NCBI RefSeq assembly: GCF_900104725.1
Contig: NZ_LT629758.1
Location: 2,542,001-2,606,000, forward strand
DNA length: 64,000 bases
Reading direction: 5' to 3'
Source of the DNA: Actinoplanes derwentensis
GTDB taxonomy: Bacteria > Actinomycetota > Actinomycetes > Mycobacteriales > Micromonosporaceae
In this document: one piece after another, positions 1 to 64,000 of the stretch
How the letters are laid out: every line of letters begins with the position of its first letter
How positions within the stretch are numbered: position 1 is the stretch's first letter
Notes under the pieces: generated by a model
What the model was told of the DNA's origin: nothing
The model's database searches: none
Seen by the model: the letters and a program-made list of their open reading frames with translations, nothing else
Made by a program: the position numbers and the translations under genes

Positions 1-1581
1 ACCACGCTGACGCCACCGCGACTCGACCGGGTCGACGACGCGTACTACCTGACGTCCGGTGACGCGTCGGTGCTCGATTTCGCCGCGACCGGCACCGCCG
101 TCCACACCGTGACCGGGCTGCCCGCGGGCGCCTCGTTCGACGCCGGAACCGGCCGGTTGACCTGGAAGCCCGGCAAGCGGGATGCCGGACGGCACCGGCT
201 GACCATCGCCGCCGACGACGGCGAGAGCGTGACCGCCCGTACCACCGAATTGGTGGTCTCGAAGAACCGCCACCGGACCATCGACGCGGCAGTGGCCGAC
301 GGCACCGACCGTGGCGCGGTCTACACCACTGCTACCAGCGAACCGTTCCGGGCCGCGCTCCGAGCCGCCCGCCAGGACCATTCCGCCCTGCCCGCGCTGC
401 TCACGGCCGTCCGGGCACTCCGGCTCCTCAACCCGACCCGGCCGGACGGCAGCCTGAACTACCTCGACGCGGTGGTGACGCCCCTCGGTGTCGACGCCGC
501 CACGCTGACGAAGCTGACCGACACCGACTACGACTCCGGCACCCCGGACCTGCGTGTCGCCTCCTTCGTCCTCGACTTCGGCACCCGGTATCGCGTCACC
601 GTCTCGTCCTTCGCACTGCAGGCCCGGTTCACCTTCGGCAACCGGCTCCAGGGCACCAACGTGTACGGCTCGAACGACGGCATCACCTGGGACCTGCTGA
701 CCGCCCACGAGACCGCCGCCGTCAACGCGTGGCAGACGATCGAGGTGGTCGCCGAACACCGGCGCGACCGGTACCGCTACCTGAAGTTCCAGGTCGACCA
801 CCCGGGCGTCCCCACCGACCCCGCCTATCCCGGCATCTGGTCGTTCAGCGGCCTCAAGATCAACGGCATGAGGTCCGAGGCCGCCGGTACGATCACCGCC
901 GTCTCGATCACCTCACCGGCTGCCGTGGCCGGCCGGGTGACCACCGGCGACCCGGTCACCGTGGCCTTCGCCAGTCCCACCCCGATCACCGGCGTCACCG
1001 TCACGATCGGCGGCCGACCGCTCGCGGCGACCAGCGTGGACGGCCGGTCGTGGACCGCCACCGGCACACTCGGCGCCCTCACCGGCGGCACCCGCCTCGA
1101 CCTGGCCATCAACCACACCACCAGCGCACGGAAGCGGGCCGCGACCATCCACGGTGCGACCGACGGCACCGCCCTCTACGGATCCGGCGACAGCGATCTG
1201 ATCGACCTGCGGGCCGCCGTCGTGGACCCGGCCCAGGCAGTACACGCCGCGGCCGTGCTCGACGGGAAGGCGGCCACCTTCAGCGACATCGACAAGTCGC
1301 TGACCTGGGACTTCGGGGCGGATTCGACGTTCCGCCTCGATCGGGCCGACCTACTCGCCCGGCAGGACAACAACGGGATGATCCGGCTGCCCGGCCTGGT
1401 GTTGCAGGGCTCCAACGACCTGAGCACCTGGACCACGCTCACCGGGCCCGCGTTCAAGACCCTCGCGTGGCAGAACCTGCCGTCCCTGCACGACGGCCGA
1501 TTCCGCTACCTGCGGGCCGCCAACACCACCTACATCAACATCGCGGAACTTCGGATCTTCGGCGACGTACGACATCAGTGA
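1..1581 (+). CDS. C-terminal part of a secreted carbohydrate-active protein (Ig-like and discoidin-like domains)
   Basis: The frame is open from the first base, so the 5' end, including any catalytic domain, lies outside the window; at least 526 residues are visible. Residues about 15-85 resemble a putative Ig fold (GLPAGASFDAGTGRLTW). Residues about 165-290 resemble an F5/8 type C (discoidin) domain with GSNDGITW and a C-terminal KINGMR strand. A further beta-rich stretch follows, then a second discoidin-like domain from about 380 to the end (GSNDLSTW, then LRIFGD). Such tails normally bind glycans and sit on large secreted glycosidases. The gene abuts the mannan operon, so a mannan-related enzyme is possible, but the catalytic family cannot be read here. 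Confidence 0.75.
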   Translation, partial: TTLTPPRLDRVDDAYYLTSGDASVLDFAATGTAVHTVTGLPAGASFDAGTGRLTWKPGKRDAGRHRLTIAADDGESVTARTTELVVSKNRHRTIDAAVADGTDRGAVYTTATSEPFRAALRAARQDHSALPALLTAVRALRLLNPTRPDGSLNYLDAVVTPLGVDAATLTKLTDTDYDSGTPDLRVASFVLDFGTRYRVTVSSFALQARFTFGNRLQGTNVYGSNDGITWDLLTAHETAAVNAWQTIEVVAEHRRDRYRYLKFQVDHPGVPTDPAYPGIWSFSGLKINGMRSEAAGTITAVSITSPAAVAGRVTTGDPVTVAFASPTPITGVTVTIGGRPLAATSVDGRSWTATGTLGALTGGTRLDLAINHTTSARKRAATIHGATDGTALYGSGDSDLIDLRAAVVDPAQAVHAAAVLDGKAATFSDIDKSLTWDFGADSTFRLDRADLLARQDNNGMIRLPGLVLQGSNDLSTWTTLTGPAFKTLAWQNLPSLHDGRFRYLRAANTTYINIAELRIFGDVRHQ

Positions 1582-1629
1582 GTCCGGTTCTGTCATCTCG
1601 CCGACGCGTGCCCGCAGTTCCTGACCCGC

Positions 1630-1650
1630 GGCACCGACCCGGCCGGTGCC
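1630..1650. terminator. weak hairpin between convergent genes
   Basis: A 7-bp inverted repeat (GGCACCG and CGGTGCC with a 7-base loop) lies between two convergent genes. It has no U tract, so assignment as a terminator is tentative. Confidence 0.25.
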
Positions 1651-1678
1651 CGCCGCCGGTCCCGCGTGTGAAAGGGCG

Positions 1679-2506
1679 TCAGCGGGTGCTGTCGCGGGCG
1701 ACGAACTGGGCGGCCGGCGCCTGGTAGACCGCCGGTTCGGCGCCGTCGAGGGTGTCGAGCACGGCGCGGGCCGCCAGTTCGCCGATGCGGCCGACGTCGT
1801 GGCTCATCGCGGACAGCGGCGGCACGGCCAGCTGGCACAACGCGGAGTCGTCCCAGGCCACCACCGAGATGTCCCGGGGGACGGCCACGCCCCGGTCGGC
1901 CAGTTCGGCGAGCACGGCCAGGGCCATCAGGTCGTTGTCGCACACCACCGCGGTCGGGGCGCCGCCGATCAGCTCGGCCATGGCGGTGCGACCCGACTCG
2001 TACGAATAATCGCCCTCGGCGTGCAGCAGCCGCAGCCCGCGCGCCCCGGCCTCCGCCTCGGTGCCCTCGCGCCGCAGTTGGGTGTGTGCGAACGCCATCG
2101 GGCCGCTGATGTGCCCGATCACCCGGTGCCCGCGGTCGGCGAGCAGCCGGATCGCCTCCCGGGCGAATCCGGCGTCGTCGGTCCACACCGTCGGCAGGCC
2201 GGACGCCGTCGACGGGGCGCCGAGCACCACCGCCGGCAGCTTCAGCCGGTGCACCAGGGCGACCCGGTCGTCGCCGGGCCACAGGTCGACCAGCACGACA
2301 CCGTCGACCCGGCCCTGGGCGGCCCACCGCTCGTAGGTCTCACTCTCGGCGTCACGGTCGGTGACGACCTTGACCAGCACCGACACTCCGGCCGGGGTGA
2401 GCACGCGCTCCAGCCCTTCGAGGAACTCGTGATAATACGGTTCCTCGCCCAGCACCCGTGAGGCCCGCGCCAGCACGAGCCCGACCCGCCGTTGCGACCG
2501 CGCCAC
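1679..2506 (-). CDS. LacI-type sugar-sensing protein lacking the HTH domain
   Basis: The 275-residue product covers only the periplasmic-binding-fold half of a LacI/GalR regulator: it opens with RRVGLVLAR, where the ligand domain normally starts, and contains the usual late motifs (AVVCDNDLMALAVL, DISVVAWDDSALC). LacI proteins are normally 330-345 residues, with a helix-turn-helix in the first 55. Only 48 bp separate this start from the stop of the upstream beta-mannosidase gene, so no room exists for a missing HTH. It is the last gene of the mannoside operon. It may act as a ligand-binding partner or decoy, or be a degraded regulator; the function is inferred. The family is clear. Confidence 0.8.
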   Translation of the reverse strand: MARSQRRVGLVLARASRVLGEEPYYHEFLEGLERVLTPAGVSVLVKVVTDRDAESETYERWAAQGRVDGVVLVDLWPGDDRVALVHRLKLPAVVLGAPSTASGLPTVWTDDAGFAREAIRLLADRGHRVIGHISGPMAFAHTQLRREGTEAEAGARGLRLLHAEGDYSYESGRTAMAELIGGAPTAVVCDNDLMALAVLAELADRGVAVPRDISVVAWDDSALCQLAVPPLSAMSHDVGRIGELAARAVLDTLDGAEPAVYQAPAAQFVARDSTR

Positions 2507-2554
2507 CGTTCCCTCCCCGTCTGTCCACCAGGCGATACCGTACCGCCAGGGCAG

Positions 2555-4948
2555 TCACCTGCCGCTGAGGGCCGCGGCCAGGTCGGTGACGACCCAAGGC
2601 TCCTTGATCGAGTGGGGGTCGAGTTCGGCCGGGGCGCGCACGTGCAGGGTGGTGGATTCGCCGGGTAGCAGGGTGACGAATCCCTGGTCGACGACGGCGT
2701 CCGGGTGGATGCGGTCGGGTTGCAGCAGGATGTCGCGGGCCAGGCCGGTGGCGTGCAGGTGCACGTCCAGGCCGCCGGGCACGATCTCGGCGGTGACCGT
2801 CAGGCCGCCGTCGGGTACCGCCGTGTCTCCGGTGTGGTGGAGTGCCCGCACGTCACCGAGGGTCGCCACCACCAGGGCGGCATCACTATGGTCGATAGCG
2901 GTCAGCGTGACCGAGCGGGCCGCCGCGCTCACCGGGATGACCGTGGTGGCCAGCACGGCCCCGCCCGTGTCGCGGTGTTCGACCATCAGGTCACCGGTCC
3001 ACGGGGCGGCGTGGTCGTTGAGGATCGCGACGGCCAGGCCGCCGTCGCGGGGTTCGATGGTCAGGCGACGGTCGGCGTAGAGCGCGCGCAATGCGAAGTA
3101 CAGCGGTTTGAGACGGCCGGCGCCGTCGATCGCGGCCCACGAGGTGACCGGCCACAGGTCGTTGAGCTGCCACACGATGGTTCCGGCGGTGTGCGGCCAG
3201 TGCGAGCGCCAGTGGTCGATGCCGGTGCGCACGGCCCGGACCTGGTTGAGCTGGGTCAGGTAGTGCCAGGCTTCGGTGCTGGCCGGCTCCGGGAAGTGCG
3301 GTGCTAGGCCGCGGGCGAGTTTGCCGTTGCCGTCCTCGGCTTTCTGGTGGTGCAGTACGCCGGGCGAGCCGGGCCGCATCGGTTCGTCGGTGACGGCGTC
3401 ACGCAGGGTGCGCCAGGCCGGCGGGGCCTGCCAGCCGAACTCGGCGACGAACCGGGGCGTGGTGTCGCGGTAGTGCAGGTAGTCCTCGCGGTTCCAGACC
3501 TCCCAGGAGTGCATGGTCTGATGGTCGGGCGAGTTCGGGTCGAGGTCCGGGGAGCCGGACCAAGGGCTGCCGGCCTGGTACGGGCGGGTCGGGTCGAGTT
3601 CGGCGACGATCGTCGGCAGATCGGTCAGGTAGTAGCCGGATCCCCAGCTCAGGTCCCCGCCGGGGTGATCGTTCCAGCCCATCGCCTCGTGCAGCCAGAG
3701 GTTCTCGTTGTTGCCGTTCCAGGTGATCAGGCTGGGGTGCGGGCTGAGCCGGGTGATGTTGTCCCGGGCTTCGGCGTGCACTTCGGAGCGGATCGGTTCC
3801 TCCTCGGGATAGCAGGCGCAGGCGAACAGGAAGTCCTGCCAGACCATCAGCCCGAGTTCGTCGCACAGTTCATAGAAGGCCCGGTCCTCGTAGATGCCGC
3901 CACCCCAGACCCGGATCAGGTTGACCCCGGCGTCGGCGGCCTGCCGTAACCGCAGCTCGTAGCGTTGCCGGGTCATCCGGGACGGGAAGATGTCGTCCGG
4001 GATCCAGTTGACGCCCTTGACCAGGACGGGTTGACCGTTGACGTGGATGACGAAACGGGTGCCGGCATCGTCCGCGCTGCGGTCAATATGTACGGTGCGG
4101 AATCCGGTCAATTGTTGATAGCGGTCAAGTTCAGCATCGTCACCGTCGGTCAAGATGACCGTCACCATGTGGAGCGCGGGTTCGCCGTACCCGATCGGAT
4201 TCCACGGCGTCACGCCGGGCACGTCGATCTCGCGGCGGATGCCGGTCTCCCCCGCCGCGAGATCCAGGACGGCGATCTCGCGGTCGTTGACAAGGACCTT
4301 CGCCTGCAGCGCGCGATCCCGGGTGCGCTCGATGTCGACGGCCAGGTCCAGTTTTCCGGAACTTCCGGCGTACGTGGCCAGCGGTCGCACCGCGGCGATC
4401 CGGGCGGTGCTCCAGCCCTCGAGGCGCACCGGTCGCCAGATACCGGCGGTGACCAGTGTCGGTCCCCAGTCCCAGCCGAAACTCGCGGCCATCTTGCGAA
4501 TGAACGGGAACGGCTCCGGATAGGCGTTGGGCCGGTCCCCGAGACGGTCACGCCACTGTTCGGCCTCGGTGTAGGCCGAGGTGAAGTGCACCGCCACTGA
4601 CGACTCGGCGGTGATCCGGGAGGTCACGTCGAAGCGGTAGGCGCGGTGCATGTTACGGGTCTCGCCGACCACCGCGCCGTCGATCTCGATCCGGGCGACC
4701 GTGTCGAGGCCTTCGAAGACCAGGTCGATGCGGTCGGGGACCGGCCCGTCCCAGCCGATGTCACGCTGGTAGGTCCAGTCCTGACGGCCCACCCACGCGA
4801 CCTTCAGCTCGTTGTCGTCGAGGAACGGATCCGGGATCCGGCCGACGGCGAGCAGGTCGGTGTGCACACAACCGGGAACGGTCGCGGCGAGGTCGACGTC
4901 GGTTCCGGACAGCCGCCACGTACCGGAGAGGTCGTTGATCTGTTTCAT
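2555..4948 (-). CDS. beta-mannosidase, GH2 family
   Basis: The 797-residue protein matches the GH2 beta-mannosidase layout: an N-terminal sugar-binding domain (LSGTWRLSGTDVDLAATVPG), an Ig-like domain, and a TIM barrel with the acid/base motif WNGNNENLW and the presumed nucleophile in FVAEFGWQAPP. It has no signal peptide, so it should hydrolyse imported beta-1,4-manno-oligosaccharides to mannose in the cytoplasm. The ATG start overlaps the TGA of the preceding permease gene by 4 bp (ATGA), giving translational coupling and fixing the start. Its place after a sugar ABC importer and near a secreted GH26 mannanase supports the mannoside role. Confidence 0.93.
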   Translation of the reverse strand: MKQINDLSGTWRLSGTDVDLAATVPGCVHTDLLAVGRIPDPFLDDNELKVAWVGRQDWTYQRDIGWDGPVPDRIDLVFEGLDTVARIEIDGAVVGETRNMHRAYRFDVTSRITAESSVAVHFTSAYTEAEQWRDRLGDRPNAYPEPFPFIRKMAASFGWDWGPTLVTAGIWRPVRLEGWSTARIAAVRPLATYAGSSGKLDLAVDIERTRDRALQAKVLVNDREIAVLDLAAGETGIRREIDVPGVTPWNPIGYGEPALHMVTVILTDGDDAELDRYQQLTGFRTVHIDRSADDAGTRFVIHVNGQPVLVKGVNWIPDDIFPSRMTRQRYELRLRQAADAGVNLIRVWGGGIYEDRAFYELCDELGLMVWQDFLFACACYPEEEPIRSEVHAEARDNITRLSPHPSLITWNGNNENLWLHEAMGWNDHPGGDLSWGSGYYLTDLPTIVAELDPTRPYQAGSPWSGSPDLDPNSPDHQTMHSWEVWNREDYLHYRDTTPRFVAEFGWQAPPAWRTLRDAVTDEPMRPGSPGVLHHQKAEDGNGKLARGLAPHFPEPASTEAWHYLTQLNQVRAVRTGIDHWRSHWPHTAGTIVWQLNDLWPVTSWAAIDGAGRLKPLYFALRALYADRRLTIEPRDGGLAVAILNDHAAPWTGDLMVEHRDTGGAVLATTVIPVSAAARSVTLTAIDHSDAALVVATLGDVRALHHTGDTAVPDGGLTVTAEIVPGGLDVHLHATGLARDILLQPDRIHPDAVVDQGFVTLLPGESTTLHVRAPAELDPHSIKEPWVVTDLAAALSGR

Positions 4949-5766
4949 TTGGTGGCTCCCGCGGTGATGCCGTTGTAGATGAAGCGCTGCAGCAACAGGA
5001 AGATCACCACGGTGGGAACGATGACGATCATGGTGCAGGCGGCGATGGTCTCCCACTGCGCCCCGTAGGGACCTTTGAACCGGAACAGAGCGGTGGAGAC
5101 GACGTTGAGTTCCGGTGATCGCATATAGAGGAACGGGATGTAGAACTCGTTGTAGATCGCGATTCCCTTGATGATCACGACGGTGGCGACGGCCGGTTTC
5201 ATCAGTGGCAGAATGATCCGCCGGTAAATGGTGAAACGGGACGCGCCGTCCATCATGGCGGCCTGGTCCAGACTCGCCGGGATCGACTGCATGAACTGCA
5301 GGAAGATGTAGATCGAGATGATGTCGGTGCCCATGAACAGCACGATCGCCGACCACGGCGTGTTGACCAGGCCCATCGACTTGACGATCTGATAGGTCGC
5401 GACCTGCGTGGTGACCCCGGGCACCAGAGCGGCGACCAGGAAGAGCCCGAGGATCAACCTCTTGAAAGCGAATTCAAAACGATTGATGGCGTACGCCGCC
5501 AGAGTGCCGACCGCGATCGTACCGGCCAGGGACACCACCAGGATCAGAGTGGTGTTCACGAAGCCGCGCAGCATGTCGCCGCCGGTCCAGGCGGTGACGA
5601 AATTGTCGAGGTGCAACCAGTTCCGCGGTGGGGTGAGCGGGCCGGTGCTGCCGTACTCCGCATGCGTCTTGAAGGACGCGAACAGCACCACCACCAAGGG
5701 AATCAGCACCACCGCCGACGCGCCCACCAGCGAGGCGTATTTGGCGAACCGCGCCACGATCCTCAT
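4945..5766 (-). CDS. sugar ABC transporter permease (MalG-type)
   Basis: The 273-residue protein has about six hydrophobic segments and the EAA loop typical of CUT1 permeases (QAAMMDGASRFTIYRRIILP), where the ATPase docks. The ATG at 5766 overlaps the stop of the first permease gene by 4 bp (ATGA). It forms a channel with the permease encoded just upstream and imports the sugar delivered by the lipoprotein of this operon, probably manno-oligosaccharides. No ATPase gene is present in the operon. Actinomycetes commonly use one shared MsiK-type ATPase for such importers, and this is presumed here. Confidence 0.92.
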   Translation of the reverse strand: MRIVARFAKYASLVGASAVVLIPLVVVLFASFKTHAEYGSTGPLTPPRNWLHLDNFVTAWTGGDMLRGFVNTTLILVVSLAGTIAVGTLAAYAINRFEFAFKRLILGLFLVAALVPGVTTQVATYQIVKSMGLVNTPWSAIVLFMGTDIISIYIFLQFMQSIPASLDQAAMMDGASRFTIYRRIILPLMKPAVATVVIIKGIAIYNEFYIPFLYMRSPELNVVSTALFRFKGPYGAQWETIAACTMIVIVPTVVIFLLLQRFIYNGITAGATK

Positions 5767-6623
5767 GTCAGGGTCACCTCTTCGTCGGGGAGGACCCGGC
5801 GCTGGATCCAGGTGAGAAGCAGGACGATCAGCAGCAGGACCACCGCCATCGCCGAGGCCAGGCCGATCTGCCGGAACTGGAAAGCGGTCTCGTAGGCCTG
5901 CACGACGAACGTGCGGGTGCCGTTCGCACCGCCGGTCATGATGAACGGGATCTCGAAGACGGCGAGGCTGCCGGAGATCGCCAGAATGAACGAGAGGCTG
6001 ATGATCCGGCGGATGCCGGGGGCGATGATGTGCCGGAACTGGTGCCACCGGTTCGCGCCGTCGATCTCGGCGGCCTCGTAGATCTCACCGGGAATCGACT
6101 GGATCGCGCCGAGGAACAGCACGAAATTGAGCCCGGTGAACCGCCAGATCGACGTGCCGGCCAGGGAGATGTTGGCGAGATCCGGGTCGCCCAGCCACAG
6201 CTTGGTGTGTTCGCCGAGACCGAACAGCCGCAGCAGGGTGTCGAGGGTGCCGTCGGGCTGGAAGAGGTAGAGGAAGACGAAGCCGACGGCGACCCCGTTG
6301 AGCAGGTACGGGAAGAACAGGATGCCTTTGAACAGGTTCCGGAACCGGGTGTCGAACGACAGGATCACCGCGAAATACAGGGCGATCGCGATCTGCGCGA
6401 ACGACGCCGCGAGGTAGTAGAGGCTGATCAGGAAGACCCGCCAGTACCGTTCGTCGGTGAAGACCCGCACGTAGTTGTCCAGCCCGGCCGGGGTCATCGT
6501 GACGTCCAGGCCGTCCCACTGGTGGAAGCTGTAGAACAGCATGTTGCCGACCGGCACGTAGGTGAAGGTGACCAGCAGGATCAGTGCGGGGGCGACGTAC
6601 CGCCAAGGGCTCTGCCTGGTCAC
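5763..6623 (-). CDS. sugar ABC transporter permease (MalF-type)
   Basis: The 286-residue protein starts with GTG at 6623, overlapping the TGA of the binding-protein gene (GTGA), and a hydrophobic segment begins at once (YVAPALILLVTFTYVP). The EAA loop reads YEAAEIDGANRWHQFRHI. The predicted topology is six membrane helices. It pairs with the MalG-type permease that follows. A longer in-frame reading upstream exists only as antisense-like arginine-rich sequence inside the binding-protein gene and was not used. Confidence 0.92.
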   Translation of the reverse strand: MTRQSPWRYVAPALILLVTFTYVPVGNMLFYSFHQWDGLDVTMTPAGLDNYVRVFTDERYWRVFLISLYYLAASFAQIAIALYFAVILSFDTRFRNLFKGILFFPYLLNGVAVGFVFLYLFQPDGTLDTLLRLFGLGEHTKLWLGDPDLANISLAGTSIWRFTGLNFVLFLGAIQSIPGEIYEAAEIDGANRWHQFRHIIAPGIRRIISLSFILAISGSLAVFEIPFIMTGGANGTRTFVVQAYETAFQFRQIGLASAMAVVLLLIVLLLTWIQRRVLPDEEVTLT

Positions 6624-7945
6624 TTCATGACCCGGGCCTGGGCCGCGCTCCACCGCTTGTTGAGGTCGGCGAAGTAGGACTCCTTGGTGCCGTCGGCGGC
6701 ACCGCGGGCGATGTCGACGAGTTTCTGCCGGTAGATGTCGCCCTTGAGGTCGATCTCCGACTCCTTGATGATCTGGTCCTCCTTGCCGGCGTTGGTGGTA
6801 GCCGGCGGCACCTCCACGAGTTCGACGCCGGTGGCGGTGAAGTCCTGGAGGCTCTGGGGCAGTTCCTGGTCGATGGCCGGCGGGATGGCCTGCTGACCGG
6901 CGGCGAACCCGGACTCGGTGACGAACCACGTCAGGAAGGCGTGCGCGGTGGCCTTGTTCGTGGAGTTCCGGCTGACCGCGGCGAGCTTGTCGCCGTCGAT
7001 CGCGGCGTGGAACTTTCCGCCGTTCTGATACGGGAACGGCCAGAAGGCGATGTCGCCGGGGTTCGCACCGGCGGCCTTGGCGGCTTCCTGCACCTGCGGG
7101 ACGGCCCACGAGCCGAGCAGCATGGCCGCGATCCGGCCGGTGCCGAGCATCGGCTTGGATCCCTCCCAGTTCGTGGTGAGCGGGTCCTTCTCGGTGAGCT
7201 TGCGGTTCACGATGTCGAACAGCAGGCTGTCGGTGACGTACTGGATCCCACCGGGCTGCCACGGTTCAGCGTCGGCCGGGAACTCGTCGTTGATCCGCGG
7301 GTCGGCCAGTACCGCGCGGTGGCTGTTCCACTCGCTCAGCGGCCAGCCGTCCTTGTAGTTGGTGTAGTACGGCACCGCGTCGGTCTTGTCGGCGATGGCC
7401 TGGAGTCCGGCGAGGAAGTCCTCCGGCGTCTTCGGCGGCGCGGTGATCCCGGCTTGCGCCCAGATCCGCTTGTTGACGACGAAACCCTTGGCGATGCCAC
7501 CCAGCGACAGGCCATAGCCTCTGCCCTGATGGACGCCCTGGTCGACGAACCGGTACTCGGCCTTGAGTTCCGCGGTGGTGCCGAGCGGTTCGAAGAACTG
7601 CGGGTACTGGTCGAGGGCGACGACATTCGGGATCAGCAGTACGTCGCCGTAGTCGCCGCTGCCGAGCTGGGTGGTGACGTCCTCCTCGTAGTTGGTGACG
7701 CCCTCGAAGGTGACGTCGGTGCCGGGGTGTGCGGCTTCGAAGGCCTTCGCGTAGTCAGCGAGGGTGGTGTCGACCAGGTCGGTCCGGTTGGTCAGGACCG
7801 TGATGTCGCCCTTGACCTCGCCGGAGAAGTCACCGGCGGTGCCGTTGTCCTGGCTGCCGGCGCCGCCGGTACAGCCGGTGCATCCGGCCAGGAGAGCGAA
7901 CACGGTGGCCGCGCCGAAGCCGGCGAGACGCCTTCTATTGATCAT
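6620..7945 (-). CDS. extracellular sugar-binding lipoprotein of the mannoside importer
   Basis: The 441-residue protein begins MINRRRLAGFG, followed by a hydrophobic stretch and the lipobox LLAGC, so it is a lipid-anchored solute-binding protein (SBP family 1). The mature part is a typical sugar-binding protein (ITVLTNRTDLVD, then AFLTWFVTESGFAAGQQAIPP). The ATG at 7945 was chosen over an in-frame GTG at 8008, because the predicted transcription start (from TTGACA at 8038-8033) falls near 8003 and GGACGGAA lies about ten bases before the ATG. It is the first gene of a five-gene operon with two permeases, the GH2 beta-mannosidase and the HTH-less LacI-like protein. The AT-rich operator at 8041-8056 sits directly upstream of its -35 box. 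Confidence 0.92.
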   Translation of the reverse strand: MINRRRLAGFGAATVFALLAGCTGCTGGAGSQDNGTAGDFSGEVKGDITVLTNRTDLVDTTLADYAKAFEAAHPGTDVTFEGVTNYEEDVTTQLGSGDYGDVLLIPNVVALDQYPQFFEPLGTTAELKAEYRFVDQGVHQGRGYGLSLGGIAKGFVVNKRIWAQAGITAPPKTPEDFLAGLQAIADKTDAVPYYTNYKDGWPLSEWNSHRAVLADPRINDEFPADAEPWQPGGIQYVTDSLLFDIVNRKLTEKDPLTTNWEGSKPMLGTGRIAAMLLGSWAVPQVQEAAKAAGANPGDIAFWPFPYQNGGKFHAAIDGDKLAAVSRNSTNKATAHAFLTWFVTESGFAAGQQAIPPAIDQELPQSLQDFTATGVELVEVPPATTNAGKEDQIIKESEIDLKGDIYRQKLVDIARGAADGTKESYFADLNKRWSAAQARVMK

Positions 7946-8032
7946 GCTGGGTTCCGTCCACGGATGCGATTCGACGAAGGCGGATGCGGCACCGCCCGTT
8001 GAGGCCACAGCATGAGACGGCCGTTACAGCAC

Positions 8033-8056
8033 TGTCAAGATTAGATTACTAATTTA
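8033..8056 (-). promoter_or_regulatory. candidate ROK operator plus -35 box of the mannoside operon
   Basis: Read on the minus strand, TAAATTAGTAATCTAA (8056-8041) is followed two bases later by TTGACA (8038-8033). The inner TTAGTAATCTAA is a dyad (TTAG, 4-base spacer, CTAA). The same box, 14 of 16 bases identical, precedes a TTGACA at 9407 in front of the GH26 mannanase gene. In this very GC-rich DNA such an AT-rich repeated block stands out. The divergent ROK gene starts at 8159, so the ROK protein is the likely ligand; this is inferred. Confidence 0.65.
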
Positions 8057-8158
8057 TTTTACGCCGAGCAGGTCGGGCCGGGCGCCGTCGCCGGGCCGGG
8101 TACGGTATCGCTGAGCGGGCTGGCCGCTCACGGGGATGAACCGGAGCACCGACCCGAG

Positions 8159-9346
8159 ATGGCTCGACGAGAAGCACCCGCCGCCGGGCCGGGGAGTCGC
8201 GCCCTCATCGTCGACATCGTCCGGTCGTCGGTGACCGTCACCCGTGTCGAACTGGCCGCGCTGACCGGGCTCACCCAGCCGTCGATCTCCAACATCGTCC
8301 GCGACCTGATCGCGGACGGCATCATCCACGAGACCGGCTCGGCCGACTCGGCGCTGGGCCGGCGCCGCAAACTGATCGCGATCAGCCCCGCCAACCGGTT
8401 CGGTGTCGGCTTCAGCGTCGGCCCGGACACGGTCACCTGCATGGCCGTCGACCTGACCGGCGGCGTGGTCGGCCGCGAGGTCGTTCCCCGGTTGCCCGGC
8501 GAGCCCTGGGACGCGGGCCGGCTGGCCGAGCGGTTCGGCGACTTCACCGCCGGGCTGAACCTGCCCACCGACCGCATCGAGGGGCTGGCGATCGTCACGC
8601 CGGCCCCCCAACCCGGCGTCGCCTCCGGTCCCGCCTCCGGGATCGGTGACGTGCGTGGCGAGCTGGCGCGACGGCTCGGCCTTCCGGTGCTGACCGACAA
8701 CGACGCGGCGGCCGCGGCACTCGGCGAGTTCTGGAGCCGGCGGGTCTCCCGCGAACAGGCGTTCGCCTGCATCTACCTGTCCACCGAGATCGGCGCCGGG
8801 TTCGTCTTCGGCGGGGCGCTGTACCGCGGCGCGGACTCCGGCGCCGGCGAACTCGGCCACGTCTCCATCGACTACGACGGGCGCTGGTGCCCGTGCGGCA
8901 ATCGTGGCTGCGTGCAGCAGTACGCGTCGATGCGCGCGATCGTCGTCGCGGCCCGCGAGGACGCCGGCCTGCGCGCGCGGCTGGCGCTGGACGACGGCGA
9001 GTCCAGTGCCTACGACGCCATCGCACGGGCCGCGGTCAACGGCGACACCGACGCCCACCTGCTCCTCGACCGGGCGGCCGAACGGCTCAGCGCGGCGACC
9101 ACGTCCATGGTGAACCTGCTCAACCTCGGGCGCCTGGTGCTCACCGGGCCGGGAGTCGCCCGCGCCGGCTCGATCTTCGCGCGCCGGCTGCGCGCCCACC
9201 TGGACCGGGCGGCGCACGCACGGCAGCGGCCCGGTGTCACGGTCGAGTTGTCGGCGCAGCCCCGGGACGCGGCCGCCATCGGTGCCGCGGCACTGGTCGT
9301 GCAGGCTTCCGTCGCCCCAGGTCACACCGCCCGTCAAGCGGGCTGA
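8159..9346 (+). CDS. ROK family transcriptional repressor
   Basis: The 395-residue protein has an N-terminal winged helix-turn-helix (VELAALTGLTQPSISNIVRDLI, residues about 30-55) followed by a ROK sugar-kinase-like fold. The ROK signature is complete: LGHVSIDYDGRWCPCGNRGC carries the conserved His and the three zinc-binding cysteines. The DNA-proximal glycine/aspartate sugar-site motif (TDNDAAAAALGEFW) is present, while the ATPase role is normally lost in such regulators. It lies between the mannoside operon (divergent) and the GH26 mannanase gene (downstream, same strand), each preceded by a shared AT-rich box. The likely role is derepression by a mannoside or mannose. Confidence 0.92.
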   Translation: MARREAPAAGPGSRALIVDIVRSSVTVTRVELAALTGLTQPSISNIVRDLIADGIIHETGSADSALGRRRKLIAISPANRFGVGFSVGPDTVTCMAVDLTGGVVGREVVPRLPGEPWDAGRLAERFGDFTAGLNLPTDRIEGLAIVTPAPQPGVASGPASGIGDVRGELARRLGLPVLTDNDAAAAALGEFWSRRVSREQAFACIYLSTEIGAGFVFGGALYRGADSGAGELGHVSIDYDGRWCPCGNRGCVQQYASMRAIVVAAREDAGLRARLALDDGESSAYDAIARAAVNGDTDAHLLLDRAAERLSAATTSMVNLLNLGRLVLTGPGVARAGSIFARRLRAHLDRAAHARQRPGVTVELSAQPRDAAAIGAAALVVQASVAPGHTARQAG

Positions 9347-9387
9347 CCGGGCGCGCTGCGGTACCCGTACCAGCAGGCGGCTTTTTA

Positions 9388-9412
9388 TAAATTATTAATG
9401 TAACCATTGACA
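9388..9412 (+). promoter_or_regulatory. candidate ROK operator plus -35 box of the mannanase gene
   Basis: TAAATTATTAATGTAA (9388-9403) is followed three bases later by TTGACA (9407-9412). It matches the box upstream of the mannoside operon in 14 of 16 positions and has the same order relative to the -35. The mannanase ribosome-binding site follows at 9453-9460. Confidence 0.65.
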
Positions 9413-9470
9413 CGCCTTCGGGTCTGCCCAAAGCTGGGCGTCACATTCCCCCGAAGGAGGACCCCCTCCC

Positions 9471-10445
9471 ATGAAGATCCCCCGGCTCCTGCTCGCCGGC
9501 ACTCTGCTGGCGACCACCGTCGCGGCCCCGGCACAGGCGTTCCCCGCCACCCCGAAACAGACCGTGCTCACCTACCTGCGGTCGATCACCGGCAAGAACA
9601 TCGTCAGTGGACAGCACAACAAGGAACCCGCTGCCAGCCCCGGCCAGTACACCCAGCAGGTCCGCGACATCACCGGTCAGTGGCCCGGTCTGTGGGGCGG
9701 CGACCTGATGTTCAACGCCGCCGACGTCGCCAACCGGCAGCGGGTCGTCGACCAGGCCAAGACCGAATGGGCCAACGGTTCCCTGGTGGCGCTGACCTGG
9801 CACGCCTGCTCCCCCACCGTCGGCGCCACCTGCGGCTTCGACGGCGGTGTCAAGACCACCATCAGCAACACCCAGTTCCAGCAGGTCGTCACCGGCGGCA
9901 CCGCGCTCAGCAACACCTGGCGCAGCCGGATGGCCGAGGTCGTGCCCTACCTGCGCCAGTTGAAGGACGCCGGTGTCCCGGTGCTCTGGCGCCCATTCCA
10001 CGAGATGAACGAGACCTGGAACTGGTGGGGCGGGCGGCCCGGCGTCAACGGCGGCGCGAAGATCTTCCAGCAGATGCGGGACTACTTCGACAGTCAGGGC
10101 CTGGACAACCTGATCTGGGTGTGGAACGTGCAGGACAACCCGAACGCCAACTGGTCGCAGTACTACCCCGGTGGCGACTACGCCGACGTGGTCTCCCTCG
10201 ACGTCTGGTACAAGAACCACCCGTCCAGCGGCGACTACCAGCAGATCCAGTCGATCGCCGCGGGTAAGCCCGTCGCGATCGCCGAGATGGGCAAGGTGCC
10301 GACCGCGGCCCTGCTGAACAACCAGCCGAACTGGACCTGGTTCATGATCTGGTCCGAGCAGTTGCGCGGCAGCAACACCAACGCGGAGATCCAGACCGCC
10401 TACTACCTGCCCCGCGTCTTCAACCAGGGCGAAGTCAGGTTCTAG
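9471..10445 (+). CDS. secreted endo-beta-1,4-mannanase, GH26 family
   Basis: The 324-residue protein has a Sec signal peptide (MKIPRLLLAGTLLATTVAAPAQA, cleavage near residue 23) and one GH26 catalytic domain. The acid/base motif is WRPFHEMNETWNWWG and the nucleophile motif is VAIAEMGK; SGQHNKEP near the N-terminus is also typical. It should cut mannan or galactomannan outside the cell, releasing oligomers for the importer of the divergent operon. The start is set by GAAGGAGG ten bases upstream of the ATG. There is no carbohydrate-binding module. A strong hairpin follows the stop. Confidence 0.94.
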   Translation: MKIPRLLLAGTLLATTVAAPAQAFPATPKQTVLTYLRSITGKNIVSGQHNKEPAASPGQYTQQVRDITGQWPGLWGGDLMFNAADVANRQRVVDQAKTEWANGSLVALTWHACSPTVGATCGFDGGVKTTISNTQFQQVVTGGTALSNTWRSRMAEVVPYLRQLKDAGVPVLWRPFHEMNETWNWWGGRPGVNGGAKIFQQMRDYFDSQGLDNLIWVWNVQDNPNANWSQYYPGGDYADVVSLDVWYKNHPSSGDYQQIQSIAAGKPVAIAEMGKVPTAALLNNQPNWTWFMIWSEQLRGSNTNAEIQTAYYLPRVFNQGEVRF

Positions 10446-10462
10446 CCGTTCTGGCCGAAGAC

Positions 10463-10507
10463 GGCGGTACGGGCGACCGGTCCGCGAGACCGGTCGCCCG
10501 TACCGCC
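10463..10507. terminator. perfect 20-bp hairpin, bidirectional terminator
   Basis: GGCGGTACGGGCGACCGGTC (10463-10482) pairs perfectly with 10488-10507 around the loop CGCGA. It lies between the stops of the mannanase gene (+) and the TetR remnant (-). There is no U tract, as is common in actinomycetes. Confidence 0.8.
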
Positions 10508-10515
10508 ACGAGCGG

Positions 10516-10935
10516 TCAAGCGCCCACGGATGGCGCGTACGCCCGCGCGACCAGCGTGCGCAGGACACCGCGGCGCCGGTCGTGGTCGGCCTCGGTGTCC
10601 GCCGAGGTCGCGGTGAAGGTGGTGCTCACCGGTGACCATGTCATGGACAGGGCGATCACCGTGACGAACACGTCGAACGGCTCGAAGCTGTCGTCGATGT
10701 GACCGGAGGCCTGCGCGGCCGCGATGTTGTCGAGTTTCTCCTGCTCGCGCGGCGGTGGGCCGGCGGTGAGCGGGCCGGCCGGGCGGCGTTCGAGGCGGCA
10801 CCAGGCGGCCAGGCGGATCAGCTCGGGGTGCGCGAGGTATTCGTCGTAGAGCCGGACCGCGTATCCGGGAAGATCGGTCCCGTCGACCGGGACGGCGTCC
10901 ACGATCGCGGTCAGCGCCGCGGTGAAGACCGTTCG
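10516..10935 (-). pseudogene. TetR family regulator, C-terminal remnant without HTH
   Basis: The minus-strand frame ending at 10516 encodes a recognisable TetR C-terminal ligand domain (TVFTAALTAIVDAVP, LYDEYLAHPELIRLAAWCRLER, FVTVIALSMTWSP). Upstream of about 10935 the similarity stops abruptly and the frame reads through antisense alcohol dehydrogenase sequence. The N-terminal HTH, normally about 50 residues, is absent, so this cannot be a working repressor. The break coincides with the 5' break of the divergent dehydrogenase remnant. Confidence 0.75.
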
Positions 10936-11237
10936 GCCGCCAAGGGTGCGGGCGCCAAGGAGCTGGGTGCGGACGAGGTCGTCGTCTCCACCGACGCCAC
11001 CGCGATGCAAGCGCAGGCCGGGCGGCTGGACTTCGTCCTGGACACGGCGTCGGCACCGCACGACCTGACCCCGTACCTGCGGGCGCTTCGGCTGGACGGG
11101 ACACTGTGCGCGCTCGGGGCGCTCGGCTCGATGAGCTTCGACCCGCTCGCGCCCCCGACGTCAACGAGGCGCTGGCCCGCTTGAAGCGCAACGACGTGCG
11201 CTACCGGTTCGTGCTGGACCTGTCCCGCACCACCTGA
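10936..11237 (+). pseudogene. zinc-type alcohol dehydrogenase remnant
   Basis: The plus strand encodes the Rossmann-domain middle of a YahK-like NAD(P)-dependent alcohol dehydrogenase (AKELGADEVVVSTDATAMQ, then FVLDTASAPHDLTPYLRALR and LDGTLCALGALG). After FDPLAP the frame shifts, with a deletion, into DVNEALARLKRNDVRYRFVL, the family's usual C-terminus, which ends at the TGA at 11235-11237. The catalytic zinc-binding N-terminal half is missing. It is divergent from the TetR remnant, an arrangement in which such regulators normally control the dehydrogenase; one deletion seems to have removed both starts and the promoter. Confidence 0.75.
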
Positions 11238-12287
11238 TCAGCGCGAATGACAGGGGTCACCGGCCGTCGACCGGGCGGCTGTTTCAGGTGGCGTACGCAG
11301 GTAGAGGTGTGCGGCGACGCCGGCGGGCAGCGTCAGCCAGAACGTGATGAGACGGTAGGCGAGGACGATGACCACCGCGGTCGCCGTGGTGGCACCGGCC
11401 GCGACCAGGCCGGCCAGCAGGCTCGCCTCGATCAGGCCGATGCCGCCCGGGGTCAGCGGCACCTGCCGGATCACCTGCATCGTCAGGTAGACGCCGGCCA
11501 GCCGCACCCAGCCGACCTGGGCCTCGAAGGTCGCCGCGACCGCCATCAGGCAGGCCAGGTCGAGCGCCCATTTCCCGGCCGCGAACGCCATCACCGCCGC
11601 CCACTCGCGGCCCCGCACCGCCCGGGCGGCGCCGACCGCCCGGCGGATCTCGTTGACGAGGCGGGTGGTGGCGGCCCAGCGGGTCAGCAGCTTCGCGGCG
11701 GCCCGCCGGAACCGCCATCCCGCGACGGCCAGCACGGCGGCGAGCAGCACGGCCGCCACGGCCTCGGTCCCGGCCGGCTCCCACTTCCCGGACGGCAGCG
11801 ATACGACGACGAGCGCACCCACCCCGTACAGCAGAACCAGTGACAACACCGAGATGACGCCGGACAGCAGCGTCACCACCGTCGCCACCGCGGCTGTCGC
11901 GCCGCGCCGCTGATAGTGCCGGAACGTGTACGCGGCGGCGACGGCTGCCCCCGCCGGTGCGACCATGCTGATCGCGCCGCCGCTGTAGGTGAGCGCGATC
12001 GCGTCCCGACGCCGAAGTTCAACGTCGAAAGCGCCGAGCAAGACCCGCTGCTGGTACGAGAAAGCCAACTGTGACGCGGTTCCGGTGCACACGGCCAGCG
12101 CTGCCCACCACGGGTTCATCAGGTTCGCGGCGTCCGAGAGCGACGACAGGTCCGGGAACTGCCGCCGTGCCAACTCGATCGCACCGGCCGTCAGCGCCAG
12201 CGCGGCGACCAGCTTCCACCAGGGCGGGCGGCGGCGAGGGGGTTGCGCTGTTGCTGACACGACTCCGACGATCTCCGATGAAGTCAA
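11238..12287 (-). CDS. YbhN/UPF0104 family integral membrane protein
   Basis: The 349-residue protein has about eight hydrophobic segments and the family motif VPLTPGGIGLIEASLLAGL near residue 290. This family is related to the lysylphosphatidylglycerol synthase membrane domain and the glycan flippase-like AglD. The exact substrate cannot be read. The outermost start is TTG at 12287; an in-frame GTG at 12260 is an alternative, and neither has a strong ribosome-binding site. The stop lies directly against the end of the dehydrogenase remnant on the other strand. Confidence 0.85.
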   Translation of the reverse strand: MTSSEIVGVVSATAQPPRRRPPWWKLVAALALTAGAIELARRQFPDLSSLSDAANLMNPWWAALAVCTGTASQLAFSYQQRVLLGAFDVELRRRDAIALTYSGGAISMVAPAGAAVAAAYTFRHYQRRGATAAVATVVTLLSGVISVLSLVLLYGVGALVVVSLPSGKWEPAGTEAVAAVLLAAVLAVAGWRFRRAAAKLLTRWAATTRLVNEIRRAVGAARAVRGREWAAVMAFAAGKWALDLACLMAVAATFEAQVGWVRLAGVYLTMQVIRQVPLTPGGIGLIEASLLAGLVAAGATTATAVVIVLAYRLITFWLTLPAGVAAHLYLRTPPETAARSTAGDPCHSR

Positions 12288-12443
12288 GCTTGTCGTCGTC
12301 CAGGTGCGGCATCCCGACTACCGCAACCGTGGTACCAGCGGGAGGGTGGAAGATTCACCTGATCGTCGCGGCCCGTTCGATGGCGGCTCAAGGGCGGATA
12401 CCCTCCAGAGAGGATGGCTGTCGACTCCCTCGGAAGGACTCTG

Positions 12444-13658
12444 ATGACCGTCACCGACATCCTCTCCCCCGAATGCCTCGCCGACCCGGCCGGAGTCTGG
12501 GAGGCGCTGCGCGAGACCGAGCCGCTCGCCTTCCACGAGGGTATGAACGCGTACGTGATCAGCCGCTACGCCGACGTCGAACGGGCCTTCAAGGATCCGG
12601 TCTTCACCAGTGACAACTACAGCTGGCAGTTGGAACCCGTACACGGCCGCACGATCCTGCAGATGGACGGGCGGGAACATGCGATCCACCGGCGGCTGGT
12701 CACCCCGGCTTTCCGGGGCGATCAGCTGACCAGCCGGTTCGTGCCGGTGATGCGCCGCAACGCCACCGAACTGCTGGACGCGTTCCGGCACGACGGCGAG
12801 GTCGACCTGGTCGACGCGTTCACCACCCGGTACCCGATCAACGTGATCGTCGACATGCTCGGCCTGCCGAAATCCGATCACGGCCTGTTCCACGGCTGGT
12901 ACACGGCGTTGATGGGGTTCCTGGCCAACCTGACCCAGGACCCCGAAGTGGCCGCGGCCGGGTTGCGGGCCCGCGACGAACTGGCGGACTATCTGCTGCC
13001 CCGGATCGCCGCACGTGTCGCCGACCCGGGTGACGACCTGATGTCGGTGCTGTGCACCGCCGAGATCGACGGCAACCGGATGACCGCGGCGCAGGTCAAG
13101 GCGTTCGTCAGCCTGCTCCTGCTCGCCGGCGGCGAGACCACCGACAAGGCGCTCGCGAACATGATGCTCAACCTGATCCGCAACCCGGACCAGATGGCCA
13201 AGGTCCGCGCCGACCGCACCCTGATCGGTCACGCGCTGGCCGAGACGTTGCGGCACTCACCACCCGTCCAGCTGATCATGCGGCAACCCTCCGCCGACGT
13301 GGAACTCTCCGGCGGAACCGTGCCCGCCGGATCCACCGTGATCTGCCTGATCGCCGCCGCCAACCGCGACCCCCGCCACTACACCGATCCGGACCGTTTC
13401 GACGTGACCCGCCCCGACCTGGACTTCGCCAAGGCTTACACGGCCGCCGCCAACCACACCGGTTTCGCCCTCGGCCGGCACTTCTGCGTCGGCGCGATGC
13501 TGGCCAGGACCGAGGTGGAGGTGGCCGCGAACACCCTGCTCGACGCCATGCACGACATCGAACTGTCCGACCCGCCGGTCCCGCAGGGCCTGTTCACCCG
13601 AGCCCCGACGTCGATGCGCCTGCGCTTCCGCCCGGGAAAGGCCGTCGATGTACGGTGA
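12444..13658 (+). CDS. cytochrome P450
   Basis: The 404-residue soluble bacterial P450 has the I-helix motif LAGGETTDKA near residue 230, the ExxR pair in ETLRHSP near 267, and the haem loop FALGRHFCVGAMLAR with the cysteine ligand near residue 348. The I-helix Gly-Glu-Thr-Thr variant retains the oxygen-activating threonine. The ATG at 12444 has AAGGA seven bases upstream and is preferred to the ATG at 12414. The peptidase gene follows after three bases, so the two are co-transcribed. No ferredoxin or reductase gene is adjacent, and the substrate is unknown. Confidence 0.92.
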   Translation: MTVTDILSPECLADPAGVWEALRETEPLAFHEGMNAYVISRYADVERAFKDPVFTSDNYSWQLEPVHGRTILQMDGREHAIHRRLVTPAFRGDQLTSRFVPVMRRNATELLDAFRHDGEVDLVDAFTTRYPINVIVDMLGLPKSDHGLFHGWYTALMGFLANLTQDPEVAAAGLRARDELADYLLPRIAARVADPGDDLMSVLCTAEIDGNRMTAAQVKAFVSLLLLAGGETTDKALANMMLNLIRNPDQMAKVRADRTLIGHALAETLRHSPPVQLIMRQPSADVELSGGTVPAGSTVICLIAAANRDPRHYTDPDRFDVTRPDLDFAKAYTAAANHTGFALGRHFCVGAMLARTEVEVAANTLLDAMHDIELSDPPVPQGLFTRAPTSMRLRFRPGKAVDVR

Positions 13659-13661
13659 GTC

Positions 13662-14714
13662 ATGTTCGGAGCGGCTGAGCCACGTCTTCCCACCCTGGAT
13701 CCCGAGCAGATCGGCCGGGTCCGGGAACTGCGCGCAGCGATCGACGACGTCGCGCTGGCCCGGGAGCTGAAGGACCTCCCCGCGCCCCGGGTGCGGGTGC
13801 TGACTCCGGCGAGCTGTGCCGCCTTCGACACCGACTTGCGGGAACGGTTCACCCGGGCGGGCTGGGCGGCCCGGCTCGACGAATTCCGTGCGCCGGGCGC
13901 GCCTCAGTGGGGTCCCAGCGGCCAGTACGGGGACGTACTTACGGATGTGGATCTCGACGGGGTCAACGTGGTCGCCGTCAAGGAGGGCGAGAGTGCCGAG
14001 ATGGTGCTGGTTCTCGCCCACCACGACACGGTTCCGGGCACCGGCGGCGCCGACGACAACGGCACCGGGCTCATCGGCCTGCTCGAACTCGCCCGGCTCC
14101 TGGGCGCGGCGGAGTTCCGGCGCACGGTCCTGCTCGTCGCGGTCGACCACGAGGAACTCGGTTTCCACGGTGCCCGTCACCTCGTGCGACAGTTACAAGC
14201 CGGCGGGCGTACGGTGGTCGGCGCCTACGTCTTCGAAATGCTCGGCTTCGCCAGCACCCTACCGGGCAGCCAGCACCTGCCGTCTGGGCTGAACCTGCTC
14301 TATCCCGGGCAGGTGCGCCGGATCCGGCGCAACATGCAGCGGGCGGATTTCAGTGCCGTCCTCTACCGGCAGTCCGGTCGCACCATGGCGGCGCTGTTCG
14401 CGGCGGCCCTGACCACCCTGACCGGCCCGGCCGGCGTAGTGCTGCTCCGGGCGCCCACCGACCTGCCGGTGCTCGGCCCGGTACTCGGGCGCCTGGTGCC
14501 GTTCACCCAGCACTTCGCCCGCAGCGACCACCTCCCGTTCTGGGATGCCGGCCTGCCCGCGGTCCAGATCACCGACACGGCCAACTTCCGTAACCCGCAC
14601 TACCACCAGCCCGGCGACCTACCGGACACGGTGGACATGAGCCGGGTCGCCGACGTCACCGCGGCCACCGCTTTCGCCGTGGAGACCCTGGCCCAGCGCC
14701 TCCCTCCGGACTGA
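13662..14714 (+). CDS. M28 family zinc metallopeptidase
   Basis: The 350-residue protein carries the M28 metal ligands in order: AHHDT (His120-Asp122), GADDNGTG (Asp near 132), DHEELG (Glu164/165) and the C-terminal His in NPHYHQPGDLPDTVD. Family members are aminopeptidases or cyclise or trim small peptides and amides. There is no signal peptide, so it is likely cytoplasmic. It starts three bases after the P450 stop and is probably translationally coupled, which hints at a small-molecule or peptide-modifying pair, though no other biosynthetic gene is visible. Confidence 0.88.
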   Translation: MFGAAEPRLPTLDPEQIGRVRELRAAIDDVALARELKDLPAPRVRVLTPASCAAFDTDLRERFTRAGWAARLDEFRAPGAPQWGPSGQYGDVLTDVDLDGVNVVAVKEGESAEMVLVLAHHDTVPGTGGADDNGTGLIGLLELARLLGAAEFRRTVLLVAVDHEELGFHGARHLVRQLQAGGRTVVGAYVFEMLGFASTLPGSQHLPSGLNLLYPGQVRRIRRNMQRADFSAVLYRQSGRTMAALFAAALTTLTGPAGVVLLRAPTDLPVLGPVLGRLVPFTQHFARSDHLPFWDAGLPAVQITDTANFRNPHYHQPGDLPDTVDMSRVADVTAATAFAVETLAQRLPPD

Positions 14715-14825
14715 GCCCGCCGGACGACGGCACCTCCACGTGGCCGATCGAGATCGGCCCCGACCCGGAACCGGTCAGCCGGAGAGGTGGTCCCGCATCA
14801 GGCATCGACGATATACGTTCGGTTT

Positions 14826-15524
14826 GTGGCACCTCACACACAGCAATCAACCAATGGCGGCCTCCGTGTCTTCATCTCGGCAGGCGACTGGACGGACCTG
14901 GAAACCTCCGGAACTCGGCAGGTGTTCCACCCGGGTAGTCAGCTGTGCCGCCAGGGCGACATCGGTGACTACGTCTATGTTCTGCTGGCCGGGGCCGTCA
15001 AGGTGGTCCGGAGCGAACCCGCGGGCGGCCGGGCGGTTCTGACCGTCAGGTCCGCGGGCGACGTGATCGGTGACATCGCGGCAATCGACGGTGGCCGGCG
15101 GTCGGCGTCGGCGTCGGCGTCGGTGTCGGTGTCGGTGTCGGCACTGACTGTCCTGACCTGTCGCCTGCTGCACGGGCCCGATTTCCGGCGCTTCGCGGAA
15201 CGGCGGGAGGTGGCCCTCGGTTTCGCCCGTTACGCCTACCGGCGACTGAGGAAGTCCGACAGCCAGCGCACCGAGCTGGCCGTCCTGCCCGTTCTGGAAC
15301 GAGTGGCGCGGGCACTGGTCCGTCTCTATGACGCGGCGGCGAGCGAGCCTGGCCGGAACACCATCGCCCTGCCGCAGCAGGATCTCGCGGACCTGGTCGG
15401 CGCCTCGCGCAACGCCGTCGTTCTTGCTCTGGGCGTGTTGAGGGTCGAGCGGCTCATCGAAACGGGCCGCCGATGTATCACCATCCTGGACGTTCCGGAA
15501 CTCCGTCGTCGCGCCGACGGGTGA
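14826..15524 (+). CDS. Crp/Fnr family regulator with Ser-Ala/Ser-Val repeat insert
   Basis: The product (232 residues from this start) has an N-terminal cyclic-nucleotide-binding fold (FHPGSQLCRQGDIGDYVYVLLAGAVKVV) and a C-terminal winged helix (LPQQDLADLVGASRNAVVLALGVLRVERLIET). A run of alternating Ser-Ala and Ser-Val residues, encoded by seven 6-bp repeats, sits in the cNMP fold after GDVIGDIAAIDGGRRS. GTG 14826 is preceded by TATACG at 14812, suggesting a leaderless transcript; GTG 14787 is an in-frame alternative but its GGAGAG directly abuts it. The gene lies about 100 bp before the cyclase gene, so it could sense that enzyme's product; this is inferred. Confidence 0.85.
   Translation: MAPHTQQSTNGGLRVFISAGDWTDLETSGTRQVFHPGSQLCRQGDIGDYVYVLLAGAVKVVRSEPAGGRAVLTVRSAGDVIGDIAAIDGGRRSASASASVSVSVSALTVLTCRLLHGPDFRRFAERREVALGFARYAYRRLRKSDSQRTELAVLPVLERVARALVRLYDAAASEPGRNTIALPQQDLADLVGASRNAVVLALGVLRVERLIETGRRCITILDVPELRRRADG
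15101..15142 (+). repeat. hexanucleotide repeat, 7 copies of GTCGGY, inside the Crp/Fnr gene
   Basis: GTCGGC occurs three times, GTCGGT three times, then GTCGGC once, with no gap. Copy-number change would keep the frame and alter the length of the Ser-Ala/Ser-Val run by two residues per unit. Confidence 0.9.
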
Positions 15525-15626
15525 ATGTTCCGTCACGTGTCGAGCGCCCAATGGTGGGCTGAGCGCGGGCCCCACGGCCGTCACGATGAGCTGGTCAACC
15601 AGTCACCGCTGGAAAGGCCCAGGTCG

Positions 15627-16493
15627 ATGACGTCGAGCCATGTTCCATCCCGTCCACTGCCGCCGTATCGAGCGATTCTCGCCATGGACGCCAAGGACTT
15701 CACCAAGCTTCCCGGCAGCGTCCACGAGGAGACGTCCGCCGCCATCAAGACAGTCGTCGGCAACGCGATGCGCGATGCCGGGCTTGAGGAGGATTGGTCC
15801 GCCCCGTACTTCTTCGGTGACACGGGCGACGGGTTCGCCGCCGGGCTGCCGACGCGCATCCTGCCGTCCCTCATCGACCCGTTCCCGATGCTGCTCCAGG
15901 AGAGGCTTGCGAAGTTTCGCGACGACCGCCCCGGCGAGGAGCCACTGCGGCTTCGGGTCAGCCTGCACGTCGGTCCCCTGCCGGTCGATCCGGCGGCGTC
16001 GTCGAGCACCGGCAACGGGACGGCTCGTAACGACACCCACCGGTTGCTCGACGCGGATGTGATCAAGGGGGCTCTGCGGGATGTCAGCCCGGAGATCGCA
16101 CTGGTCGCGATGATCATCTCGGATCGGGTCTACGACGATGTGGTCCGCGGGCGATACGCCGGCCTGCATCCCGACCACTTCGTCCCGGTGACGGCCCGGG
16201 TCACGGGCAAGACCCTCGATCAGTTCTCAGTGCCCTGTCGGCGCTGTTCGCCCTGGTACCGCGTCACCAGGAGAACGCAACCGAGTCACTGCACCACTAC
16301 CGTCAGGTGGCCCGGCGCTTCGGCACCGACCGGGAGGGATTCGTCGCCGCCTGGCTCGCGGCGGCGGTTGATCATGAGGCCACCGAGCGGGCGGTCGCCA
16401 CGCAGATCTGGGCGGCGAACCTCATCGCGAACCGCAAGTTCACCCGGGTCAGGTGGTCGATCCGTCTACTCGTGGCCGGTATCGCCGTCCTGA
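15627..16493 (+). CDS. class III nucleotide cyclase-like protein (Pycsar PycC type), C-terminus altered
   Basis: From ATG 15627 (GGAAAGG about ten bases upstream) the product reads as a class III cyclase domain: AILAMDAKDFT with metal ligand Asp21, FFGDTGDGFAAGLP with Asp65 or Asp68, RVSLHVGPLP, THRLLDADVIKGAL, and ISDRVYDDVVRGRYAGL. These match the cyclases of Pycsar antiphage systems, which make cCMP or cUMP to trigger a membrane effector. After about residue 195 (VTGKTLDQ) the frame is out of phase with the effector-like sequence beneath it, so the last 90 residues are probably spurious. The upstream gene is a Crp/Fnr protein. Confidence 0.7.
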   Translation: MTSSHVPSRPLPPYRAILAMDAKDFTKLPGSVHEETSAAIKTVVGNAMRDAGLEEDWSAPYFFGDTGDGFAAGLPTRILPSLIDPFPMLLQERLAKFRDDRPGEEPLRLRVSLHVGPLPVDPAASSSTGNGTARNDTHRLLDADVIKGALRDVSPEIALVAMIISDRVYDDVVRGRYAGLHPDHFVPVTARVTGKTLDQFSVPCRRCSPWYRVTRRTQPSHCTTTVRWPGASAPTGRDSSPPGSRRRLIMRPPSGRSPRRSGRRTSSRTASSPGSGGRSVYSWPVSPS

Positions 16494-16513
16494 CGCTAAC
16501 CGTCCTTTCCTGA
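16216..16513 (+). pseudogene. Pycsar-type transmembrane effector, 3' fragment
   Basis: In the frame ending at 16513 the translation from about 16216 reads SVLSALSALFALVPRHQ, then HHYRQVARRFGTDREGFVAAW, then ATQIWAANLIANRKFTRVRW, then a final membrane helix RLLVAGIAVLTLTVLS. This matches the second half of Pycsar effectors (DUF5706-like): the end of TM2, a cytoplasmic helical part with the NxxIxxRKF/RxxRW element, and the last TM. The N-terminal 60-70 residues, including TM1, are missing, and no start codon with a ribosome-binding site is present. The simplest reading is a deletion joining the cyclase 3' end to the effector middle. Confidence 0.6.
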
Positions 16514-16712
16514 GGCGGCGATGCCCCGATGCCGACCTGCCAGAATTGTCGATCCAGTTGGGATGAAAATGATGCCAGCCGCTGCAGAACAGTCTCCGAT
16601 CCCAGTCGCCGGGAACTGCCGGTGACACCGGAGGACGGACACGATCATGACGTTGTCGCTGTCTGCATCAGCGGCGACAGCGAAGCGGAAGTGTTCCATC
16701 GAGCGGCTCAGT

Positions 16713-17702
16713 GAACTGATCTCAGCAAGGAATTGAAGCCGATTCGGGATGACACGGGTGAATAGGTAGTTTCGGACGGTCCTCGAAAAAGACGTGGAGC
16801 CATCGATAGACAGGTCTTGCGACAGATCCACGTCTTCGAGAGGGCTCCACGTGCTGGCTTATCGTGCCATGGTCGACGTCCCGAGGGAACTGGTGCAGTA
16901 CGTGGCGCGGTTGCTCCATGCCGAGCGCCGCGCCCGTGGCACGCGGAAGAAGACACGTGCGCTGACCTGCTTCTACCAGGCGTTACTCGTACTCGTCTGG
17001 TTCCGTAAGCAGGAAGACCTGACACTGCTGGGCGCCGGTTTCGGGGTCTCCCGGGCGACCGCGTACCGCTACCGCGACGAGGGCATCGCGGTGCTCGCCG
17101 CCCAGGCACAGGACCTGCACACCGCTCTGAAGCGGGTCGCCGCCGACGGCTGGTCGTACGTCATCCTCGACGGCAAACTGTTCGACTGCGACCGGCTGAC
17201 CGAGACCACCCTGTCGGTCAAGGGAAAGACGATCGACGCCTGGTTCTCCGGAAAGCACCGCGACTTCGGCGCGAACATTCAGGCGATCATGCGCCCGGAC
17301 GGACTGCCGATCTGGACATCGGCGGCGATGCCGGGGCATCTGCACGACACCAGCTGCGCCCGCGACCTCGGCGTCACCGCCGCCCTGAACTGGTCCGCCG
17401 CCGAACTCGACCTGCCGGCCTTGGCCGACTCCGGCTACGAAAGCACTGGTCAGGGCATCAAAACCCCAATCAAGCAACCGGCCGACGGTAAACCCCTCGC
17501 CGTCGACAACCGCGCCTACAACCGGCTCCTACGCGGTCTGCGCTGGCAGGGCGAACGCGGCTTCGCGATCCTCGTCGGACGCTGGAAAGCCCTGCGCCGC
17601 ACCACGATAAGCCCACGCCGCACCGGCGATGTCGTCGCCGCCGCGCTGCACCTGACCCATTTCGAATACAAATACCTAACCGGATCTTGCTGAGATCAGT
17701 TC
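16713..17702 (+). mobile_element. complete IS5-family insertion sequence, 990 bp
   Basis: Terminal inverted repeats GAACTGATCTCAGCAAG (16713-16729) and its exact complement (17686-17702) bound one transposase gene. The element is flanked by direct repeats AGT at 16710-16712 and 17703-17705. A 3-bp ANN duplication fits the ISL2 group of IS5. The perfect 17-bp repeats, perfect duplication and intact gene suggest recent insertion. Confidence 0.9.
16851..17693 (+). CDS. IS5-family transposase
   Basis: The 280-residue protein has an N-terminal helix-turn-helix (LLGAGFGVSRATAYRYRDEG, residues about 60-80) and a DDE_4-type catalytic domain: VILDGKLFDCDRL supplies the first Asp and LADSGYESTGQGIKTP the second acidic region. 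GTG 16851 has GAGAGGG about six bases upstream. The stop codon lies inside the right terminal repeat. It appears intact. Confidence 0.9.
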   Translation: MLAYRAMVDVPRELVQYVARLLHAERRARGTRKKTRALTCFYQALLVLVWFRKQEDLTLLGAGFGVSRATAYRYRDEGIAVLAAQAQDLHTALKRVAADGWSYVILDGKLFDCDRLTETTLSVKGKTIDAWFSGKHRDFGANIQAIMRPDGLPIWTSAAMPGHLHDTSCARDLGVTAALNWSAAELDLPALADSGYESTGQGIKTPIKQPADGKPLAVDNRAYNRLLRGLRWQGERGFAILVGRWKALRRTTISPRRTGDVVAAALHLTHFEYKYLTGSC

Positions 17703-17992
17703 AGTGGATCGCCAAGAATGACGGATCCGTCGAGATCCAGGCCTTGCAGTGGCAACGCGTAACACATCGGCGGCAGTCCGATCAGCCGGTCTTCGAGATG
17801 CAGATCTACTTCGAACCGCAGTAGCCGGACCGGTTCACCACGGTGGCCGGGTCGGCGTGCACAACACCGGCCCGGCCGCCGGTTCGAGGTGCGCCTGCCC
17901 GCCGCCTGATCCGCGCCGGCGCTGGTCCGTAAGCAGACCGTAAGCCGTGCGAGCCTGGCGGTCACAGGCCGGCGACAGCTTGACTGGTACAC

Positions 17993-18541
17993 GTGATCCA
18001 ACGACTTCTCACCCGCCCGGCCGTCTGGGTCGTCATCGCGGCACTCGGTGTGGGCGCGCTCTACTGGTTCCAGCCGTGGCGGCTGTTCACCGACACCGTC
18101 GTGACCGACACGCTGTCGAGTCCACCCTCCTCCACACCGCGCTCCTCCGCACCGGCGGCCCCGGACGACGTCCCCACGACGGTGGTGATCGCGGAGGGCT
18201 CGTTCGTGACCCATGAGCACGACACCGATGGCGCCGCCCGGGTGGTACGCAATCCGGACGGCACCCACCAGCTGGAGTTGATCGGCCTGGACACCAGTGA
18301 CGGCCCGGATCTGCGGGTGTGGCTCTCCGACCAGCAGGTGCGCACCGGAACCGCCGGGTGGCGGGTGTTCGACGACGGCGAGTACGCCGAGCTGGGCAAA
18401 CTCAAGGGCAACCACGGCGACCAGGTCTACCGGATCGCCGCCGGCGTCGATCCCGGGGCGTTCCGCAGCGTCAGCATCTGGTGCAAACGGTTCGCGGTCT
18501 CGTTCGGAGCGGCTGAGCTGAAGACCGTCGCGTCACGCTGA
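17993..18541 (+). CDS. membrane-anchored DM13 domain protein
   Basis: The 182-residue protein has one N-terminal membrane segment (AVWVVIAALGVGALYWF), a Pro/Ser linker, and a DM13 domain from about residue 65 (FVTHEHDTDGAARVV, DLRVWLSD, and the terminal IWCKRFAVSFGAAEL with its conserved Cys). DM13 domains are thought to act in extracellular redox or electron transfer, partly through that Cys. The gene stands alone and ends in a strong hairpin. Confidence 0.85.
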   Translation: MIQRLLTRPAVWVVIAALGVGALYWFQPWRLFTDTVVTDTLSSPPSSTPRSSAPAAPDDVPTTVVIAEGSFVTHEHDTDGAARVVRNPDGTHQLELIGLDTSDGPDLRVWLSDQQVRTGTAGWRVFDDGEYAELGKLKGNHGDQVYRIAAGVDPGAFRSVSIWCKRFAVSFGAAELKTVASR

Positions 18542-18544
18542 CGC

Positions 18545-18587
18545 GCAGCAGCGTCCCCCACCCGGGCCGGGTGGGGGACGCTGCTGC
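18545..18587. terminator. perfect 19-bp hairpin, bidirectional terminator
   Basis: GCAGCAGCGTCCCCCACCC (18545-18563) pairs perfectly with 18569-18587 around a 5-base loop and is followed by TTT. It separates the convergent DM13 and sugar-binding genes. Confidence 0.88.
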
Positions 18588-18595
18588 TTTCAGAA

Positions 18596-19723
18596 TCAGA
18601 CGAGGCCGGCGGTGCGGCAGTAACTGAGGTAGTCCGCGGTGCACAGGGTCTTGGTGTCCACGTAACCGGCTTCGACGATCGACTTGATGTTGCTCAGGCT
18701 GATCGCTTTCGGCTCCAGCTTCTTGAACGGGATGTAGAGGCCGGACTCCGGGTCCTTCAGTTTGTCCGCGACGACCGGCTTCTCCTTCTTGTAGAGACCG
18801 ATCGCCAGGTCGGCCGCGGCGTCCGCCTCGGCCTTGGTGTCCTTGTACACCGTCATGCACTGGTCGCCGGCGAGGATGTTCTGCAGACCCTTGACCGTGG
18901 CGTCCTGGCCGGTGACCGGGACCTTGCCGTTGCGGCCCTTCTCCTTCAGCACGTCGATGGCCGCGTTGCCGAGACCGTCGTTGGCGGCCAGCACACCGTC
19001 GATGTTCGGGTACTGCTTGTGCATCAGCGCGAAGATCTCGCGGGCGTTGTCCTCGTCCCAGCCGGGAACGAACTGGTCCGGGCCCTTGAGCGCGGTGGCG
19101 TCGTCGAACCGGCTGTCCAGGACCGCGTCGTAGCCCTCCTTGAACAGGTAGGCGTTGTTGTCCGACTGCGAACCGTTCAGCTCGGCGATGACCGGAGTGG
19201 TGACGCCCTTGCGCCGCAGGCAGTTGAGCAGCCCGGTGGCCTGCAGTTCGCCGACCTTCTCGTTGTCGAAGCTGACGTAGTAGTCGGCGGCACCGTTGAG
19301 GGTGAGCCGGTCGTAGTCGATCACCGGCACGTTGCGGGAGTGGGCGTCCTGGATCACGGCTTTGCCGCTGGCCGCGGAGAGGTTCACGATGACCAGCACC
19401 TTGAACCCCTTGTCGAGGGCGGTCTTCGCGATCCGTTTGAACTCCTCCTCGTCACCCTCGGCGTTGAAGATCTGCGCGGGGACGCCGGCCGCGTCGAAGG
19501 CGGCCTGAAGGTACTTCGGGTCGTCGTCGACCCACCGGGTGGAACTCGTGGTGTCCGGCAGGATCACCGCGACACCGTCGGTTCCGGTCACCTTGCCGCT
19601 GCTGGTGCCCTCAGTGGCGGCGTCACTACCGGTAGCGCCTTCGGAAGCCTCGCTGTCACAGGCCGAGAGCGTGACCGACGCCAGAAGACCGACGGCGATC
19701 AGGGCGAACGAAGACTTGCGCAT
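18596..19723 (-). CDS. xylose-type sugar-binding lipoprotein (SBP family 4)
   Basis: The 375-residue protein starts MRKSSFALIAVGLLASVTLSAC, a lipoprotein signal. The mature part matches periplasmic-binding proteins of the XylF/ChvE type (GVAVILPDTTSSTRW, GKAVIQDAHSRNVPVIDYDRL, YYVSFDNEKVGELQATGL, VPVTGQDATVKGLQNILAGDQCMTVYKD). It should bind a pentose or related monosaccharide outside the membrane. The ATG at 19723 is chosen by the signal peptide; an in-frame upstream extension to 19846 is arginine-rich and unlikely. No ATPase or permease gene lies beside it, so it is an orphan receptor. Confidence 0.9.
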   Translation of the reverse strand: MRKSSFALIAVGLLASVTLSACDSEASEGATGSDAATEGTSSGKVTGTDGVAVILPDTTSSTRWVDDDPKYLQAAFDAAGVPAQIFNAEGDEEEFKRIAKTALDKGFKVLVIVNLSAASGKAVIQDAHSRNVPVIDYDRLTLNGAADYYVSFDNEKVGELQATGLLNCLRRKGVTTPVIAELNGSQSDNNAYLFKEGYDAVLDSRFDDATALKGPDQFVPGWDEDNAREIFALMHKQYPNIDGVLAANDGLGNAAIDVLKEKGRNGKVPVTGQDATVKGLQNILAGDQCMTVYKDTKAEADAAADLAIGLYKKEKPVVADKLKDPESGLYIPFKKLEPKAISLSNIKSIVEAGYVDTKTLCTADYLSYCRTAGLV

Positions 19724-19913
19724 GGGGATGGGTGTCCTCTCCGGGTGGGCCCGAGCCGCGTGAACCGCCGCGCCACAGGGGCGGGGAGGGCGATCCACCG
19801 TCGGCGAACTGCCACCGTTGGCAACTTTTCGGTAACCGTGCCGCAACAGGGCCCCGTGTGCGGACGCGCCGCATAATGATCACGGTCGCCCTGGCCTGCG
19901 TGTAACCGGCCGT

Positions 19914-19936
19914 TGGGACCGTCAAGAACGGTCCCA
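19914..19936. other. hairpin in a 330-bp intergenic stretch
   Basis: The non-coding stretch 19724-20053 holds a 9-bp inverted repeat (TGGGACCGT, loop CAAGA, ACGGTCCCA). It lies upstream of the binding-protein gene and after the stop of the peptidase gene, both on the minus strand. It could be that peptidase gene's terminator or an operator. Nothing else was seen in this stretch. Confidence 0.4.
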
Positions 19937-20053
19937 TCGGTTGATGGTTCCGGGAAACAAGCACTTCAGCGGGCCGGTACGGCCGATGCAGCCGCACCGG
20001 GTGTCCATTGATTCACCGTATGCGTTCTCAACATCACCGCAAGCAATGACGGC

Positions 20054-21340
20054 TCAAGTCGCGGCGCCTGCCGCCTCGACCAGCCGGACGGTCTGTTCGA
20101 TGGTGGCGGCCCGGTCGGCGGCGAAGGCGGGGTCGAGCAGCGCGGCCGGATCGGCGAACGCGAGCAGGGCCGAGATGTGCAGGTGGCCGCCCGGAATGTC
20201 GGTCGCGCCGAGCGCCAGGCGCAGCCGGTTCGACCGGTACATGCTCTCGTTCGACAGATAGCTGCCCCCGCCGCCGGAGGACGCCTGACCGCCCGCTGTC
20301 GGCTCGCCGTCATGGCAGGTCACCGCACCGGTCGGCCGGTCGCCGGCGGCCCACTCACAGAGCTGCGGGTTGAGGCGGGTCGGCCACGGCCCGGTGCCGG
20401 CCCCGACCATCGCCTGGTGCGGCAGCGTCGTCTCGATCCACTCCGGGGCCGGGTCCGGCTGCGGCCAGCCGTGCGCGAGCGGCACCGGCTCAGGAGTGCC
20501 CTCGTTGTTGTTGTCCGGCACACCGCCCCGCCAGCCGGCCGCCCAGCGCTCGACGTGCATGACCCCGCGCCGCCCCTGACTGATCGTCATGATCAGGTCG
20601 GCCCGCTGCCGCGACTCCCCGGCCAGGTGCGGGCCGAACGCGTCCTCGACGATGCCCGCGTCGAAACCGCCCCAGGTCACCGGCAGCGCGACGGCCTGCA
20701 CCTGCACGGTGCGCCCGTTCCGGACGAAGACGGCCCCGTCCAGCTGCAGCGCGGCGCCGCCGGACGGGTTGGAACGGCGGATCTCCGCGTCCAGCTGGTA
20801 GGGGTCGAAGCCGCTGACCAGCACCCGGGTGACGCCCGACCGGAAACCGGTCGAGGCGAGACCGCGGGCCGCGTACTCATAAGTCTGAAGAAGCTCGTCG
20901 CGCTGCGCCGTGGAGAGCGTAAAGCGCGGGGTCCAGCGCCGGATGTCGCGGGTGCCGGTCAGCCGGGTCCAGTAGAGCGGGCGATCATCGAGACGTTCGA
21001 TGTCCCCCATGCTGATCCGGCCCTGCGCGCGGGCGACCGCGGTCTTCCACAGCCGCACCCCTTCGGCCTTGAGCTGCTGTTTCGCGGCGCCGAGCGATCG
21101 GGTGGAGCAGAGGGTGGCACGCAGTCGCGGCGGGAACCGCGTGAATCCGCCGGCGGCGATCAGCGCGCCCGGCACCTGCTGGCTGCCCAGACGCGCTTCT
21201 TCCACGGTATCGGACGAGCCGGAGACGGGCGAGCCGGTGCCGAAGCAGCCGCGGTCTCGCGCGGCGGCGGGCGCGGCCACGGCCCCCACCATGACGACGG
21301 CCAGTGCTGCGCTCAGTGCTCCGGTGCTGAGTCGTGCCAA
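20054..21340 (-). CDS. secreted pyroglutamyl peptidase-like (C15-related) protein
   Basis: The 428-residue protein has a Sec signal peptide (ending near APAAARD), an N-terminal region of about 150 residues of unknown role, and a C15-like domain from about residue 165: VLVSGFDPYQLD, NPSGGAALQLDG, ALPVTWGGFD. The segment corresponding to the catalytic cysteine loop reads GSYLSNESMYR, with Ser where classical enzymes have Cys (YVCN). A later GHLHISALLAF could supply the His. The reaction would be removal of N-terminal pyroglutamate, but the Ser substitution makes activity uncertain. Paired cysteines (LCEW, VTCHDG) fit an exported protein. Confidence 0.75.
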   Translation of the reverse strand: MARLSTGALSAALAVVMVGAVAAPAAARDRGCFGTGSPVSGSSDTVEEARLGSQQVPGALIAAGGFTRFPPRLRATLCSTRSLGAAKQQLKAEGVRLWKTAVARAQGRISMGDIERLDDRPLYWTRLTGTRDIRRWTPRFTLSTAQRDELLQTYEYAARGLASTGFRSGVTRVLVSGFDPYQLDAEIRRSNPSGGAALQLDGAVFVRNGRTVQVQAVALPVTWGGFDAGIVEDAFGPHLAGESRQRADLIMTISQGRRGVMHVERWAAGWRGGVPDNNNEGTPEPVPLAHGWPQPDPAPEWIETTLPHQAMVGAGTGPWPTRLNPQLCEWAAGDRPTGAVTCHDGEPTAGGQASSGGGGSYLSNESMYRSNRLRLALGATDIPGGHLHISALLAFADPAALLDPAFAADRAATIEQTVRLVEAAGAAT

Positions 21341-21396
21341 GGCGACAACCTCTCCCGAGAGAAAATATCGACGCCCGTATATCTACATGGTAATGA

Positions 21397-22089
21397 TCAG
21401 GATTGCCACCGGCCGACGCTGGACGGCCTCGCGGTCACCGCGTCGGCATACTCCCGTGGGGAGACCGCCGGGCGTGGGACCGGGAGACCGGGGCCGAGTG
21501 CCCAGCCGAGCGCCGGCCGGGACCGTCCCCACTCGACGAGCCGGGCGCCGGGCCGGGCCAGCAGCAGCGTGACCACGGCGGTGACAGCCGAGCCGAGAAG
21601 GTAGCCGGTCAGCACGTCGTGCGGGTAGTGCACGCCGACGAACACCCGGGAGAAGGCCGCCAAGGTGGCGATCGGCAGGGCGACCAGGCCCCAGCGCCAC
21701 GACACCAGGAACGCCGCGATGAACAGCGCCCCGGCGATCGTGGAATGGTTGCTGGGGAACGACCAGTCACCGACGGGCGGGCACTCGGCGGCCACGATCG
21801 GCAGGCCGACGGCACGGCAGGGGCGCTCCTCGGCGAGAACCGTCTTGACGACCTCGCTGGTCAGGTAGGCGATCACCCCGGCGGCGGGCGCCAGCACGCT
21901 CAGCGCCATCATGGTGGCGCTCGCGTGCCGGGCCCGCCACCACAGCCACACCACGATCCCCACCAGAAGGACGATCGAGACCTCGGTGAAGTGCTCCATG
22001 AACCACTGGAAGCTCTCCGGCGACCGGTTGGCGATGCCGACGACGAGACGATAGACCTCAGTGGAGAACTCCGGTGGCTGCAGACCCAT
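21397..22089 (-). CDS. PAP2 family membrane phosphatase
   Basis: The 230-residue protein has about five membrane helices and all three acid-phosphatase motifs: KTVLAEERPC, PSNHSTIAGA, and SRVFVGVHYPHDVLTGY with the nucleophilic His. Family members dephosphorylate lipid phosphates such as undecaprenyl diphosphate or phosphatidate at the membrane. It is a single gene, and its own promoter would lie in 22090-22155. Confidence 0.9.
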   Translation of the reverse strand: MGLQPPEFSTEVYRLVVGIANRSPESFQWFMEHFTEVSIVLLVGIVVWLWWRARHASATMMALSVLAPAAGVIAYLTSEVVKTVLAEERPCRAVGLPIVAAECPPVGDWSFPSNHSTIAGALFIAAFLVSWRWGLVALPIATLAAFSRVFVGVHYPHDVLTGYLLGSAVTAVVTLLLARPGARLVEWGRSRPALGWALGPGLPVPRPAVSPREYADAVTARPSSVGRWQS

Positions 22090-22155
22090 ATGCGCAGATC
22101 TTAGTGACTGTTCACTTGAGAGATATCTTTGGGTTCTCCCTTGTTCAGCTCATGT

Positions 22156-25100
22156 TTACTCAAGGACGGACCACACGTCGGCGATGGACGGATCGTAGTT
22201 GTGGCCGCCGGAGTCCTCCTGGAATCGGACTCGCACCGTGCCGTCCGCGCCCAGGTCGGCCCGGTCCACCAGGATCTGGTAGCTGACGGTGCCCTCGGCA
22301 CTCGCGGTGCGCCGGTAGGACCGGGCGTGGACGAGGACGCCGTCGACCAGCACGTCGTAATCCTTGATCTGCGCCTGGTTGTAGGTCTCGACGGCACGCA
22401 ACACGAACGGCCGGCCGGCCGGGACCGCCAGGTCGAACTCGAAGTAGGCGCCGACGACTCCCTGCTGGGTGTATCGGCGGGTCTTCCCGGCTTCGGTGTT
22501 GGTGCCCGAGGTGGCCGAGGCCGTCAGGTGGTGGGCCTGCTCCGAGGTGCCGTCGCCGAGGTCGACGTGGTCGGCGGCACCGGACGGCGGTACCGCGACG
22601 ACCACCCGTACCTCGGTCGTGACCCGCTCCGCCTGGCCGGGGCCGGTGGCAGCCGTCAGATTGGCGGTGCCCTCAGTGACGGTCAGTGGTGCGGTGACCG
22701 GTAGCGTAACCGTCTGTTCCCGGCCCGCGACCAGGGAGTACCGCTGTCCGGGGACGACGGGCCATCCGGCGGGCGCGGAGACGGTGAACTCGCCCTGTGC
22801 CGGGACCGTCGAGCGGTTGCGCAACGTCACAATGACCTCGGTCGTCTCGCCGGGGGTCACGGTGTCCCGGTCCGCGGTGAATCCGGTGATCTCGACCGGG
22901 GGTGCGATCGTGAGCGCGGCACTGATCGGCAGGGTGGCGGCGCCGGTGTGCAGCCGGTAGGCGACGGTGCCGGTCAGTTCGGCGGGGCCGGGTGTCTGGT
23001 CCGTCGCGACGCGAACGTCGTAGCGGGCGGTCACCGTCGCGCCGGGCTTCACCGTCGTCGACGGCGCCGGTCCGGCCGGTGTCACGGTCCATCCGGTGGG
23101 AGCGGGAACGGTGAAACGTACGCCGGTCAAGGGTGTGCCGCCGTTGTTCCGCAGTTTCGCCTCGACCCGGATCACCGCTCCGGGCAGGAGATCCCCGGCC
23201 GGCACGTGCACCGAGGCGACCGCGCCCACCAGCACGGCCGAAACCCGGGACAGCCGATTCCGTACGTCGGACAGCACGGCCCGGACTTCAGCGGCGGCCG
23301 GCGCGGGCAGGTGTCCGGCCCACCGGTCGAGATCGGCGGCTTGCGCCAGCGCGAGGTGCACGCTGGTGGCGGTGGCCGCCGGGGACACCGTGCGGTAACC
23401 ACGGTCGGCGGTCGTGGTGGTGAGCGCCAGGGTCCGGGCCAGTGCCGTGGCCACCGGCCACTCACCGACCAGGCCGGGCAGTCTCCCGGCCGCGGTCCGG
23501 GCCTCGCCGAGGTCACCGCGAACGGTGTCGACGGCGAACCGGTAGCTGCCGGAGCCCACGGTGAACACCGCGTTGGGCCCGCTCATCTTGACGAAACGGA
23601 CACCGGTGGCCGCGGAGGCGGGGCGGCCCGCCTCGGTCACCGCCCAGCGGCTGGCCGCCGGGATCTCCACGGTGGCCGTGGTGTTGCCGGGAACGGTGAC
23701 GTTCAGCGACATCTGCCCGGCGGCGTCGAGTTTCCAGTCGCTGACGAACCGGCCGTACCGGGACTGGTAGGCGGCCCGGGCCGAGGTGAGGCCGCCGCCC
23801 GGCCGCGGCGCGATGGTGACGTGCCGGTATCCGGGTGCGGTGTCGTCCGGGCGGATGCCGCCGATGGTGCGGTACATCCAGTCGCCGACCGCGCCGTACG
23901 CGTAATGGTTGAAGGAGTTCATGCCGACGTCGCCGAAGGTGCCGTCGGGTTTGATGGAGTCCCAGCGTTCCCAGATCGTGGTGGCGCCGCGCTCGATCTC
24001 GTAGCCCCACGAGGGGTAGTCCCGGTTCGTCAGCAGCCGGTAGGCGATGTCCAGGTTGCCGGTTTCGGTGAGCGCGGGCAGCAGGTCGGGGGTGCCGAGG
24101 AAGCCGGTGGACAGGTGGTGGCCGCGGTCGGCGACCCGCTCCGCCAGGCGTGCACCGGCGGCGTCACGCAGCGCCGGCGGTACCAGGTCCATGCTCAGGG
24201 CCAGGACGTACGCGGTCTGGCTGTCGCCTTGGACCCGGCCGTCGGCGGAGAGGTAGGCGTCGGCGAAAGCGGCGGCGACGGCGGTGGCCCGAGCGCCGTA
24301 CTTCTCGGCGTCGGCGCTATGACCCAGAGCCGTCGCCATCTCGGCGAAGAGCCGGGTGCTGTACGCGGAGTACGCGGTCCCCACCACACCGGCCGGAGTC
24401 GGGTCGTCCAGGTTCAGCCAGTCCAGGTACGGACCGGCGTCCGGCCGCAACAGTCCCTGACTGCTGGCCTGCAGGTAGTCGACGTACCGGCGCATCGAGT
24501 CGTAGTGATCGGCCAGCACCTTCGTGTCGCCGTACCGTTTCCACAGCGTGTGCGGCACGGTGATACCGGCGTCCGCCCAGCCGGACACGCCCTCACCGCA
24601 GCATTTCCGGGGCGCCACGTCCGGATAGGCCCCGTTGGCCGACTGGGCGTCCCGCAGGTCCGCCAGCCACTTGGTCAGGAAGCTCAGCGAGTCCATGTTG
24701 AACGTCGCGGTCTCGGCGAAGACGTTGATGTCGCCGGTCCACCCGAGGCGTTCGTCGCGGGCTGGGGTGTCGGTCGGGATGGACAGGAAGTTGCCGCGCT
24801 GGCCCCAGACGATGTTGCTCTGCAACTGGTTGATCATCGGGTCGGAGGTGGTCAGCTCACCGGTGAACGGCGCTGCCGTGCCCATCACCCGCCCGGTCAC
24901 CGCGGACAGCGCCGGGGTGCCGGGGAAACCGGTCAGCTCCACGTACCGGAAGCCGTGGAAGGTGAAGCGTGGCTCGTACACCTCGGCGCCGGTTCCGGCC
25001 AGGGTGTAGTAGTCGGTGGCCTGGGCGGTCCGCAGGTTGGCGGTGTAGACGGTGCCGTCCGGGTTGAGGACCTCGGCGTGCCGGATCCGTACCTGTTTCC

Positions 25101-26781
25101 CGGCCTCGCCGGTGACCCGCAGCCGGACCGAACCGACCATGTTCTGGCCGAGGTCGAACACCCACACTCCGGGGCGGGGCTGGGTGACGGCTCTGGCCTT
25201 CAGCTCCGCGGTCACCTTGACCGGCGGGTCGACCTGTGCGACCAGGCGCTTCGTCGGGTCGTCGGCGCTGGTGTCCCGCACGGTGGCCGGGGACCAGGCG
25301 GTGTCGTCGTAGGCGGACCGGCGCCAGCCCGGCGGGTCGAGGCGCGCGTCGTACGTCTCGCCGTGGACGTTGTCGCCGCGCAGCACCGGGCCGTCGGCGG
25401 ACCGCCAGGTGCCGTCACTGCCGATGACCTGTGACGTGCCGTCGGTGTAGTCGATGTGCAGTTGCGCCAGCAGTTCGGGCCGCTGGCCGTAGAGTTTGTC
25501 GCCGAACCAGGCGATGTGGCCGGACCACCAGCCGTCCCCGAGCATCGCGCCGATGGTGTTGTCCCCGGCGACGAGTTGTGCGGTGACGTCGAAACTCTGG
25601 TACTGGATCCGCTTGGTGTAGTCGGTCCAGCCTGGTGCGAGCTGGTGGTCGCCGACCCGGGAACCGTTGAGCGACAGTTCGTAGACGCCGAGCGCGGTCG
25701 CGTAGATCCGGGCCCGGCTGACCGTGCGGTCGACGCGGAACTCGCGCCGCAGCAGTGGCTTCCCGCCGAGGTCGGCCAGCAGCGTCTCGGTCGTGCCGGA
25801 GAGGGCGAGGCCCTGTGCGGTGGGCGTACCGGCGGTGAACGGGTTGGTCCCCTCGGTCAGATCCGCGTCGACCTCGACCCGGTCGCCGGCGGTGACCTTC
25901 ACCGAGTGGACGACGGCCGTCTCCGGGTCCGATGTCCGCAGCCCGACGGTCCCGCTGGTGATCCGGCTGTCGACGGTGGTGTCGACCAGGGTGCCGTCCA
26001 CGAAGGTCCGGATGGTGCTGCCGGCCGCCTCGATGCGCAGGTCGTGTGGCTTGTTGAAGTCCGCGGGCGCGACGACGTCGCCGATCGGCACCTGTTTCAG
26101 CAGCTGCCAGGTGCCGCCGATCCGGACGTGCGGGCGCAGCACCGGGACGTCACCGAAGTCGGCGAGTTGCCACATGTAGGCGTCGTTGACTCCGCGGGCA
26201 CGGAAGAAGACACCTGCCGCGTCGCGGGTCACCGTCAGCCGGACGTCGACCGTGTAGTCCGTCCAGGAGGCGCTGGGGCGTTCGCGGCCGATCCACTTCG
26301 CCCGCCAGTCCTCGGTTCGCAGCAGACCCGTCTCCCACCAGGACGGTGCGCTCCAGGGCGAGCGGCGGCCCTCGGCGTCCCAGACGCGGACCTGCCAGTG
26401 GTAACGAGTGGCGGAGGTGAGGGCGGGGCCGTCGTACCGGACCTGGGTGGAGTTCGTGCTCGCCGTGCGGCCGCTGTCCCAGACGTCGGCGGTGCCGGCG
26501 GACAGTCCGGCTGCGGTGGAGGCGACTCTGACCTGGTAGGCGGATTGGGTGACGCCGCGCTGCGGGGAGCTGATCAGCCAGCCGAGTCGCGGCTGCGGCG
26601 TGTCGAGGCCGAGGGCGCCGCTGACGCCTTCGACGGTGAGGCCGGTGACGGCCGGGGTCGCGGCAGCCGCGGCGGCCGGGCCGGAGGTGACGGCGATCGC
26701 GGTGGTGGCGACCATCGTGACGGTAAGGAGTTGAGCGCCCGCCCATCGGGCGGCGCGCCGGAGTCTCGTTCCTCGGTTCAT
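22156..26781 (-). CDS. secreted alpha-L-rhamnosidase, GH78, with C-terminal NEW3 and binding domains
   Basis: The 1541-residue protein has a signal peptide (to about residue 38), an N-terminal FN3-like part (LTVEGVSGALGLDTPQPRLGW), beta-sandwich and Bac_rhamnosid_N regions (LYATALGVYELSLNG-like core), and an (alpha/alpha)6 barrel with TDTPARDERLGWTGDINVFA, which holds the usual catalytic acids. Two NEW3 domains follow (about residues 1190-1400: LRNNGGTPLTGVRF, LRNRSTVPAQGEF), then a final beta domain (EFDLAVPAGRPFVLR) that may bind sugar. It would release rhamnose from plant polysaccharides or glycosides outside the cell. It is longer than typical GH78 enzymes (900-1100) owing to this tail. 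Confidence 0.92.
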   Translation of the reverse strand: MNRGTRLRRAARWAGAQLLTVTMVATTAIAVTSGPAAAAAATPAVTGLTVEGVSGALGLDTPQPRLGWLISSPQRGVTQSAYQVRVASTAAGLSAGTADVWDSGRTASTNSTQVRYDGPALTSATRYHWQVRVWDAEGRRSPWSAPSWWETGLLRTEDWRAKWIGRERPSASWTDYTVDVRLTVTRDAAGVFFRARGVNDAYMWQLADFGDVPVLRPHVRIGGTWQLLKQVPIGDVVAPADFNKPHDLRIEAAGSTIRTFVDGTLVDTTVDSRITSGTVGLRTSDPETAVVHSVKVTAGDRVEVDADLTEGTNPFTAGTPTAQGLALSGTTETLLADLGGKPLLRREFRVDRTVSRARIYATALGVYELSLNGSRVGDHQLAPGWTDYTKRIQYQSFDVTAQLVAGDNTIGAMLGDGWWSGHIAWFGDKLYGQRPELLAQLHIDYTDGTSQVIGSDGTWRSADGPVLRGDNVHGETYDARLDPPGWRRSAYDDTAWSPATVRDTSADDPTKRLVAQVDPPVKVTAELKARAVTQPRPGVWVFDLGQNMVGSVRLRVTGEAGKQVRIRHAEVLNPDGTVYTANLRTAQATDYYTLAGTGAEVYEPRFTFHGFRYVELTGFPGTPALSAVTGRVMGTAAPFTGELTTSDPMINQLQSNIVWGQRGNFLSIPTDTPARDERLGWTGDINVFAETATFNMDSLSFLTKWLADLRDAQSANGAYPDVAPRKCCGEGVSGWADAGITVPHTLWKRYGDTKVLADHYDSMRRYVDYLQASSQGLLRPDAGPYLDWLNLDDPTPAGVVGTAYSAYSTRLFAEMATALGHSADAEKYGARATAVAAAFADAYLSADGRVQGDSQTAYVLALSMDLVPPALRDAAGARLAERVADRGHHLSTGFLGTPDLLPALTETGNLDIAYRLLTNRDYPSWGYEIERGATTIWERWDSIKPDGTFGDVGMNSFNHYAYGAVGDWMYRTIGGIRPDDTAPGYRHVTIAPRPGGGLTSARAAYQSRYGRFVSDWKLDAAGQMSLNVTVPGNTTATVEIPAASRWAVTEAGRPASAATGVRFVKMSGPNAVFTVGSGSYRFAVDTVRGDLGEARTAAGRLPGLVGEWPVATALARTLALTTTTADRGYRTVSPAATATSVHLALAQAADLDRWAGHLPAPAAAEVRAVLSDVRNRLSRVSAVLVGAVASVHVPAGDLLPGAVIRVEAKLRNNGGTPLTGVRFTVPAPTGWTVTPAGPAPSTTVKPGATVTARYDVRVATDQTPGPAELTGTVAYRLHTGAATLPISAALTIAPPVEITGFTADRDTVTPGETTEVIVTLRNRSTVPAQGEFTVSAPAGWPVVPGQRYSLVAGREQTVTLPVTAPLTVTEGTANLTAATGPGQAERVTTEVRVVVAVPPSGAADHVDLGDGTSEQAHHLTASATSGTNTEAGKTRRYTQQGVVGAYFEFDLAVPAGRPFVLRAVETYNQAQIKDYDVLVDGVLVHARSYRRTASAEGTVSYQILVDRADLGADGTVRVRFQEDSGGHNYDPSIADVWSVLE

Positions 26782-26851
26782 GATTCACCCTTCGAAATCG
26801 GGCATGCCGATGTGCGGCACGGGAGGCGTGCCGAGCAGGTGGAACGTGATG

Positions 26852-26865
26852 GTGAAACGTTTCAC
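26852..26865. promoter_or_regulatory. palindromic LacI-type operator upstream of the GH78 gene
   Basis: GTGAAACGTTTCAC is a perfect 14-bp palindrome with a central CG, the classical form for LacI/GalR operators. It lies 71 bp upstream of the rhamnosidase start and about 170 bp before the divergent PAS gene. No LacI gene is adjacent. Confidence 0.65.
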
Positions 26866-27031
26866 GAAACAGGTAACACGATCGTACGGACCCCGTCACA
26901 CAAACGCAACGATTGACAACCGCGGATGCCGTACCACCGGTTGTTCAAGTCTTTCTCAAGTCGTCCGCCTCGCGACCGATCAGTCTCTACGCCGAATGGG
27001 GCAGCATCGCTGCGAGCGGAAGGAACGGACT

Positions 27032-28930
27032 TTGTCGGATCAGGCGGCCATCACGGGTGACACGGACGAGCTGCTGGCCGAGCTCAGGAGCCAGGTCGAG
27101 GCGTACGAGCGGGGTTCAGCCACCGCCGAGTACAGCCCGGACGGCGTGCTACTGCGGGCGAACAACGCCTTCGCCGCGCTGGTGGGCTTCGCCCCGGCCG
27201 CGATCGTAGGCATCGACCACCACTCGCTGGTCTCCCCCGAGATGGCCGGGTCACCGGAATACCTCACCCTGTGGGAGCAACTGCGTTCCGGCGGCAATCT
27301 CACCGGCGAGTTCCGGCTGCTCTGGCAGGGCAGCGACGAACGGTGGATCCGCTCCAGCTGGGTGCCGGTGAAGAACCGCGCCGGCCAGGTGGTCAAGGTG
27401 ATCGAGCAGGCGCTCGACGTGACCCAGGGCAAGCGAGCCGCAGCCGACGCGCACGGCAAGATCCAGGCGATCTCCCGGTCCCAGGCGGTGATCGAGTTCG
27501 ACCTCGACGGCTACATCCTGGACGCGAACCACAACTTCCTCGACCTGGTCGGCTACTCCCGGACCGAGGTCATCGGCCGGCACCACCGGATGTTCGTCCC
27601 CGCCCAGGACGCGCAGTCCGAGGCGTACCAGGAGTTCTGGCAGCGCCTCGGGGCCGGCGAATTCGTCTCCGGAGAGTTCCGGCGGATCGGCCAGAACGGG
27701 CGCGAAGTGTGGCTGCAGGCCGTTTACAACCCGATCCTGGGCGTCGACGGCGAGCCCTGGAAGGTGGTGAAGTTCGCGGTCGACGTGACCGCCACGAAAC
27801 TCGCCAACGCCGAGTTCGAGGGGAAGGTCGCGGCGATCAACCGGTCGCAGGCGGTGATCGAGTTCGATCTGAACGGGCATGTCCTCAGCGCGAACGAGAA
27901 CTTCCTGGACGCGGTCGGGTACCGGATGGCCGACGTGATCGGCCGGCACCACCGGATGTTCGTGTCGGCGGAGACGGCCGACTCCACCGAGTACGCGGAC
28001 TTCTGGCGGCGCCTGCAGCAGGGCGAGTTCGTCTCCGGGGAGTTCCACCGTTACGGCAAGGACGGGCGCGACGTCTGGCTGCAGGCCACCTACAACCCGA
28101 TCTTCGGGCTCGACGGTAAGCCGTGGAAGGTGGTCAAGTTCGCCAGCGACATCACCGAGGCCAAGGCCCGCAACGCCGACTTCGAGGGCAAGGTGACCGC
28201 GATCCGGCGCTCGCAGGCGGTGATCGAGTTCGACCTCGCCGGCACCGTACTGGAGGCCAACGACTCGTTCCTCGACCTGATGGGCTACCGCCTGGACGAG
28301 ATCCGTGGCCGGCACCACCGGATCTTCGTCGCCACCGAGGAGGCGGCCCGGCCGGAGTACCGGGCCTTCTGGGAGAAGCTGGGACGCGGGGAGTTCCACT
28401 CCGCCGAGTACCGGCGCATCGCCAAGGACGGCGGTGAAGTGTGGATAAGAGCCACCTACAACCCGATCCTCGACGCCGACGGCAAGCCGGTGAAAGTGGT
28501 CAAGTTCGCCAACGACGTCACCGCTGAGAAGCTGCGTAACGCCGAGTTCGCCGGGCGGCTGGCCGCGATCGACCGCTCGCAGGCGGTGATCGAGTTCGAC
28601 CTGGACGGCCGGATCCTGACCGCGAACGAGAACTTCCTGAGTACGGTCGGGTACACGCTGGCGGAGATCGCCGGCCGGCACCACAGCATGTTCTGCACCG
28701 CCGAGTACGCCGACTCCGCCGAGTACCGGGACTTCTGGGCTAGCCTGCGCAGCGGCGAGTTCCGCTCCGGCCGCTTCCACCGGCACGGCAAGGACGGCCG
28801 GGACGTCTGGATCCAGTCCAGCTACAACCCGATCCTGGACCTGTCCGGGCGGCCGATAAAGGTGATCAAATACGCCTACGACGTCACCGAACAGGTCCAC
28901 CTCGAACAGCGACTGAGCGTCTCGGCGTAG
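27032..28930 (+). CDS. five-PAS-domain protein without a recognisable output domain
   Basis: Translation from TTG 27032 (GGAAGGA seven bases upstream) gives 632 residues. A divergent first PAS domain (ATAEYSPDGVLLRANNAF) is followed by four near-identical PAS-PAC units of exactly 122 residues, each opening RSQAVIEFDL, with an NxxF helix, GRHH(R/S)MF or GRHHRIF, and ending YNPI, then KVVKFA. The chain ends at EQVHLEQRLSVSA, without kinase, GGDEF, methyl-accepting or HTH domains. The same PAS type usually sits in chemoreceptors or kinases. It is probably a cytoplasmic scaffold or multi-site sensor; its partner is unknown. Confidence 0.85.
   Translation: MSDQAAITGDTDELLAELRSQVEAYERGSATAEYSPDGVLLRANNAFAALVGFAPAAIVGIDHHSLVSPEMAGSPEYLTLWEQLRSGGNLTGEFRLLWQGSDERWIRSSWVPVKNRAGQVVKVIEQALDVTQGKRAAADAHGKIQAISRSQAVIEFDLDGYILDANHNFLDLVGYSRTEVIGRHHRMFVPAQDAQSEAYQEFWQRLGAGEFVSGEFRRIGQNGREVWLQAVYNPILGVDGEPWKVVKFAVDVTATKLANAEFEGKVAAINRSQAVIEFDLNGHVLSANENFLDAVGYRMADVIGRHHRMFVSAETADSTEYADFWRRLQQGEFVSGEFHRYGKDGRDVWLQATYNPIFGLDGKPWKVVKFASDITEAKARNADFEGKVTAIRRSQAVIEFDLAGTVLEANDSFLDLMGYRLDEIRGRHHRIFVATEEAARPEYRAFWEKLGRGEFHSAEYRRIAKDGGEVWIRATYNPILDADGKPVKVVKFANDVTAEKLRNAEFAGRLAAIDRSQAVIEFDLDGRILTANENFLSTVGYTLAEIAGRHHSMFCTAEYADSAEYRDFWASLRSGEFRSGRFHRHGKDGRDVWIQSSYNPILDLSGRPIKVIKYAYDVTEQVHLEQRLSVSA
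27465..28928 (+). repeat. four tandem 366-bp units encoding PAS domains
   Basis: The CAG of the conserved RSQAV coding block recurs at 27482, 27848, 28214 and 28580, an exact 366-bp period. The exact spacing and shared sequence indicate tandem duplication within the gene. Confidence 0.85.
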
Positions 28931-28938
28931 TCACCCTC

Positions 28939-28970
28939 CTGGACCGGCCCGGGTGACCGGGCCGGTCCAG
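28939..28970. terminator. 14-bp hairpin between convergent genes
   Basis: CTGGACCGGCCCGG (28939-28952) pairs with CCGGGCCGGTCCAG (28957-28970) around a GTGA loop, between the stops of the PAS and protease genes. Confidence 0.8.
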
Positions 28971-28976
28971 CGTGGG

Positions 28977-30119
28977 TCAGTCGGCGATCCAGATGCCGTA
29001 GTCGCGGGTCGCGGTGCCGAAGTCCTGGAAGCCCAGGATCGTGTTGTTGCCGACGTACGTGTAGTTGTTGATGCCCTTGGCGATGGTGTTGCCGCTGGCC
29101 GACGGGCCGAAGACGGGGCCGCCGCTGTCGCCGCCGCGGACCGCCGGCTGGCCGTCCACCTGCCGGGCCTCGACGGCGTCTCCGGAGTCGGTGTTGAACT
29201 TCTCGACCCGCAGGCCGCAGACCGGGGCGCCGGTGTCGCGGGCCGAGGAGCCGCCGGACTGGCACAGGTACTCGCCGGGGAACACCCAGTCCCAGCCTTC
29301 GACGGTGGTGACCAGGTTGCTGTCCAGGCCACCGACGTACATCAGGTTGTCGGATCCGCTCGGGGTGTGGACCAGCCCGATGTCGTGGCTGTCGAGGTCG
29401 CCGGTGAACGTGCCGACGAACTCGCCGGTGCCGTCGCGGATCGTGTCGCCGTTGCTGCCGCAGTGCCCGGCGGTCAGGATGAACTCGGCGTCGGCGTTGC
29501 GGACCGCGAAGCCGGTGGTGCAGCGGGAGTTGCCGTTGATCTGGTCGGCGCCGCCCTTCCACTGCGGCCAGTCGTCGCGGCGGCTGGTCAGGACCTTCTC
29601 CCCCTGGTCGGTCAGCTCGACCGGCACCCCGACCGGCGGGATCTGCGCCGTGGTGAAGCCGGCGCCTCCGCCGGCGACGTCGACGACCACCCGGCTGCCG
29701 TCCACGGCGTACTTGATGCGCGGCTTCCCGGCGGCCAGGGAGGTGCGGAGCTCCGCACCAGCCGCGCGCAGCTCGCTCAGCGAGTACGCGGCGCCGGCGA
29801 TCCGGACGGGGGCCTGCCGGCGCGCGGTGTCGACGGCCCGGCGGACCGGGGCGGGAACCGTGCCCTTCCACCAGAGGACGACCCGGTCGTCCTGGATTTC
29901 GAGCCCGGCGTATCCGGTGTCCGCGTCCAGGTCGAGGACGCGCCGGATGGTTCCGGCGGCCTGGACCAGGGGGATCTGCCGGCGGGCCTCGGCGGGGAAC
30001 TCGAACCGCTGCGAGACCGGCTGCGGGGCCGGTTTCGCGGCGGCGGGTGCGGGAACGCCGGTGAGGATCAGCGCGGCGACGATGCCGAATGCAGTGCCCA
30101 GACGCCTGTTGTCGTTCAT
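28977..30119 (-). CDS. secreted S1-family (streptogrisin/alpha-lytic type) serine protease with pro-region
   Basis: The 380-residue protein has a signal peptide (cleavage near APAAAKP), a pro-region of about 165 residues that normally assists folding and is cut off, and a chymotrypsin-fold domain. The triad is His in LTAGHCGS, Asp in SHDIGLV and Ser in GGDSGGPVF. Cysteine pairs (RCTTGF with GHC, and LCQSG with PVCGL) fit the family's disulfides. ATG 30119 has GGAGAGG nine bases upstream. Confidence 0.92.
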   Translation of the reverse strand: MNDNRRLGTAFGIVAALILTGVPAPAAAKPAPQPVSQRFEFPAEARRQIPLVQAAGTIRRVLDLDADTGYAGLEIQDDRVVLWWKGTVPAPVRRAVDTARRQAPVRIAGAAYSLSELRAAGAELRTSLAAGKPRIKYAVDGSRVVVDVAGGGAGFTTAQIPPVGVPVELTDQGEKVLTSRRDDWPQWKGGADQINGNSRCTTGFAVRNADAEFILTAGHCGSNGDTIRDGTGEFVGTFTGDLDSHDIGLVHTPSGSDNLMYVGGLDSNLVTTVEGWDWVFPGEYLCQSGGSSARDTGAPVCGLRVEKFNTDSGDAVEARQVDGQPAVRGGDSGGPVFGPSASGNTIAKGINNYTYVGNNTILGFQDFGTATRDYGIWIAD

Positions 30120-30173
30120 ACGGTGTGCCTCTCCACGTGGGGAACGGATGACCGTTAGATCGACAACAGTCTA

Positions 30174-30191
30174 TAAGTAAAGGTTCCTAAA
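30174..30191. promoter_or_regulatory. AT-rich imperfect dyad upstream of the protease gene
   Basis: In the 291-bp gap between the divergent protease and diguanylate cyclase genes, TAAGTAAAGGTTCCTAAA stands out as AT-rich. It reads as TAAGTAA and TTCCTAA around AGG. It may be an operator or promoter element; nothing else was recognised in the gap. Confidence 0.3.
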
Positions 30192-30410
30192 TTCGAGACG
30201 GCGTCATCCGGATGTCGCGGCCGGCTGCGGGCGGGGTCGAGCGGCAGGTCACGCATCCGGCGGATCGGTGTGGAGAGGTAGATGATCGGGTCCTTGAAAT
30301 GCCCGGGTGGCCGGATCCGCGGATCTGACGGTGACGGGCTCGCGGGCGGGTGATCCTTGAATCCGGCTCGGATCAGCCGACCATAGAGCCATGCGAGACG
30401 GGTCGTGCCG

Positions 30411-31961
30411 ATGAACCGCCTGCCGGTGCTGGTGTCGCCGTACGGTCCCTTCGCCGGCATCGCGTTGCGGGTCCATGACCTCACCATGCGCGGGCACCAC
30501 ACCGAGACGCTGCTCGCCGCGGACGAGGCCGAAGCGGTCGCGGAGCTGCTCGGCGACCAGCGCACCCGCCGGATCAGCCGCCAGGCCCGGATGTATGCCC
30601 TCGGCGCTCTCGGCCGGCTCGACGAGGCACTGCTCATCGCCGAGGAACTGGTCGCCGAACAGAGCACCCTGGGCGGCCCGAAGGCCACCGACGCCAAGAT
30701 CATGGCGGACGCCGCCGAGGTACTGATCCACCTCGGCTGCATCGACGACGGACTGCACTACATGGCCAAGGCCCTGGCCGTGCTGAAGGTGGCGCCACGC
30801 CGGAGCATGCGGTACTTCTCCGCGATGGCTTCGCTGGCCGAGGCCGCCCAGAGCGCCGAGCTGTACGAACTCGCCGACGACGCCATGCGCCAGGCGATCG
30901 AGGCCTTCGACGTGACCGACGTCCAGTACCGCGCCTCCGCCTCACTCGCCCACGTGGAGCTGTGGGTGGAGTGGGCTCTGCGATTGGAACAGGTGGGCCG
31001 GGCCGAGGAGGCGGCGGTCCTGTTCCGCAAGAGCACCACGGAGCTGGAGTTCTGGTTCGGTGAGGGTCTGGACTCCCCGATCGGTGTGGCGGTTCTCGCG
31101 ATCTGTCACGCCAAGGGCGGCCGGATCCCCGAGGCCTTGGCCCTGGTCGCCGACCTGCTGCCCAACATGCGCGCGACCGGCCAGCACCACGAGGCCCGCC
31201 TGCTGCATCTCGCGCACGGGCTGGCACTGCGCGCCGACGGCGAGTGGCGGGCGGCCGGGCGCGAGTTCCGGGCCGCGCTGCAGCTCTCGGTGCTGCGTTC
31301 CCAGAAACTCTTCTTTCAGTACGAGGTGGCGGTCACCGCCGCACTCGAGTTCCCCGGCGAAACGACCCAGGCGATCCTCGAAGCGCTGCAAGGCCACGTC
31401 GACGCGCTGTGGCAGCTGCGGATGGACCGGCGCACCATGCTGCGCCAGGCGTTCCGCCGGGTGGAATTGGAAGCCGCCCGGACGACCGCTGACCTGGCCG
31501 CCAGCTCGGACGCCCTGACCGGGCTCGGTAACCGGCGGATGTTCGACCGCCGGATCAACGCGGTCACGAGCGGCGAATCCCTGCTGCTCATCGACGTGGA
31601 CCACTTCAAAGGCATCAACGACCGCTACTCGCACGGCGTCGGCGACCGCGTGCTCAGCGAGATCGCCGCGGTGTTGCACGCACACTGCCGCCACGGCGAG
31701 GCGGCGATCCGTTTCGGCGGCGACGAGTTCGCCATGTTCCTCGCCGTCGGCGAGCAGGAGGCCCGGCAGATCGCCGCACGCATCCGCGGTGTGCTCCGGT
31801 CCCGCGACTGGGACACCATCATGCCGGGCCTGACGGTCACCCTGAGCATGGGCTTGGCCGAGTACCGCTTCGGCGAAGCCGGTCCCGACCTGTACAACCG
31901 GGCGGACGCCGGCCTGTACGCCGCCAAGGTCTCCGGCCGTGACCAACTGGCCACCGTCTGA
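30411..31961 (+). CDS. diguanylate cyclase (GGDEF) with N-terminal TPR-like helices
   Basis: The product (516 residues from ATG 30411; GTG 30405 is an alternative) has an alpha-helical, TPR-like first 340 residues with repeated A-L-x-L-G-R-x-x-E-A patterns, then a GGDEF domain: DALTGLGNRRMFDRR, LLLIDVDHFKGINDRYSHGVGD, and RFGGDEF near residue 436. The intact GGDEF motif and the Asp in LLIDVDHFK predict c-di-GMP synthesis. The RxxD inhibitory site is absent, so product inhibition by that route is not expected. It is cytoplasmic, with no membrane segment; the TPR-like part is probably its sensory or docking module. Confidence 0.9.
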   Translation: MNRLPVLVSPYGPFAGIALRVHDLTMRGHHTETLLAADEAEAVAELLGDQRTRRISRQARMYALGALGRLDEALLIAEELVAEQSTLGGPKATDAKIMADAAEVLIHLGCIDDGLHYMAKALAVLKVAPRRSMRYFSAMASLAEAAQSAELYELADDAMRQAIEAFDVTDVQYRASASLAHVELWVEWALRLEQVGRAEEAAVLFRKSTTELEFWFGEGLDSPIGVAVLAICHAKGGRIPEALALVADLLPNMRATGQHHEARLLHLAHGLALRADGEWRAAGREFRAALQLSVLRSQKLFFQYEVAVTAALEFPGETTQAILEALQGHVDALWQLRMDRRTMLRQAFRRVELEAARTTADLAASSDALTGLGNRRMFDRRINAVTSGESLLLIDVDHFKGINDRYSHGVGDRVLSEIAAVLHAHCRHGEAAIRFGGDEFAMFLAVGEQEARQIAARIRGVLRSRDWDTIMPGLTVTLSMGLAEYRFGEAGPDLYNRADAGLYAAKVSGRDQLATV

Positions 31962-32002
31962 TCCCTCCCGCCCGGGGCCGGGCTGTCGATCATGATGGTG
32001 GG

Positions 32003-32722
32003 ATGACACGGATCCGGCTCACGGCTGTCGCCGCCGCCCTGGCGGTGGCGAGCGGCACCGCCATGATGGTGTTCACGCTGGGCACCGGGCCCGGGCGCTG
32101 GTGGCAGGGGTACGTCAGCGAGGCCGGCACTGCCGGTCAGCCTTATGCGGTCACGTATCGCTGGGGACTGATCACGCTGGCCCTCGGCGTCGCACTGTTG
32201 AGCGTGGCCCGATCAGCGGCACCGCGCCGGGCCGGGCCACCGTCCGGAATACGGCGCCGGCTGGCGGGGACGTTCTGGTTACGAGGGTCGCTCGGGCCGC
32301 TGCTCGACGGCACGGTGACGGTGTGGGCTCTCGCGGTCGCCGCCGTCCTCGCGGCAGTCTCGGGAGCGGTGCCGTGCAGTGACCAGTGCCCGCTGCCGCC
32401 GTACGAACCGACGACCATCGCCGATGTCGTCCACGCGGGGGCGAGTGTCGTCGGCATGGTGGTGCTGGCGGCGGCGATGGCGACGATGTGGTTCTCGGCC
32501 CCGGAACGCGCCGTCCGATGGCTCGCGGGTGCAGCGGTCCTGCCGACTGTTCCGCTCGGGGCAGTGCTGGCGGTGACGATGCTGGTCGTCGGGCGAGGAA
32601 CTCTGGGTGCCGTGGTGGAACGTCTGGTACTGCTGATCGCCGTGGCCTGGCTGGTCGGCGTGGCCCTGCTCACCGCCCGGCCGGTCCGGGAGTCCACTCC
32701 CCCGCCGCGGCCGGGACGCTGA
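32003..32722 (+). CDS. DUF998 family membrane protein
   Basis: The 239-residue protein has six or seven hydrophobic segments and the early motif WWQGYVSEAGTAGQPYA that marks DUF998 proteins. The central SDQCPLPP loop with two Cys is also typical. Its function is unknown. It begins 41 bases after the GGDEF gene and may share its transcript. Confidence 0.75.
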   Translation: MTRIRLTAVAAALAVASGTAMMVFTLGTGPGRWWQGYVSEAGTAGQPYAVTYRWGLITLALGVALLSVARSAAPRRAGPPSGIRRRLAGTFWLRGSLGPLLDGTVTVWALAVAAVLAAVSGAVPCSDQCPLPPYEPTTIADVVHAGASVVGMVVLAAAMATMWFSAPERAVRWLAGAAVLPTVPLGAVLAVTMLVVGRGTLGAVVERLVLLIAVAWLVGVALLTARPVRESTPPPRPGR

Positions 32723-32760
32723 GGGCGTCCCGGCCACGGTCGGAGTGGAACAGGCGACGG

Positions 32761-35652
32761 TCAGCTGACCGCGACGTCGAAGATGTGCATGATGCCCTTG
32801 TCGGTGTTCGCGGGCAGGGTCACCGACGCCACCGTCCTGGCCGGGTCCAGGGTGGCCGGGGCGGAGGCGAAGATGCGGAAGGTGCCGGTTCCGGCGGTGC
32901 CGTTGACGTTGTTGCGCCCGGTGAGGGTGACCGCCGTGGTCTCGCCCGCGGCCGGGTTCGCCGCCCAGTCGCTCAGGGTGAGCGGGACGTTCTGGCTGGT
33001 GCCGTCGGTGTAGGTGACCACCGCGGTTCCGGTGGCGGGGCCGTTGGTGGACAGGCCGAGGACGGACAGTGTGCGGCCGGATCCGCCGACGGTGATCTTC
33101 TGGCCGTGCGGGATCCAGTTGTCCGGCTTACCCGGCTCGGCGGTGGGCCAGGTGAAGGACGTCCCGGGCACGGTCGCGCCGGGTGTCACGCCGGCCGCGG
33201 CCAGCGACGTACGGGACAGGGACCAGTCGCTGAGGTCCAGCGAACCGAGGTTTCCCTTGCCGTCGGGGGTGGTGCCGGCGTTGTTGCGCGCGTCCGCGCC
33301 GTCGGTGTAGGAGGGCGGAACGTCGGCGGCGCCGGTGCCCCAGCTGTCGGCCGTGGATTTCATGGTGAAGTCGAGGGTGCCACCCTCGGTCAGGAACGTG
33401 CTGTCGATCCAGGACGCGGTCTGCGCCTTGCCGTTGACGCGGAGACCGTTGACGTAGCGGGCGCCGGAAGCCGTACCCGCCGCCTTGATCTTGATCTTGC
33501 GGGAGGGGGCGGCTGCCGGGTTGATGGTGATCTCGTCGAACATCGGGCCGCTGATCACCAGATCACCCGTGCCGTAGACGGCAGGATAGAGCCCGATGTT
33601 GGCGAATACGTACCAGGCACTCAGCGCGCCCTGGTCGTCATTGCCCGGCAGGCCGGACGGCGAGACATCGTACATCTCGGAGACAGCCCGGTAGAGGACG
33701 TCCGTCGCCTTGGCCGGCGCTTGCAACCAGTGGTAGACCCACGGGGTCCCGAACGCCGGCTGATTCGACAGATAGTTTCCGGTCTGGGTGTACGCCCCGG
33801 CGTCCAGCCGCTCCATCAGCTTGTCGAGCGCGATCGTGGACTCCGCGATCCCGCCCCGAGCCGCGACCAGTGTCGACAGATTGTGCGGCACCAACCAGCC
33901 GTACTGATAGCCGGTAGATTGGTTGAACTGCCCGCGACCGGCGGAATCGTCGCGGACCCGCAGGTCGAAACTCCGATCGAACCCGTTCCGCGACCGCGGA
34001 ATGAGGTGTTTCGACACCGGGTCGAACACGTTCATCCAGTTCTGCGACCGCCCCGAGAAATACTCGTAGGCCTCGGTGTCACCGAGTCGCTGCGCGAGCT
34101 GCGCGATGGCGAAATCGTCGATCGAGTATTCGAGGACGCGCGACGTGGCGAAATCCCCCTTGGCGTTCTCGATCAGGCCGGTGGAGAAGTACTGGTAGCC
34201 GTCCGACCGGGTGGTTTTCGTGGCCGGAAGGGTCTGGGTGGCCTTCATGGACGCGAGCGCCGCCGCCCGGTCGTAATCGGTCGCACCCATGTCGTCGAGT
34301 GTCGCCAGGATGACCTGGTAGTTGTCGCCCTGCATGCGGGCCGCGCCGGGCGCCCAGGTGCCCTTCTGCTGGGTGAGCGCCACGATCGACCTGTTGATGT
34401 CGTTCGCGACCTGCGGGAACGTCAGCGCCAGGAGCTGAACCTGGCTGCGGTACGCGTCCCAGCCCGACCCGGCGAAGTTGACGTTCTTGTAGAAGTGGTG
34501 ACCGCGATCGATCAGGTGCACCTGGTCGTCGAAGCCCAGGTACTGACCGTTCACGTCCTCCCGCACGTTAGGGTGCAGGAACGAGTGGTAGAGCGCGGTG
34601 TAGAACTTGGTGCGCTGCTCAGATGTCCCGCCGTCGGCGTCGATCGTGCCGAGGGCGTCCTTCCACAGCTTCTTGGCGTCGTGCTTGACGTCGTTGAAAC
34701 CGTCCCGGCCGACCTCGGTATCCCGGTTGAGAGCCGCGTTCGCGACGCTGACGTAGCTGAAACCGGTCTTCGCGACGACCTTGGCGCCCTGCGGGAAGGT
34801 GAGCCACGCGCCGGTGTCGTGACGGTAGTCCACACCCGTGTCGGTGGTGCTCTTGACCGCGTGCGTGGAGCCGACGGTCATCGCTTCGTCGGTCCAGGTG
34901 CCGAAAGACGAGAATTCGTGGTCGTACGTGGTGGAGAAGTAGGCCTTGTAGAGGTTTCCCACATCACAGACGTCGGTTCCGTACATCCAGCCCGAGACGG
35001 TCCGGGTGGCGGCGTCCACGAACACCTCGCTGCCGAACGTCCGGTTGTTCGGCCCGGAGACGTCCAGGATCAGCGTCGAATCCCCGCTCTTCGGGAAATC
35101 GAATCGGCTGACCGCGGTCCGGGCGGTGGCCGTCAGTTCCACCTCGACGCCGTTGTCCAGCGTCACGCCGTAGTAGCCGGGTTGCGACTGTTCGTTGGCG
35201 TGACTGAACGGCAGGTAATAGTCCTTGATCGCCGAGGCCGGGCTGGACGGCAGGACACCGCCGGCCAGCCCACCGGCATACGGAATGGTCGGGAACTCGT
35301 ACCCGCCGAATCGGCCGGTGCAGCCGGTTCCGGAATGGCGGGTCATCCCGAATCCGCGGATCAGCGAGGCGGTGTACTCGTACCCGCCCTTCTGCCCGAC
35401 GTTGGCATTGCCCTCGGCCCAGGTCGTCGGGCTCGGCTGGACCATGCCGAACGGCACCGACGCGCCGGGATACGTGTTCCCGTAAGCGTCGTTGCTCTTG
35501 TTCTGCGTGGTGTCCAACTCGGTGCCGATGAATTGGTCGACGGCGTCGAACGCCGAGATCTCCGCGGGCGACGCGATCGCCGCCGACGGCATCAGAACCA
35601 CGGTCGCCACCAGGACCGTCCGCAGGGTGCGCCCAGCACTCCAGCCAGTCAT
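32761..35652 (-). CDS. secreted alpha-mannosidase, GH92 family
   Basis: The 963-residue protein has a signal peptide (MTGWSAGRTLRTVLVATVVLMPSAAIA) and a full GH92 body: VDQFIGTELDT, NTYPGASVPFGMVQPSP, RFGGYEFPTIPYAG, SGWDAYRSQVQLLALTFP, and GNDDQGALSAWYVFANIGLYP with its general acid/base residues. Calcium-dependent exo-alpha-mannosidases of this family trim alpha-mannans and N-glycans. The last 150 residues look like an extra beta domain. ATG 35652 has AAGGA six bases upstream. The GH2 and GH26 beta-mannan genes lie 23 kb away, and the ROK box was not seen here. Confidence 0.92.
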   Translation of the reverse strand: MTGWSAGRTLRTVLVATVVLMPSAAIASPAEISAFDAVDQFIGTELDTTQNKSNDAYGNTYPGASVPFGMVQPSPTTWAEGNANVGQKGGYEYTASLIRGFGMTRHSGTGCTGRFGGYEFPTIPYAGGLAGGVLPSSPASAIKDYYLPFSHANEQSQPGYYGVTLDNGVEVELTATARTAVSRFDFPKSGDSTLILDVSGPNNRTFGSEVFVDAATRTVSGWMYGTDVCDVGNLYKAYFSTTYDHEFSSFGTWTDEAMTVGSTHAVKSTTDTGVDYRHDTGAWLTFPQGAKVVAKTGFSYVSVANAALNRDTEVGRDGFNDVKHDAKKLWKDALGTIDADGGTSEQRTKFYTALYHSFLHPNVREDVNGQYLGFDDQVHLIDRGHHFYKNVNFAGSGWDAYRSQVQLLALTFPQVANDINRSIVALTQQKGTWAPGAARMQGDNYQVILATLDDMGATDYDRAAALASMKATQTLPATKTTRSDGYQYFSTGLIENAKGDFATSRVLEYSIDDFAIAQLAQRLGDTEAYEYFSGRSQNWMNVFDPVSKHLIPRSRNGFDRSFDLRVRDDSAGRGQFNQSTGYQYGWLVPHNLSTLVAARGGIAESTIALDKLMERLDAGAYTQTGNYLSNQPAFGTPWVYHWLQAPAKATDVLYRAVSEMYDVSPSGLPGNDDQGALSAWYVFANIGLYPAVYGTGDLVISGPMFDEITINPAAAPSRKIKIKAAGTASGARYVNGLRVNGKAQTASWIDSTFLTEGGTLDFTMKSTADSWGTGAADVPPSYTDGADARNNAGTTPDGKGNLGSLDLSDWSLSRTSLAAAGVTPGATVPGTSFTWPTAEPGKPDNWIPHGQKITVGGSGRTLSVLGLSTNGPATGTAVVTYTDGTSQNVPLTLSDWAANPAAGETTAVTLTGRNNVNGTAGTGTFRIFASAPATLDPARTVASVTLPANTDKGIMHIFDVAVS

Positions 35653-35765
35653 GTGTTTCCTTCACAGGTATCGACAAGTTTCGTCGGCGCCACTGTCGTC
35701 GGCGTATCTCGTCCTAACACGACGATCACGCAACGGGAAGGAAACCTAAAGATCAACTTCCGGGG

Positions 35766-36641
35766 TCAGCGGCGCCCGAGAATCGTCCGGAGACTCCACT
35801 CCCGTTTCTTCGCGGATACCGGCTGCTCCCCGCGGAGAAGGGCGTCGAGCAGCTCTCTCGCGGTGGGCCGCCGCGCCGGATCCCGGGTCAGTGCCCGCTC
35901 GACCAGCGGCCGCAGCCATCCCGGCAGCCCGGTCAGGTCCGGAGTGCCGCTGAGGATGCGCATAGCGATCGCCGACGCCGAGTCCCCGGCGAACGGGGTA
36001 CGGCCGGTCGCCGCGAACGTCACCACCGCACCCCAGGCGAACACGTCGGCGGCCGCGGTCAGCGACTGCCCGCCCGCCGGGTCGAAGCGTTCCGGCGCCA
36101 TGTACGTGATCGTGCCGACCAGGTGATCAGGTTTGGTGTGCCGGCTGGTCACCTCGAACGCCTGGGCGATCCCGAAGTCGATGACCTTGACGCCGTCCGG
36201 CGCGACCAGCACGTTGTCCGGCTTCAGATCACGGTGGATCACCCCCGCGCCGTGGATCGCGGTCAACGCGGTGGCCAGGCCGGTGGCGGTCCGGTGCAGG
36301 GTGGCCCCGGCGAGCGGCCCCTGCTCGCGGACCAGGGCGGCGAGGTTGGGGCCGTCGACGTACTCGATGACCAGGTACGGCGGGTCGTGACCGGGATCCG
36401 CGTCCAGCACCGCGGCGGTGGCCAGCGGCGGAACCTGCCGGGACCGCGTCACCTCACTGCGGAACCGTCCCCGGAACTCGGCCTCGTCCATGTGCTCAGC
36501 GCGGCCCATCTTGATCGCCACCCGGCGGCCGTCCGGTGCCCGGCCGAGGAAGACCGAACCCATCCCGCCCGAGCCGAGCCGGCCGATCAACTGGTACTGC
36601 CCGAGCGCGCCCGGGTCATCCGGCCGCAGCGGCTTGATCAT
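35766..36641 (-). CDS. soluble Ser/Thr protein kinase
   Basis: The 291-residue protein is one Hanks-type kinase domain: glycine loop LGSGGMGSVFLG, VAIKMGR lysine, catalytic loop VIHRDLKPDNVLV, DFGIAQAF and YMAPERFDPAG. Unlike PknB-type kinases it has no membrane segment or sensor domain. ATG 36641, with GGGGAGA about nine bases upstream, is preferred to the start at 36662. Substrates cannot be read. Confidence 0.9.
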   Translation of the reverse strand: MIKPLRPDDPGALGQYQLIGRLGSGGMGSVFLGRAPDGRRVAIKMGRAEHMDEAEFRGRFRSEVTRSRQVPPLATAAVLDADPGHDPPYLVIEYVDGPNLAALVREQGPLAGATLHRTATGLATALTAIHGAGVIHRDLKPDNVLVAPDGVKVIDFGIAQAFEVTSRHTKPDHLVGTITYMAPERFDPAGGQSLTAAADVFAWGAVVTFAATGRTPFAGDSASAIAMRILSGTPDLTGLPGWLRPLVERALTRDPARRPTARELLDALLRGEQPVSAKKREWSLRTILGRR

Positions 36642-36749
36642 GTAGCCATCTCTCCCCGCCACTGTCCTCTAGCGACGGCGAGCCTACTAGAGATCGATCT
36701 GAACGCGCCGGGGCCACCGCGGGGCATTGTCCGTCTCGCCGGCAGTGCT

Positions 36750-36915
36750 GCCATCGCCGCCTCCGGTAGACGCTGATCGCCAGGAAGAACACCTGATGAC
36801 CGAGCGCCTCACCCCGGAAAACGGTGAGAAGAAGGGCGTTGCCGGCGATGCCCACCGGCCAGGCGAGCCCGCTGCGGCGCGGACCGAACAGCGCCGAGCC
36901 GAGCCCGAACGCATG
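36750..36915 (-). pseudogene. pnuC: PnuC-type nicotinamide riboside transporter remnant
   Basis: The minus strand in the 457-bp gap before the permease operon encodes a fragment resembling PnuC: SGLAWPVGIAGNALLLTVFRG, then HQVFFLAISVYRRRRW. PnuC normally has seven helices and about 200 residues; only about 55 residues remain, with no start and no stop in keeping. It is an old deletion remnant. The rest of the gap shows no gene. Confidence 0.5.
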
Positions 36916-37098
36916 CCGAGGATCTCCCCCGCTGGCGGAACGGCTGGTCCGCGGTCACCTGCCAGCGGGCGATGTAGAACGTAGTGATCGGATCGTCCGG
37001 CCAAGTCGCGGTTCGTCGTAGGCTCGCCACAGATCCGCAGTGCCCCCCACGCGCTGTGGCTATCGCGTAGCCTGCCCGTTGATCGGGGAGGGTGGAGT

Positions 37099-40000
37099 TT
37101 GTTCGCACTCGTTTTCGACGCGGTGCGGGCGCGGACCGCGCAGGTACTGACAATCTTCGTGCTGACCACGCTGGCCGCCACCGTCGCTGCCGCCGGTCCT
37201 TGGTACGCCTACGCATCCGCGACCCGCGCCGCCGAGGCGCAGCTGAGCGCCGCCTCGGCGGCCCAGCGCAACGTCTCGATCCAGACCGAGACCGATACCC
37301 AGAATGACGCGGCCGGCGCGCTCCGCCGGTTCGCCGACCTCGCCGCCGGTGAGCTGTCCAGCTCACTGGACCAGCCGGTGCGCGGGATCCAGCTGCGGCT
37401 GAGCGTCACCCGGGCCGGCGGAGACGCGAACATGGCGGTCGCCTACCGGGACGACCTCTGTCAGTACGTCCGCCTCGACGGGCCCTGTCCGTCCGCCCCC
37501 TTCCAGATCGCGGTCAGCAACACCACCGCCCAGAACCTGGGGCTGGAGATCGGCGACAAACTGACCCTGCTGGGCCGGTTGAGCGCCCCGTTCCAGTTCA
37601 CGGTCGTCGCCCGTTACTCGATGCGCGATCCCACTGACCCGTATTGGAGCAATCCACTGTTCCGGGCCGAGGTCCGCGGACTGGACCCGGTCTTCACACC
37701 GGTCGAGACGTTCGGTTCCGGCGGGTTCTCGCAGCCGACGCTCACCTACGACGTCCAGGTCCCGCCAGACCTGATCCGCGGTGACGGCGGGCAGCGCCTC
37801 GGTGTCGCGCTGGCCGATGCCGAGGCCCGGCTGAACCTGGACCGGCTGCGGATGATCACCGGCATCGGCACGGTACTGAAGCGTATCGCCGAGGACCGGG
37901 ACACCGTGCGCCGCGGCGTTCTGACCGTGGGCCTGCAGACGCTGATCCTCACCTGGTTCGCGATCGGGATCGCCGGACGTTGCACCGGCCGGGACCGGCG
38001 TACCGACCTGGCGCTGCTCAAACTGCGCGGCGTGAGCCGGGGCGGCATCCTGCGGCTGGCCTGGGGACAACACCTGGTGCCGCTGCTGCTCGGTGTGCTG
38101 GCCGGTGCGCCCGCCGGTCTTCTGCTCGCCGGTGGCCTGGCCGGGTCGGTGCCCCCGGGCGACCGGGGCGCCGCGCTGTTGCTCGTCGGAGCCGCCGTCG
38201 CCGCCGTACTGCTCGGCAGCCTGCTCGTGCTGAGCATCGGTGAGGCGCTGGTGCTGCGGCAGCCGGTCGCGGTACTGCTGCAGCGCTCGGCGATGGAACG
38301 CGCCGACTGGCGCTCCACCCTGGTCGACCAGGTGCTCGCCGCCGTCGCTGCCGCCGCGGTATACCAGGCCCGGTCCGGCGGGCCGGAGGACGGCCTCAAG
38401 GCCGCCGCGCCCGCGCTCGCCGCACTGGCGGTGGCACTGCTGGCCGCGCGGCTACTGGTACGCGTCGCCGACCGGGCCGGTGGCGTGGCCTTGCGTGGCG
38501 GGCGGCTCCGGCTCGGCCTCACCACCGTCCTGGTCTCCCGGCAACACGGCGTCGACCGGGTGTTCGCCCTGATCGTGGTGGCGGTCGCCATCTTCGTCAC
38601 GGCGGCCGGCGGGCTGGCCGCCGACCGTACCGTTCGGGCCGATCGCAGCGCCGCGGAGCTGGGCGCCGCCCGGGTGCTCAAGGTGGAGGCGCCGAACCGT
38701 ACGGCGCTGCTCGCGGCGGTCCGCCGGGCCGATCCGGGTGGCCTGGAGGCGATGGCGGTGGTCGCCGACACCACGACCATCCCGCCGGTGCTGGCCGTGG
38801 ACACCACACGGCTCGCCGCGGTTGCCGAGTGGCGCCCCGAGTTCGGGCCGGTCGGTCTGCTCCCGGACGCGACGGCGGCCGGCAGCGTGAAACCGCTGCC
38901 GATGGTCACCGGCGACCGGTTGACCCTCCGGACGCGGTACGAGGGCACCGCCCCGGTCACTGTCGAGCTGCTGCTCCAGCACGAGGGCACCGGCCTGCCG
39001 GTGCAGGTCGACTTCGGTGTCCTGGACCCGGGCGAGGGTACGGTTTCAGCTCCGGCCCCCGGATGCGCCGCCGCGCCTGGCTGTCGCCTGGTCCGCTGGG
39101 GGCTGACCGTGCCGGGCTGGAGAAGCACGTGGAACCCGCTCCCGCCGGACACCGTGGTGACGCTGCAGAGCCTGCGGCAGGACGGCCCTGCGGTGGAGGT
39201 CCTGGACCCCGCCGGGTTCGGCGATGTCGGCTGGTGGCGGCCCGCCATCGGGGGCGTCGCCATCGACATCGCCACGACCGAAGACGGCCTGCGGCTGTCC
39301 GCCGACCGCAACGAGCTGGCAGTGCCGGTGAGTGGCACCGAGGTCTGGGCGTCCGACACCTCGATGCCTGTACCGGTGGTGCTGGCCGGCGAGGCTCCGG
39401 CCGAGTGGCGGCTCACCGATCCGCTGCTGAGCTCGTTCGGCCAGGTCCCGGCGCGGGTCGCCGGCACCGCGCGGGCCCTGCCCGGGCTGGGAACGACCGG
39501 GATCCTCGTCGACCTGGACGCCACCCGCCGTGTCGCGGGTGAGAGCGAGCCGCCCGGGCAGTTCCAGGTCTGGCTCTCCGCCGGCGCCCGCGCGGGCCTG
39601 GTGGCCGACCTGACCGCGGCCGGGCTTACCGTGATCAGGGACGACAGCGTCGCGGGACGATCCGCCGTCCTCGGCCGCCAGGGACCGGCGGCTGTCGCGC
39701 GGTTCGGGTCGCTGGCCGGCTTGGTCGTGCTGCTGCTCGCCGCGGCCACGACAGCCGTCGCCGTCGCCGTCGACCGGCCCATGCTGCGCGGGCACCTCGA
39801 GGCGCTACGCCTGCAAGGAATACCCGCCCCGGTCGCGGTCACCACGGGTTGTGCCGGGACGGCCGCCCTCGTACTGGCCGGTCTGTCGGTCGGTGTGTTC
39901 GCCGCCTCGATGGCCGGGCCGCTCACCCGGATCGTCGTGCCACCGTTCACCGACGGCTGGGCGGTGCTGCCGCCGCCGGCCACCCTCAGCGGCGCCGTGC

Positions 40001-40194
40001 TCGCGCTGTCCGCGCTGGTCGCCCTCGTCGTGCTCGGCGTGACCGGGTGGCTGTCGGTGCTGCCGATCCTTCGCAGCCTGCGAGCGCCCGGTTCGGCGCC
40101 GCCCGCCGCGCCGCCGCCTGACCGGCATGCCGGCGGCGTGCCGACTGGCGTGCCGGCCGGTCCCGGTGCCGACCCGAAAGAGGACGGTCGATGA
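37099..40194 (+). CDS. large FtsX/MacB-type ABC permease
   Basis: The 1031-residue protein starts with TTG 37099 after a purine-rich GGGGAGGGTGGAG. It has one helix at the N-terminus, an extracytoplasmic domain, a block of helices at about 275-480 with the FtsX-like LLKLRGVSRGGILRL, a second large extracytoplasmic domain, and four terminal helices (residues about 860-1000, with LEALRLQGIPAPV). This is a duplicated MacB/FtsX layout. It ends in the ATGA overlap with its partner gene. No ATP-binding subunit is encoded nearby. Possible roles are peptide or lipid export or envelope remodelling. Confidence 0.85.
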   Translation: MFALVFDAVRARTAQVLTIFVLTTLAATVAAAGPWYAYASATRAAEAQLSAASAAQRNVSIQTETDTQNDAAGALRRFADLAAGELSSSLDQPVRGIQLRLSVTRAGGDANMAVAYRDDLCQYVRLDGPCPSAPFQIAVSNTTAQNLGLEIGDKLTLLGRLSAPFQFTVVARYSMRDPTDPYWSNPLFRAEVRGLDPVFTPVETFGSGGFSQPTLTYDVQVPPDLIRGDGGQRLGVALADAEARLNLDRLRMITGIGTVLKRIAEDRDTVRRGVLTVGLQTLILTWFAIGIAGRCTGRDRRTDLALLKLRGVSRGGILRLAWGQHLVPLLLGVLAGAPAGLLLAGGLAGSVPPGDRGAALLLVGAAVAAVLLGSLLVLSIGEALVLRQPVAVLLQRSAMERADWRSTLVDQVLAAVAAAAVYQARSGGPEDGLKAAAPALAALAVALLAARLLVRVADRAGGVALRGGRLRLGLTTVLVSRQHGVDRVFALIVVAVAIFVTAAGGLAADRTVRADRSAAELGAARVLKVEAPNRTALLAAVRRADPGGLEAMAVVADTTTIPPVLAVDTTRLAAVAEWRPEFGPVGLLPDATAAGSVKPLPMVTGDRLTLRTRYEGTAPVTVELLLQHEGTGLPVQVDFGVLDPGEGTVSAPAPGCAAAPGCRLVRWGLTVPGWRSTWNPLPPDTVVTLQSLRQDGPAVEVLDPAGFGDVGWWRPAIGGVAIDIATTEDGLRLSADRNELAVPVSGTEVWASDTSMPVPVVLAGEAPAEWRLTDPLLSSFGQVPARVAGTARALPGLGTTGILVDLDATRRVAGESEPPGQFQVWLSAGARAGLVADLTAAGLTVIRDDSVAGRSAVLGRQGPAAVARFGSLAGLVVLLLAAATTAVAVAVDRPMLRGHLEALRLQGIPAPVAVTTGCAGTAALVLAGLSVGVFAASMAGPLTRIVVPPFTDGWAVLPPPATLSGAVLALSALVALVVLGVTGWLSVLPILRSLRAPGSAPPAAPPPDRHAGGVPTGVPAGPGADPKEDGR

Positions 40195-43100
40195 TCTCGC
40201 TGGTCTTCGTCATGCTCTGGCACCGCCGAGGGCAGGCCGTCACCCTGGCACTGCTCGGCCTGCTGGCGGTCACCTCCGCGGTCGCCGCGCCGGCCTATCT
40301 GATCGCGGTCGACCGTGCGGTCGCCGCCGGGCAGATCGCCACCGCCGCGTCGAACGAACTCGGCCTGGTGGCGAGCGCGGTGCAGAACGAGCGCGTCACC
40401 ACCGAGGACGACACCCAGAACCCGAGCCAGGCGGAGCAGGGTGGTTTGCAGTTCGGCGACGTGGCCACGGCGCTGATCGCCCTGCCCGGCTTCACCTACG
40501 TCTACTCGGCGGAGTACTGGGTCATCGGCATCGACCCGAACCCGGCGAACGCCGATCTCTTCGTCTATCGCCAGGACGTCTGCGCCCACCTGCAGATCCT
40601 CACCGGCCGCTGCCTGGCCGCCGAAGGCGACATAATGCTCGGGGAGCACACGGCGCAGCGGCTGAACCTGAAGGCCGGCGACTCGGTCGAGCTACGGTCG
40701 GCCCTGCCGAGTCCGGATCCGAAGCGGAAGGTCTGGCTACCGGACGGGAAGCCGCGGCGCCTGCTGATCGCCGGCACCTACCGGCCGACCGAGCCGAGTG
40801 CCAGCTTCTGGGGCGCCCGCGGCTACTTCACCGCGACACCGGAGACCGGCCCGGGCGAACCGATCTTCACCGCCGCGGTGACACAGCAGACGATGGACCA
40901 CGGCCAGATCACGCTGGCGATGGAGGGCCGGGCCGGGCCGGCCGCGTTGCACCCCGACCGTCTCGGCCAGCTCCGGGCCGACCTGCAGAGCCTGGATCGG
41001 ACCACCGCCGACGTCGGCATGGCGGTGAAGATCGACACCGGCATCACGGCACTGCTGGACCGCATCGACATCGGACAGTCGTCGACCCGGCTGCTCGTGC
41101 CGGTGATGGCCGCGCCACTGATCCTGCTCGCCTGCTTCACCATCTTCCTCACCGTCGGCTACGGCCTCGAGGGCCGGCAGAGCGAGTTGGCGGTCGTCGC
41201 GCTGCGCGGCTCGCGATGGTGGACGCGGTGGTGGCTGGCGGCCGGCGAGAGCCTCATCGCGGTCCTGGCCGGTGCCCTGTGCGGCTGCCTGATCGGGCAG
41301 TTGCTGGTAAACGCGATCGCGGTGATCGTCTTCCCGGACGGCGGCATCCCCTCCAGCTGGACCTCCCTGCGCTACGCACCACTGGCTGCGGGGGCGGCGC
41401 TGCTGTCCGTGGTGGTGGCCCAGCGCCGCCAGTTCGTCGGCTCGGTCGCCGGACTGCTGCGCCGGAACCCCTCCGCCGCCAACGGCCGGTGGGCGATCGC
41501 GGCGGAGGTGCTCGCCGTACTCCTCGCCATCGCCGCCTCGGTCCAGCTCGTACTCTCCAAGGGGTCGCTGACCGGGGTGGGCCTGTTCGCACCCGCCATC
41601 CTGATGCTCGCCCTCGGCCTGCTCGCCGCCCGCGCCCTGCTCCCCTTGATCAGCCGGTACGCGGTCCGCGCTCTGCACCGCGGCCGTCTCGGTGTCGCCC
41701 TGGCCGGTCTGCAGCTCGCCCGGCGACCCGGCGCCGGCCGGCTCTTCGCACTGCTGACGGCCACCATGGCGGTGGCCGGATACGCGACCTGCGCGGTGGA
41801 CACCGCCGCCGCCGGCCGCACCGTCGAGGCAACCCTCGGCATCGGTGCGGACCGGGTCCTCACTGTGCAGACGGCACAACCCCAGCAGCTGCTGGCCGCG
41901 GTACGCCGGATCGACCCGGACGGTGACTTCGCCATGGCGGTCACCCGGCTGCCCCCGGGCGGCTCCGCCGGCGACGCGCCCGGCCTGGCCGTGGACTCCA
42001 CCCGGCTGGCGGCCGTCGCGGCGTGGCCGAACGACGGACCCGGCCCGGCCGAGGTCGCCAGCCGGTTGCGCCCGGAGTTGCCGGCTCCACCGGAGTTCCC
42101 CGGCCCGGACATCGCCGTCGACGTGTCGGCGTCCGGCCTGGTACCGGGCACGAAAGGCCTGCGGCTCCAGGTGTCGGTCTCGTCGCTGAACGGGATCGGT
42201 GACGCGGTGATCGAACTCGGTGAACTGCAGAACCGGTCGGCCACGTACAAGCAGAGGATCGCGGTCTGTCAGGAAGGATGCCGGATCGACGGCATCGGGT
42301 TCGCCCGGACCGGCTCGTCCCCCATCACCGCCTCGGTGGTGCTCCACGGCATGCGCGCCACCGGCACGCCCGTCGCCCAACTGGCCGACCCGAACAGCTG
42401 GCGGGCAAGCCCGGAGGTGCGGCTGGCGCAGGCGCCGGACGGCCTGCGGGTCGACTTCGCCGAATCGGTCAGCGTCTCCCAGCTCGTCTGGATCAAGCCG
42501 GCCAGCACACCGGACCCGATCCCAGTCGTCGTGGCCGGTGGCCGCCTCGCCGACGACGTCATCAGCGGCCTGGACGCCAAGCCCATGCTGATCACCGACA
42601 CCGAGACCCTGCCGGTCGTGCCCCAACTGGGCCGCCGGGCCGTCGTGGTCGACCTCGAGTACGCGGACCGGATAACCATGAACGCCGGCCTCGGCAACGC
42701 TCCACAGATCTGGCTCAACGCGGCGGCACCGCCGGACATCCTGGACCGTGTCTCGGCACAGGGTCTCACCGTCTTCGCCGACGTCCGCTCCGATCAGTTA
42801 CGCCGCCGCCTCGAACAGCAGGGGCCGGCGCTGGCGCTCTGGTTCCACGTACTGGCCGGCGCTCTGGCCGTACTGCTGGGAGCAGGCGCACTGGTGCTGG
42901 CGGCAGCGGTGGACCGGCGCCGCCGGGTCGAGGACCTCTCCGTGCTGCGGACCCAGGGGCTGTCTCCCGGCCCGGCCGGACAGGCGATGCTCTGGACGTA
43001 CCCGGCACTGGCCGCTGTCGCCGTAGTGATCGGACTGTCGGTCGCGGCGATCGCGTGGCTGGTCACCGGCTGGGCACTGCCGCTCGCCGGCCCGTACCCG

Positions 43101-43241
43101 CCGGACCTCCCACTGCCCGGCTGGCCACGAGTCACCGTGCTGCTCGCGGTGGGTGCGGTGGTTCTGCTGGTACACACGGCCGTGGCCGTCGCCACGGGAC
43201 GCGATCTGCGCCGGCGTGTGATGCGCCGGGGAACGCGTTGA
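40191..43241 (+). CDS. large FtsX/MacB-type ABC permease, partner of the preceding gene
   Basis: The 1016-residue protein has the same plan as its upstream neighbour: an N-terminal helix, an extracytoplasmic domain, a helix block with VALRGSRWWTRWWLAAGE, a second extracytoplasmic domain with two Cys (VCQEGCRIDG), and terminal helices with LRTQGLSPGPAGQAML. Its ATG overlaps the preceding TGA by 4 bp (ATGA). The two probably form a heterodimer. The matching ATPase is not in the window, and no gene follows on this strand until 46795. Confidence 0.85.
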   Translation: MISLVFVMLWHRRGQAVTLALLGLLAVTSAVAAPAYLIAVDRAVAAGQIATAASNELGLVASAVQNERVTTEDDTQNPSQAEQGGLQFGDVATALIALPGFTYVYSAEYWVIGIDPNPANADLFVYRQDVCAHLQILTGRCLAAEGDIMLGEHTAQRLNLKAGDSVELRSALPSPDPKRKVWLPDGKPRRLLIAGTYRPTEPSASFWGARGYFTATPETGPGEPIFTAAVTQQTMDHGQITLAMEGRAGPAALHPDRLGQLRADLQSLDRTTADVGMAVKIDTGITALLDRIDIGQSSTRLLVPVMAAPLILLACFTIFLTVGYGLEGRQSELAVVALRGSRWWTRWWLAAGESLIAVLAGALCGCLIGQLLVNAIAVIVFPDGGIPSSWTSLRYAPLAAGAALLSVVVAQRRQFVGSVAGLLRRNPSAANGRWAIAAEVLAVLLAIAASVQLVLSKGSLTGVGLFAPAILMLALGLLAARALLPLISRYAVRALHRGRLGVALAGLQLARRPGAGRLFALLTATMAVAGYATCAVDTAAAGRTVEATLGIGADRVLTVQTAQPQQLLAAVRRIDPDGDFAMAVTRLPPGGSAGDAPGLAVDSTRLAAVAAWPNDGPGPAEVASRLRPELPAPPEFPGPDIAVDVSASGLVPGTKGLRLQVSVSSLNGIGDAVIELGELQNRSATYKQRIAVCQEGCRIDGIGFARTGSSPITASVVLHGMRATGTPVAQLADPNSWRASPEVRLAQAPDGLRVDFAESVSVSQLVWIKPASTPDPIPVVVAGGRLADDVISGLDAKPMLITDTETLPVVPQLGRRAVVVDLEYADRITMNAGLGNAPQIWLNAAAPPDILDRVSAQGLTVFADVRSDQLRRRLEQQGPALALWFHVLAGALAVLLGAGALVLAAAVDRRRRVEDLSVLRTQGLSPGPAGQAMLWTYPALAAVAVVIGLSVAAIAWLVTGWALPLAGPYPPDLPLPGWPRVTVLLAVGAVVLLVHTAVAVATGRDLRRRVMRRGTR

Positions 43242-43353
43242 CACCGGGAGTGGGGTTGAGAACGGCGACCTTTCGGGGCTGACTCACGGTCGGCAGTTCG
43301 GGCATGTCGGCATGTCGATTGGTCGCGCGCCGATCAGCAGCACACTGGCGCCG

Positions 43354-45534
43354 TCATTCGGTAGTTCTTGTCTCCATGTGGGTGGGGATCCTGATGGTGA
43401 ATTCGGCCCCTGCTCCGGGGGTGGACGTTACCTGGATGGTGCCGCCGTGCTTCTGCACGATGGTGGCGTAGGCCATGCTCAGTCCCTGCCCGGTGCCTTT
43501 GCCGACCTCCTTGGTGGTGAAGAAGGGGTCGAAGATCCGTAGCTGGGTGGCCTCGTCCATGCCGATGCCGTCGTCAGCGACGGTGATGCGGATGTCGTCC
43601 GCGGTCCGGGCGGTGCGGACGGTGATATGGCCGAGCCCGCCCCCACGCTGCGGTGCGGCCGCCTCGACCGCGTGTGCGGAGTTGACGATGAGGTTGAGGA
43701 TGACCTGCTTGAGTTCACCTTCGTAGCAGGGTACGAGGCCGACGTCGGGGCCCAGGTCGAGTTCCAGTTCGGCGTGGTACTTCCACTCGTTGCGGGCGAC
43801 CTGGGAGGTGCTCTCGACCGCGCGGTTGAGATCGACGTCGCCGAGGCCGTGACCGGGGTGGGAGAAGTCCTTCATGGCCCGGACGATCTGAGCGACCCGG
43901 GCGAGCCCTTCCAGCGACTCGGTCATCGCGGTGGGCACCTCGGCGACGAGGAAATCGAGGTCGAGGTCAGGGTCGATCGCGGCGATGGGTTCGCGGAGCT
44001 GGATGACGGCGTCCAACAGTTGGGTGAAGGACTGTTCGACGAAGCGGGTGTTGTCGGAGACGAACTGGATCGGAGTATTGATCTCGTGGGCGATGCCGGC
44101 CGCGAGTTGGCCGATCGCTTCGAGCCGGTTGGTCTGGTTGAGTTGGCGTTCCAGCGCGCTGATCCGGGTGACGTCGGCGCCGATGCCGATGACGCCGATG
44201 CGGCCGTTCCCGATGGGTTGGGGCAGTGCGCTCATCAGGATGGTGCGCAGGCTGCGGTCGGGGCCGGTCACAGTGGCATGGTGGTCGACGATCGGCTCGT
44301 TGGTCTCCAGCACGCGGGCTTCCAGGCCGGACAACAGCGTGGCGAGTTCGTCCGCCGCCCCGATCTCGTGCTCGGTACGGCCGGTGAGATCAGTGTCGGC
44401 CGGGAGGCCTCGGGTGGCGAGGAAAGCCGCGTTGTGACCCACGTAGCGGCCCTCGGGATCCTTCCAGTAGATGAGGTGCGGGATCGACGAGATGACCCCG
44501 GTCAGCACCGCCTTCTCCACCGACAGATCGGCAGCGAGTGATTCGGCACGGTTCTTGGCCGCCTTCTGCGCCTGTTCGGCGTTGTACCGCTTGGTGATGT
44601 CCCGTTCGACGGCCATCAGGCTGACGACGCCCTCGTCGTCGGCGACCCGGTACAGAGCCACACGCATCCAGCAGAACCGTCCGTCCTTGGTGCGGGTCTC
44701 GAACTCCGGGAGGACCATCGATTCGCCGACGGCCAGTGCGGAGAGGTCGAGGGGCGGGAGGGTGTCGGCGCCGAGCAGGTCGGTCCGCAGCCGCCCGGTC
44801 GCCTCCGCCCGGGTGTACCCGCTCAGGGTGATGAAGGCATCGTTGACCCACTCGATCCGGCCTTCGGTGTCGGCGATCACGACGCCGTCCTCCATGTGCC
44901 GGGCCACCAGGGCGAGCCGGGACGCTTCCCGGGTGGCGTGGTGCAGTTCCTCCTGGGTACGGACGGCGTTCGTCTCGTCGGTGAGGGTGAGCACGGCCTG
45001 GGCGTCGCCGTGGCCGCGTACCGGGTCGGCGCGTATCCGCCACCAGCGCGGGCCCTCGGCCGTCTCGACCTGGTGGGTGGCGGTGACCTGGCTCGCCTGG
45101 TTCCTCAGCATGTGCCGGACCTGGGTGGCCGCCTCCTGGGTCAGCGTGCCGAGCCCCTTCACCGACCGGTCCGCCAGCGTGAAGAAGCTGGTCGCGGTAC
45201 GGTCACCCCGCGCCCGGTCCTGCATCGTGCCCCATACCTGGTTGGTGTCGACGATCCGGCCGTCACCGTCCAGGATGCACAGGCCCGCGTCGATCGAGTC
45301 GATGACGGCCCGTAGCAGCTGTTCGGCGTTGCGGATGCGCTCGGTGCGTTCGACCAGGCGACGTTGCAGCGTCATGTTGCGCTGCCAGGTGGCCAGGGCC
45401 GCGCTGTCGGGTTCCCCGGTGGTGCGCCGCTCGGCCGCGACGACCAGGGCGTCGATGGTGCGCCGCTGTTCCTCGATCGTGCGGCGCAGCGCCGCGGTCT
45501 CGTCGGTGTCGGGCTTCGTCGCGGTGTCGGTCAT
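43354..45534 (-). CDS. cytoplasmic PAS-containing sensor histidine kinase
   Basis: The 726-residue protein begins with a coiled segment, then three PAS-type domains ([43 protein letters not shown]), a HisKA-type dimerisation region with the phosphorylated His in [14 protein letters not shown] (near residue 482), and an HATPase domain ([33 protein letters not shown]). It has no membrane segment. The gene follows the FIST gene by 19 bp on the same strand. The two response-regulator genes on the divergent strand lack a kinase of their own, so they are likely partners. Confidence 0.92.
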
Positions 45535-45553
45535 CGGGTCTCCTCGAAGTCGG

Positions 45554-46693
45554 TCAGCCGAACGCCACGGCCACCAGTGTCTGGTTCATGTGCATGCCGT
45601 TGAACTGCTCGCCGTATGTGCTGAAGCCGATCGCCCGATGCTCAGCGAGGAAGGTGCCGACCTTCTCGGCCAGCCCGTGTTCCTCGAACTCCAGGCGGCG
45701 CAGGATGCAGTCGAAGGTGAGTACGGCGCTGATCGAGCCGAGTTCGGCGGCGATCGCGTCGAACCGCTCGGTGAGCGTCTCCAGCATCCCTGCGGGCCGG
45801 CCGAGGCGCAGGACGTCACCGGTGTCGACCCGGGCGAACATGCTCAGCGACTCGTCGGCGTTGACCGCGGCGATGCTGCGGATCCAGCTCGACCCGCCCG
45901 CGTTCAGCAGCAGCGGATGCGTTGAGAACGTCGTCGGGCCGATGTCGGCCAGAGTGGTGCCGACCGCCTCCGCGTAGGCCGAGGCGGCGGGCCGCCCGTT
46001 GAACTGCCGGATGATCCGCCGGTCGGCGTCCACGTCGGTGGCCACCAGAATGGTGTCCGTCGGCTCGTGATGCTGCAGCCGCAGCAGATGGAACGGTGCC
46101 CCGGTCCGGACCAGCGTGACCGTGGCGGTGTTGGCCAGGAATTTTCCATCGTGGTAGACGGCGGTGTGGGCGAAGGCCAGATCGTCGCCGGCGGAGCCTC
46201 CCACGATCGGCACATCGCCCAGTGTCGCCATCAGGTTGGCGGCCAGCAGGTCTTCGTTACGGGTCAGCCCGTCGGTGAGCAACACCGCGAAGCCCTCGCC
46301 GTCGGCGGAGAGCTCCGACCGCAGCCCGGCCAGGGCCGAGCCGGCCTGTTCGACGGCGGTGGCGGTGTCGTCGAGAGGGCCGACCGTTATCGTCCGGGTC
46401 TGGAGGCCGCCCCCGGTGAGTGCGGCGGCGCAGATACCGGTCCGCTCGTAACCGTTCGGTCCGATGTTTCCGGAGCTGGTGCACCCGATGACCTGGTCAC
46501 CGAAATGCTGTTTCAGTGCCGGTCCCACCACCTCGAGGTCGTAGCCGGTGGACACGAAAACCGTGTAGAGATCGGCCTGGGAGCCGAGCGCGGCGGCGAT
46601 CTCGGCCACCGCGGCAGCGCCGTCCGACAGATGCGACGCCGCTGACGCGGCGGCGATGTGCTGCCCGCTTCGGGGCAGAGCGGTCGTGACCAT
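45554..46693 (-). CDS. FIST domain sensor protein
   Basis: The 379-residue protein has a FIST_N domain (LYTVFVSTGYDLEVVGPALKQ, VIGCTSSGNIGPNGYERTG) and a FIST_C domain (PAASAYAEAVG, DCILRRLEFE, IGFSTYGEQFNGMHMNQTLV). FIST proteins are thought to bind small ligands, perhaps amino acids, and feed signal-transduction partners. ATG 46693 with AGGGGAAA upstream is preferred to the longer frame to 46783. The histidine kinase gene lies 19 bp downstream, so FIST is probably its input subunit. Confidence 0.9.
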   Translation of the reverse strand: MVTTALPRSGQHIAAASAASHLSDGAAAVAEIAAALGSQADLYTVFVSTGYDLEVVGPALKQHFGDQVIGCTSSGNIGPNGYERTGICAAALTGGGLQTRTITVGPLDDTATAVEQAGSALAGLRSELSADGEGFAVLLTDGLTRNEDLLAANLMATLGDVPIVGGSAGDDLAFAHTAVYHDGKFLANTATVTLVRTGAPFHLLRLQHHEPTDTILVATDVDADRRIIRQFNGRPAASAYAEAVGTTLADIGPTTFSTHPLLLNAGGSSWIRSIAAVNADESLSMFARVDTGDVLRLGRPAGMLETLTERFDAIAAELGSISAVLTFDCILRRLEFEEHGLAEKVGTFLAEHRAIGFSTYGEQFNGMHMNQTLVAVAFG

Positions 46694-46794
46694 GGATTTC
46701 CCCTGTCTGCCGCCTACTCCTTCGGCCCCGCGATGACGAAGCTGAGCTGCGCATTCAGCGTCGTTTCCCGGCGTACGGGACATATGCTGCGCCG

Positions 46795-47886
46795 GTGGCT
46801 GAGCGCATTCTGATGGTCGACGACGAACAGCGGCTCCTGGACGGTCTGCGACGCTCGCTGCACGGTCGCTATGTGATCGACTTCAGTACGTCGGGCGCTG
46901 ACGCACTCGCGCGGATCGAAGGTGCTCCCAGCCCGTACGCAGTCGTGGTATCCGACATGATGATGCCGGTCATGAACGGCGCGGAGTTCCTCGCCCGGAC
47001 CCGCGACGTCAGCCCCGACTCGGTGCAGATCATCCTCAGCGGCCAGGCCGACCTGACCTCCACCATCGCCGCCGTCAATGACGGAAACCTGTTCCGCTTC
47101 CTTACCAAACCGTGCGAACCGGACCACCTGACCCGCGCCCTGAACGCGGCCCTGCACCAGCACCGGCTGGTCATGGCCGAGCGGGAACTGCTTCAGCGCA
47201 CTCTTGACGGCACCGTGGAACTGCTGACCGATCTGATGAAGGCGACCAACCCGCTCGCCGCGGCACGCAGCGAACAGTTGTGCGCCCTCGTCGACGCGGT
47301 CGCCCCCGCGGAGGCGTGGGAACCGCGGATCGCGGCAATGCTCGGGCAGGTCGGGCTGCTCGCCATCCCCGGCGAGGTCCTCGGCCGGGTTCGTGCCGGC
47401 GAGACCCTGGACTCGGAGTCCGAAGCCTTGTTCCACAGCCACCCCCAGTTGGCGTACGAACTGGTCAAGCGCATCCCCCGGCTCGGCCGCGTCGCCGACT
47501 GGGTGGCCGCGCAGCCGCTCACCGCCGGGGAGAAGCCAGCCGGTGAGGTCGACGAGCACCAGGCGCCGTACGCCGCCGCGGTCGCGTTCGTCGTGGGGGT
47601 CGAGGCGGGCCGAACACCGGCCTCGGTCGCCGCCGGGCTCACCCAGTACCCGAATGAGATCGTCCAATCCCTGCTGCGGGCCTACACGACGGCGAAGGTG
47701 CGCAAGCCCCGGAAGGTTTCCGGAGCCGAACTCATGGTGGGCATGGTGGTCGACCAGGACATCGTCACGAACAGCGGGCTCGTCCTGGTACGCGGCGGGG
47801 AACTGCTGACCGAGACGATGGCCATCCGCCTGCGCCACTTCGCCGAAGGCGTCGGCATCGTCGAACCGGTCGCGGTACTCGTCTGA
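46795..47886 (+). CDS. response regulator with a degenerate HD-type domain
   Basis: The 363-residue protein starts with a receiver domain (ILMVDDEQRLL, phospho-acceptor Asp in VVVSDMMMPVMNG, LTKPCEPDHL). From about residue 140 it is alpha-helical and resembles an HD-GYP fold, but the HD pair and GYP triad are not evident, so phosphodiesterase activity is doubtful. TATGCT at about 46783 lies eight bases before the GTG, suggesting a leaderless mRNA. It is divergent from the FIST gene. Confidence 0.8.
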   Translation: MAERILMVDDEQRLLDGLRRSLHGRYVIDFSTSGADALARIEGAPSPYAVVVSDMMMPVMNGAEFLARTRDVSPDSVQIILSGQADLTSTIAAVNDGNLFRFLTKPCEPDHLTRALNAALHQHRLVMAERELLQRTLDGTVELLTDLMKATNPLAAARSEQLCALVDAVAPAEAWEPRIAAMLGQVGLLAIPGEVLGRVRAGETLDSESEALFHSHPQLAYELVKRIPRLGRVADWVAAQPLTAGEKPAGEVDEHQAPYAAAVAFVVGVEAGRTPASVAAGLTQYPNEIVQSLLRAYTTAKVRKPRKVSGAELMVGMVVDQDIVTNSGLVLVRGGELLTETMAIRLRHFAEGVGIVEPVAVLV

Positions 47887-47948
47887 CCTCACCACCGAGG
47901 ATTCCCGGCTCCACCGGTCGTGACCGAAGACATCAGGGAGGTGGCGGC

Positions 47949-49193
47949 GTGACACAGAAGCCACACGTCCTGTTCGTGGACGATGAACCACGCGTCCTCG
48001 ACGGGCTGCGCCGGATGCTGCGTGGGCAACGAAACCGCTGGGAGATGTCGTTCGCCAGCGGTGGCGCAGAGGCGCTTCTGCTGATCGCCGAACGGCATTG
48101 CGACGTGGTCGTCACCGACTTCCGGATGCCGGAGATCGACGGCGCCGCGCTGCTGGAGAAAGTACGGAAGATGTCACCGGACACCGCCCGGATCATCCTG
48201 AGCGGCCAGACCAGCGCCGACAACGTCATGCGGGTGATGACACTCGCGCATCAGTTCCTCAACAAGCCAGCCGCCCCTGACGAGATCGTCGAGGCGATCG
48301 AACTGGTACTGGGCGCCCAGGAAACGACCTCGACGAGCGCCGGCATCATCAGCGACGTCTCCGGCGTATCAACGTTGCCGAGTCCTCCGGCGCTGCTCGC
48401 CGAACTGCTCAGCGTGCTCGAGGACGAGACGGCGAGTGCCTCGTCGATCAGCAAGGTGATCGAGGGAGATCCGGCCGTAGCCGCCAAGATCCTGAACCTC
48501 GCGAACTCGTCGGCCCATACGGCCGGCCGCCGGCTCGCCGACATCACCCAGGCCGTGGCACTGCTGGGCACCAACGTCGTACGAGGACTGGTGCTGCTGC
48601 ACGACATCGTCAGCGTCTTCACCGAACGCGTACACCTGCCCACGGCCTGGCTGAACGCCCTCAACACGCACTCCGTGCAGACCGCTCAGCTCGCCAACCG
48701 GCTGTCCACCGGGGAGAGCTGGGCCCCGCACGCCTTCACCGCCGGGCTGCTGCACGAGGTCGGCCAACTCGTCCTCGCCACCTCACGCCCCGACCAGTTC
48801 GGCATCATCATCAGCGAGTGGCGACAGTCCGGCGAGGCGGCCGGCGCCGTCGCGAACGCCCCCGGGGCCGAGGCGCGGGATACCCCTGCACTCTGCGAAC
48901 TCGAGTCCGCCAGACTCGGCACTTCACACAGCGATGCCGGCGCCAGTCTGCTGTCACTCTGGGGACTGCCCTCGGACATCGTCGAAGCCGCCGCTGGTCA
49001 CGCGCGAACCGAGACGCCCACCACGGCCGGGGACCTGACCGCGGCCGTGGCGCTCGCACACGCGGTGGTGGAACAAGACTTCGGCGCGGTCTGTGGGACG
49101 CTGCCGACCAGCCCGCTCGACGAGGAGACACTCGGCCCCTCCGAGCGTCACCACATCCAGCGCTGGCGGGCATTCCTGCGTACTCCGAGGTGA
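47949..49193 (+). CDS. response regulator with HDOD output domain
   Basis: The 414-residue protein has a receiver domain (VLFVDDEPRVL, Asp in VVVTDFRMPEIDG, FLNKPAAPDEI) followed by an HDOD domain from about residue 140 (LPSPPALLAELLSVLEDE, ISKVIEGDPAVAAKILNLAN, ITQAVALLGTNVVRGLVLL, FTAGLLHEVGQLVLA). HDOD domains are HD relatives without metal catalysis that act in signalling. The GTG has GGGAGG close upstream, and the gene follows the preceding regulator by 62 bp in one operon. Confidence 0.9.
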   Translation: MTQKPHVLFVDDEPRVLDGLRRMLRGQRNRWEMSFASGGAEALLLIAERHCDVVVTDFRMPEIDGAALLEKVRKMSPDTARIILSGQTSADNVMRVMTLAHQFLNKPAAPDEIVEAIELVLGAQETTSTSAGIISDVSGVSTLPSPPALLAELLSVLEDETASASSISKVIEGDPAVAAKILNLANSSAHTAGRRLADITQAVALLGTNVVRGLVLLHDIVSVFTERVHLPTAWLNALNTHSVQTAQLANRLSTGESWAPHAFTAGLLHEVGQLVLATSRPDQFGIIISEWRQSGEAAGAVANAPGAEARDTPALCELESARLGTSHSDAGASLLSLWGLPSDIVEAAAGHARTETPTTAGDLTAAVALAHAVVEQDFGAVCGTLPTSPLDEETLGPSERHHIQRWRAFLRTPR

Positions 49194-49233
49194 GGCCCGC
49201 CAGTGTTCTGGGTCTGCCTCTGCTGGGCCGAAG

Positions 49234-49767
49234 TCAGCCCGCCGCCACCCGCCCCCGCTCCACGGGCAGCGGGAAGCTGCCCTGGCGGAGCGCCGCCCGC
49301 ATGGCCGTCACACAACGATCGCGGGCGGCGTCCACCCGCCGGCGGTCATAGTGCTGTTCCAGGTTCATCTCCGCGTCGGTGGCACGCAGCGGTTTCTGCC
49401 AGGCAGTCTTCATCTGCACGCCGACTTCGGCCTTGGCCTCGTTGGCCAGCAGCCGGTAGGCGGCTCCGACCCCGGGTGCCTCGATGTCCAGCAGCGCCTG
49501 GTGGAAGGCGAGCCGCGAATAGATCCGGCTCACCTCCTCGGTGAGTTCCCGGCGCACCTCCACGGTGCCGGTGCGCCGGCGGATCCGGTACGGCATCTCC
49601 GCGTAGTCCTCAATGACGCTGAGCGCCTCACCGAACGCCCGGGCCCGGCGCTCGCGGCGCGCCCCGCGCTGGTTGAGACCATAGGTCATCAGTGCGGTGA
49701 GCGCCGCCCCGAAGATCGCGATGACCGGCACGATCACCGCCGCAGTCTGCGCGGCCGTCCAGGTCAT
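49234..49767 (-). CDS. small single-TM protein paired with the nucleotidyltransferase
   Basis: The 177-residue product has one N-terminal membrane helix (TAAVIVPVIAIFGAALTALMTYGL, about residues 7-30) followed by a basic, helical cytoplasmic region (NQRGARRERRARAFGEALSVIE). I do not recognise its family. The start at 49767 lies 22 bp after the stop of the CD-NTase-like gene on the same strand, so the two are almost certainly one operon. In CBASS a nucleotidyltransferase is commonly paired with a small TM effector; the role here is inferred from this pairing alone. Confidence 0.75.
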   Translation of the reverse strand: MTWTAAQTAAVIVPVIAIFGAALTALMTYGLNQRGARRERRARAFGEALSVIEDYAEMPYRIRRRTGTVEVRRELTEEVSRIYSRLAFHQALLDIEAPGVGAAYRLLANEAKAEVGVQMKTAWQKPLRATDAEMNLEQHYDRRRVDAARDRCVTAMRAALRQGSFPLPVERGRVAAG

Positions 49768-49789
49768 ACTGCGAAATCCATCCCGGACG

Positions 49790-50656
49790 TCAGAGTTGGT
49801 GAAGGACGCCGATGATTCTCGCAGCCGCGCCAGGATCCCATTGATCCGGGCCCGGCCCGAACAGCCGGTTGATCCCGTTCTGGCAGGGCAGGGCGGCGAA
49901 GGTCGCCGGATCGTCGCGGTGGGTGCGGCGCAGCCACGCCAGCGCGTCCCGATAGGCCGCCGAAGGTGACGCGGCCGAGCGATAGACCCGGTCGGGGACA
50001 TTGAAGAGCAGACATTCGATCAGGTACGACGGGGCGAGCCAACCGTCGATCATCAGGTCCGCGCCGCCGAGCCGCCGGGCACGCTTGGCAGACCGGACCG
50101 CCGCCTTGAACCGGCCCTCGGTGCACCGGTCCTTGGCGTCGCCGTTACGCCGGTGCTGCCGGGGGAAGTTGACGATCGCCCGGCCGTCCTGGTCCCGGAA
50201 GAAGACGCCCTGCTCGTAGTAGTCGGCGCCGGGCACCGGGTACCAGCGATGCTCGGTGGCGACGAGCACGTCCACCATCTCCCCGAAGAGTGACCCGGGA
50301 TCGTCGACGTTGAGGCAGCGGCGGCCCATCCGAACGGTGTACGACTTCCCCAGCACGGTCAGGACGTCATCGCGGAACTCCTCCCAGCCGTAGCCGGGGG
50401 CAGGCGCCGTGAGCATCAGCACCAGGTCGATGTCACTGCCCTGGTCGAGATGGGTGTCATTGACACGCGAGCCCTGCCCGAATATCTCGAACGGCCGCCC
50501 GTCGAGCATCGTGGACCGGCTCAGCGCCCGGCGTAACTCGTCCTCCGCCCAGTTCAGCAGGAATTGGCTCGGCGCTGGACTGCCGGACGGCCGTCGCGGT
50601 CGGGCCGGACGACACTGCGGTCTCGCCGTACCCGTCTGCGGCAGCCTTGTGGTCAT
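49790..50656 (-). CDS. CD-NTase-like nucleotidyltransferase
   Basis: The 288-residue protein carries the polymerase-beta-type active site GQGSRVNDTHLDQGSDIDLV with two catalytic Asp and a third in EMVDVLVATEH. NFPRQHRRNG and GRFKAAVRSAKRAR match the C-terminal core of CD-NTases, which make cyclic oligonucleotide signals. It has no start with a normal ribosome-binding site; CATACT lies a few bases upstream, so a leaderless start is likely. With the small TM gene that follows it could form a minimal CBASS-like pair. No Cap2/Cap3 ubiquitin-like genes or other known effectors are adjacent. Confidence 0.8.
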   Translation of the reverse strand: MTTRLPQTGTARPQCRPARPRRPSGSPAPSQFLLNWAEDELRRALSRSTMLDGRPFEIFGQGSRVNDTHLDQGSDIDLVLMLTAPAPGYGWEEFRDDVLTVLGKSYTVRMGRRCLNVDDPGSLFGEMVDVLVATEHRWYPVPGADYYEQGVFFRDQDGRAIVNFPRQHRRNGDAKDRCTEGRFKAAVRSAKRARRLGGADLMIDGWLAPSYLIECLLFNVPDRVYRSAASPSAAYRDALAWLRRTHRDDPATFAALPCQNGINRLFGPGPDQWDPGAAARIIGVLHQL

Positions 50657-50852
50657 GACGTCAAGTATGCGCTCAGGCCGGTTCGCGGAACAGATCGCGG
50701 CCCGGCACCAGCGGCCGTTCGCGAAGCAGCCCGCTGCGGCGCCCTCGCGTCGTCAGCAGCGGCGCCGTCCGCCATCCGGTCACCGACCAGTCTCGCGCAC
50801 GATCCGAACCGCGCCCTCACGGAACTCACGGTCGGACCGTCGGCTCGTGTCG

Positions 50853-51187
50853 TCATTCGGGGGCGGCGGGATAGCAGGGGATGCGGACCAGCAGGCTGGC
50901 GCCTGGTGGTCGGTGTCGAGGGTGATGGTGCCGTTCCGCGATGGTGGTGATCGGTTGGGCGTGGGCGATGAAGGTCCGTTCGCGCTGGTCGGAAGAACGG
51001 ATTAGCACGTCGGCGCCGCGCACGTGCTCGCCCAGCCAGATGAACGGGCAGCCGTCTGCTTGCCGGGTGAGGAACCTTCGTCTTCCAGTGCAGCCCGCGC
51101 TCAGGGCTTTCGTCGTCAGGGAAGTCGACGACAGGCAGCTCCGGCAGTCCGGGCCGAGGCGCGACGATTTCATTCGCGTCAGCCTGC
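50853..51187 (-). pseudogene. HAD-like hydrolase C-terminal remnant
   Basis: Minus-strand translation in two frames reads ANEIVAPRPGLPELPVVDFP, then ERGLHWK, then after a frameshift RRFLTRQADGCPFIWLGEHV and RGADVLIR. This matches the conserved C-terminal half of actinobacterial HAD-domain proteins (with the HWKT and PFxWLDDE elements). The N-terminus is missing and the WLDDE-like stretch is degraded. A perfect hairpin lies at the 5' break. The rest of the 632-bp gap between 50657 and 51288 shows no other gene. Confidence 0.5.
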
Positions 51188-51219
51188 CGCCCGTCCGGGC
51201 CGGCCCGGACGGGCGGCAG
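51184..51219. repeat. perfect 17-bp inverted repeat
   Basis: CTGCCGCCCGTCCGGGC (51184-51200) is followed by two bases and its exact complement (51203-51219). It sits at the 5' break of the HAD remnant and upstream of the EAL gene. It could be a terminator or a recombination scar. Confidence 0.7.
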
Positions 51220-51288
51220 CCGGATTCTTGCGGTGATGGTGATGCCAGGCTGAACCGGGCTTGAGACAGCCCACCGATCGTTACCGGC

Positions 51289-52017
51289 ATGACTTCGCCG
51301 CTGACTGCTTGCCCGGCCACCGTCGAGAGCGTGCACGCCGTTCTGGGTTCCGCCGCGATCGAGGCCACCTTCCAGCCGGTGCTTAGCCTGGCCGACAGCA
51401 CTATCGTCGCCTACGAGGCGCTCGCCCGGTTCCCCGATCACCGCCTGCTCGACCCGGGAACCGCGTTCGCCGCGGCGAACCAGGTCGGTCTCGGTGTGGA
51501 GCTGGAACATCTGGCTCTGCGGCAGGCATTGTCCCGGCTCGGCGACGTCCCGGCCGGGGTCTACCTGAGTACCAACCTGTCCGTCGAGGCGATCCTGGAC
51601 CCCGGGGTTCAGGAGACCGTGCTGACCCACGCGCACCGGCAGATCGCGGTCGAGTTGACCGAGCACACCCAGGTTCTGGACTATCCCCGGCTGGTCGCGG
51701 TCACCGACCGGTTCCGGCAGGCCGGGATCCCGATCGCGGTCGACGACGCCGGCGCCGGGTTCGCCAGTCTCAGCCACATCCTGCAACTGCGCCCGGACAT
51801 CATCAAACTCGACATCACCCTGACCAGCGGCATCGACGTCGACCCGGTCCGGATGGCCCTGGCCCGTTGCCTTACCGGGTTCGCCAACGACATCGGTGCC
51901 ATGCTCATCGCTGAAGGCATCGAGACCGCCGCTGAACGTGACAAACTCCTCGAACTCGGCATCACCTACGGGCAGGGGTACTTCCTGGGCCGCCCGGCAC
52001 CCCTGCCCCACCACTGA
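51289..52017 (+). CDS. EAL-domain c-di-GMP phosphodiesterase
   Basis: The 242-residue protein is one stand-alone EAL domain. The signature YEALARF, the metal and catalytic motifs NLSVEAIL, VELTEH, VDDAGAGFASLSH, DIIKLD, LIAEGIETAAE and GYFLGRPAP are all present, so it should hydrolyse c-di-GMP. There is no sensor domain or membrane segment. It may counter the GGDEF protein encoded at 30.4 kb. Confidence 0.93.
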   Translation: MTSPLTACPATVESVHAVLGSAAIEATFQPVLSLADSTIVAYEALARFPDHRLLDPGTAFAAANQVGLGVELEHLALRQALSRLGDVPAGVYLSTNLSVEAILDPGVQETVLTHAHRQIAVELTEHTQVLDYPRLVAVTDRFRQAGIPIAVDDAGAGFASLSHILQLRPDIIKLDITLTSGIDVDPVRMALARCLTGFANDIGAMLIAEGIETAAERDKLLELGITYGQGYFLGRPAPLPHH

Positions 52018-52094
52018 CACCAGCACCACACCGGCGGAAGCTGTGAGCGCTGAGATCGTGTCGCGTGTGGGCATCCGACCTCGAGACCCAGACC

Positions 52095-52396
52095 ATGAAC
52101 AGCAGCGCGCAGCCAGTCGTAGCGGCGATCGAGCGGGTCGCTCGGGCCGCCCAGAAGGTCGACGCCGTGCACGAAGCACACGCGATCGCCCGGCTGAGCA
52201 TGTTCAGGTCAGGGCCCTCGTCGGCACCCATGGGATCCGGAGCCGGTTCGGCGGCGTCAGCCGGCAGCGCGCCTTTCAGCTGACCAGCCGGGTGGACTTC
52301 CCGTTCCCTGGCACCGACCTGGCGCAGGGCAAGGTGTGGCCCGCCGCCGACGCCGACGTCTGGACGGCCGAGTCCCGGCGGCCGCCGGCAGCCTGA
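52095..52396 (+). pseudogene. AlpA-like HTH regulator with frameshift
   Basis: From ATG 52095 the frame reads AAIERVARAAQKVDAVHEAH and AIARLSMF; after a frameshift near 52205 it continues GTHGIRSRFGGVSRQRAFQL, then TSRVDFPFPG, then GKVWPAADADVW to the stop at 52396. The second part is a MerR/AlpA-type helix-turn-helix as found in small phage- or plasmid-linked regulators. Joining the frames would give about 100 residues. A sequencing error cannot be excluded. The rest of 52018-52579 shows no gene. Confidence 0.5.
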
Positions 52397-52579
52397 ATTC
52401 AGCGTGGACACCCCACCGCACACCCTGTGCCGCGGCGACAGTTCCACACTCCGTTCCAGGGTGCGGTGGCTGCCGGTGGGGCCGCCGAGTCGATTCGTGT
52501 CGTGCGGGGGTCGGTTTCTTGCGGGAGGGCGGAGTCTGGCCTGAGGTTGTCTTGAGACGGCGGGCCGATCTGGTGGGGC

Positions 52580-53365
52580 ATGAACGCCACCGTGATCGCC
52601 GCCCCCGCCGCCCCCGCCGCTGCCGCCGCTGTGGCTGGTGTCGAGTTGAGTGTGGTGGTGCCGTACTTCAACCCGGGTGCGGCGCTGCGCCCGACGGTGC
52701 AGCGGCTGGTGGACTGCCTGGCCGAGGCGGGGGTGGCATTCGAGGTGATCGCGGTGTCCGACGGCTCCACCGACGGGTCGGCGGCGACGCTGGCCGGGCT
52801 GGCCGGGGTGACCGTGATCGACAACCCGGTCAACCAGGGCAAGGGCGCGGCGCTGCACCAGGGGTTCGCCGCCGCGAACGGGGCGTGGATCGGGTTCGTC
52901 GACGCCGACGGTGACATCGACCCGCGCCACCTGGTCGACTACCTGATGATCGCCCGCGCCGGTGGGCACGCCGTGGTGTACGCCGACAAGCGGCACGCCG
53001 GCTCGGTCAGTGCCGCGTCCGGGTTCCGCAAGCTGGTGTCGATCAGCTACTCCACCCTGGTCAGCACGATGTTCGGGCTGGGCGTGCGCGACACCCAGAC
53101 CGGCTGCAAGGTGATCCGCCGCGACGCGCTGCTGGCGGTGCTGCCCCGGCTGCGCGAGCGCCGCTTCGCCTTCGACCTGGAACTGTTCGTGGCCACCCGG
53201 GCCGCCGGGATCACCGACGTGCAGGGCGCCCCGGTCCGGTTGGAGGCCCGGGTGGCCGGGTCGTCGGTCAGCACCGGCAGCATCATGCGGACCATCCGCG
53301 ACACATTCGTCATCCACGGCCGCCGCCGCGCCGGCCACTACACCACCTACGCCCTGGCCGCCTGA
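52580..53365 (+). CDS. GT2 family glycosyltransferase (dolichyl-phosphate-sugar synthase type)
   Basis: The 261-residue protein begins with an Ala-rich stretch, then the GT2 fold: SVVVPYFNPGAALRPTVQRL, VIAVSDGSTDGS, NQGKGAALHQGFAAANGAW, the DxD-containing FVDADGDIDP, and DTQTGCKVIRRDALL with RRFAFDLEL. These match polyprenyl-phosphate mannosyl/glucosyl transferases, which transfer sugar from a nucleotide sugar to a lipid carrier. It has no obvious membrane helix. It stands alone. Confidence 0.88.
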   Translation: MNATVIAAPAAPAAAAAVAGVELSVVVPYFNPGAALRPTVQRLVDCLAEAGVAFEVIAVSDGSTDGSAATLAGLAGVTVIDNPVNQGKGAALHQGFAAANGAWIGFVDADGDIDPRHLVDYLMIARAGGHAVVYADKRHAGSVSAASGFRKLVSISYSTLVSTMFGLGVRDTQTGCKVIRRDALLAVLPRLRERRFAFDLELFVATRAAGITDVQGAPVRLEARVAGSSVSTGSIMRTIRDTFVIHGRRRAGHYTTYALAA

Positions 53366-53563
53366 GAGAGCGACCGTCGATTCACCCGCTGGCCCGGACA
53401 CTGCCCGGGGCGTCATGGCTCCAGGTGTCCCCGTATTCGGTAGATTCCGGGACGGTACCCGACCGGCCGAGGGTGAGCGGTTGTTGCCCGCTGTGATGCG
53501 TGTTTCGGTTGTTGCTTGCTGGGTGGGGAGGGCTCGAGGCGTGTCCTGATCACGTTGAGTTGG

Positions 53564-54010
53564 TCAGGTCTCGGTGGGTGCCTGGGCCAGTTCCCGGCGT
53601 ACCTGCTCGAGCATCGCCGTGTCATCGGCCAGATCGGGGTGCTCGACCTGCCGGTCCAGTTCCACGACCTGTTCCAGTTGCGCGACCGTGGCCGCCAGGT
53701 CACCGCTGTCCCGGTAGCGCATCGCCATGTTGTAGCGGGTCGCCGCCTCCCCCACCCGGTCCCCGACCTCCCGCCGGACGGGCAGGGCCTGCTCGTAGTA
53801 GGTCAGTGCCTGCCGGTAGTCGCCGAGCCCGACATACAGGCCGCCGATGTTGGTGAGGGTGGCGGCTTCGTCACCGCGGTCGCCGGCCTGCCGGTACAGG
53901 GTCAGAGCCTGCTCGTAGTCGTCCAGCGCCAGCCCGGGACGCCCGGTCGCCCGGTACGCCCAGCCCCGCTGGTAGAGGGCGTGAGCGTGCGGGGCGAGGG
54001 TAAGCGTCGC
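53564..54010 (-). pseudogene. TPR-repeat protein, C-terminal remnant
   Basis: The minus strand encodes three TPR-like repeats (LYQRGWAYRATGRPGLALDD, ATLTNIGGLYVGLGDYRQAL, ATRYNMAMRYRDSGDLAATV) ending at 53564. Upstream of about 54010 the frame becomes arginine-rich nonsense, while another frame reads GGRLGRILLPRSWFVQVE, which could be an earlier part of the same protein. There is no credible start. Such tails are common in NTPase-TPR regulators and effectors. Confidence 0.45.
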
Positions 54011-54123
54011 GCGGTGGCGATGGCCTCGACCTGGACGAACCAGGACCGCGGCAGCAGGATCCGGCCGAGGCGGCCGCCGGTGTCCCGGGCGATCGGGGCC
54101 TGCCTGGCCGAGAAGAGGCGACC

Positions 54124-54895
54124 GTGAGCGATCCGATGCAGCGGGGCCGCTTCGCAGCCCCGGTCCGCCGTGGGGAGACCGTCGAACGCTCGCCAGGTCC
54201 CGCCTCAGCCAATGTCCACGCCCTGCTGACCCATCTCGAACAGCAAGGCTTTGCGTTCTCGCCCCGGCTGACCGGCATGACCGCCGAGGGCCGCGAGATC
54301 CTGAGTTTCCTTCCCGGCGATTCCGGTGATCCACCGCTGACCGAGGTCCTACGCAGCGACGCCACGCTGATCAGCGTGGCCCGTGCTGGTCGGGCGCTGC
54401 ACGACGCCACCCGAGGCTTCGTGACGCCGGAACCCGGACGCTGGCATCGGATGGAACTCGCCGTCCCGGCCGTGATCGACTGCATCGGCCACCACGACCT
54501 CGCCCCGTGGAATCTCGTATTCGACGACGGCGGCGAGGTGATCGGCATCCTCGGCTGGGACACCGCCGGCCCGTCGAACCGCGTCTGGGATCTCGCCTAC
54601 GCGGCCCACCATCTGGTCCCGTTGCACCCGCCGGACGGCGTGGCCGGTTTCGGCTGGACCAGCGAACCCGACCGGGCCCGCCGGCTGCGGCCGCGACATC
54701 CGGCCCGACCACGTCCTGGACTTCGCCACCCTGCGCCTGCTGGCCATGGCCGTCTACATCGACGCTCAGGTACACGCCGGTGATCCGGCCTTCGCGGTCC
54801 ACCGCGACGAGCGGCACGCCGACGGCTACCGCCGGGCCAACGCTTACATCCTCACCCACCGCGACGACCTGCTCGGCGAGGGCGGCAACCGATGA
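54124..54895 (+). pseudogene. aminoglycoside phosphotransferase-family kinase with frameshift
   Basis: The first frame reads a normal APH N-lobe (ILSFLPGDSG) and catalytic loop (DCIGHHDLAPWNLVFDDGG, then GWDTAGPSNRVWDLAYAAHH). Near 54690 it shifts with a probable small deletion into DIRPDHVLDFATLRLLAMAV and DGYRRANAYILTHRDDLL, ending at 54895. The joined protein would be about 250 residues. The substrate may be an antibiotic, sugar or amino alcohol. A sequencing error is possible. The next gene overlaps the stop (ATGA). Confidence 0.65.
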
Positions 54896-55080
54896 CAGGG
54901 CACGGAATGCGGAAGATCGCGATCGTCGGGAACAGCGGCGCCGGCAAAACGGTGCTGGCCAACCGGCTCGGCACCCTGTTGGAGATCCCGGTGACCCACC
55001 TGGATGCGCTGCGCTACGACCCCGGCCTTCGCCGCCACCCCATTCGTTATCTCCGGTTGTCAAGTATTTGGACTGGTTAG
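54892..55080 (+). pseudogene. truncated P-loop kinase (adenylate kinase-like)
   Basis: The reading frame starts in the ATGA overlap with the APH gene and gives KIAIVGNSGAGKTVLANRLG (Walker A), then EIPVTHLDALRYD, a typical start for adenylate/gluconate kinase-like proteins of about 180 residues. After RYD at about 55025 the sequence is unrelated and ends at 55080. A recombination or deletion removed the rest. Confidence 0.6.
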
Positions 55081-55400
55081 CAGAATGTCGCAGTGTGAGC
55101 ACGGGGATCCGGGCTGCAGTTGAGGTGCCCAGCGGCCCTGGACCCCACCGACATGACTACGGCCGAAACCGAGCGGCCGCTATAACCGGGCCGTGCAGCA
55201 GCCGTTTGAGCGGCTCCACGGGCATTTAGCCGCGACCATGGCCGCGACGCCGCGATCCTGCGACAGCTAGCCGGTCGGATCCGTTATGTCCGCCCTGACC
55301 GAGAGGTAGCCGGGACGCGGGGCCGGATACCCGGGCCAGATTTCACCGGTGCTGTTCGCGCATCGTGCTGTCCGTCGGTCAGCGGCGTCCGTGGTGAGAA
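55081..55400. other. intergenic stretch with no recognisable gene
   Basis: This 320-bp stretch follows the kinase truncation. I see no start codon with a ribosome-binding site and no conserved protein in any frame. A plus-strand run near 55182 (RYNRAVQQPFERLHGHLAAT) may be a transposase scrap, but this is weak. Confidence 0.4.
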
Positions 55401-56009
55401 TCAGGCTGGCGTCCGCCCGACGCCGGGGAGGAACCGTCCGGTGCGGCGGGTGTAGCCGTCGTACGCGGCGCCGTGTGCGGATCGCAGGTGCGGCTCTTCG
55501 ACGACGCGGACCTGCAGTTCGATGCCGGCGATCACGGCGGCGAAGGTGAGTAGCTGGGCCCAGGTGGGCGTCATGGCGGTGATGCCGGCGGTCGCGGTGA
55601 TCATGGCGGTGAAGATCGGATTGCGGACGACGCCGAACACTCCGCCGGTCACCAGGGTTGTGCGTTCGCCGGTATCGACGCCGATTCGCCAGGAGGTTCC
55701 CATCGCGTGTTGGGCGGCCACGACGGCGGCGAATCCGGCTACCGCGACCGCGAGGCCGAGCCACTGGGTGGCGGTGTGATCGAGCCAGGCGACCGGGTGC
55801 AGGACCGCGGTCGCGTCCAGCAGCGGTGCGGCCAGCCCGCCGAGCAGTCCCGCGGCGAGTAGCACCTGGGCCCACCATGCCCAGGTGCCGGCTGGCGGGT
55901 GGCTGTGCCGGTGACCGGTGTCGCCGGTGCGGCGCCGGTGCAGCCAGGTGCGCAGGCCGAATGCGGTGAGAATGCCCGTCAGGTACAGGGCGAAAGCGAG
56001 TAAGGCCAT
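55401..56009 (-). CDS. ICMT/PEMT-like integral membrane methyltransferase
   Basis: The 202-residue protein has about five membrane helices and the family's C-terminal SAM-binding elements: TGGVFGVVRNPIFTAMI and RVVEEPHLRSAHGAAYDGYTRRTGRFLP. Relatives methylate isoprenylcysteine, phospholipids or metals and xenobiotics. ATG 56009 is chosen over the upstream frame, which reads into the ArsR operator. It is divergent from arsR and shares its operator region. Confidence 0.88.
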   Translation of the reverse strand: MALLAFALYLTGILTAFGLRTWLHRRRTGDTGHRHSHPPAGTWAWWAQVLLAAGLLGGLAAPLLDATAVLHPVAWLDHTATQWLGLAVAVAGFAAVVAAQHAMGTSWRIGVDTGERTTLVTGGVFGVVRNPIFTAMITATAGITAMTPTWAQLLTFAAVIAGIELQVRVVEEPHLRSAHGAAYDGYTRRTGRFLPGVGRTPA

Positions 56010-56045
56010 AGCCGTTCCTCTCGATGCGCAGGTCTTGGAGTGGCG

Positions 56046-56069
56046 ACAGTACAGCATTGGATGTACTGT
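56046..56069. promoter_or_regulatory. ArsR-type operator between divergent genes
   Basis: ACAGTACA (56046-56053) and TGTACTGT (56062-56069) form a perfect inverted repeat with an 8-base spacer, immediately before the ArsR start. The position, dyad and neighbouring gene type point to autoregulation and control of both divergent transcripts. Confidence 0.75.
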
Positions 56070-56076
56070 TTTCAGG

Positions 56077-56406
56077 GTGGAGATGCTGACTCATGGCGCG
56101 GTGCTGGCCCGTTTCGGTCATGCGCTGTCGGACGCGACCCGGGCCCGGCTGCTGCTGGCTCTGATGGCGGAGCCGGGGTACCCAGCGCAGCTGGCGGAGA
56201 GGCTGGGCACGACCCGGCAAAACCTGTCGAACCATCTGACGTGCCTGCGGGGCTGCGGCTTGGTGGTCGCGGTGCCCGAAGGTCGGCGAGTGCGCTACGA
56301 GCTGGCCGACCGCCGATTGGCGCACGCGCTGGGTGACCTGCTCGGTGTGGTGCTGGCCGTCGACCCGGCCGCCTGCCCCGACGCGGCCGAGAAGGGCTGC
56401 TGCTGA
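56077..56406 (+). CDS. ArsR/SmtB family metal-sensing repressor
   Basis: The 109-residue protein is a single winged-helix domain (FGHALSDATRARLLLALMAE, then YPAQLAERLGTTRQNLSNHLTCL with the HTH, then VVAVPEGRRVRYELAD). The Cys in HLTCLRGCG and the C-terminal CPDAAEKGCC could be the metal-sensing site, as in CmtR-like proteins. GTG 56077 is taken; ATG 56083 is also possible. Its stop overlaps the start of the efflux gene (TGATG), so they are coupled. Confidence 0.9.
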   Translation: MEMLTHGAVLARFGHALSDATRARLLLALMAEPGYPAQLAERLGTTRQNLSNHLTCLRGCGLVVAVPEGRRVRYELADRRLAHALGDLLGVVLAVDPAACPDAAEKGCC

Positions 56407-57134
56407 TGAGCCGCCCGTTGATCCAGATCGCCACCGCCGAGCCGTCGCCGCAGCGGCGGGCGCAGCTCAGTAGCCGGATCCGGCTACTGGTCGCCGCGAC
56501 CATCACCTACAACGTGATCGAGGCGGTTGTCGCGATCACCGCCGGCACGATGGCGTCGTCGACGGCGTTGATCAGTTTCGGTCTCGACTCGGTGATCGAG
56601 GTGTCCTCGGCGGCCGCCGTCGCCTGGCAGTTCGCCGGCCGTGATCCCGAAGCCCGCGAGAAAGTCGCTTTGCGGATCATCGCGGTCTCGTTCTTCACCC
56701 TCGCCGCCTATGTGAGTGTCGAGTCGGTGCGGGCGCTGATCGGCGGGGCCGAGGCCGAGCACTCGTCGGTCGGGCTGGCGTTGGCCGCGCTGTCGCTCGC
56801 GATCATGCCGGGGCTCTCGTACGCGCAGCGCAAGGCCGGCCGTGAGCTGGGTTCCCGGTCGGCGGTCGCCGATTCGAAGCAGACGCTGCTCTGCACGTAT
56901 CTTTCGGCGGTCCTGCTCGTGGGTCTTGCCGTGAACAGCTTGTTCGGTTGGTCCTGGGCCGACCCGGCCGCCGCCCTGATCATCGCTGCCGTCGCGGTGA
57001 AGGAGGGCCGGGAGGCCTGGCGCGGCGACGGCTGCTGCGCCGTCCCGGTTCCGGCCGCGCAGGCCCCTGGGACCGGTGATGTGTGCGGATGCGCGCCCGG
57101 CTGCGACTGCTGCGGGCCGGCGTCGACGCGGTAG
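56406..57134 (+). CDS. cation diffusion facilitator (CDF) family metal transporter with Cys-rich tail
   Basis: The 242-residue protein has about six helices; ASSTALISFGLDSVIEVSSA and ADSKQTLLCTYLSAVLLVGL resemble the metal-site helices of CDF proteins, although the usual cytoplasmic ferredoxin-like domain is lacking. The C-terminus is Cys-rich (GDGCCAVPV, CGCAPGCDCCGP), a possible metal-binding tail. With ArsR just upstream it is probably an efflux pump for a soft divalent ion. It overlaps arsR by one base. Confidence 0.85.
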   Translation: MSRPLIQIATAEPSPQRRAQLSSRIRLLVAATITYNVIEAVVAITAGTMASSTALISFGLDSVIEVSSAAAVAWQFAGRDPEAREKVALRIIAVSFFTLAAYVSVESVRALIGGAEAEHSSVGLALAALSLAIMPGLSYAQRKAGRELGSRSAVADSKQTLLCTYLSAVLLVGLAVNSLFGWSWADPAAALIIAAVAVKEGREAWRGDGCCAVPVPAAQAPGTGDVCGCAPGCDCCGPASTR

Positions 57135-57160
57135 GCGGCACTTACGTTCGGGGTGTCATC

Positions 57161-57772
57161 GTGCAGGACACGTCGGCACCGCAAAGGGGCCGCCGGGCCG
57201 GGACCGGGCCGGCCAAGCCCACGAAGTCCGCGGAGGCCACTCAGGTGGTCCGCGACGACAGCCACCGCCTGTCCACGGCCGCCGACGGCAAGGTCACCGT
57301 CGTGGAGTTCCTCGACTTCGAGTGCGAGGCCTGCGGTGCCGCCTACCCCGGCGTGGAGAAGCTGCGCGCCGAGTACGGCGACAAGATCACCTACGTGGTG
57401 CGGTACTTCCCGATCGCCAGCCACCCCAACGCCTTCAATGCCGCCCACGCCGCTGAGGCTGCCGCCCGTCAGGGCAAGTTCGAGGACATGTACGTCAAAC
57501 TGTTCGACAACCAGGCCGCGTGGGGCCACACCGAGCAGTCCCGGGCGCCGGTCTTCGAGCAGTACGCGAGCGAGCTCGGCCTCGACATGACGAAGTTCAA
57601 GGCCGACGTGGCGGGCCCAGAGGTCGCCGAACGGGTCAAGTCCGACGCGGCCGACGGCACGGCACTCGGGGTCCAGGGCACGCCGACGTTCTTCGTCAAC
57701 GGCGAGAAGTACACCGAGCAGCCCACCTACGAAGCGCTCAAGGCCACCATCGACAACGCGCTCGCCCCGTGA
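57161..57772 (+). CDS. DsbA-like thiol oxidoreductase, no obvious export signal
   Basis: The 203-residue protein has a DsbA/thioredoxin fold with active site FECEACGAAYPGVEKL (CEAC) and the cis-Pro loop QGTPTFFVNGEKY. Actinobacterial relatives usually begin with a membrane anchor before QVVRDDSHRLS; here the N-terminus (SAPQRGRRAGTGPAKPTKSA) is hydrophilic and there is no hydrophobic segment even in the frame extended to 57083. GTG 57161 is the likely start. The GTGA overlap couples it to the VKOR gene, its expected oxidation partner. Confidence 0.82.
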   Translation: MQDTSAPQRGRRAGTGPAKPTKSAEATQVVRDDSHRLSTAADGKVTVVEFLDFECEACGAAYPGVEKLRAEYGDKITYVVRYFPIASHPNAFNAAHAAEAAARQGKFEDMYVKLFDNQAAWGHTEQSRAPVFEQYASELGLDMTKFKADVAGPEVAERVKSDAADGTALGVQGTPTFFVNGEKYTEQPTYEALKATIDNALAP

Positions 57773-58407
57773 CGGCCACCGCCGACATCGCCGCCCAGGT
57801 GGACGGCGACCACCACGATGATCAGCCGGCGCTCACCGACCGGCTGATCGGCTGGATCCTCACCGTCGGCGGCCTGGCCGGCGCCCTCGCAGCGTTCGTG
57901 CTGATCGTCGAGAAGGTGGCGCTGCTCAAGGACCCGTCCTACACCCCGAGCTGCTCGATCAACCCGATCCTGTCCTGCGGGTCGATCATGACAACCACCC
58001 AGGCGGAGGTGTTCGGGTTCCCGAACCCGCTGATCGGTGTGGCCGCCTTTCCCGTGGTGGCCGCTTCCGGCGCGGCGGTGCTGGCTGGGGCCCGGCTTCC
58101 GCGCTGTTGGTGGCTCGCCTTGCAAGGCGGTGCGTTGTTCGGGGTCGGGTTCGTGCACTGGCTGTTCTTCCAGAGCCTGTATCGCATCGGCGCGCTCTGC
58201 CCATACTGCATGGTGGTGTGGATCGTCATGATCGTGGTCTTCTCGTATCTGACGCTTTACAACGCCGAACGTGGCCACTTGCGTGCCCCGCGCCGGGTCA
58301 CCGATCTGCTGGTGCGAATACACAGCACAGTCCCGCTGCTGTGGCTGCTGATCCTGACCGTACTGATCGGCGTCCAGTTCTGGGACTACTGGCGCACCCT
58401 GCTGTGA
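57769..58407 (+). CDS. vitamin K epoxide reductase (VKOR) family membrane protein
   Basis: The 212-residue protein has five membrane helices and the VKOR cysteine pairs: CSINPILSCGS (loop Cys) and ALCPYCMVVW (CxxC quinone-reducing pair). VKOR reoxidises DsbA-type proteins by passing electrons to quinone. The GTG overlaps the DsbA stop by 4 bp (GTGA). With ArsR and the CDF pump this makes a four-gene metal/redox operon. Confidence 0.92.
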   Translation: MTATADIAAQVDGDHHDDQPALTDRLIGWILTVGGLAGALAAFVLIVEKVALLKDPSYTPSCSINPILSCGSIMTTTQAEVFGFPNPLIGVAAFPVVAASGAAVLAGARLPRCWWLALQGGALFGVGFVHWLFFQSLYRIGALCPYCMVVWIVMIVVFSYLTLYNAERGHLRAPRRVTDLLVRIHSTVPLLWLLILTVLIGVQFWDYWRTLL

Positions 58408-58681
58408 GCTGCGGGACCTTGACGGCGCCGATGACGACCACACTGGAGAAGTTGATGCGTGGCGATTGCCGTACGCAACACCCGTGTGGAGCGGGATCGA
58501 TCCTTCCGCGACACTTGGCGACGATCGCCGCGGTCGCGGCTGGCCTGTTGACCAATCTGCTTGGTGCGGCTGGTCATGACCGCCGTCTCCGGGAAGTACG
58601 CCGTCCTTGACGGGCAGCCATGCGTCGTGGTGCCGGTAGTCGGCCGCTGACGAGGTGAGCAGACATTCCCGTGTCGTTCAC

Positions 58682-58721
58682 AGCGAGGGGCTGGGCGCGG
58701 TCAGGCGGCCAGCCCCTCGCT
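58682..58721. terminator. 13-bp hairpin downstream of the VKOR operon
   Basis: AGCGAGGGGCTGG (58682-58694) pairs with CCAGCCCCTCGCT (58709-58721). It closes the four-gene operon. The rest of 58408-58736 shows no gene. Confidence 0.7.
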
Positions 58722-58736
58722 AAGACTGCTCAGCTC

Positions 58737-59530
58737 AGAGGGCATTCGAGGAATTGCTGTCATGCCATGACCTATTTGCGGTGTGCCGGATACGCACCAT
58801 CAACCACGTGAATGGCTATTTGGCCATGCTCTGGCGGGCTGAATGACGCACGCTCCATCCCGATATACGCCACACACCACGGTGTACTTCTACTATGCCG
58901 CCTGGCGCGACGAAGGCGTCTTCGCCCAGCTCAACGTCGATCTGACTGCCCTCGCACGAGTCAAGGCAGGCCGTGATCCGCAGCCCACCGCCGCCGTCAT
59001 CGATACACAGAGCGTGAAGACGTCCACCAACCCGCCGACCGCGACGCAGGGAACCGACGCCGCGAAAAAGATCGTCGGCCGTAAGCGGAGCGTAGTCACA
59101 GACACCTTGGGTCTTCTGCTGGTCGTCATCGTCATGGCCGCGTCCGTGACCGAGAACCGTGCTGGTATCCAGGTCCTGGACCAGCTCAAAGTCGACTACC
59201 CGAGCGTCACCAAGACCTGGGTGGACGCCGGCTTCAAGAACCAGTTCATCGAACACGCCGCCACGCTGGGTATCGACGCCGAGGTCGTACCCCGCAACAC
59301 CGAAACCCGCGGCTTCCACGTCGTGAAACGGCGCTGGGTGGTGGAACGGAGCCTGGGCTGGCTGATGCTGCACCGCAGACTCGCCCGCGACTACGAGACC
59401 CGCCCGGACAGCTCCGAAGCCATGATCCACATCGCGATGCTCGACAACGTCAGCCGCCGCATAACGGACGAATCAACACCTACCTGGAGAGGTACATACT
59501 AGTAGATAAATCGCAAATCGAACGCCCTCT
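58737..59530 (+). mobile_element. IS5-family element with internal deletion
   Basis: AGAGGGCATTCGA (58737-58749) and TCGAACGCCCTCT (59518-59530) are inverted repeats with one mismatch and flank the transposase remnant. The element is about 794 bp, shorter than the roughly 850-900 bp expected. The lost part corresponds to the transposase N-terminus. No clear target duplication was identified. Confidence 0.65.
58843..59502 (+). pseudogene. IS5-family transposase lacking its N-terminus
   Basis: The frame encodes a DDE_4-type transposase core: VYFYYAAWRDEGVFAQLN, IDTQSVKTSTNPP with the first Asp, KIVGRKRSVVTDTLGLLLVV, WVDAGFKNQFIEH with the second Asp, and VERSLGWLMLHRRLARDYE with the Glu. The N-terminal DNA-binding domain, about 60-70 residues, is gone, and there is no good start. 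It is likely inactive on its own. Confidence 0.75.
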
Positions 59531-59757
59531 AAGAGGGGTCCGCGATGCACGACACCGGGGGCTGAAGTGCACAGGCAGGATGCCGGTGCTCACGAAAGCA
59601 TTGACGGGTGCGACCTTTATTGGATCATGGAGGGCACCAGACTTTATGATCACCAACCGGTCGCATACCTCCCCCATCGGACCCACCCCGCCCGAGCCCC
59701 CGCTCGGCCACGCCTCAACCGACTACACAACGGTCCTGGCCCCCCGAAAGGCAAGTC

Positions 59758-61020
59758 ATGACAACGTCCGCACGTCCCCCCGGACATCGTCGACCGGCAC
59801 GACGGCGCACCGCAATCTCAGCGGCCGCCATCAGCGGTCTACTCGCCGTCGGCGCGGGCATCGCCTACACCCAGACCACGGGCGCAACCATCAGCACGGT
59901 CGCCGCCTCTGCCCCGCCACCAAATACAGCCCACGGCTCGGCCTACGTCTCGACCCCGCCTTCGCAGACTGCCCCCGCCTCAGCCAGTTGCACAGTGACC
60001 TCGACGGCGAGCACCGCTCCGACCGGCAATAGCACCGCCCGCCCTCAGAAAACCTCCTGCCTCACCAGCAGCGCCGCCGCCAAGACAGCCACACCGACGA
60101 GCGCCTCGGCTTCATGCGCCCTGCCGTCGAAGTATCGCTGGAAGTCGACGGGGGCGTTGGCGACCCCGAAGTCGGGGTGGGTGGCGCTCAAGGACTTCAC
60201 CTCGGTGCCCTACAAGGGCAAGCACTTGGTCTACGCGTCGTCGCACGACAGCGGGTCGTCGTACGGTTCGATGAACTTCGGCTTGTTCAAGGACTGGTCG
60301 GATATGGCCTCGGTTAGCCAGACCGGTATGTCGTCCAGTGCGGTCGCTCCAACGTTGTTCTACTTCGCGCCGAAGAAGATCTGGGTGCTCACCTACCAGT
60401 GGGGCGCGACCGCGTTTTCCTATCGAACCTCCAGCGACCCGACCGACCCCAACGGCTGGTCTGCTGCAAAACCGCTGTTCTCCGGCAGCATCACCGGCTC
60501 AGGCACCGGCCCGATCGATCAGACGATCATCGGCGACAGCACCAAGATGTACCTGTTCTTCGCGGGTGACAACGGCAAGATCTACCGAGCCAGCATGCCC
60601 ATCGGCGACTTCCCCGGCGACTTCGGCACCGACTACACCACGATCATGAGCGACACCAAAAGCAACCTGTTCGAAGCGGTCCAGGTGTACAAGGTGCAGG
60701 GTCAGAACCAGTACCTCATGATCGTTGAGGCGATGGGGGCGAACGGGCGCTACTTCCGGTCGTTCACCGCTACCAGCCTGAGCGGGTCGTGGAAGCCGCA
60801 GGCCGCTACCCAGAGCAACCCGTTCGCCGGCAAGGCGAACAGCGGCGCCACCTGGACCAACGACATCAGCCACGGCGATCTGGTCCGAGCGACCGCTGAC
60901 CAGACCATGGCCGTCGACCCGTGCAACCTGCAGTTGCTCTACCAAGGACATGCCCCCGGTTCGTACAGCAACTACGACACGATGCCGTACCGACCCGGTT
61001 TGCTGACACTGCAGCGCTAA
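59758..61020 (+). CDS. secreted alpha-L-arabinofuranosidase, GH62 family
   Basis: The 420-residue protein has an N-terminal signal/anchor ([20 protein letters not shown]), an unusual Ser/Thr/Pro/Ala linker of about 80 residues with three Cys, and a GH62 five-bladed propeller from about residue 122 ([20 protein letters not shown]). [25 protein letters not shown] and [12 protein letters not shown] carry the expected acidic residues. It removes arabinose side chains from arabinoxylan. AAAGG precedes the ATG. It lies before a LacI regulator and a GH30 gene, forming a likely arabinoxylan locus. Confidence 0.9.
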
Positions 61021-61233
61021 CAACCAGGTTGAATCGGCATCCGTGATTGCGCATGAGGGATCTCTTCACCGGTAGCCGTTCAAACCGTGCTCACCGACGG
61101 TGGGCGTGAGCCGCTACCGCCCTGTCGCGGCGGACCACCCGCGATGCTCGCCGTGCCGCATGCCCACTTGCGGCACGGCGAGCAGCAGAAACTGCGCAGT
61201 CGTGGAGCCAGAATTTCGTGTTACGGTGGCTCC

Positions 61234-62577
61234 ATGGAGGATTCGACCGCATCCACGCGGCAGCCGCGTGGTGAGATCGAGACGCTTCCCAGCGGATCGT
61301 TGCGCGTGCGGGTCTACGCCGGCGTCGACCCGATCACAGGGAAGCGAATTCATCTAACCGAGACAATTCCGGCCGGCCCTGACGCGCAGGCCGAGGCCGA
61401 ACAGATTCGCGACCGGCTGCTGGCGGAGCGCGACGCGAAGCGCCGGCAACGCGCTGCCCCTACCGGCCAATCGCCGAGGCACCTACGGCGGACGGCTTCC
61501 GGATCCGACACCGAGACGCCGCAACCGGCGACCGGCGCTGCCCCACGTGCGCCCGGCACTCGGCGCGGACGGCGGCGCGGCGAGATGACCGTTGCGCGGA
61601 TCGCGCGACTGGCAGGCGTGTCCGCTCCGACCGTGTCGAAGGTGCTCAACGGGCGCTCCGGGGTCGCGTCCGAGACCAGGCGCCGGGTGGAGTCCGTGCT
61701 GCGGGAACACGAGTATCGCCGGCCGGAAATGGTAGTCGCGGCGGCCAGCGTGGAGGTCGTGTTCTACGGGATGCAGAGCAACCTGGCCATCGAGATCTTG
61801 CATGGCGTCCAGCGGGTCGTCGGTCTCCACAAACTGGCGGTGGGCTTCACCGACGTCGGTTCGCAGGCTGCACTGGGCCGTTCCTGGGCGGCCGACCTGC
61901 TGGCCCGGCGGCCGACCGGCGTGATCACCGCGCATTTCGATGTGGCTCCCGAGGAGCACAGTCTGCTGGCGGCGAGCGGGATTCCCCTGGTGGCGCTGGA
62001 CCCGACGGGGCAGCCGTCGCACGACGTGCCCTCGGTGGGTGCCACCAACTGGAGCGGCGGGATCGTGGCGACCCAGCATCTCCTCGATCTCGGCCACCGG
62101 GACATCGCCGTGATTTCTGGGCCGCTCGACCGGTTGTCGGGTCGGGCGCGGCTTGAGGGTGCCCGGGCTGCGCTGGACTCGGCTGGAGTCGGGCTGGATG
62201 ACCGGCTTGTGCGCTTGGGGTTGTTCTCGTTTGCCGATGGGCTGGAACACGGCGAGGATCTGCTGACGCGCCCGGACCGGCCGACCGCTGTGCTGTGTGG
62301 CAATGATCTGCAGGCATTGGGCGTGTACGAGGCGGCACGGCGCCACGGTCTGCGGATCCCGGAGGATCTCAGCGTCATCGGCTTCGATGACATCCCGAAC
62401 GCTCAGTGGTGCGGGCCGCCGCTGACCACCGTCCGCCAGCCACTGGCCGACATGGGGGCCGCTGCCGGGGCCATGGTGCTCGCACTGGCTGCGGGGCAGC
62501 GTCCGGAGCAGCCCCGCGTCGAACTGGCGACCACGCTGGTGGTGCGGGAGAGCACCGCGGCCCCCGGCCGGCGGTGA
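61234..62577 (+). CDS. LacI-type regulator with an in-frame integrase-like N-terminal arm domain
   Basis: From ATG 61234 the frame reads GEIETLPSGSLRVRVYAGVD, then PITGKRIHLTETIPAG, then an EAEQIRDRLLAERDAKRR helix: the arm-type DNA-binding start of actinobacterial tyrosine integrases. A linker of about 50 residues leads to a complete LacI protein: HTH MTVARIARLAGVSAPTVSK, VLNGRSGVASETRRRV, ligand domain (AIEILHGVQRV, PTAVLCGNDLQALGVYEAAR, VIGFDDIPNAQW). The LacI part alone, from ATG 61585, would have the normal 330 residues. Whether translation starts at 61234 or 61585 is open. Likely targets are the neighbouring GH62 and GH30 genes. Confidence 0.82.
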   Translation: MEDSTASTRQPRGEIETLPSGSLRVRVYAGVDPITGKRIHLTETIPAGPDAQAEAEQIRDRLLAERDAKRRQRAAPTGQSPRHLRRTASGSDTETPQPATGAAPRAPGTRRGRRRGEMTVARIARLAGVSAPTVSKVLNGRSGVASETRRRVESVLREHEYRRPEMVVAAASVEVVFYGMQSNLAIEILHGVQRVVGLHKLAVGFTDVGSQAALGRSWAADLLARRPTGVITAHFDVAPEEHSLLAASGIPLVALDPTGQPSHDVPSVGATNWSGGIVATQHLLDLGHRDIAVISGPLDRLSGRARLEGARAALDSAGVGLDDRLVRLGLFSFADGLEHGEDLLTRPDRPTAVLCGNDLQALGVYEAARRHGLRIPEDLSVIGFDDIPNAQWCGPPLTTVRQPLADMGAAAGAMVLALAAGQRPEQPRVELATTLVVRESTAAPGRR

Positions 62578-62621
62578 GCAGGGGCACCCGGGCAGGCGAC
62601 ACACCCGGCGTGCTGCCCGGG

Positions 62622-64000
62622 TCACCGGCTGGTTTCGTCGATCACGTAGGTAACCAGCGAGCGCGCCGGGACCGTGGCGGTGAAGCTGCCACGATGCAGG
62701 CAGAGCGGCGCCTGGACTGCGGTGTCATGGTCGCTGTTGGTCAGGTACGGGGTCACCGGGCAGCCCCGCGCCGCTCCCCTGCCGCGCAGGCGGTAGGAGG
62801 TGGTGGCGTCGGTGGTCGCGGTGTTGAGCGCCACGACGACGCGGCTGCCGTCGACATTGCGGAACGCGGCCATCTCGAGGCTTTGCTGTGGGCTGCTCGC
62901 TCCGATCCGAACCGCGCCGGGCCGAATGAATCGGCTGAAGTTCACGAAGGCGAAATAGCGCTTGGCGGGGATCAGCGTCGTCCCGCTCAGCAGGATCAGA
63001 GAACTGTTGCTGCTGGCGCTGACCGACGTTCCCCACCAGTAGAGGAAGGCGTTGAGGTTCGCCTCGGTCAGGCCGGTGAGGATGTTCTGGGCCCAGGTGA
63101 ACCCGGATTGGGTGCTGCCGTCGTCCCAGGCCGTGTTGAAGGCGCCCCGCCCGGTGGACCATTCGGTCTGCCACACCGGCTTGCGGCCGGTGGCCACCGG
63201 TGAGTCCGGTGGCGTGGCGTATCCGTGGCTGGTGAACACGTCGACTGCCTGCCGGGCCGCGGGATCGGACAGCACCGCGCTGGTGTAGTTGGGCAGGTCG
63301 CTCCAGCCGATGGCGTCGCAGCAGGTGATCCGGGTGGGCAGACCTGACGCACGCATGGTGGGACCGAGCACCTTGGCGAAGTCGGCGGCCTGGGCCGGGG
63401 TGAAGTCCATGCTGGAATAGCCGACGACGTAGTTCGGCTCATTCACGAAACCGAGGGCGGCGGGGGTCAGCCCGACCGACGCCCAGTTCTTGGCGTGCTG
63501 GACCAGGTAGTCCGCGTAGGCCTGGCGCCAATCGCCGCTGGCGCAGACGGCGCCGGGTGTACCGCACAACATCCCGCCGTTGGCCTCGTGGTTGTTCGTC
63601 TTCATGTAGCCCGGAGCGCTCCAGGCGTTGTTGTAGAACCTGGTGACGCCGTACTCCCTCGCCTTCTTGGCCAGCCAGAGCTGGCCCCAGTCGGTGGCGT
63701 CGCTGGTGCCGTCCCACACATAGGTGGGTGGGTCGGACGGGCTCGCCGGCGCCACCGGCGTCATGGTGTGCGCGGGGTCGGACGGGATCAGGTTGCGCAG
63801 GATGCTGAAGCCCGCCCCGGTGGAGGTGTCGAACAGCATGTCGAGCGCCTGCCGCTGTACCGGGGTGTCGCCCAGGTAGCGCAGCTGGTTCGCTGTACCG
63901 AATGCCTCCGAGATGCCGAAGCCGTCGATGCGCTGGTATCGGGTGGTGGCGTCGATGACCGCGGCGGCCAGGGGCCGGTCCACGCTCACCGCGCCGGCGG
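62622..64000 (-). CDS. GH30 family glycosidase (xylanase-type), 5' end outside the window
   Basis: The frame is open to the window edge, so the signal peptide is not seen. The body matches GH30: YQRIDGFGISEAFG, FSILRNLIPSD, YNNAWSAPGYMKTNN, the acid/base Glu in ALGFVNEPNYVVGY, and the presumed nucleophile in VWQTEWSTGRGAF. A beta domain with VVVALNTATTDATTSYRL closes the protein. The nearby GH62 gene suggests action on arabinoxylan. At least 459 residues are present. Confidence 0.88.
   Translation of the reverse strand, partial: AGAVSVDRPLAAAVIDATTRYQRIDGFGISEAFGTANQLRYLGDTPVQRQALDMLFDTSTGAGFSILRNLIPSDPAHTMTPVAPASPSDPPTYVWDGTSDATDWGQLWLAKKAREYGVTRFYNNAWSAPGYMKTNNHEANGGMLCGTPGAVCASGDWRQAYADYLVQHAKNWASVGLTPAALGFVNEPNYVVGYSSMDFTPAQAADFAKVLGPTMRASGLPTRITCCDAIGWSDLPNYTSAVLSDPAARQAVDVFTSHGYATPPDSPVATGRKPVWQTEWSTGRGAFNTAWDDGSTQSGFTWAQNILTGLTEANLNAFLYWWGTSVSASSNSSLILLSGTTLIPAKRYFAFVNFSRFIRPGAVRIGASSPQQSLEMAAFRNVDGSRVVVALNTATTDATTSYRLRGRGAARGCPVTPYLTNSDHDTAVQAPLCLHRGSFTATVPARSLVTYVIDETSR

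Follow-up and report, generated by a model that had tools for sequence, protein, structure and literature searches.

A recently broken locus in Actinoplanes derwentensis points to a predicted Pycsar-like operon with a Crp/Fnr regulator and a shared cyclase tail motif

A cyclase-like gene that runs directly into part of a membrane effector gene, with a Crp/Fnr gene just upstream, raises the question of whether such a locus is a working unit or the remnant of a larger one. We addressed this question in a 64,000-nucleotide stretch of the Actinoplanes derwentensis genome (here called the window), where the gene order on the plus strand is Crp/Fnr, cyclase-like core, and PycTM fragment (Table 1). 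The cyclase-like open reading frame (ORF) spans 15525-16493 and is homologous to its relatives from about 15627 to 16223; past the junction with the effector it continues out of frame for some 90 residues, giving a product of 322 amino acids. Both frames are open across the junction, and crp and the cyclase core are uninterrupted by stop codons. A first-pass annotation had described a cyclase-like gene followed by an effector part in another frame, and its frames and coordinates proved right. The flanks (12414-14714 and 17993-19846) look ordinary: Pfam recognizes a cytochrome P450, an M28 peptidase, and a DM13-domain protein, and a periplasmic sugar-binding-like protein is called by eye alone.

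Table 1. Features of the locus, in window coordinates
Feature	Coordinates	Strand	Basis
Crp/Fnr-type regulator, first gene	14787..15524	+	Pfam cNMP_binding 8.5e-16, HTH_Crp_2 5.9e-15
(CGGCGT)n 6-bp tandem repeat in Crp gene	15096..15142	+	TRF score 64
Class III cyclase-like core, residues 1-199 of P0001	15627..16223	+	Homology to relatives
Deletion junction, cyclase frame to PycTM frame	16220..16226	+	Homology limits, locus spacing
PycTM effector, C-terminal part, in a frame other than that of the cyclase	16223..16513	+	Pfam PycTM 1.5e-9
IS5-like insertion sequence	16709..17706	+	21-bp terminal inverted repeats; transposase 16794-17693

The effector part was identified by two model collections. 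Translation of 16217-16510 matched Pfam PycTM at E = 1.5e-9 over model positions 20-107 of 107, scoring 38.6 bits against a cut-off of 27.2, and matched the PADLOC PycTM model at 1.4e-9; the fragment is 59% identical to the PycTM of one relative (L037). The 16216-16513 frame thus has the PycTM/DUF5706 match at 1.5e-9 that the annotation had predicted for it. As also predicted, the fragment lacks its beginning, including its start and first membrane helix.

The cyclase part was harder to place. Searched as a single sequence, it had no credible match in Pfam, PADLOC, or NCBIfam, and 0 of 23 cyclases matched PADLOC models at E <= 0.1. In alignment A5, the window core is 64% identical to its relative L073. 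A profile of 52 sequences (the window plus 51 relatives) was compared by hhalign with 20 PF00211 domains taken from related genomes, giving E = 7.6e-4 and a probability of 25%, against E = 0.15-0.43 for four controls. The alignment to PF00211 is collinear over 124 columns, catalytic positions included. Class III cyclases carry two metal-binding aspartates and an N-x3-R pair in the active site; Asp21 and Asp68 fall on the PF00211 metal-binding aspartates, and Asn135/Arg139 fall on the N-x3-R pair. D21, G67-D68-G69, H138-R139, and K195 are invariant in the 52 cyclase rows, N135 is nearly so, and Asp21, Asp68, Asn135, and Arg139 are all retained in the window core. Profile searches of the PDB returned the class III cyclase Ma1120 with alignment A1 (best E = 0.0076) and, with the deeper alignment A5, only 3mr7, a cyclase-annotated entry (E = 0.087). 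From these weak profile scores together with the residue matches, we classify the protein as a predicted class III cyclase with its catalytic residues, in line with the class III-like call of the first-pass annotation, to which the collinear 52-sequence profile lends support at a modest score. A match of the 322-amino-acid ORF to Ntox46 (E = 0.015) spans the junction and was dismissed as a chance hit.

To learn what an intact version looks like, we compared the locus with its relatives in two sets. For the first set, the window cyclase core was searched in 299 genomes, its own included: 121 of the 299 had some match, identity reached at least 48% at 21 places spread over 20 of the other 298 genomes, and wider stretches were fetched for 39 places. 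For the second set, the cyclase alignment was scanned over the genomes of 84,980 species, and the best 80 of 152 relatives were kept (L072-L151). Grouping at 80% identity gives 27 clusters, and the genera represented are Micromonospora, Salinispora, Plantactinospora, Pilimelia, Actinoplanes, Fodinicola, Streptomyces, Streptantibioticus, and Kitasatospora, with one more record bearing only the title Actinobacteria bacterium. The two sets overlap (L038/L078, L039/L081, and L041/L082 are the same stretches), and their counts are not additive. At the 21 close places, Crp and then the cyclase are followed by a gene 3 of about 660-790 amino acids, often with a 4-bp overlap with the cyclase, and by a gene 4 of about 210-300 amino acids, the exceptions being L044, where gene 4 lies beyond the contig end, and L052, whose genes look broken. 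Downstream genes were called in 64 loci of the second set; in 61 of these, gene 3 is followed by a gene 4 whose product has 224-351 amino acids. Genes 3 and 4 of the Streptomycetaceae correspond to those of the Micromonosporaceae by hhalign (gene 3, E = 1.5e-21 and 1.2e-16; gene 4, E = 1.4e-6 for one group and 6.9e-5 for the other). The predicted intact order is Crp/Fnr, cyclase, STAND-like protein, accessory protein, and often PycTM, and the order Crp-cyclase-downstream gene is kept in relatives, the conserved synteny that the first-pass annotation had proposed as a check.

Measured against these relatives, the window locus has lost far more than its short length suggests. Homology limits place the end of the cyclase at codon 16221-16223 and the beginning of PycTM at about 16223, within about 10 bases of the single deletion proposed near 16216. 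In 14 of 14 PycTM-bearing loci measured (5 from the first set and 9 from the second, with two stretches counted twice and hence 12 distinct; all of Micromonosporaceae type, with Streptomycetaceae loci set aside), the two points joined at 16220-16226 sit 3054-3299 bp apart. This spacing supports the joining of the cyclase 3' end to the PycTM interior by one deletion. Gone from the window are the last conserved cyclase strand, the linker, the tail motif, two whole genes, and the 5' part of PycTM, which by comparison with relatives amounts to about 56 codons and includes the first membrane helix. Whereas 180-210 bp had been expected to be missing, the actual loss is 3.05-3.30 kb and takes in the STAND-like gene and the accessory gene. 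The earlier reading was thus right in outline (decay, one deletion, synteny) and wrong in its scale and in treating Crp as an oddity.

On these comparisons, the window locus almost certainly derives from a five-gene operon and was broken recently, by one deletion of about 3.1-3.3 kb. The open frames on both sides of the junction would also suit a programmed frameshift near 16216 that makes a functional cyclase-PycTM fusion from a two-frame gene. However, the two points belong to separate genes 3054-3299 bp apart in all 14 loci measured, the first PycTM helix and the last conserved cyclase strand are absent from the window, and a homologue with the same fused junction, whose existence would have spoken for the fusion, was found at 0 of the 14 loci. 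We rejected the frameshift as highly implausible. Only slightly less remote is an assembly error in a strain whose operon is whole: the assembly is a single 10.65-Mb contig, 100% complete with 3.65% contamination, the junction is not at an insertion sequence (IS) copy, and the insertion in Crp described below is a second, independent difference.

The neighboring IS5-like element was considered as the cause of the deletion. Its 21-bp terminal inverted repeats are 95% complementary, its transposase matches NF033581 at 1.1e-28 (100.5 bits, below the curated cut-off of 140), and five further copies at 100% identity are present in the same genome, which suggests that the element was probably active lately. 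A causal role is unsupported, since some 480 bp separate the junction from the IS end at 16709 and the remaining five copies are elsewhere; the insertion is apparently an event separate from the deletion.

Several observations bear on the history of the deletion. In a tree of 52 cyclase rows, the window falls in a clade of five (99/97), though with a long branch (0.56) and an uncertain exact position, and L072 and L076 are absent from the tree. PycTM stands downstream in each of its four clade-mates (L073, L074, L075, and L081), which makes a complete operon in the ancestor most likely. L072, whose sequence ends inside the cyclase, is the nearest relative, with 84% identity to the window over the cyclase stretch that it holds; dN/dS against L072 is 0.084 for the cyclase core (155 codons) and 0.154 for crp (198 codons). 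With no interrupting stops and low dN/dS, the decay looks young. The lost genes were not found elsewhere in the same genome, where the profile search gave a distant paralogue (L155) and a weak match (L154). L155 was the only own-genome match of the STAND-like profile, and L154 was the one further weak match of the accessory profile (9.4e-7), in another operon. L155 as a moved piece of the lost operon was rejected, because this paralogue is distant, comes with an accessory gene of its own, and has a different gene upstream.

The first-pass annotation had called the Crp/Fnr gene an unusual addition and had suggested asking whether it is conserved upstream. It is: Crp lies upstream of the cyclase on the same strand in 79 of the 80 loci (the best 80 of 152 relatives; in L112, Crp is in two pieces) and in 26 of 27 cluster representatives at 80% identity, as well as at 33 of the 39 places of the looser first set. 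At these frequencies, Crp is a near-constant member and no odd addition to the operon. In the Crp alignment (79 rows; L112 and L126 have no full Crp match and were left out), the phosphate-binding cassette is kept, with G in 79/79, E or D in 79/79, and R in 78/79, which makes cyclic-nucleotide sensing by Crp plausible. The window Crp itself has a cNMP-binding domain, a phosphate-binding cassette, and a Crp-type HTH, and is accordingly classed as a predicted cyclic-nucleotide receptor. By eye, the true Crp start is probably near 14826, behind a -10-like box. Such a TA-rich box directly before the Crp start codon was seen by eye in many loci (window 14800-14830; L072-L084), and its position suggests a leaderless transcript. 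Inspection by eye of the roughly 190 bp preceding crp in the window and in 13 relatives revealed no common palindrome that could serve as a Crp operator.

In the window Crp, eight residues are inserted in frame directly behind the phosphate-binding cassette, at the (CGGCGT)n repeat. Of the 79 Crp rows, only that of the window has residues in these eight columns; the 78 others, including that of L072, lack the insertion. It adjoins the nucleotide pocket, and we read it as a second lesion. Crp and the cyclase core might nevertheless still work as a small regulatory pair whose other arm was lost: both are open, the catalytic residues are kept, and dN/dS against L072 is low (0.154 and 0.084). Against such a pair stand the missing conserved C-terminal strand of the cyclase, the roughly 90 out-of-frame residues appended in its place, and the Crp insertion seen in 1 of 79 rows, and the low ratio would mostly reflect the time before the deletion. 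We consider a working residual pair improbable. With the tail motif, the sensor, and the first effector helix gone and Crp interrupted by an insertion, the window copy cannot run the mechanism proposed below. As a broken operon copy, it is dead or nearly so and matters only as the relic that leads to the intact system.

Of the two genes lost between cyclase and effector, the first encodes a protein that we tentatively call STAND-like. Pfam nSTAND3 was detected in 5 of 23 such proteins (best 3.2e-5), 0 of 29 matched PADLOC at 1e-3, and alignment A6 gave no sequence match against the PDB. The Walker A motif is degenerate (GRR in 38/64), which leaves an ATP-driven STAND cycle uncertain. For the accessory gene, an assignment to SPFH/Band-7 was dropped, since each Pfam family found matched at most 1 of 15 members (best E = 0.0047) and the PDB matches were senseless.

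The effector is the least regular part of the operon. Among the 21 closest places of the first set, tblastn at 1e-4 gave PycTM as the next gene at five (L033, L034, L037, L038, and L039) and found none downstream at the other 16. By profile, PycTM is the next gene in nine loci of the Micromonosporaceae (L073-L081) and in ten of Streptomyces. Pfam PycTM was present in 8/8 Streptomycetaceae gene-5 products tested (2.2e-11 to 2.1e-14), these eight having been hand-picked from the two main groups among 34 candidates of 130-260 amino acids. Hydropathy indicated no membrane helix in 9 of the 34 candidates, and at least one candidate, that of L129, looks like an unrelated gene. PycTM is therefore not constant, and loci without it must use another output.

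A further feature of the intact loci lies in the part of the cyclase that the window has lost. At many loci, a Gly/Asn/Gln-rich motif closes the cyclase and is found again near the N terminus of the next gene product. The motif takes the form NxGQVAxxV in the Micromonosporaceae, NINTGTVHGGQSV in one large Streptomyces group, and NxQxxxxGxAVMGxxxxD in another Streptomyces group. We scored each pair by the best ungapped match between the last 70 cyclase residues and the first 130 partner residues, with 200 shuffles, after a filter on gene distance and length only, by which 11 of 75 loci with a next ORF were excluded. A match (reached by at most 2 of 200 shuffles) was found in 56 of 64 loci, 50 of them scoring above all 200, and in 21 of 22 cluster representatives. 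Under this 70/130-residue test it was absent from eight loci (L080, L089, L099, L106, L129, L130, L138, and L143); in some of these, we think, the motif lies outside the 70 or 130 residues or in a shifted frame.

On average, true pairs match better than exchanged ones. We sorted the loci into five motif groups; between-group mean scores were 23.8 to 36.8, with one at 44.8, a contrast that is partly by construction because the Streptomyces groups were set by the partner motif. Shuffle means were about 24-32, and within-group means were 56 to 92, except in the Micromonosporaceae (non-self 32.6 versus self 45.0). Reshuffling partners within groups is a test independent of how the groups were set: true pairs averaged 60.95 versus 57.18 (s.d. 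0.83) for reshuffled partners, and 0 of 5,000 permutations reached the mean of the true pairs. Fourfold sites were identical in 76 of 146 motif-pair cases versus a control of 0.41, a mild excess; agreement this near to control indicates a match mainly at the protein level, with some gene conversion possible.

Two other operons of the same genome touch on this pairing. L155 (5377-8628) holds a 144-amino-acid, probably helical protein, a STAND-like gene whose P-loop retains its lysine (SGKRS), and an accessory gene; the tail of the small protein matches the STAND-like N terminus (0 of 500 shuffles). With a different small protein in front and the tail still matched, the upstream gene seems exchangeable while the matched tail stays. 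L156 (2950-9999) comprises a gene that looks kinase-like by eye, a second cyclase of 258 amino acids with a glycine-rich tail, a 771-amino-acid gene overlapping the cyclase by 4 bp, and a 665-amino-acid gene; its motif match was weak (32 of 500 shuffles). Among more distant cyclases (L054, L056, L059, L060, and L065), other tails, e.g., GRDVDxS..GDQYxA, recur by eye at the partner N terminus, and these cyclases also adjoin Crp genes. The pairing may reach well beyond the loci studied.

Copies were also sought on mobile DNA. Nine stretches of viral contigs matched the search pattern, and none encodes a cyclase relative. Eleven plasmid records contain a cyclase relative, all below 60% identity, and in 6 of the 6 with a feature under the match the cyclase is annotated as a hypothetical protein. 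Together with the 0 of 23 PADLOC matches, this shows how easily the cyclase is overlooked even where PycTM is recognized. On one Streptomyces plasmid, the annotation reads Pycsar system effector family protein, Crp/Fnr, hypothetical (the cyclase), hypothetical, IS701 transposase, hypothetical: here PycTM is upstream of Crp, the STAND-like gene is split by IS701, and the copy adjoins an N-6 DNA methylase gene. Broken-looking copies recur, among them the Streptomyces plasmid copy L186 (6756-10259), with IS701 inside the STAND-like gene; L074 (3844-5967, Micromonospora arborensis), with an internal stop; and L079, L038/L078, and L103, with frame breaks. The frame-broken copies come from draft assemblies, and their breaks could be errors. 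Maintaining the system may carry a cost.

How does the intact operon relate to known systems? Pycsar consists of a cyclase and PycTM or PycTIR, according to the accessible part of PMC11224242. Like Pycsar as described there, the present loci combine a class III-like cyclase and a Pfam PycTM effector in one operon, with a cyclic-nucleotide logic; unlike that pairing of a cyclase with one receptor, the operon adds Crp, a STAND-like protein, and an accessory protein. PycTM scored over the Pfam cut-off in the window fragment, truncated as it is, and in all eight gene-5 products. As for the known PycC family, none of the 23 cyclases matched PADLOC at E <= 0.1, and we therefore filed the operon as Pycsar-like, not as a Pycsar member. 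The tail motif recalls the amyloid pairs of NLRs and effectors (BASS), in which, as far as the accessible parts of PMC7889193 and PMC8086366 describe them, a C-terminal motif matches the N terminus of an adjacent STAND-like protein in actinobacteria; the matched adjacent motif of such pairs was found here in 56/64 loci and 21/22 clusters. The effector sides in the accessible part of PMC7889193 are BELL, CHAT, and TIR domains, whereas here the effector side is a cyclase, and the word cyclase is absent from the main texts of PMC7889193, PMC8086366, and PMC12261475. The likeness is one of position and pairing, and fiber formation by the motifs is hypothetical.

Other published arrangements share single elements. 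In iSTAND2 systems, cNMP cyclases infrequently share an adaptor domain (EAD or bDLD3) with the iSTAND2 N terminus (PMC8195603, accessible part), whereas the shared part here is a short Gly/Asn/Gln-rich motif. CRP-like regulators adjoin some AP-ATPase peptide systems (PMC7159879, likewise), and the combination of Crp, cyclase, STAND-like protein, and PycTM is absent from the accessible parts of both papers. DUF2652-type cyclase-like proteins, some of them actinobacterial, have a cNMP-binding neighbor, a likeness to the cyclase-Crp pair here; unlike the present operon, they are given no STAND-like protein or PycTM in the accessible part of PMC4886424. A 2004 survey of actinobacterial cyclases makes no mention of Crp in its accessible part (PMC2447327). 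In the literature searched, mostly the accessible content of non-subscription papers, we found no published description of a Crp-cyclase-STAND-like-PycTM operon. These comparisons lead us to predict that the intact system is Pycsar-like, a variant in which Crp is near-constant and the tail motif resembles an activation switch.

These elements suggest a mechanism for the intact system. The STAND-like protein would sense an invader, and its N-terminal motif would nucleate or recruit the matching motif on the cyclase tail, a role suggested by the observed match. Class III catalysis requires dimers; cyclases clustered in this way would pair and make a cyclic nucleotide. This nucleotide would activate PycTM, with harm to the membrane, and the same nucleotide would bind Crp, whose binding residues are kept, and adjust transcription. 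Precedents for two of these steps, in the accessible parts of the sources, are the joint-assembly signaling proposed for BELL/NLR amyloid pairs (PMC7889193) and the membrane damage caused by PycTM in Pycsar (PMC11224242). We hold the mechanism as sketched to be evenly balanced between right and wrong. The specific claim that the STAND-like sensor templates an amyloid-type motif on the cyclase tail to form active dimers, with the nucleotide feeding both PycTM and Crp, is more tentative and falls somewhat below that balance. The explanation as a whole, a relic of a five-gene operon together with this mechanism for its intact form, is in our judgment fairly likely.

Because PycTM is present and the parts are kin to known conflict systems, the operon is probably antiviral. 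It could instead serve developmental or stress signaling of filamentous actinobacteria, with PycTM as a cyclic-nucleotide-gated membrane protein. The best 80 of 152 relatives are all actinobacterial (as were the query and patterns), the genera of the kept loci are presumably mostly filamentous, Crp suggests gene regulation, no copy was found in the viral contigs searched, and genes 2 and 3 have no PADLOC match. Yet PycTM is a known abortive-infection effector (PMC11224242, accessible part), the distribution is patchy (at >=48% identity, 20 of the other 298 relatives have a match, at 21 places), the plasmid copy broken by IS701 adjoins a DNA methylase gene, and several other copies look broken. 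We regard the signaling role as unlikely, though with more weight than any other alternative considered here, and favor antiviral defense.

How Pycsar cyclases are switched on is, to our knowledge, an open question. If the shared tail motif activates the cyclase, the trigger would be one short, deletable tail. If motif templating is true, prion-like signaling would be joined to cyclic-nucleotide immunity, with a transcription branch built in. The operon would give one cyclic nucleotide two receptors, one killing and one regulating, a new wiring for immunity of this kind.
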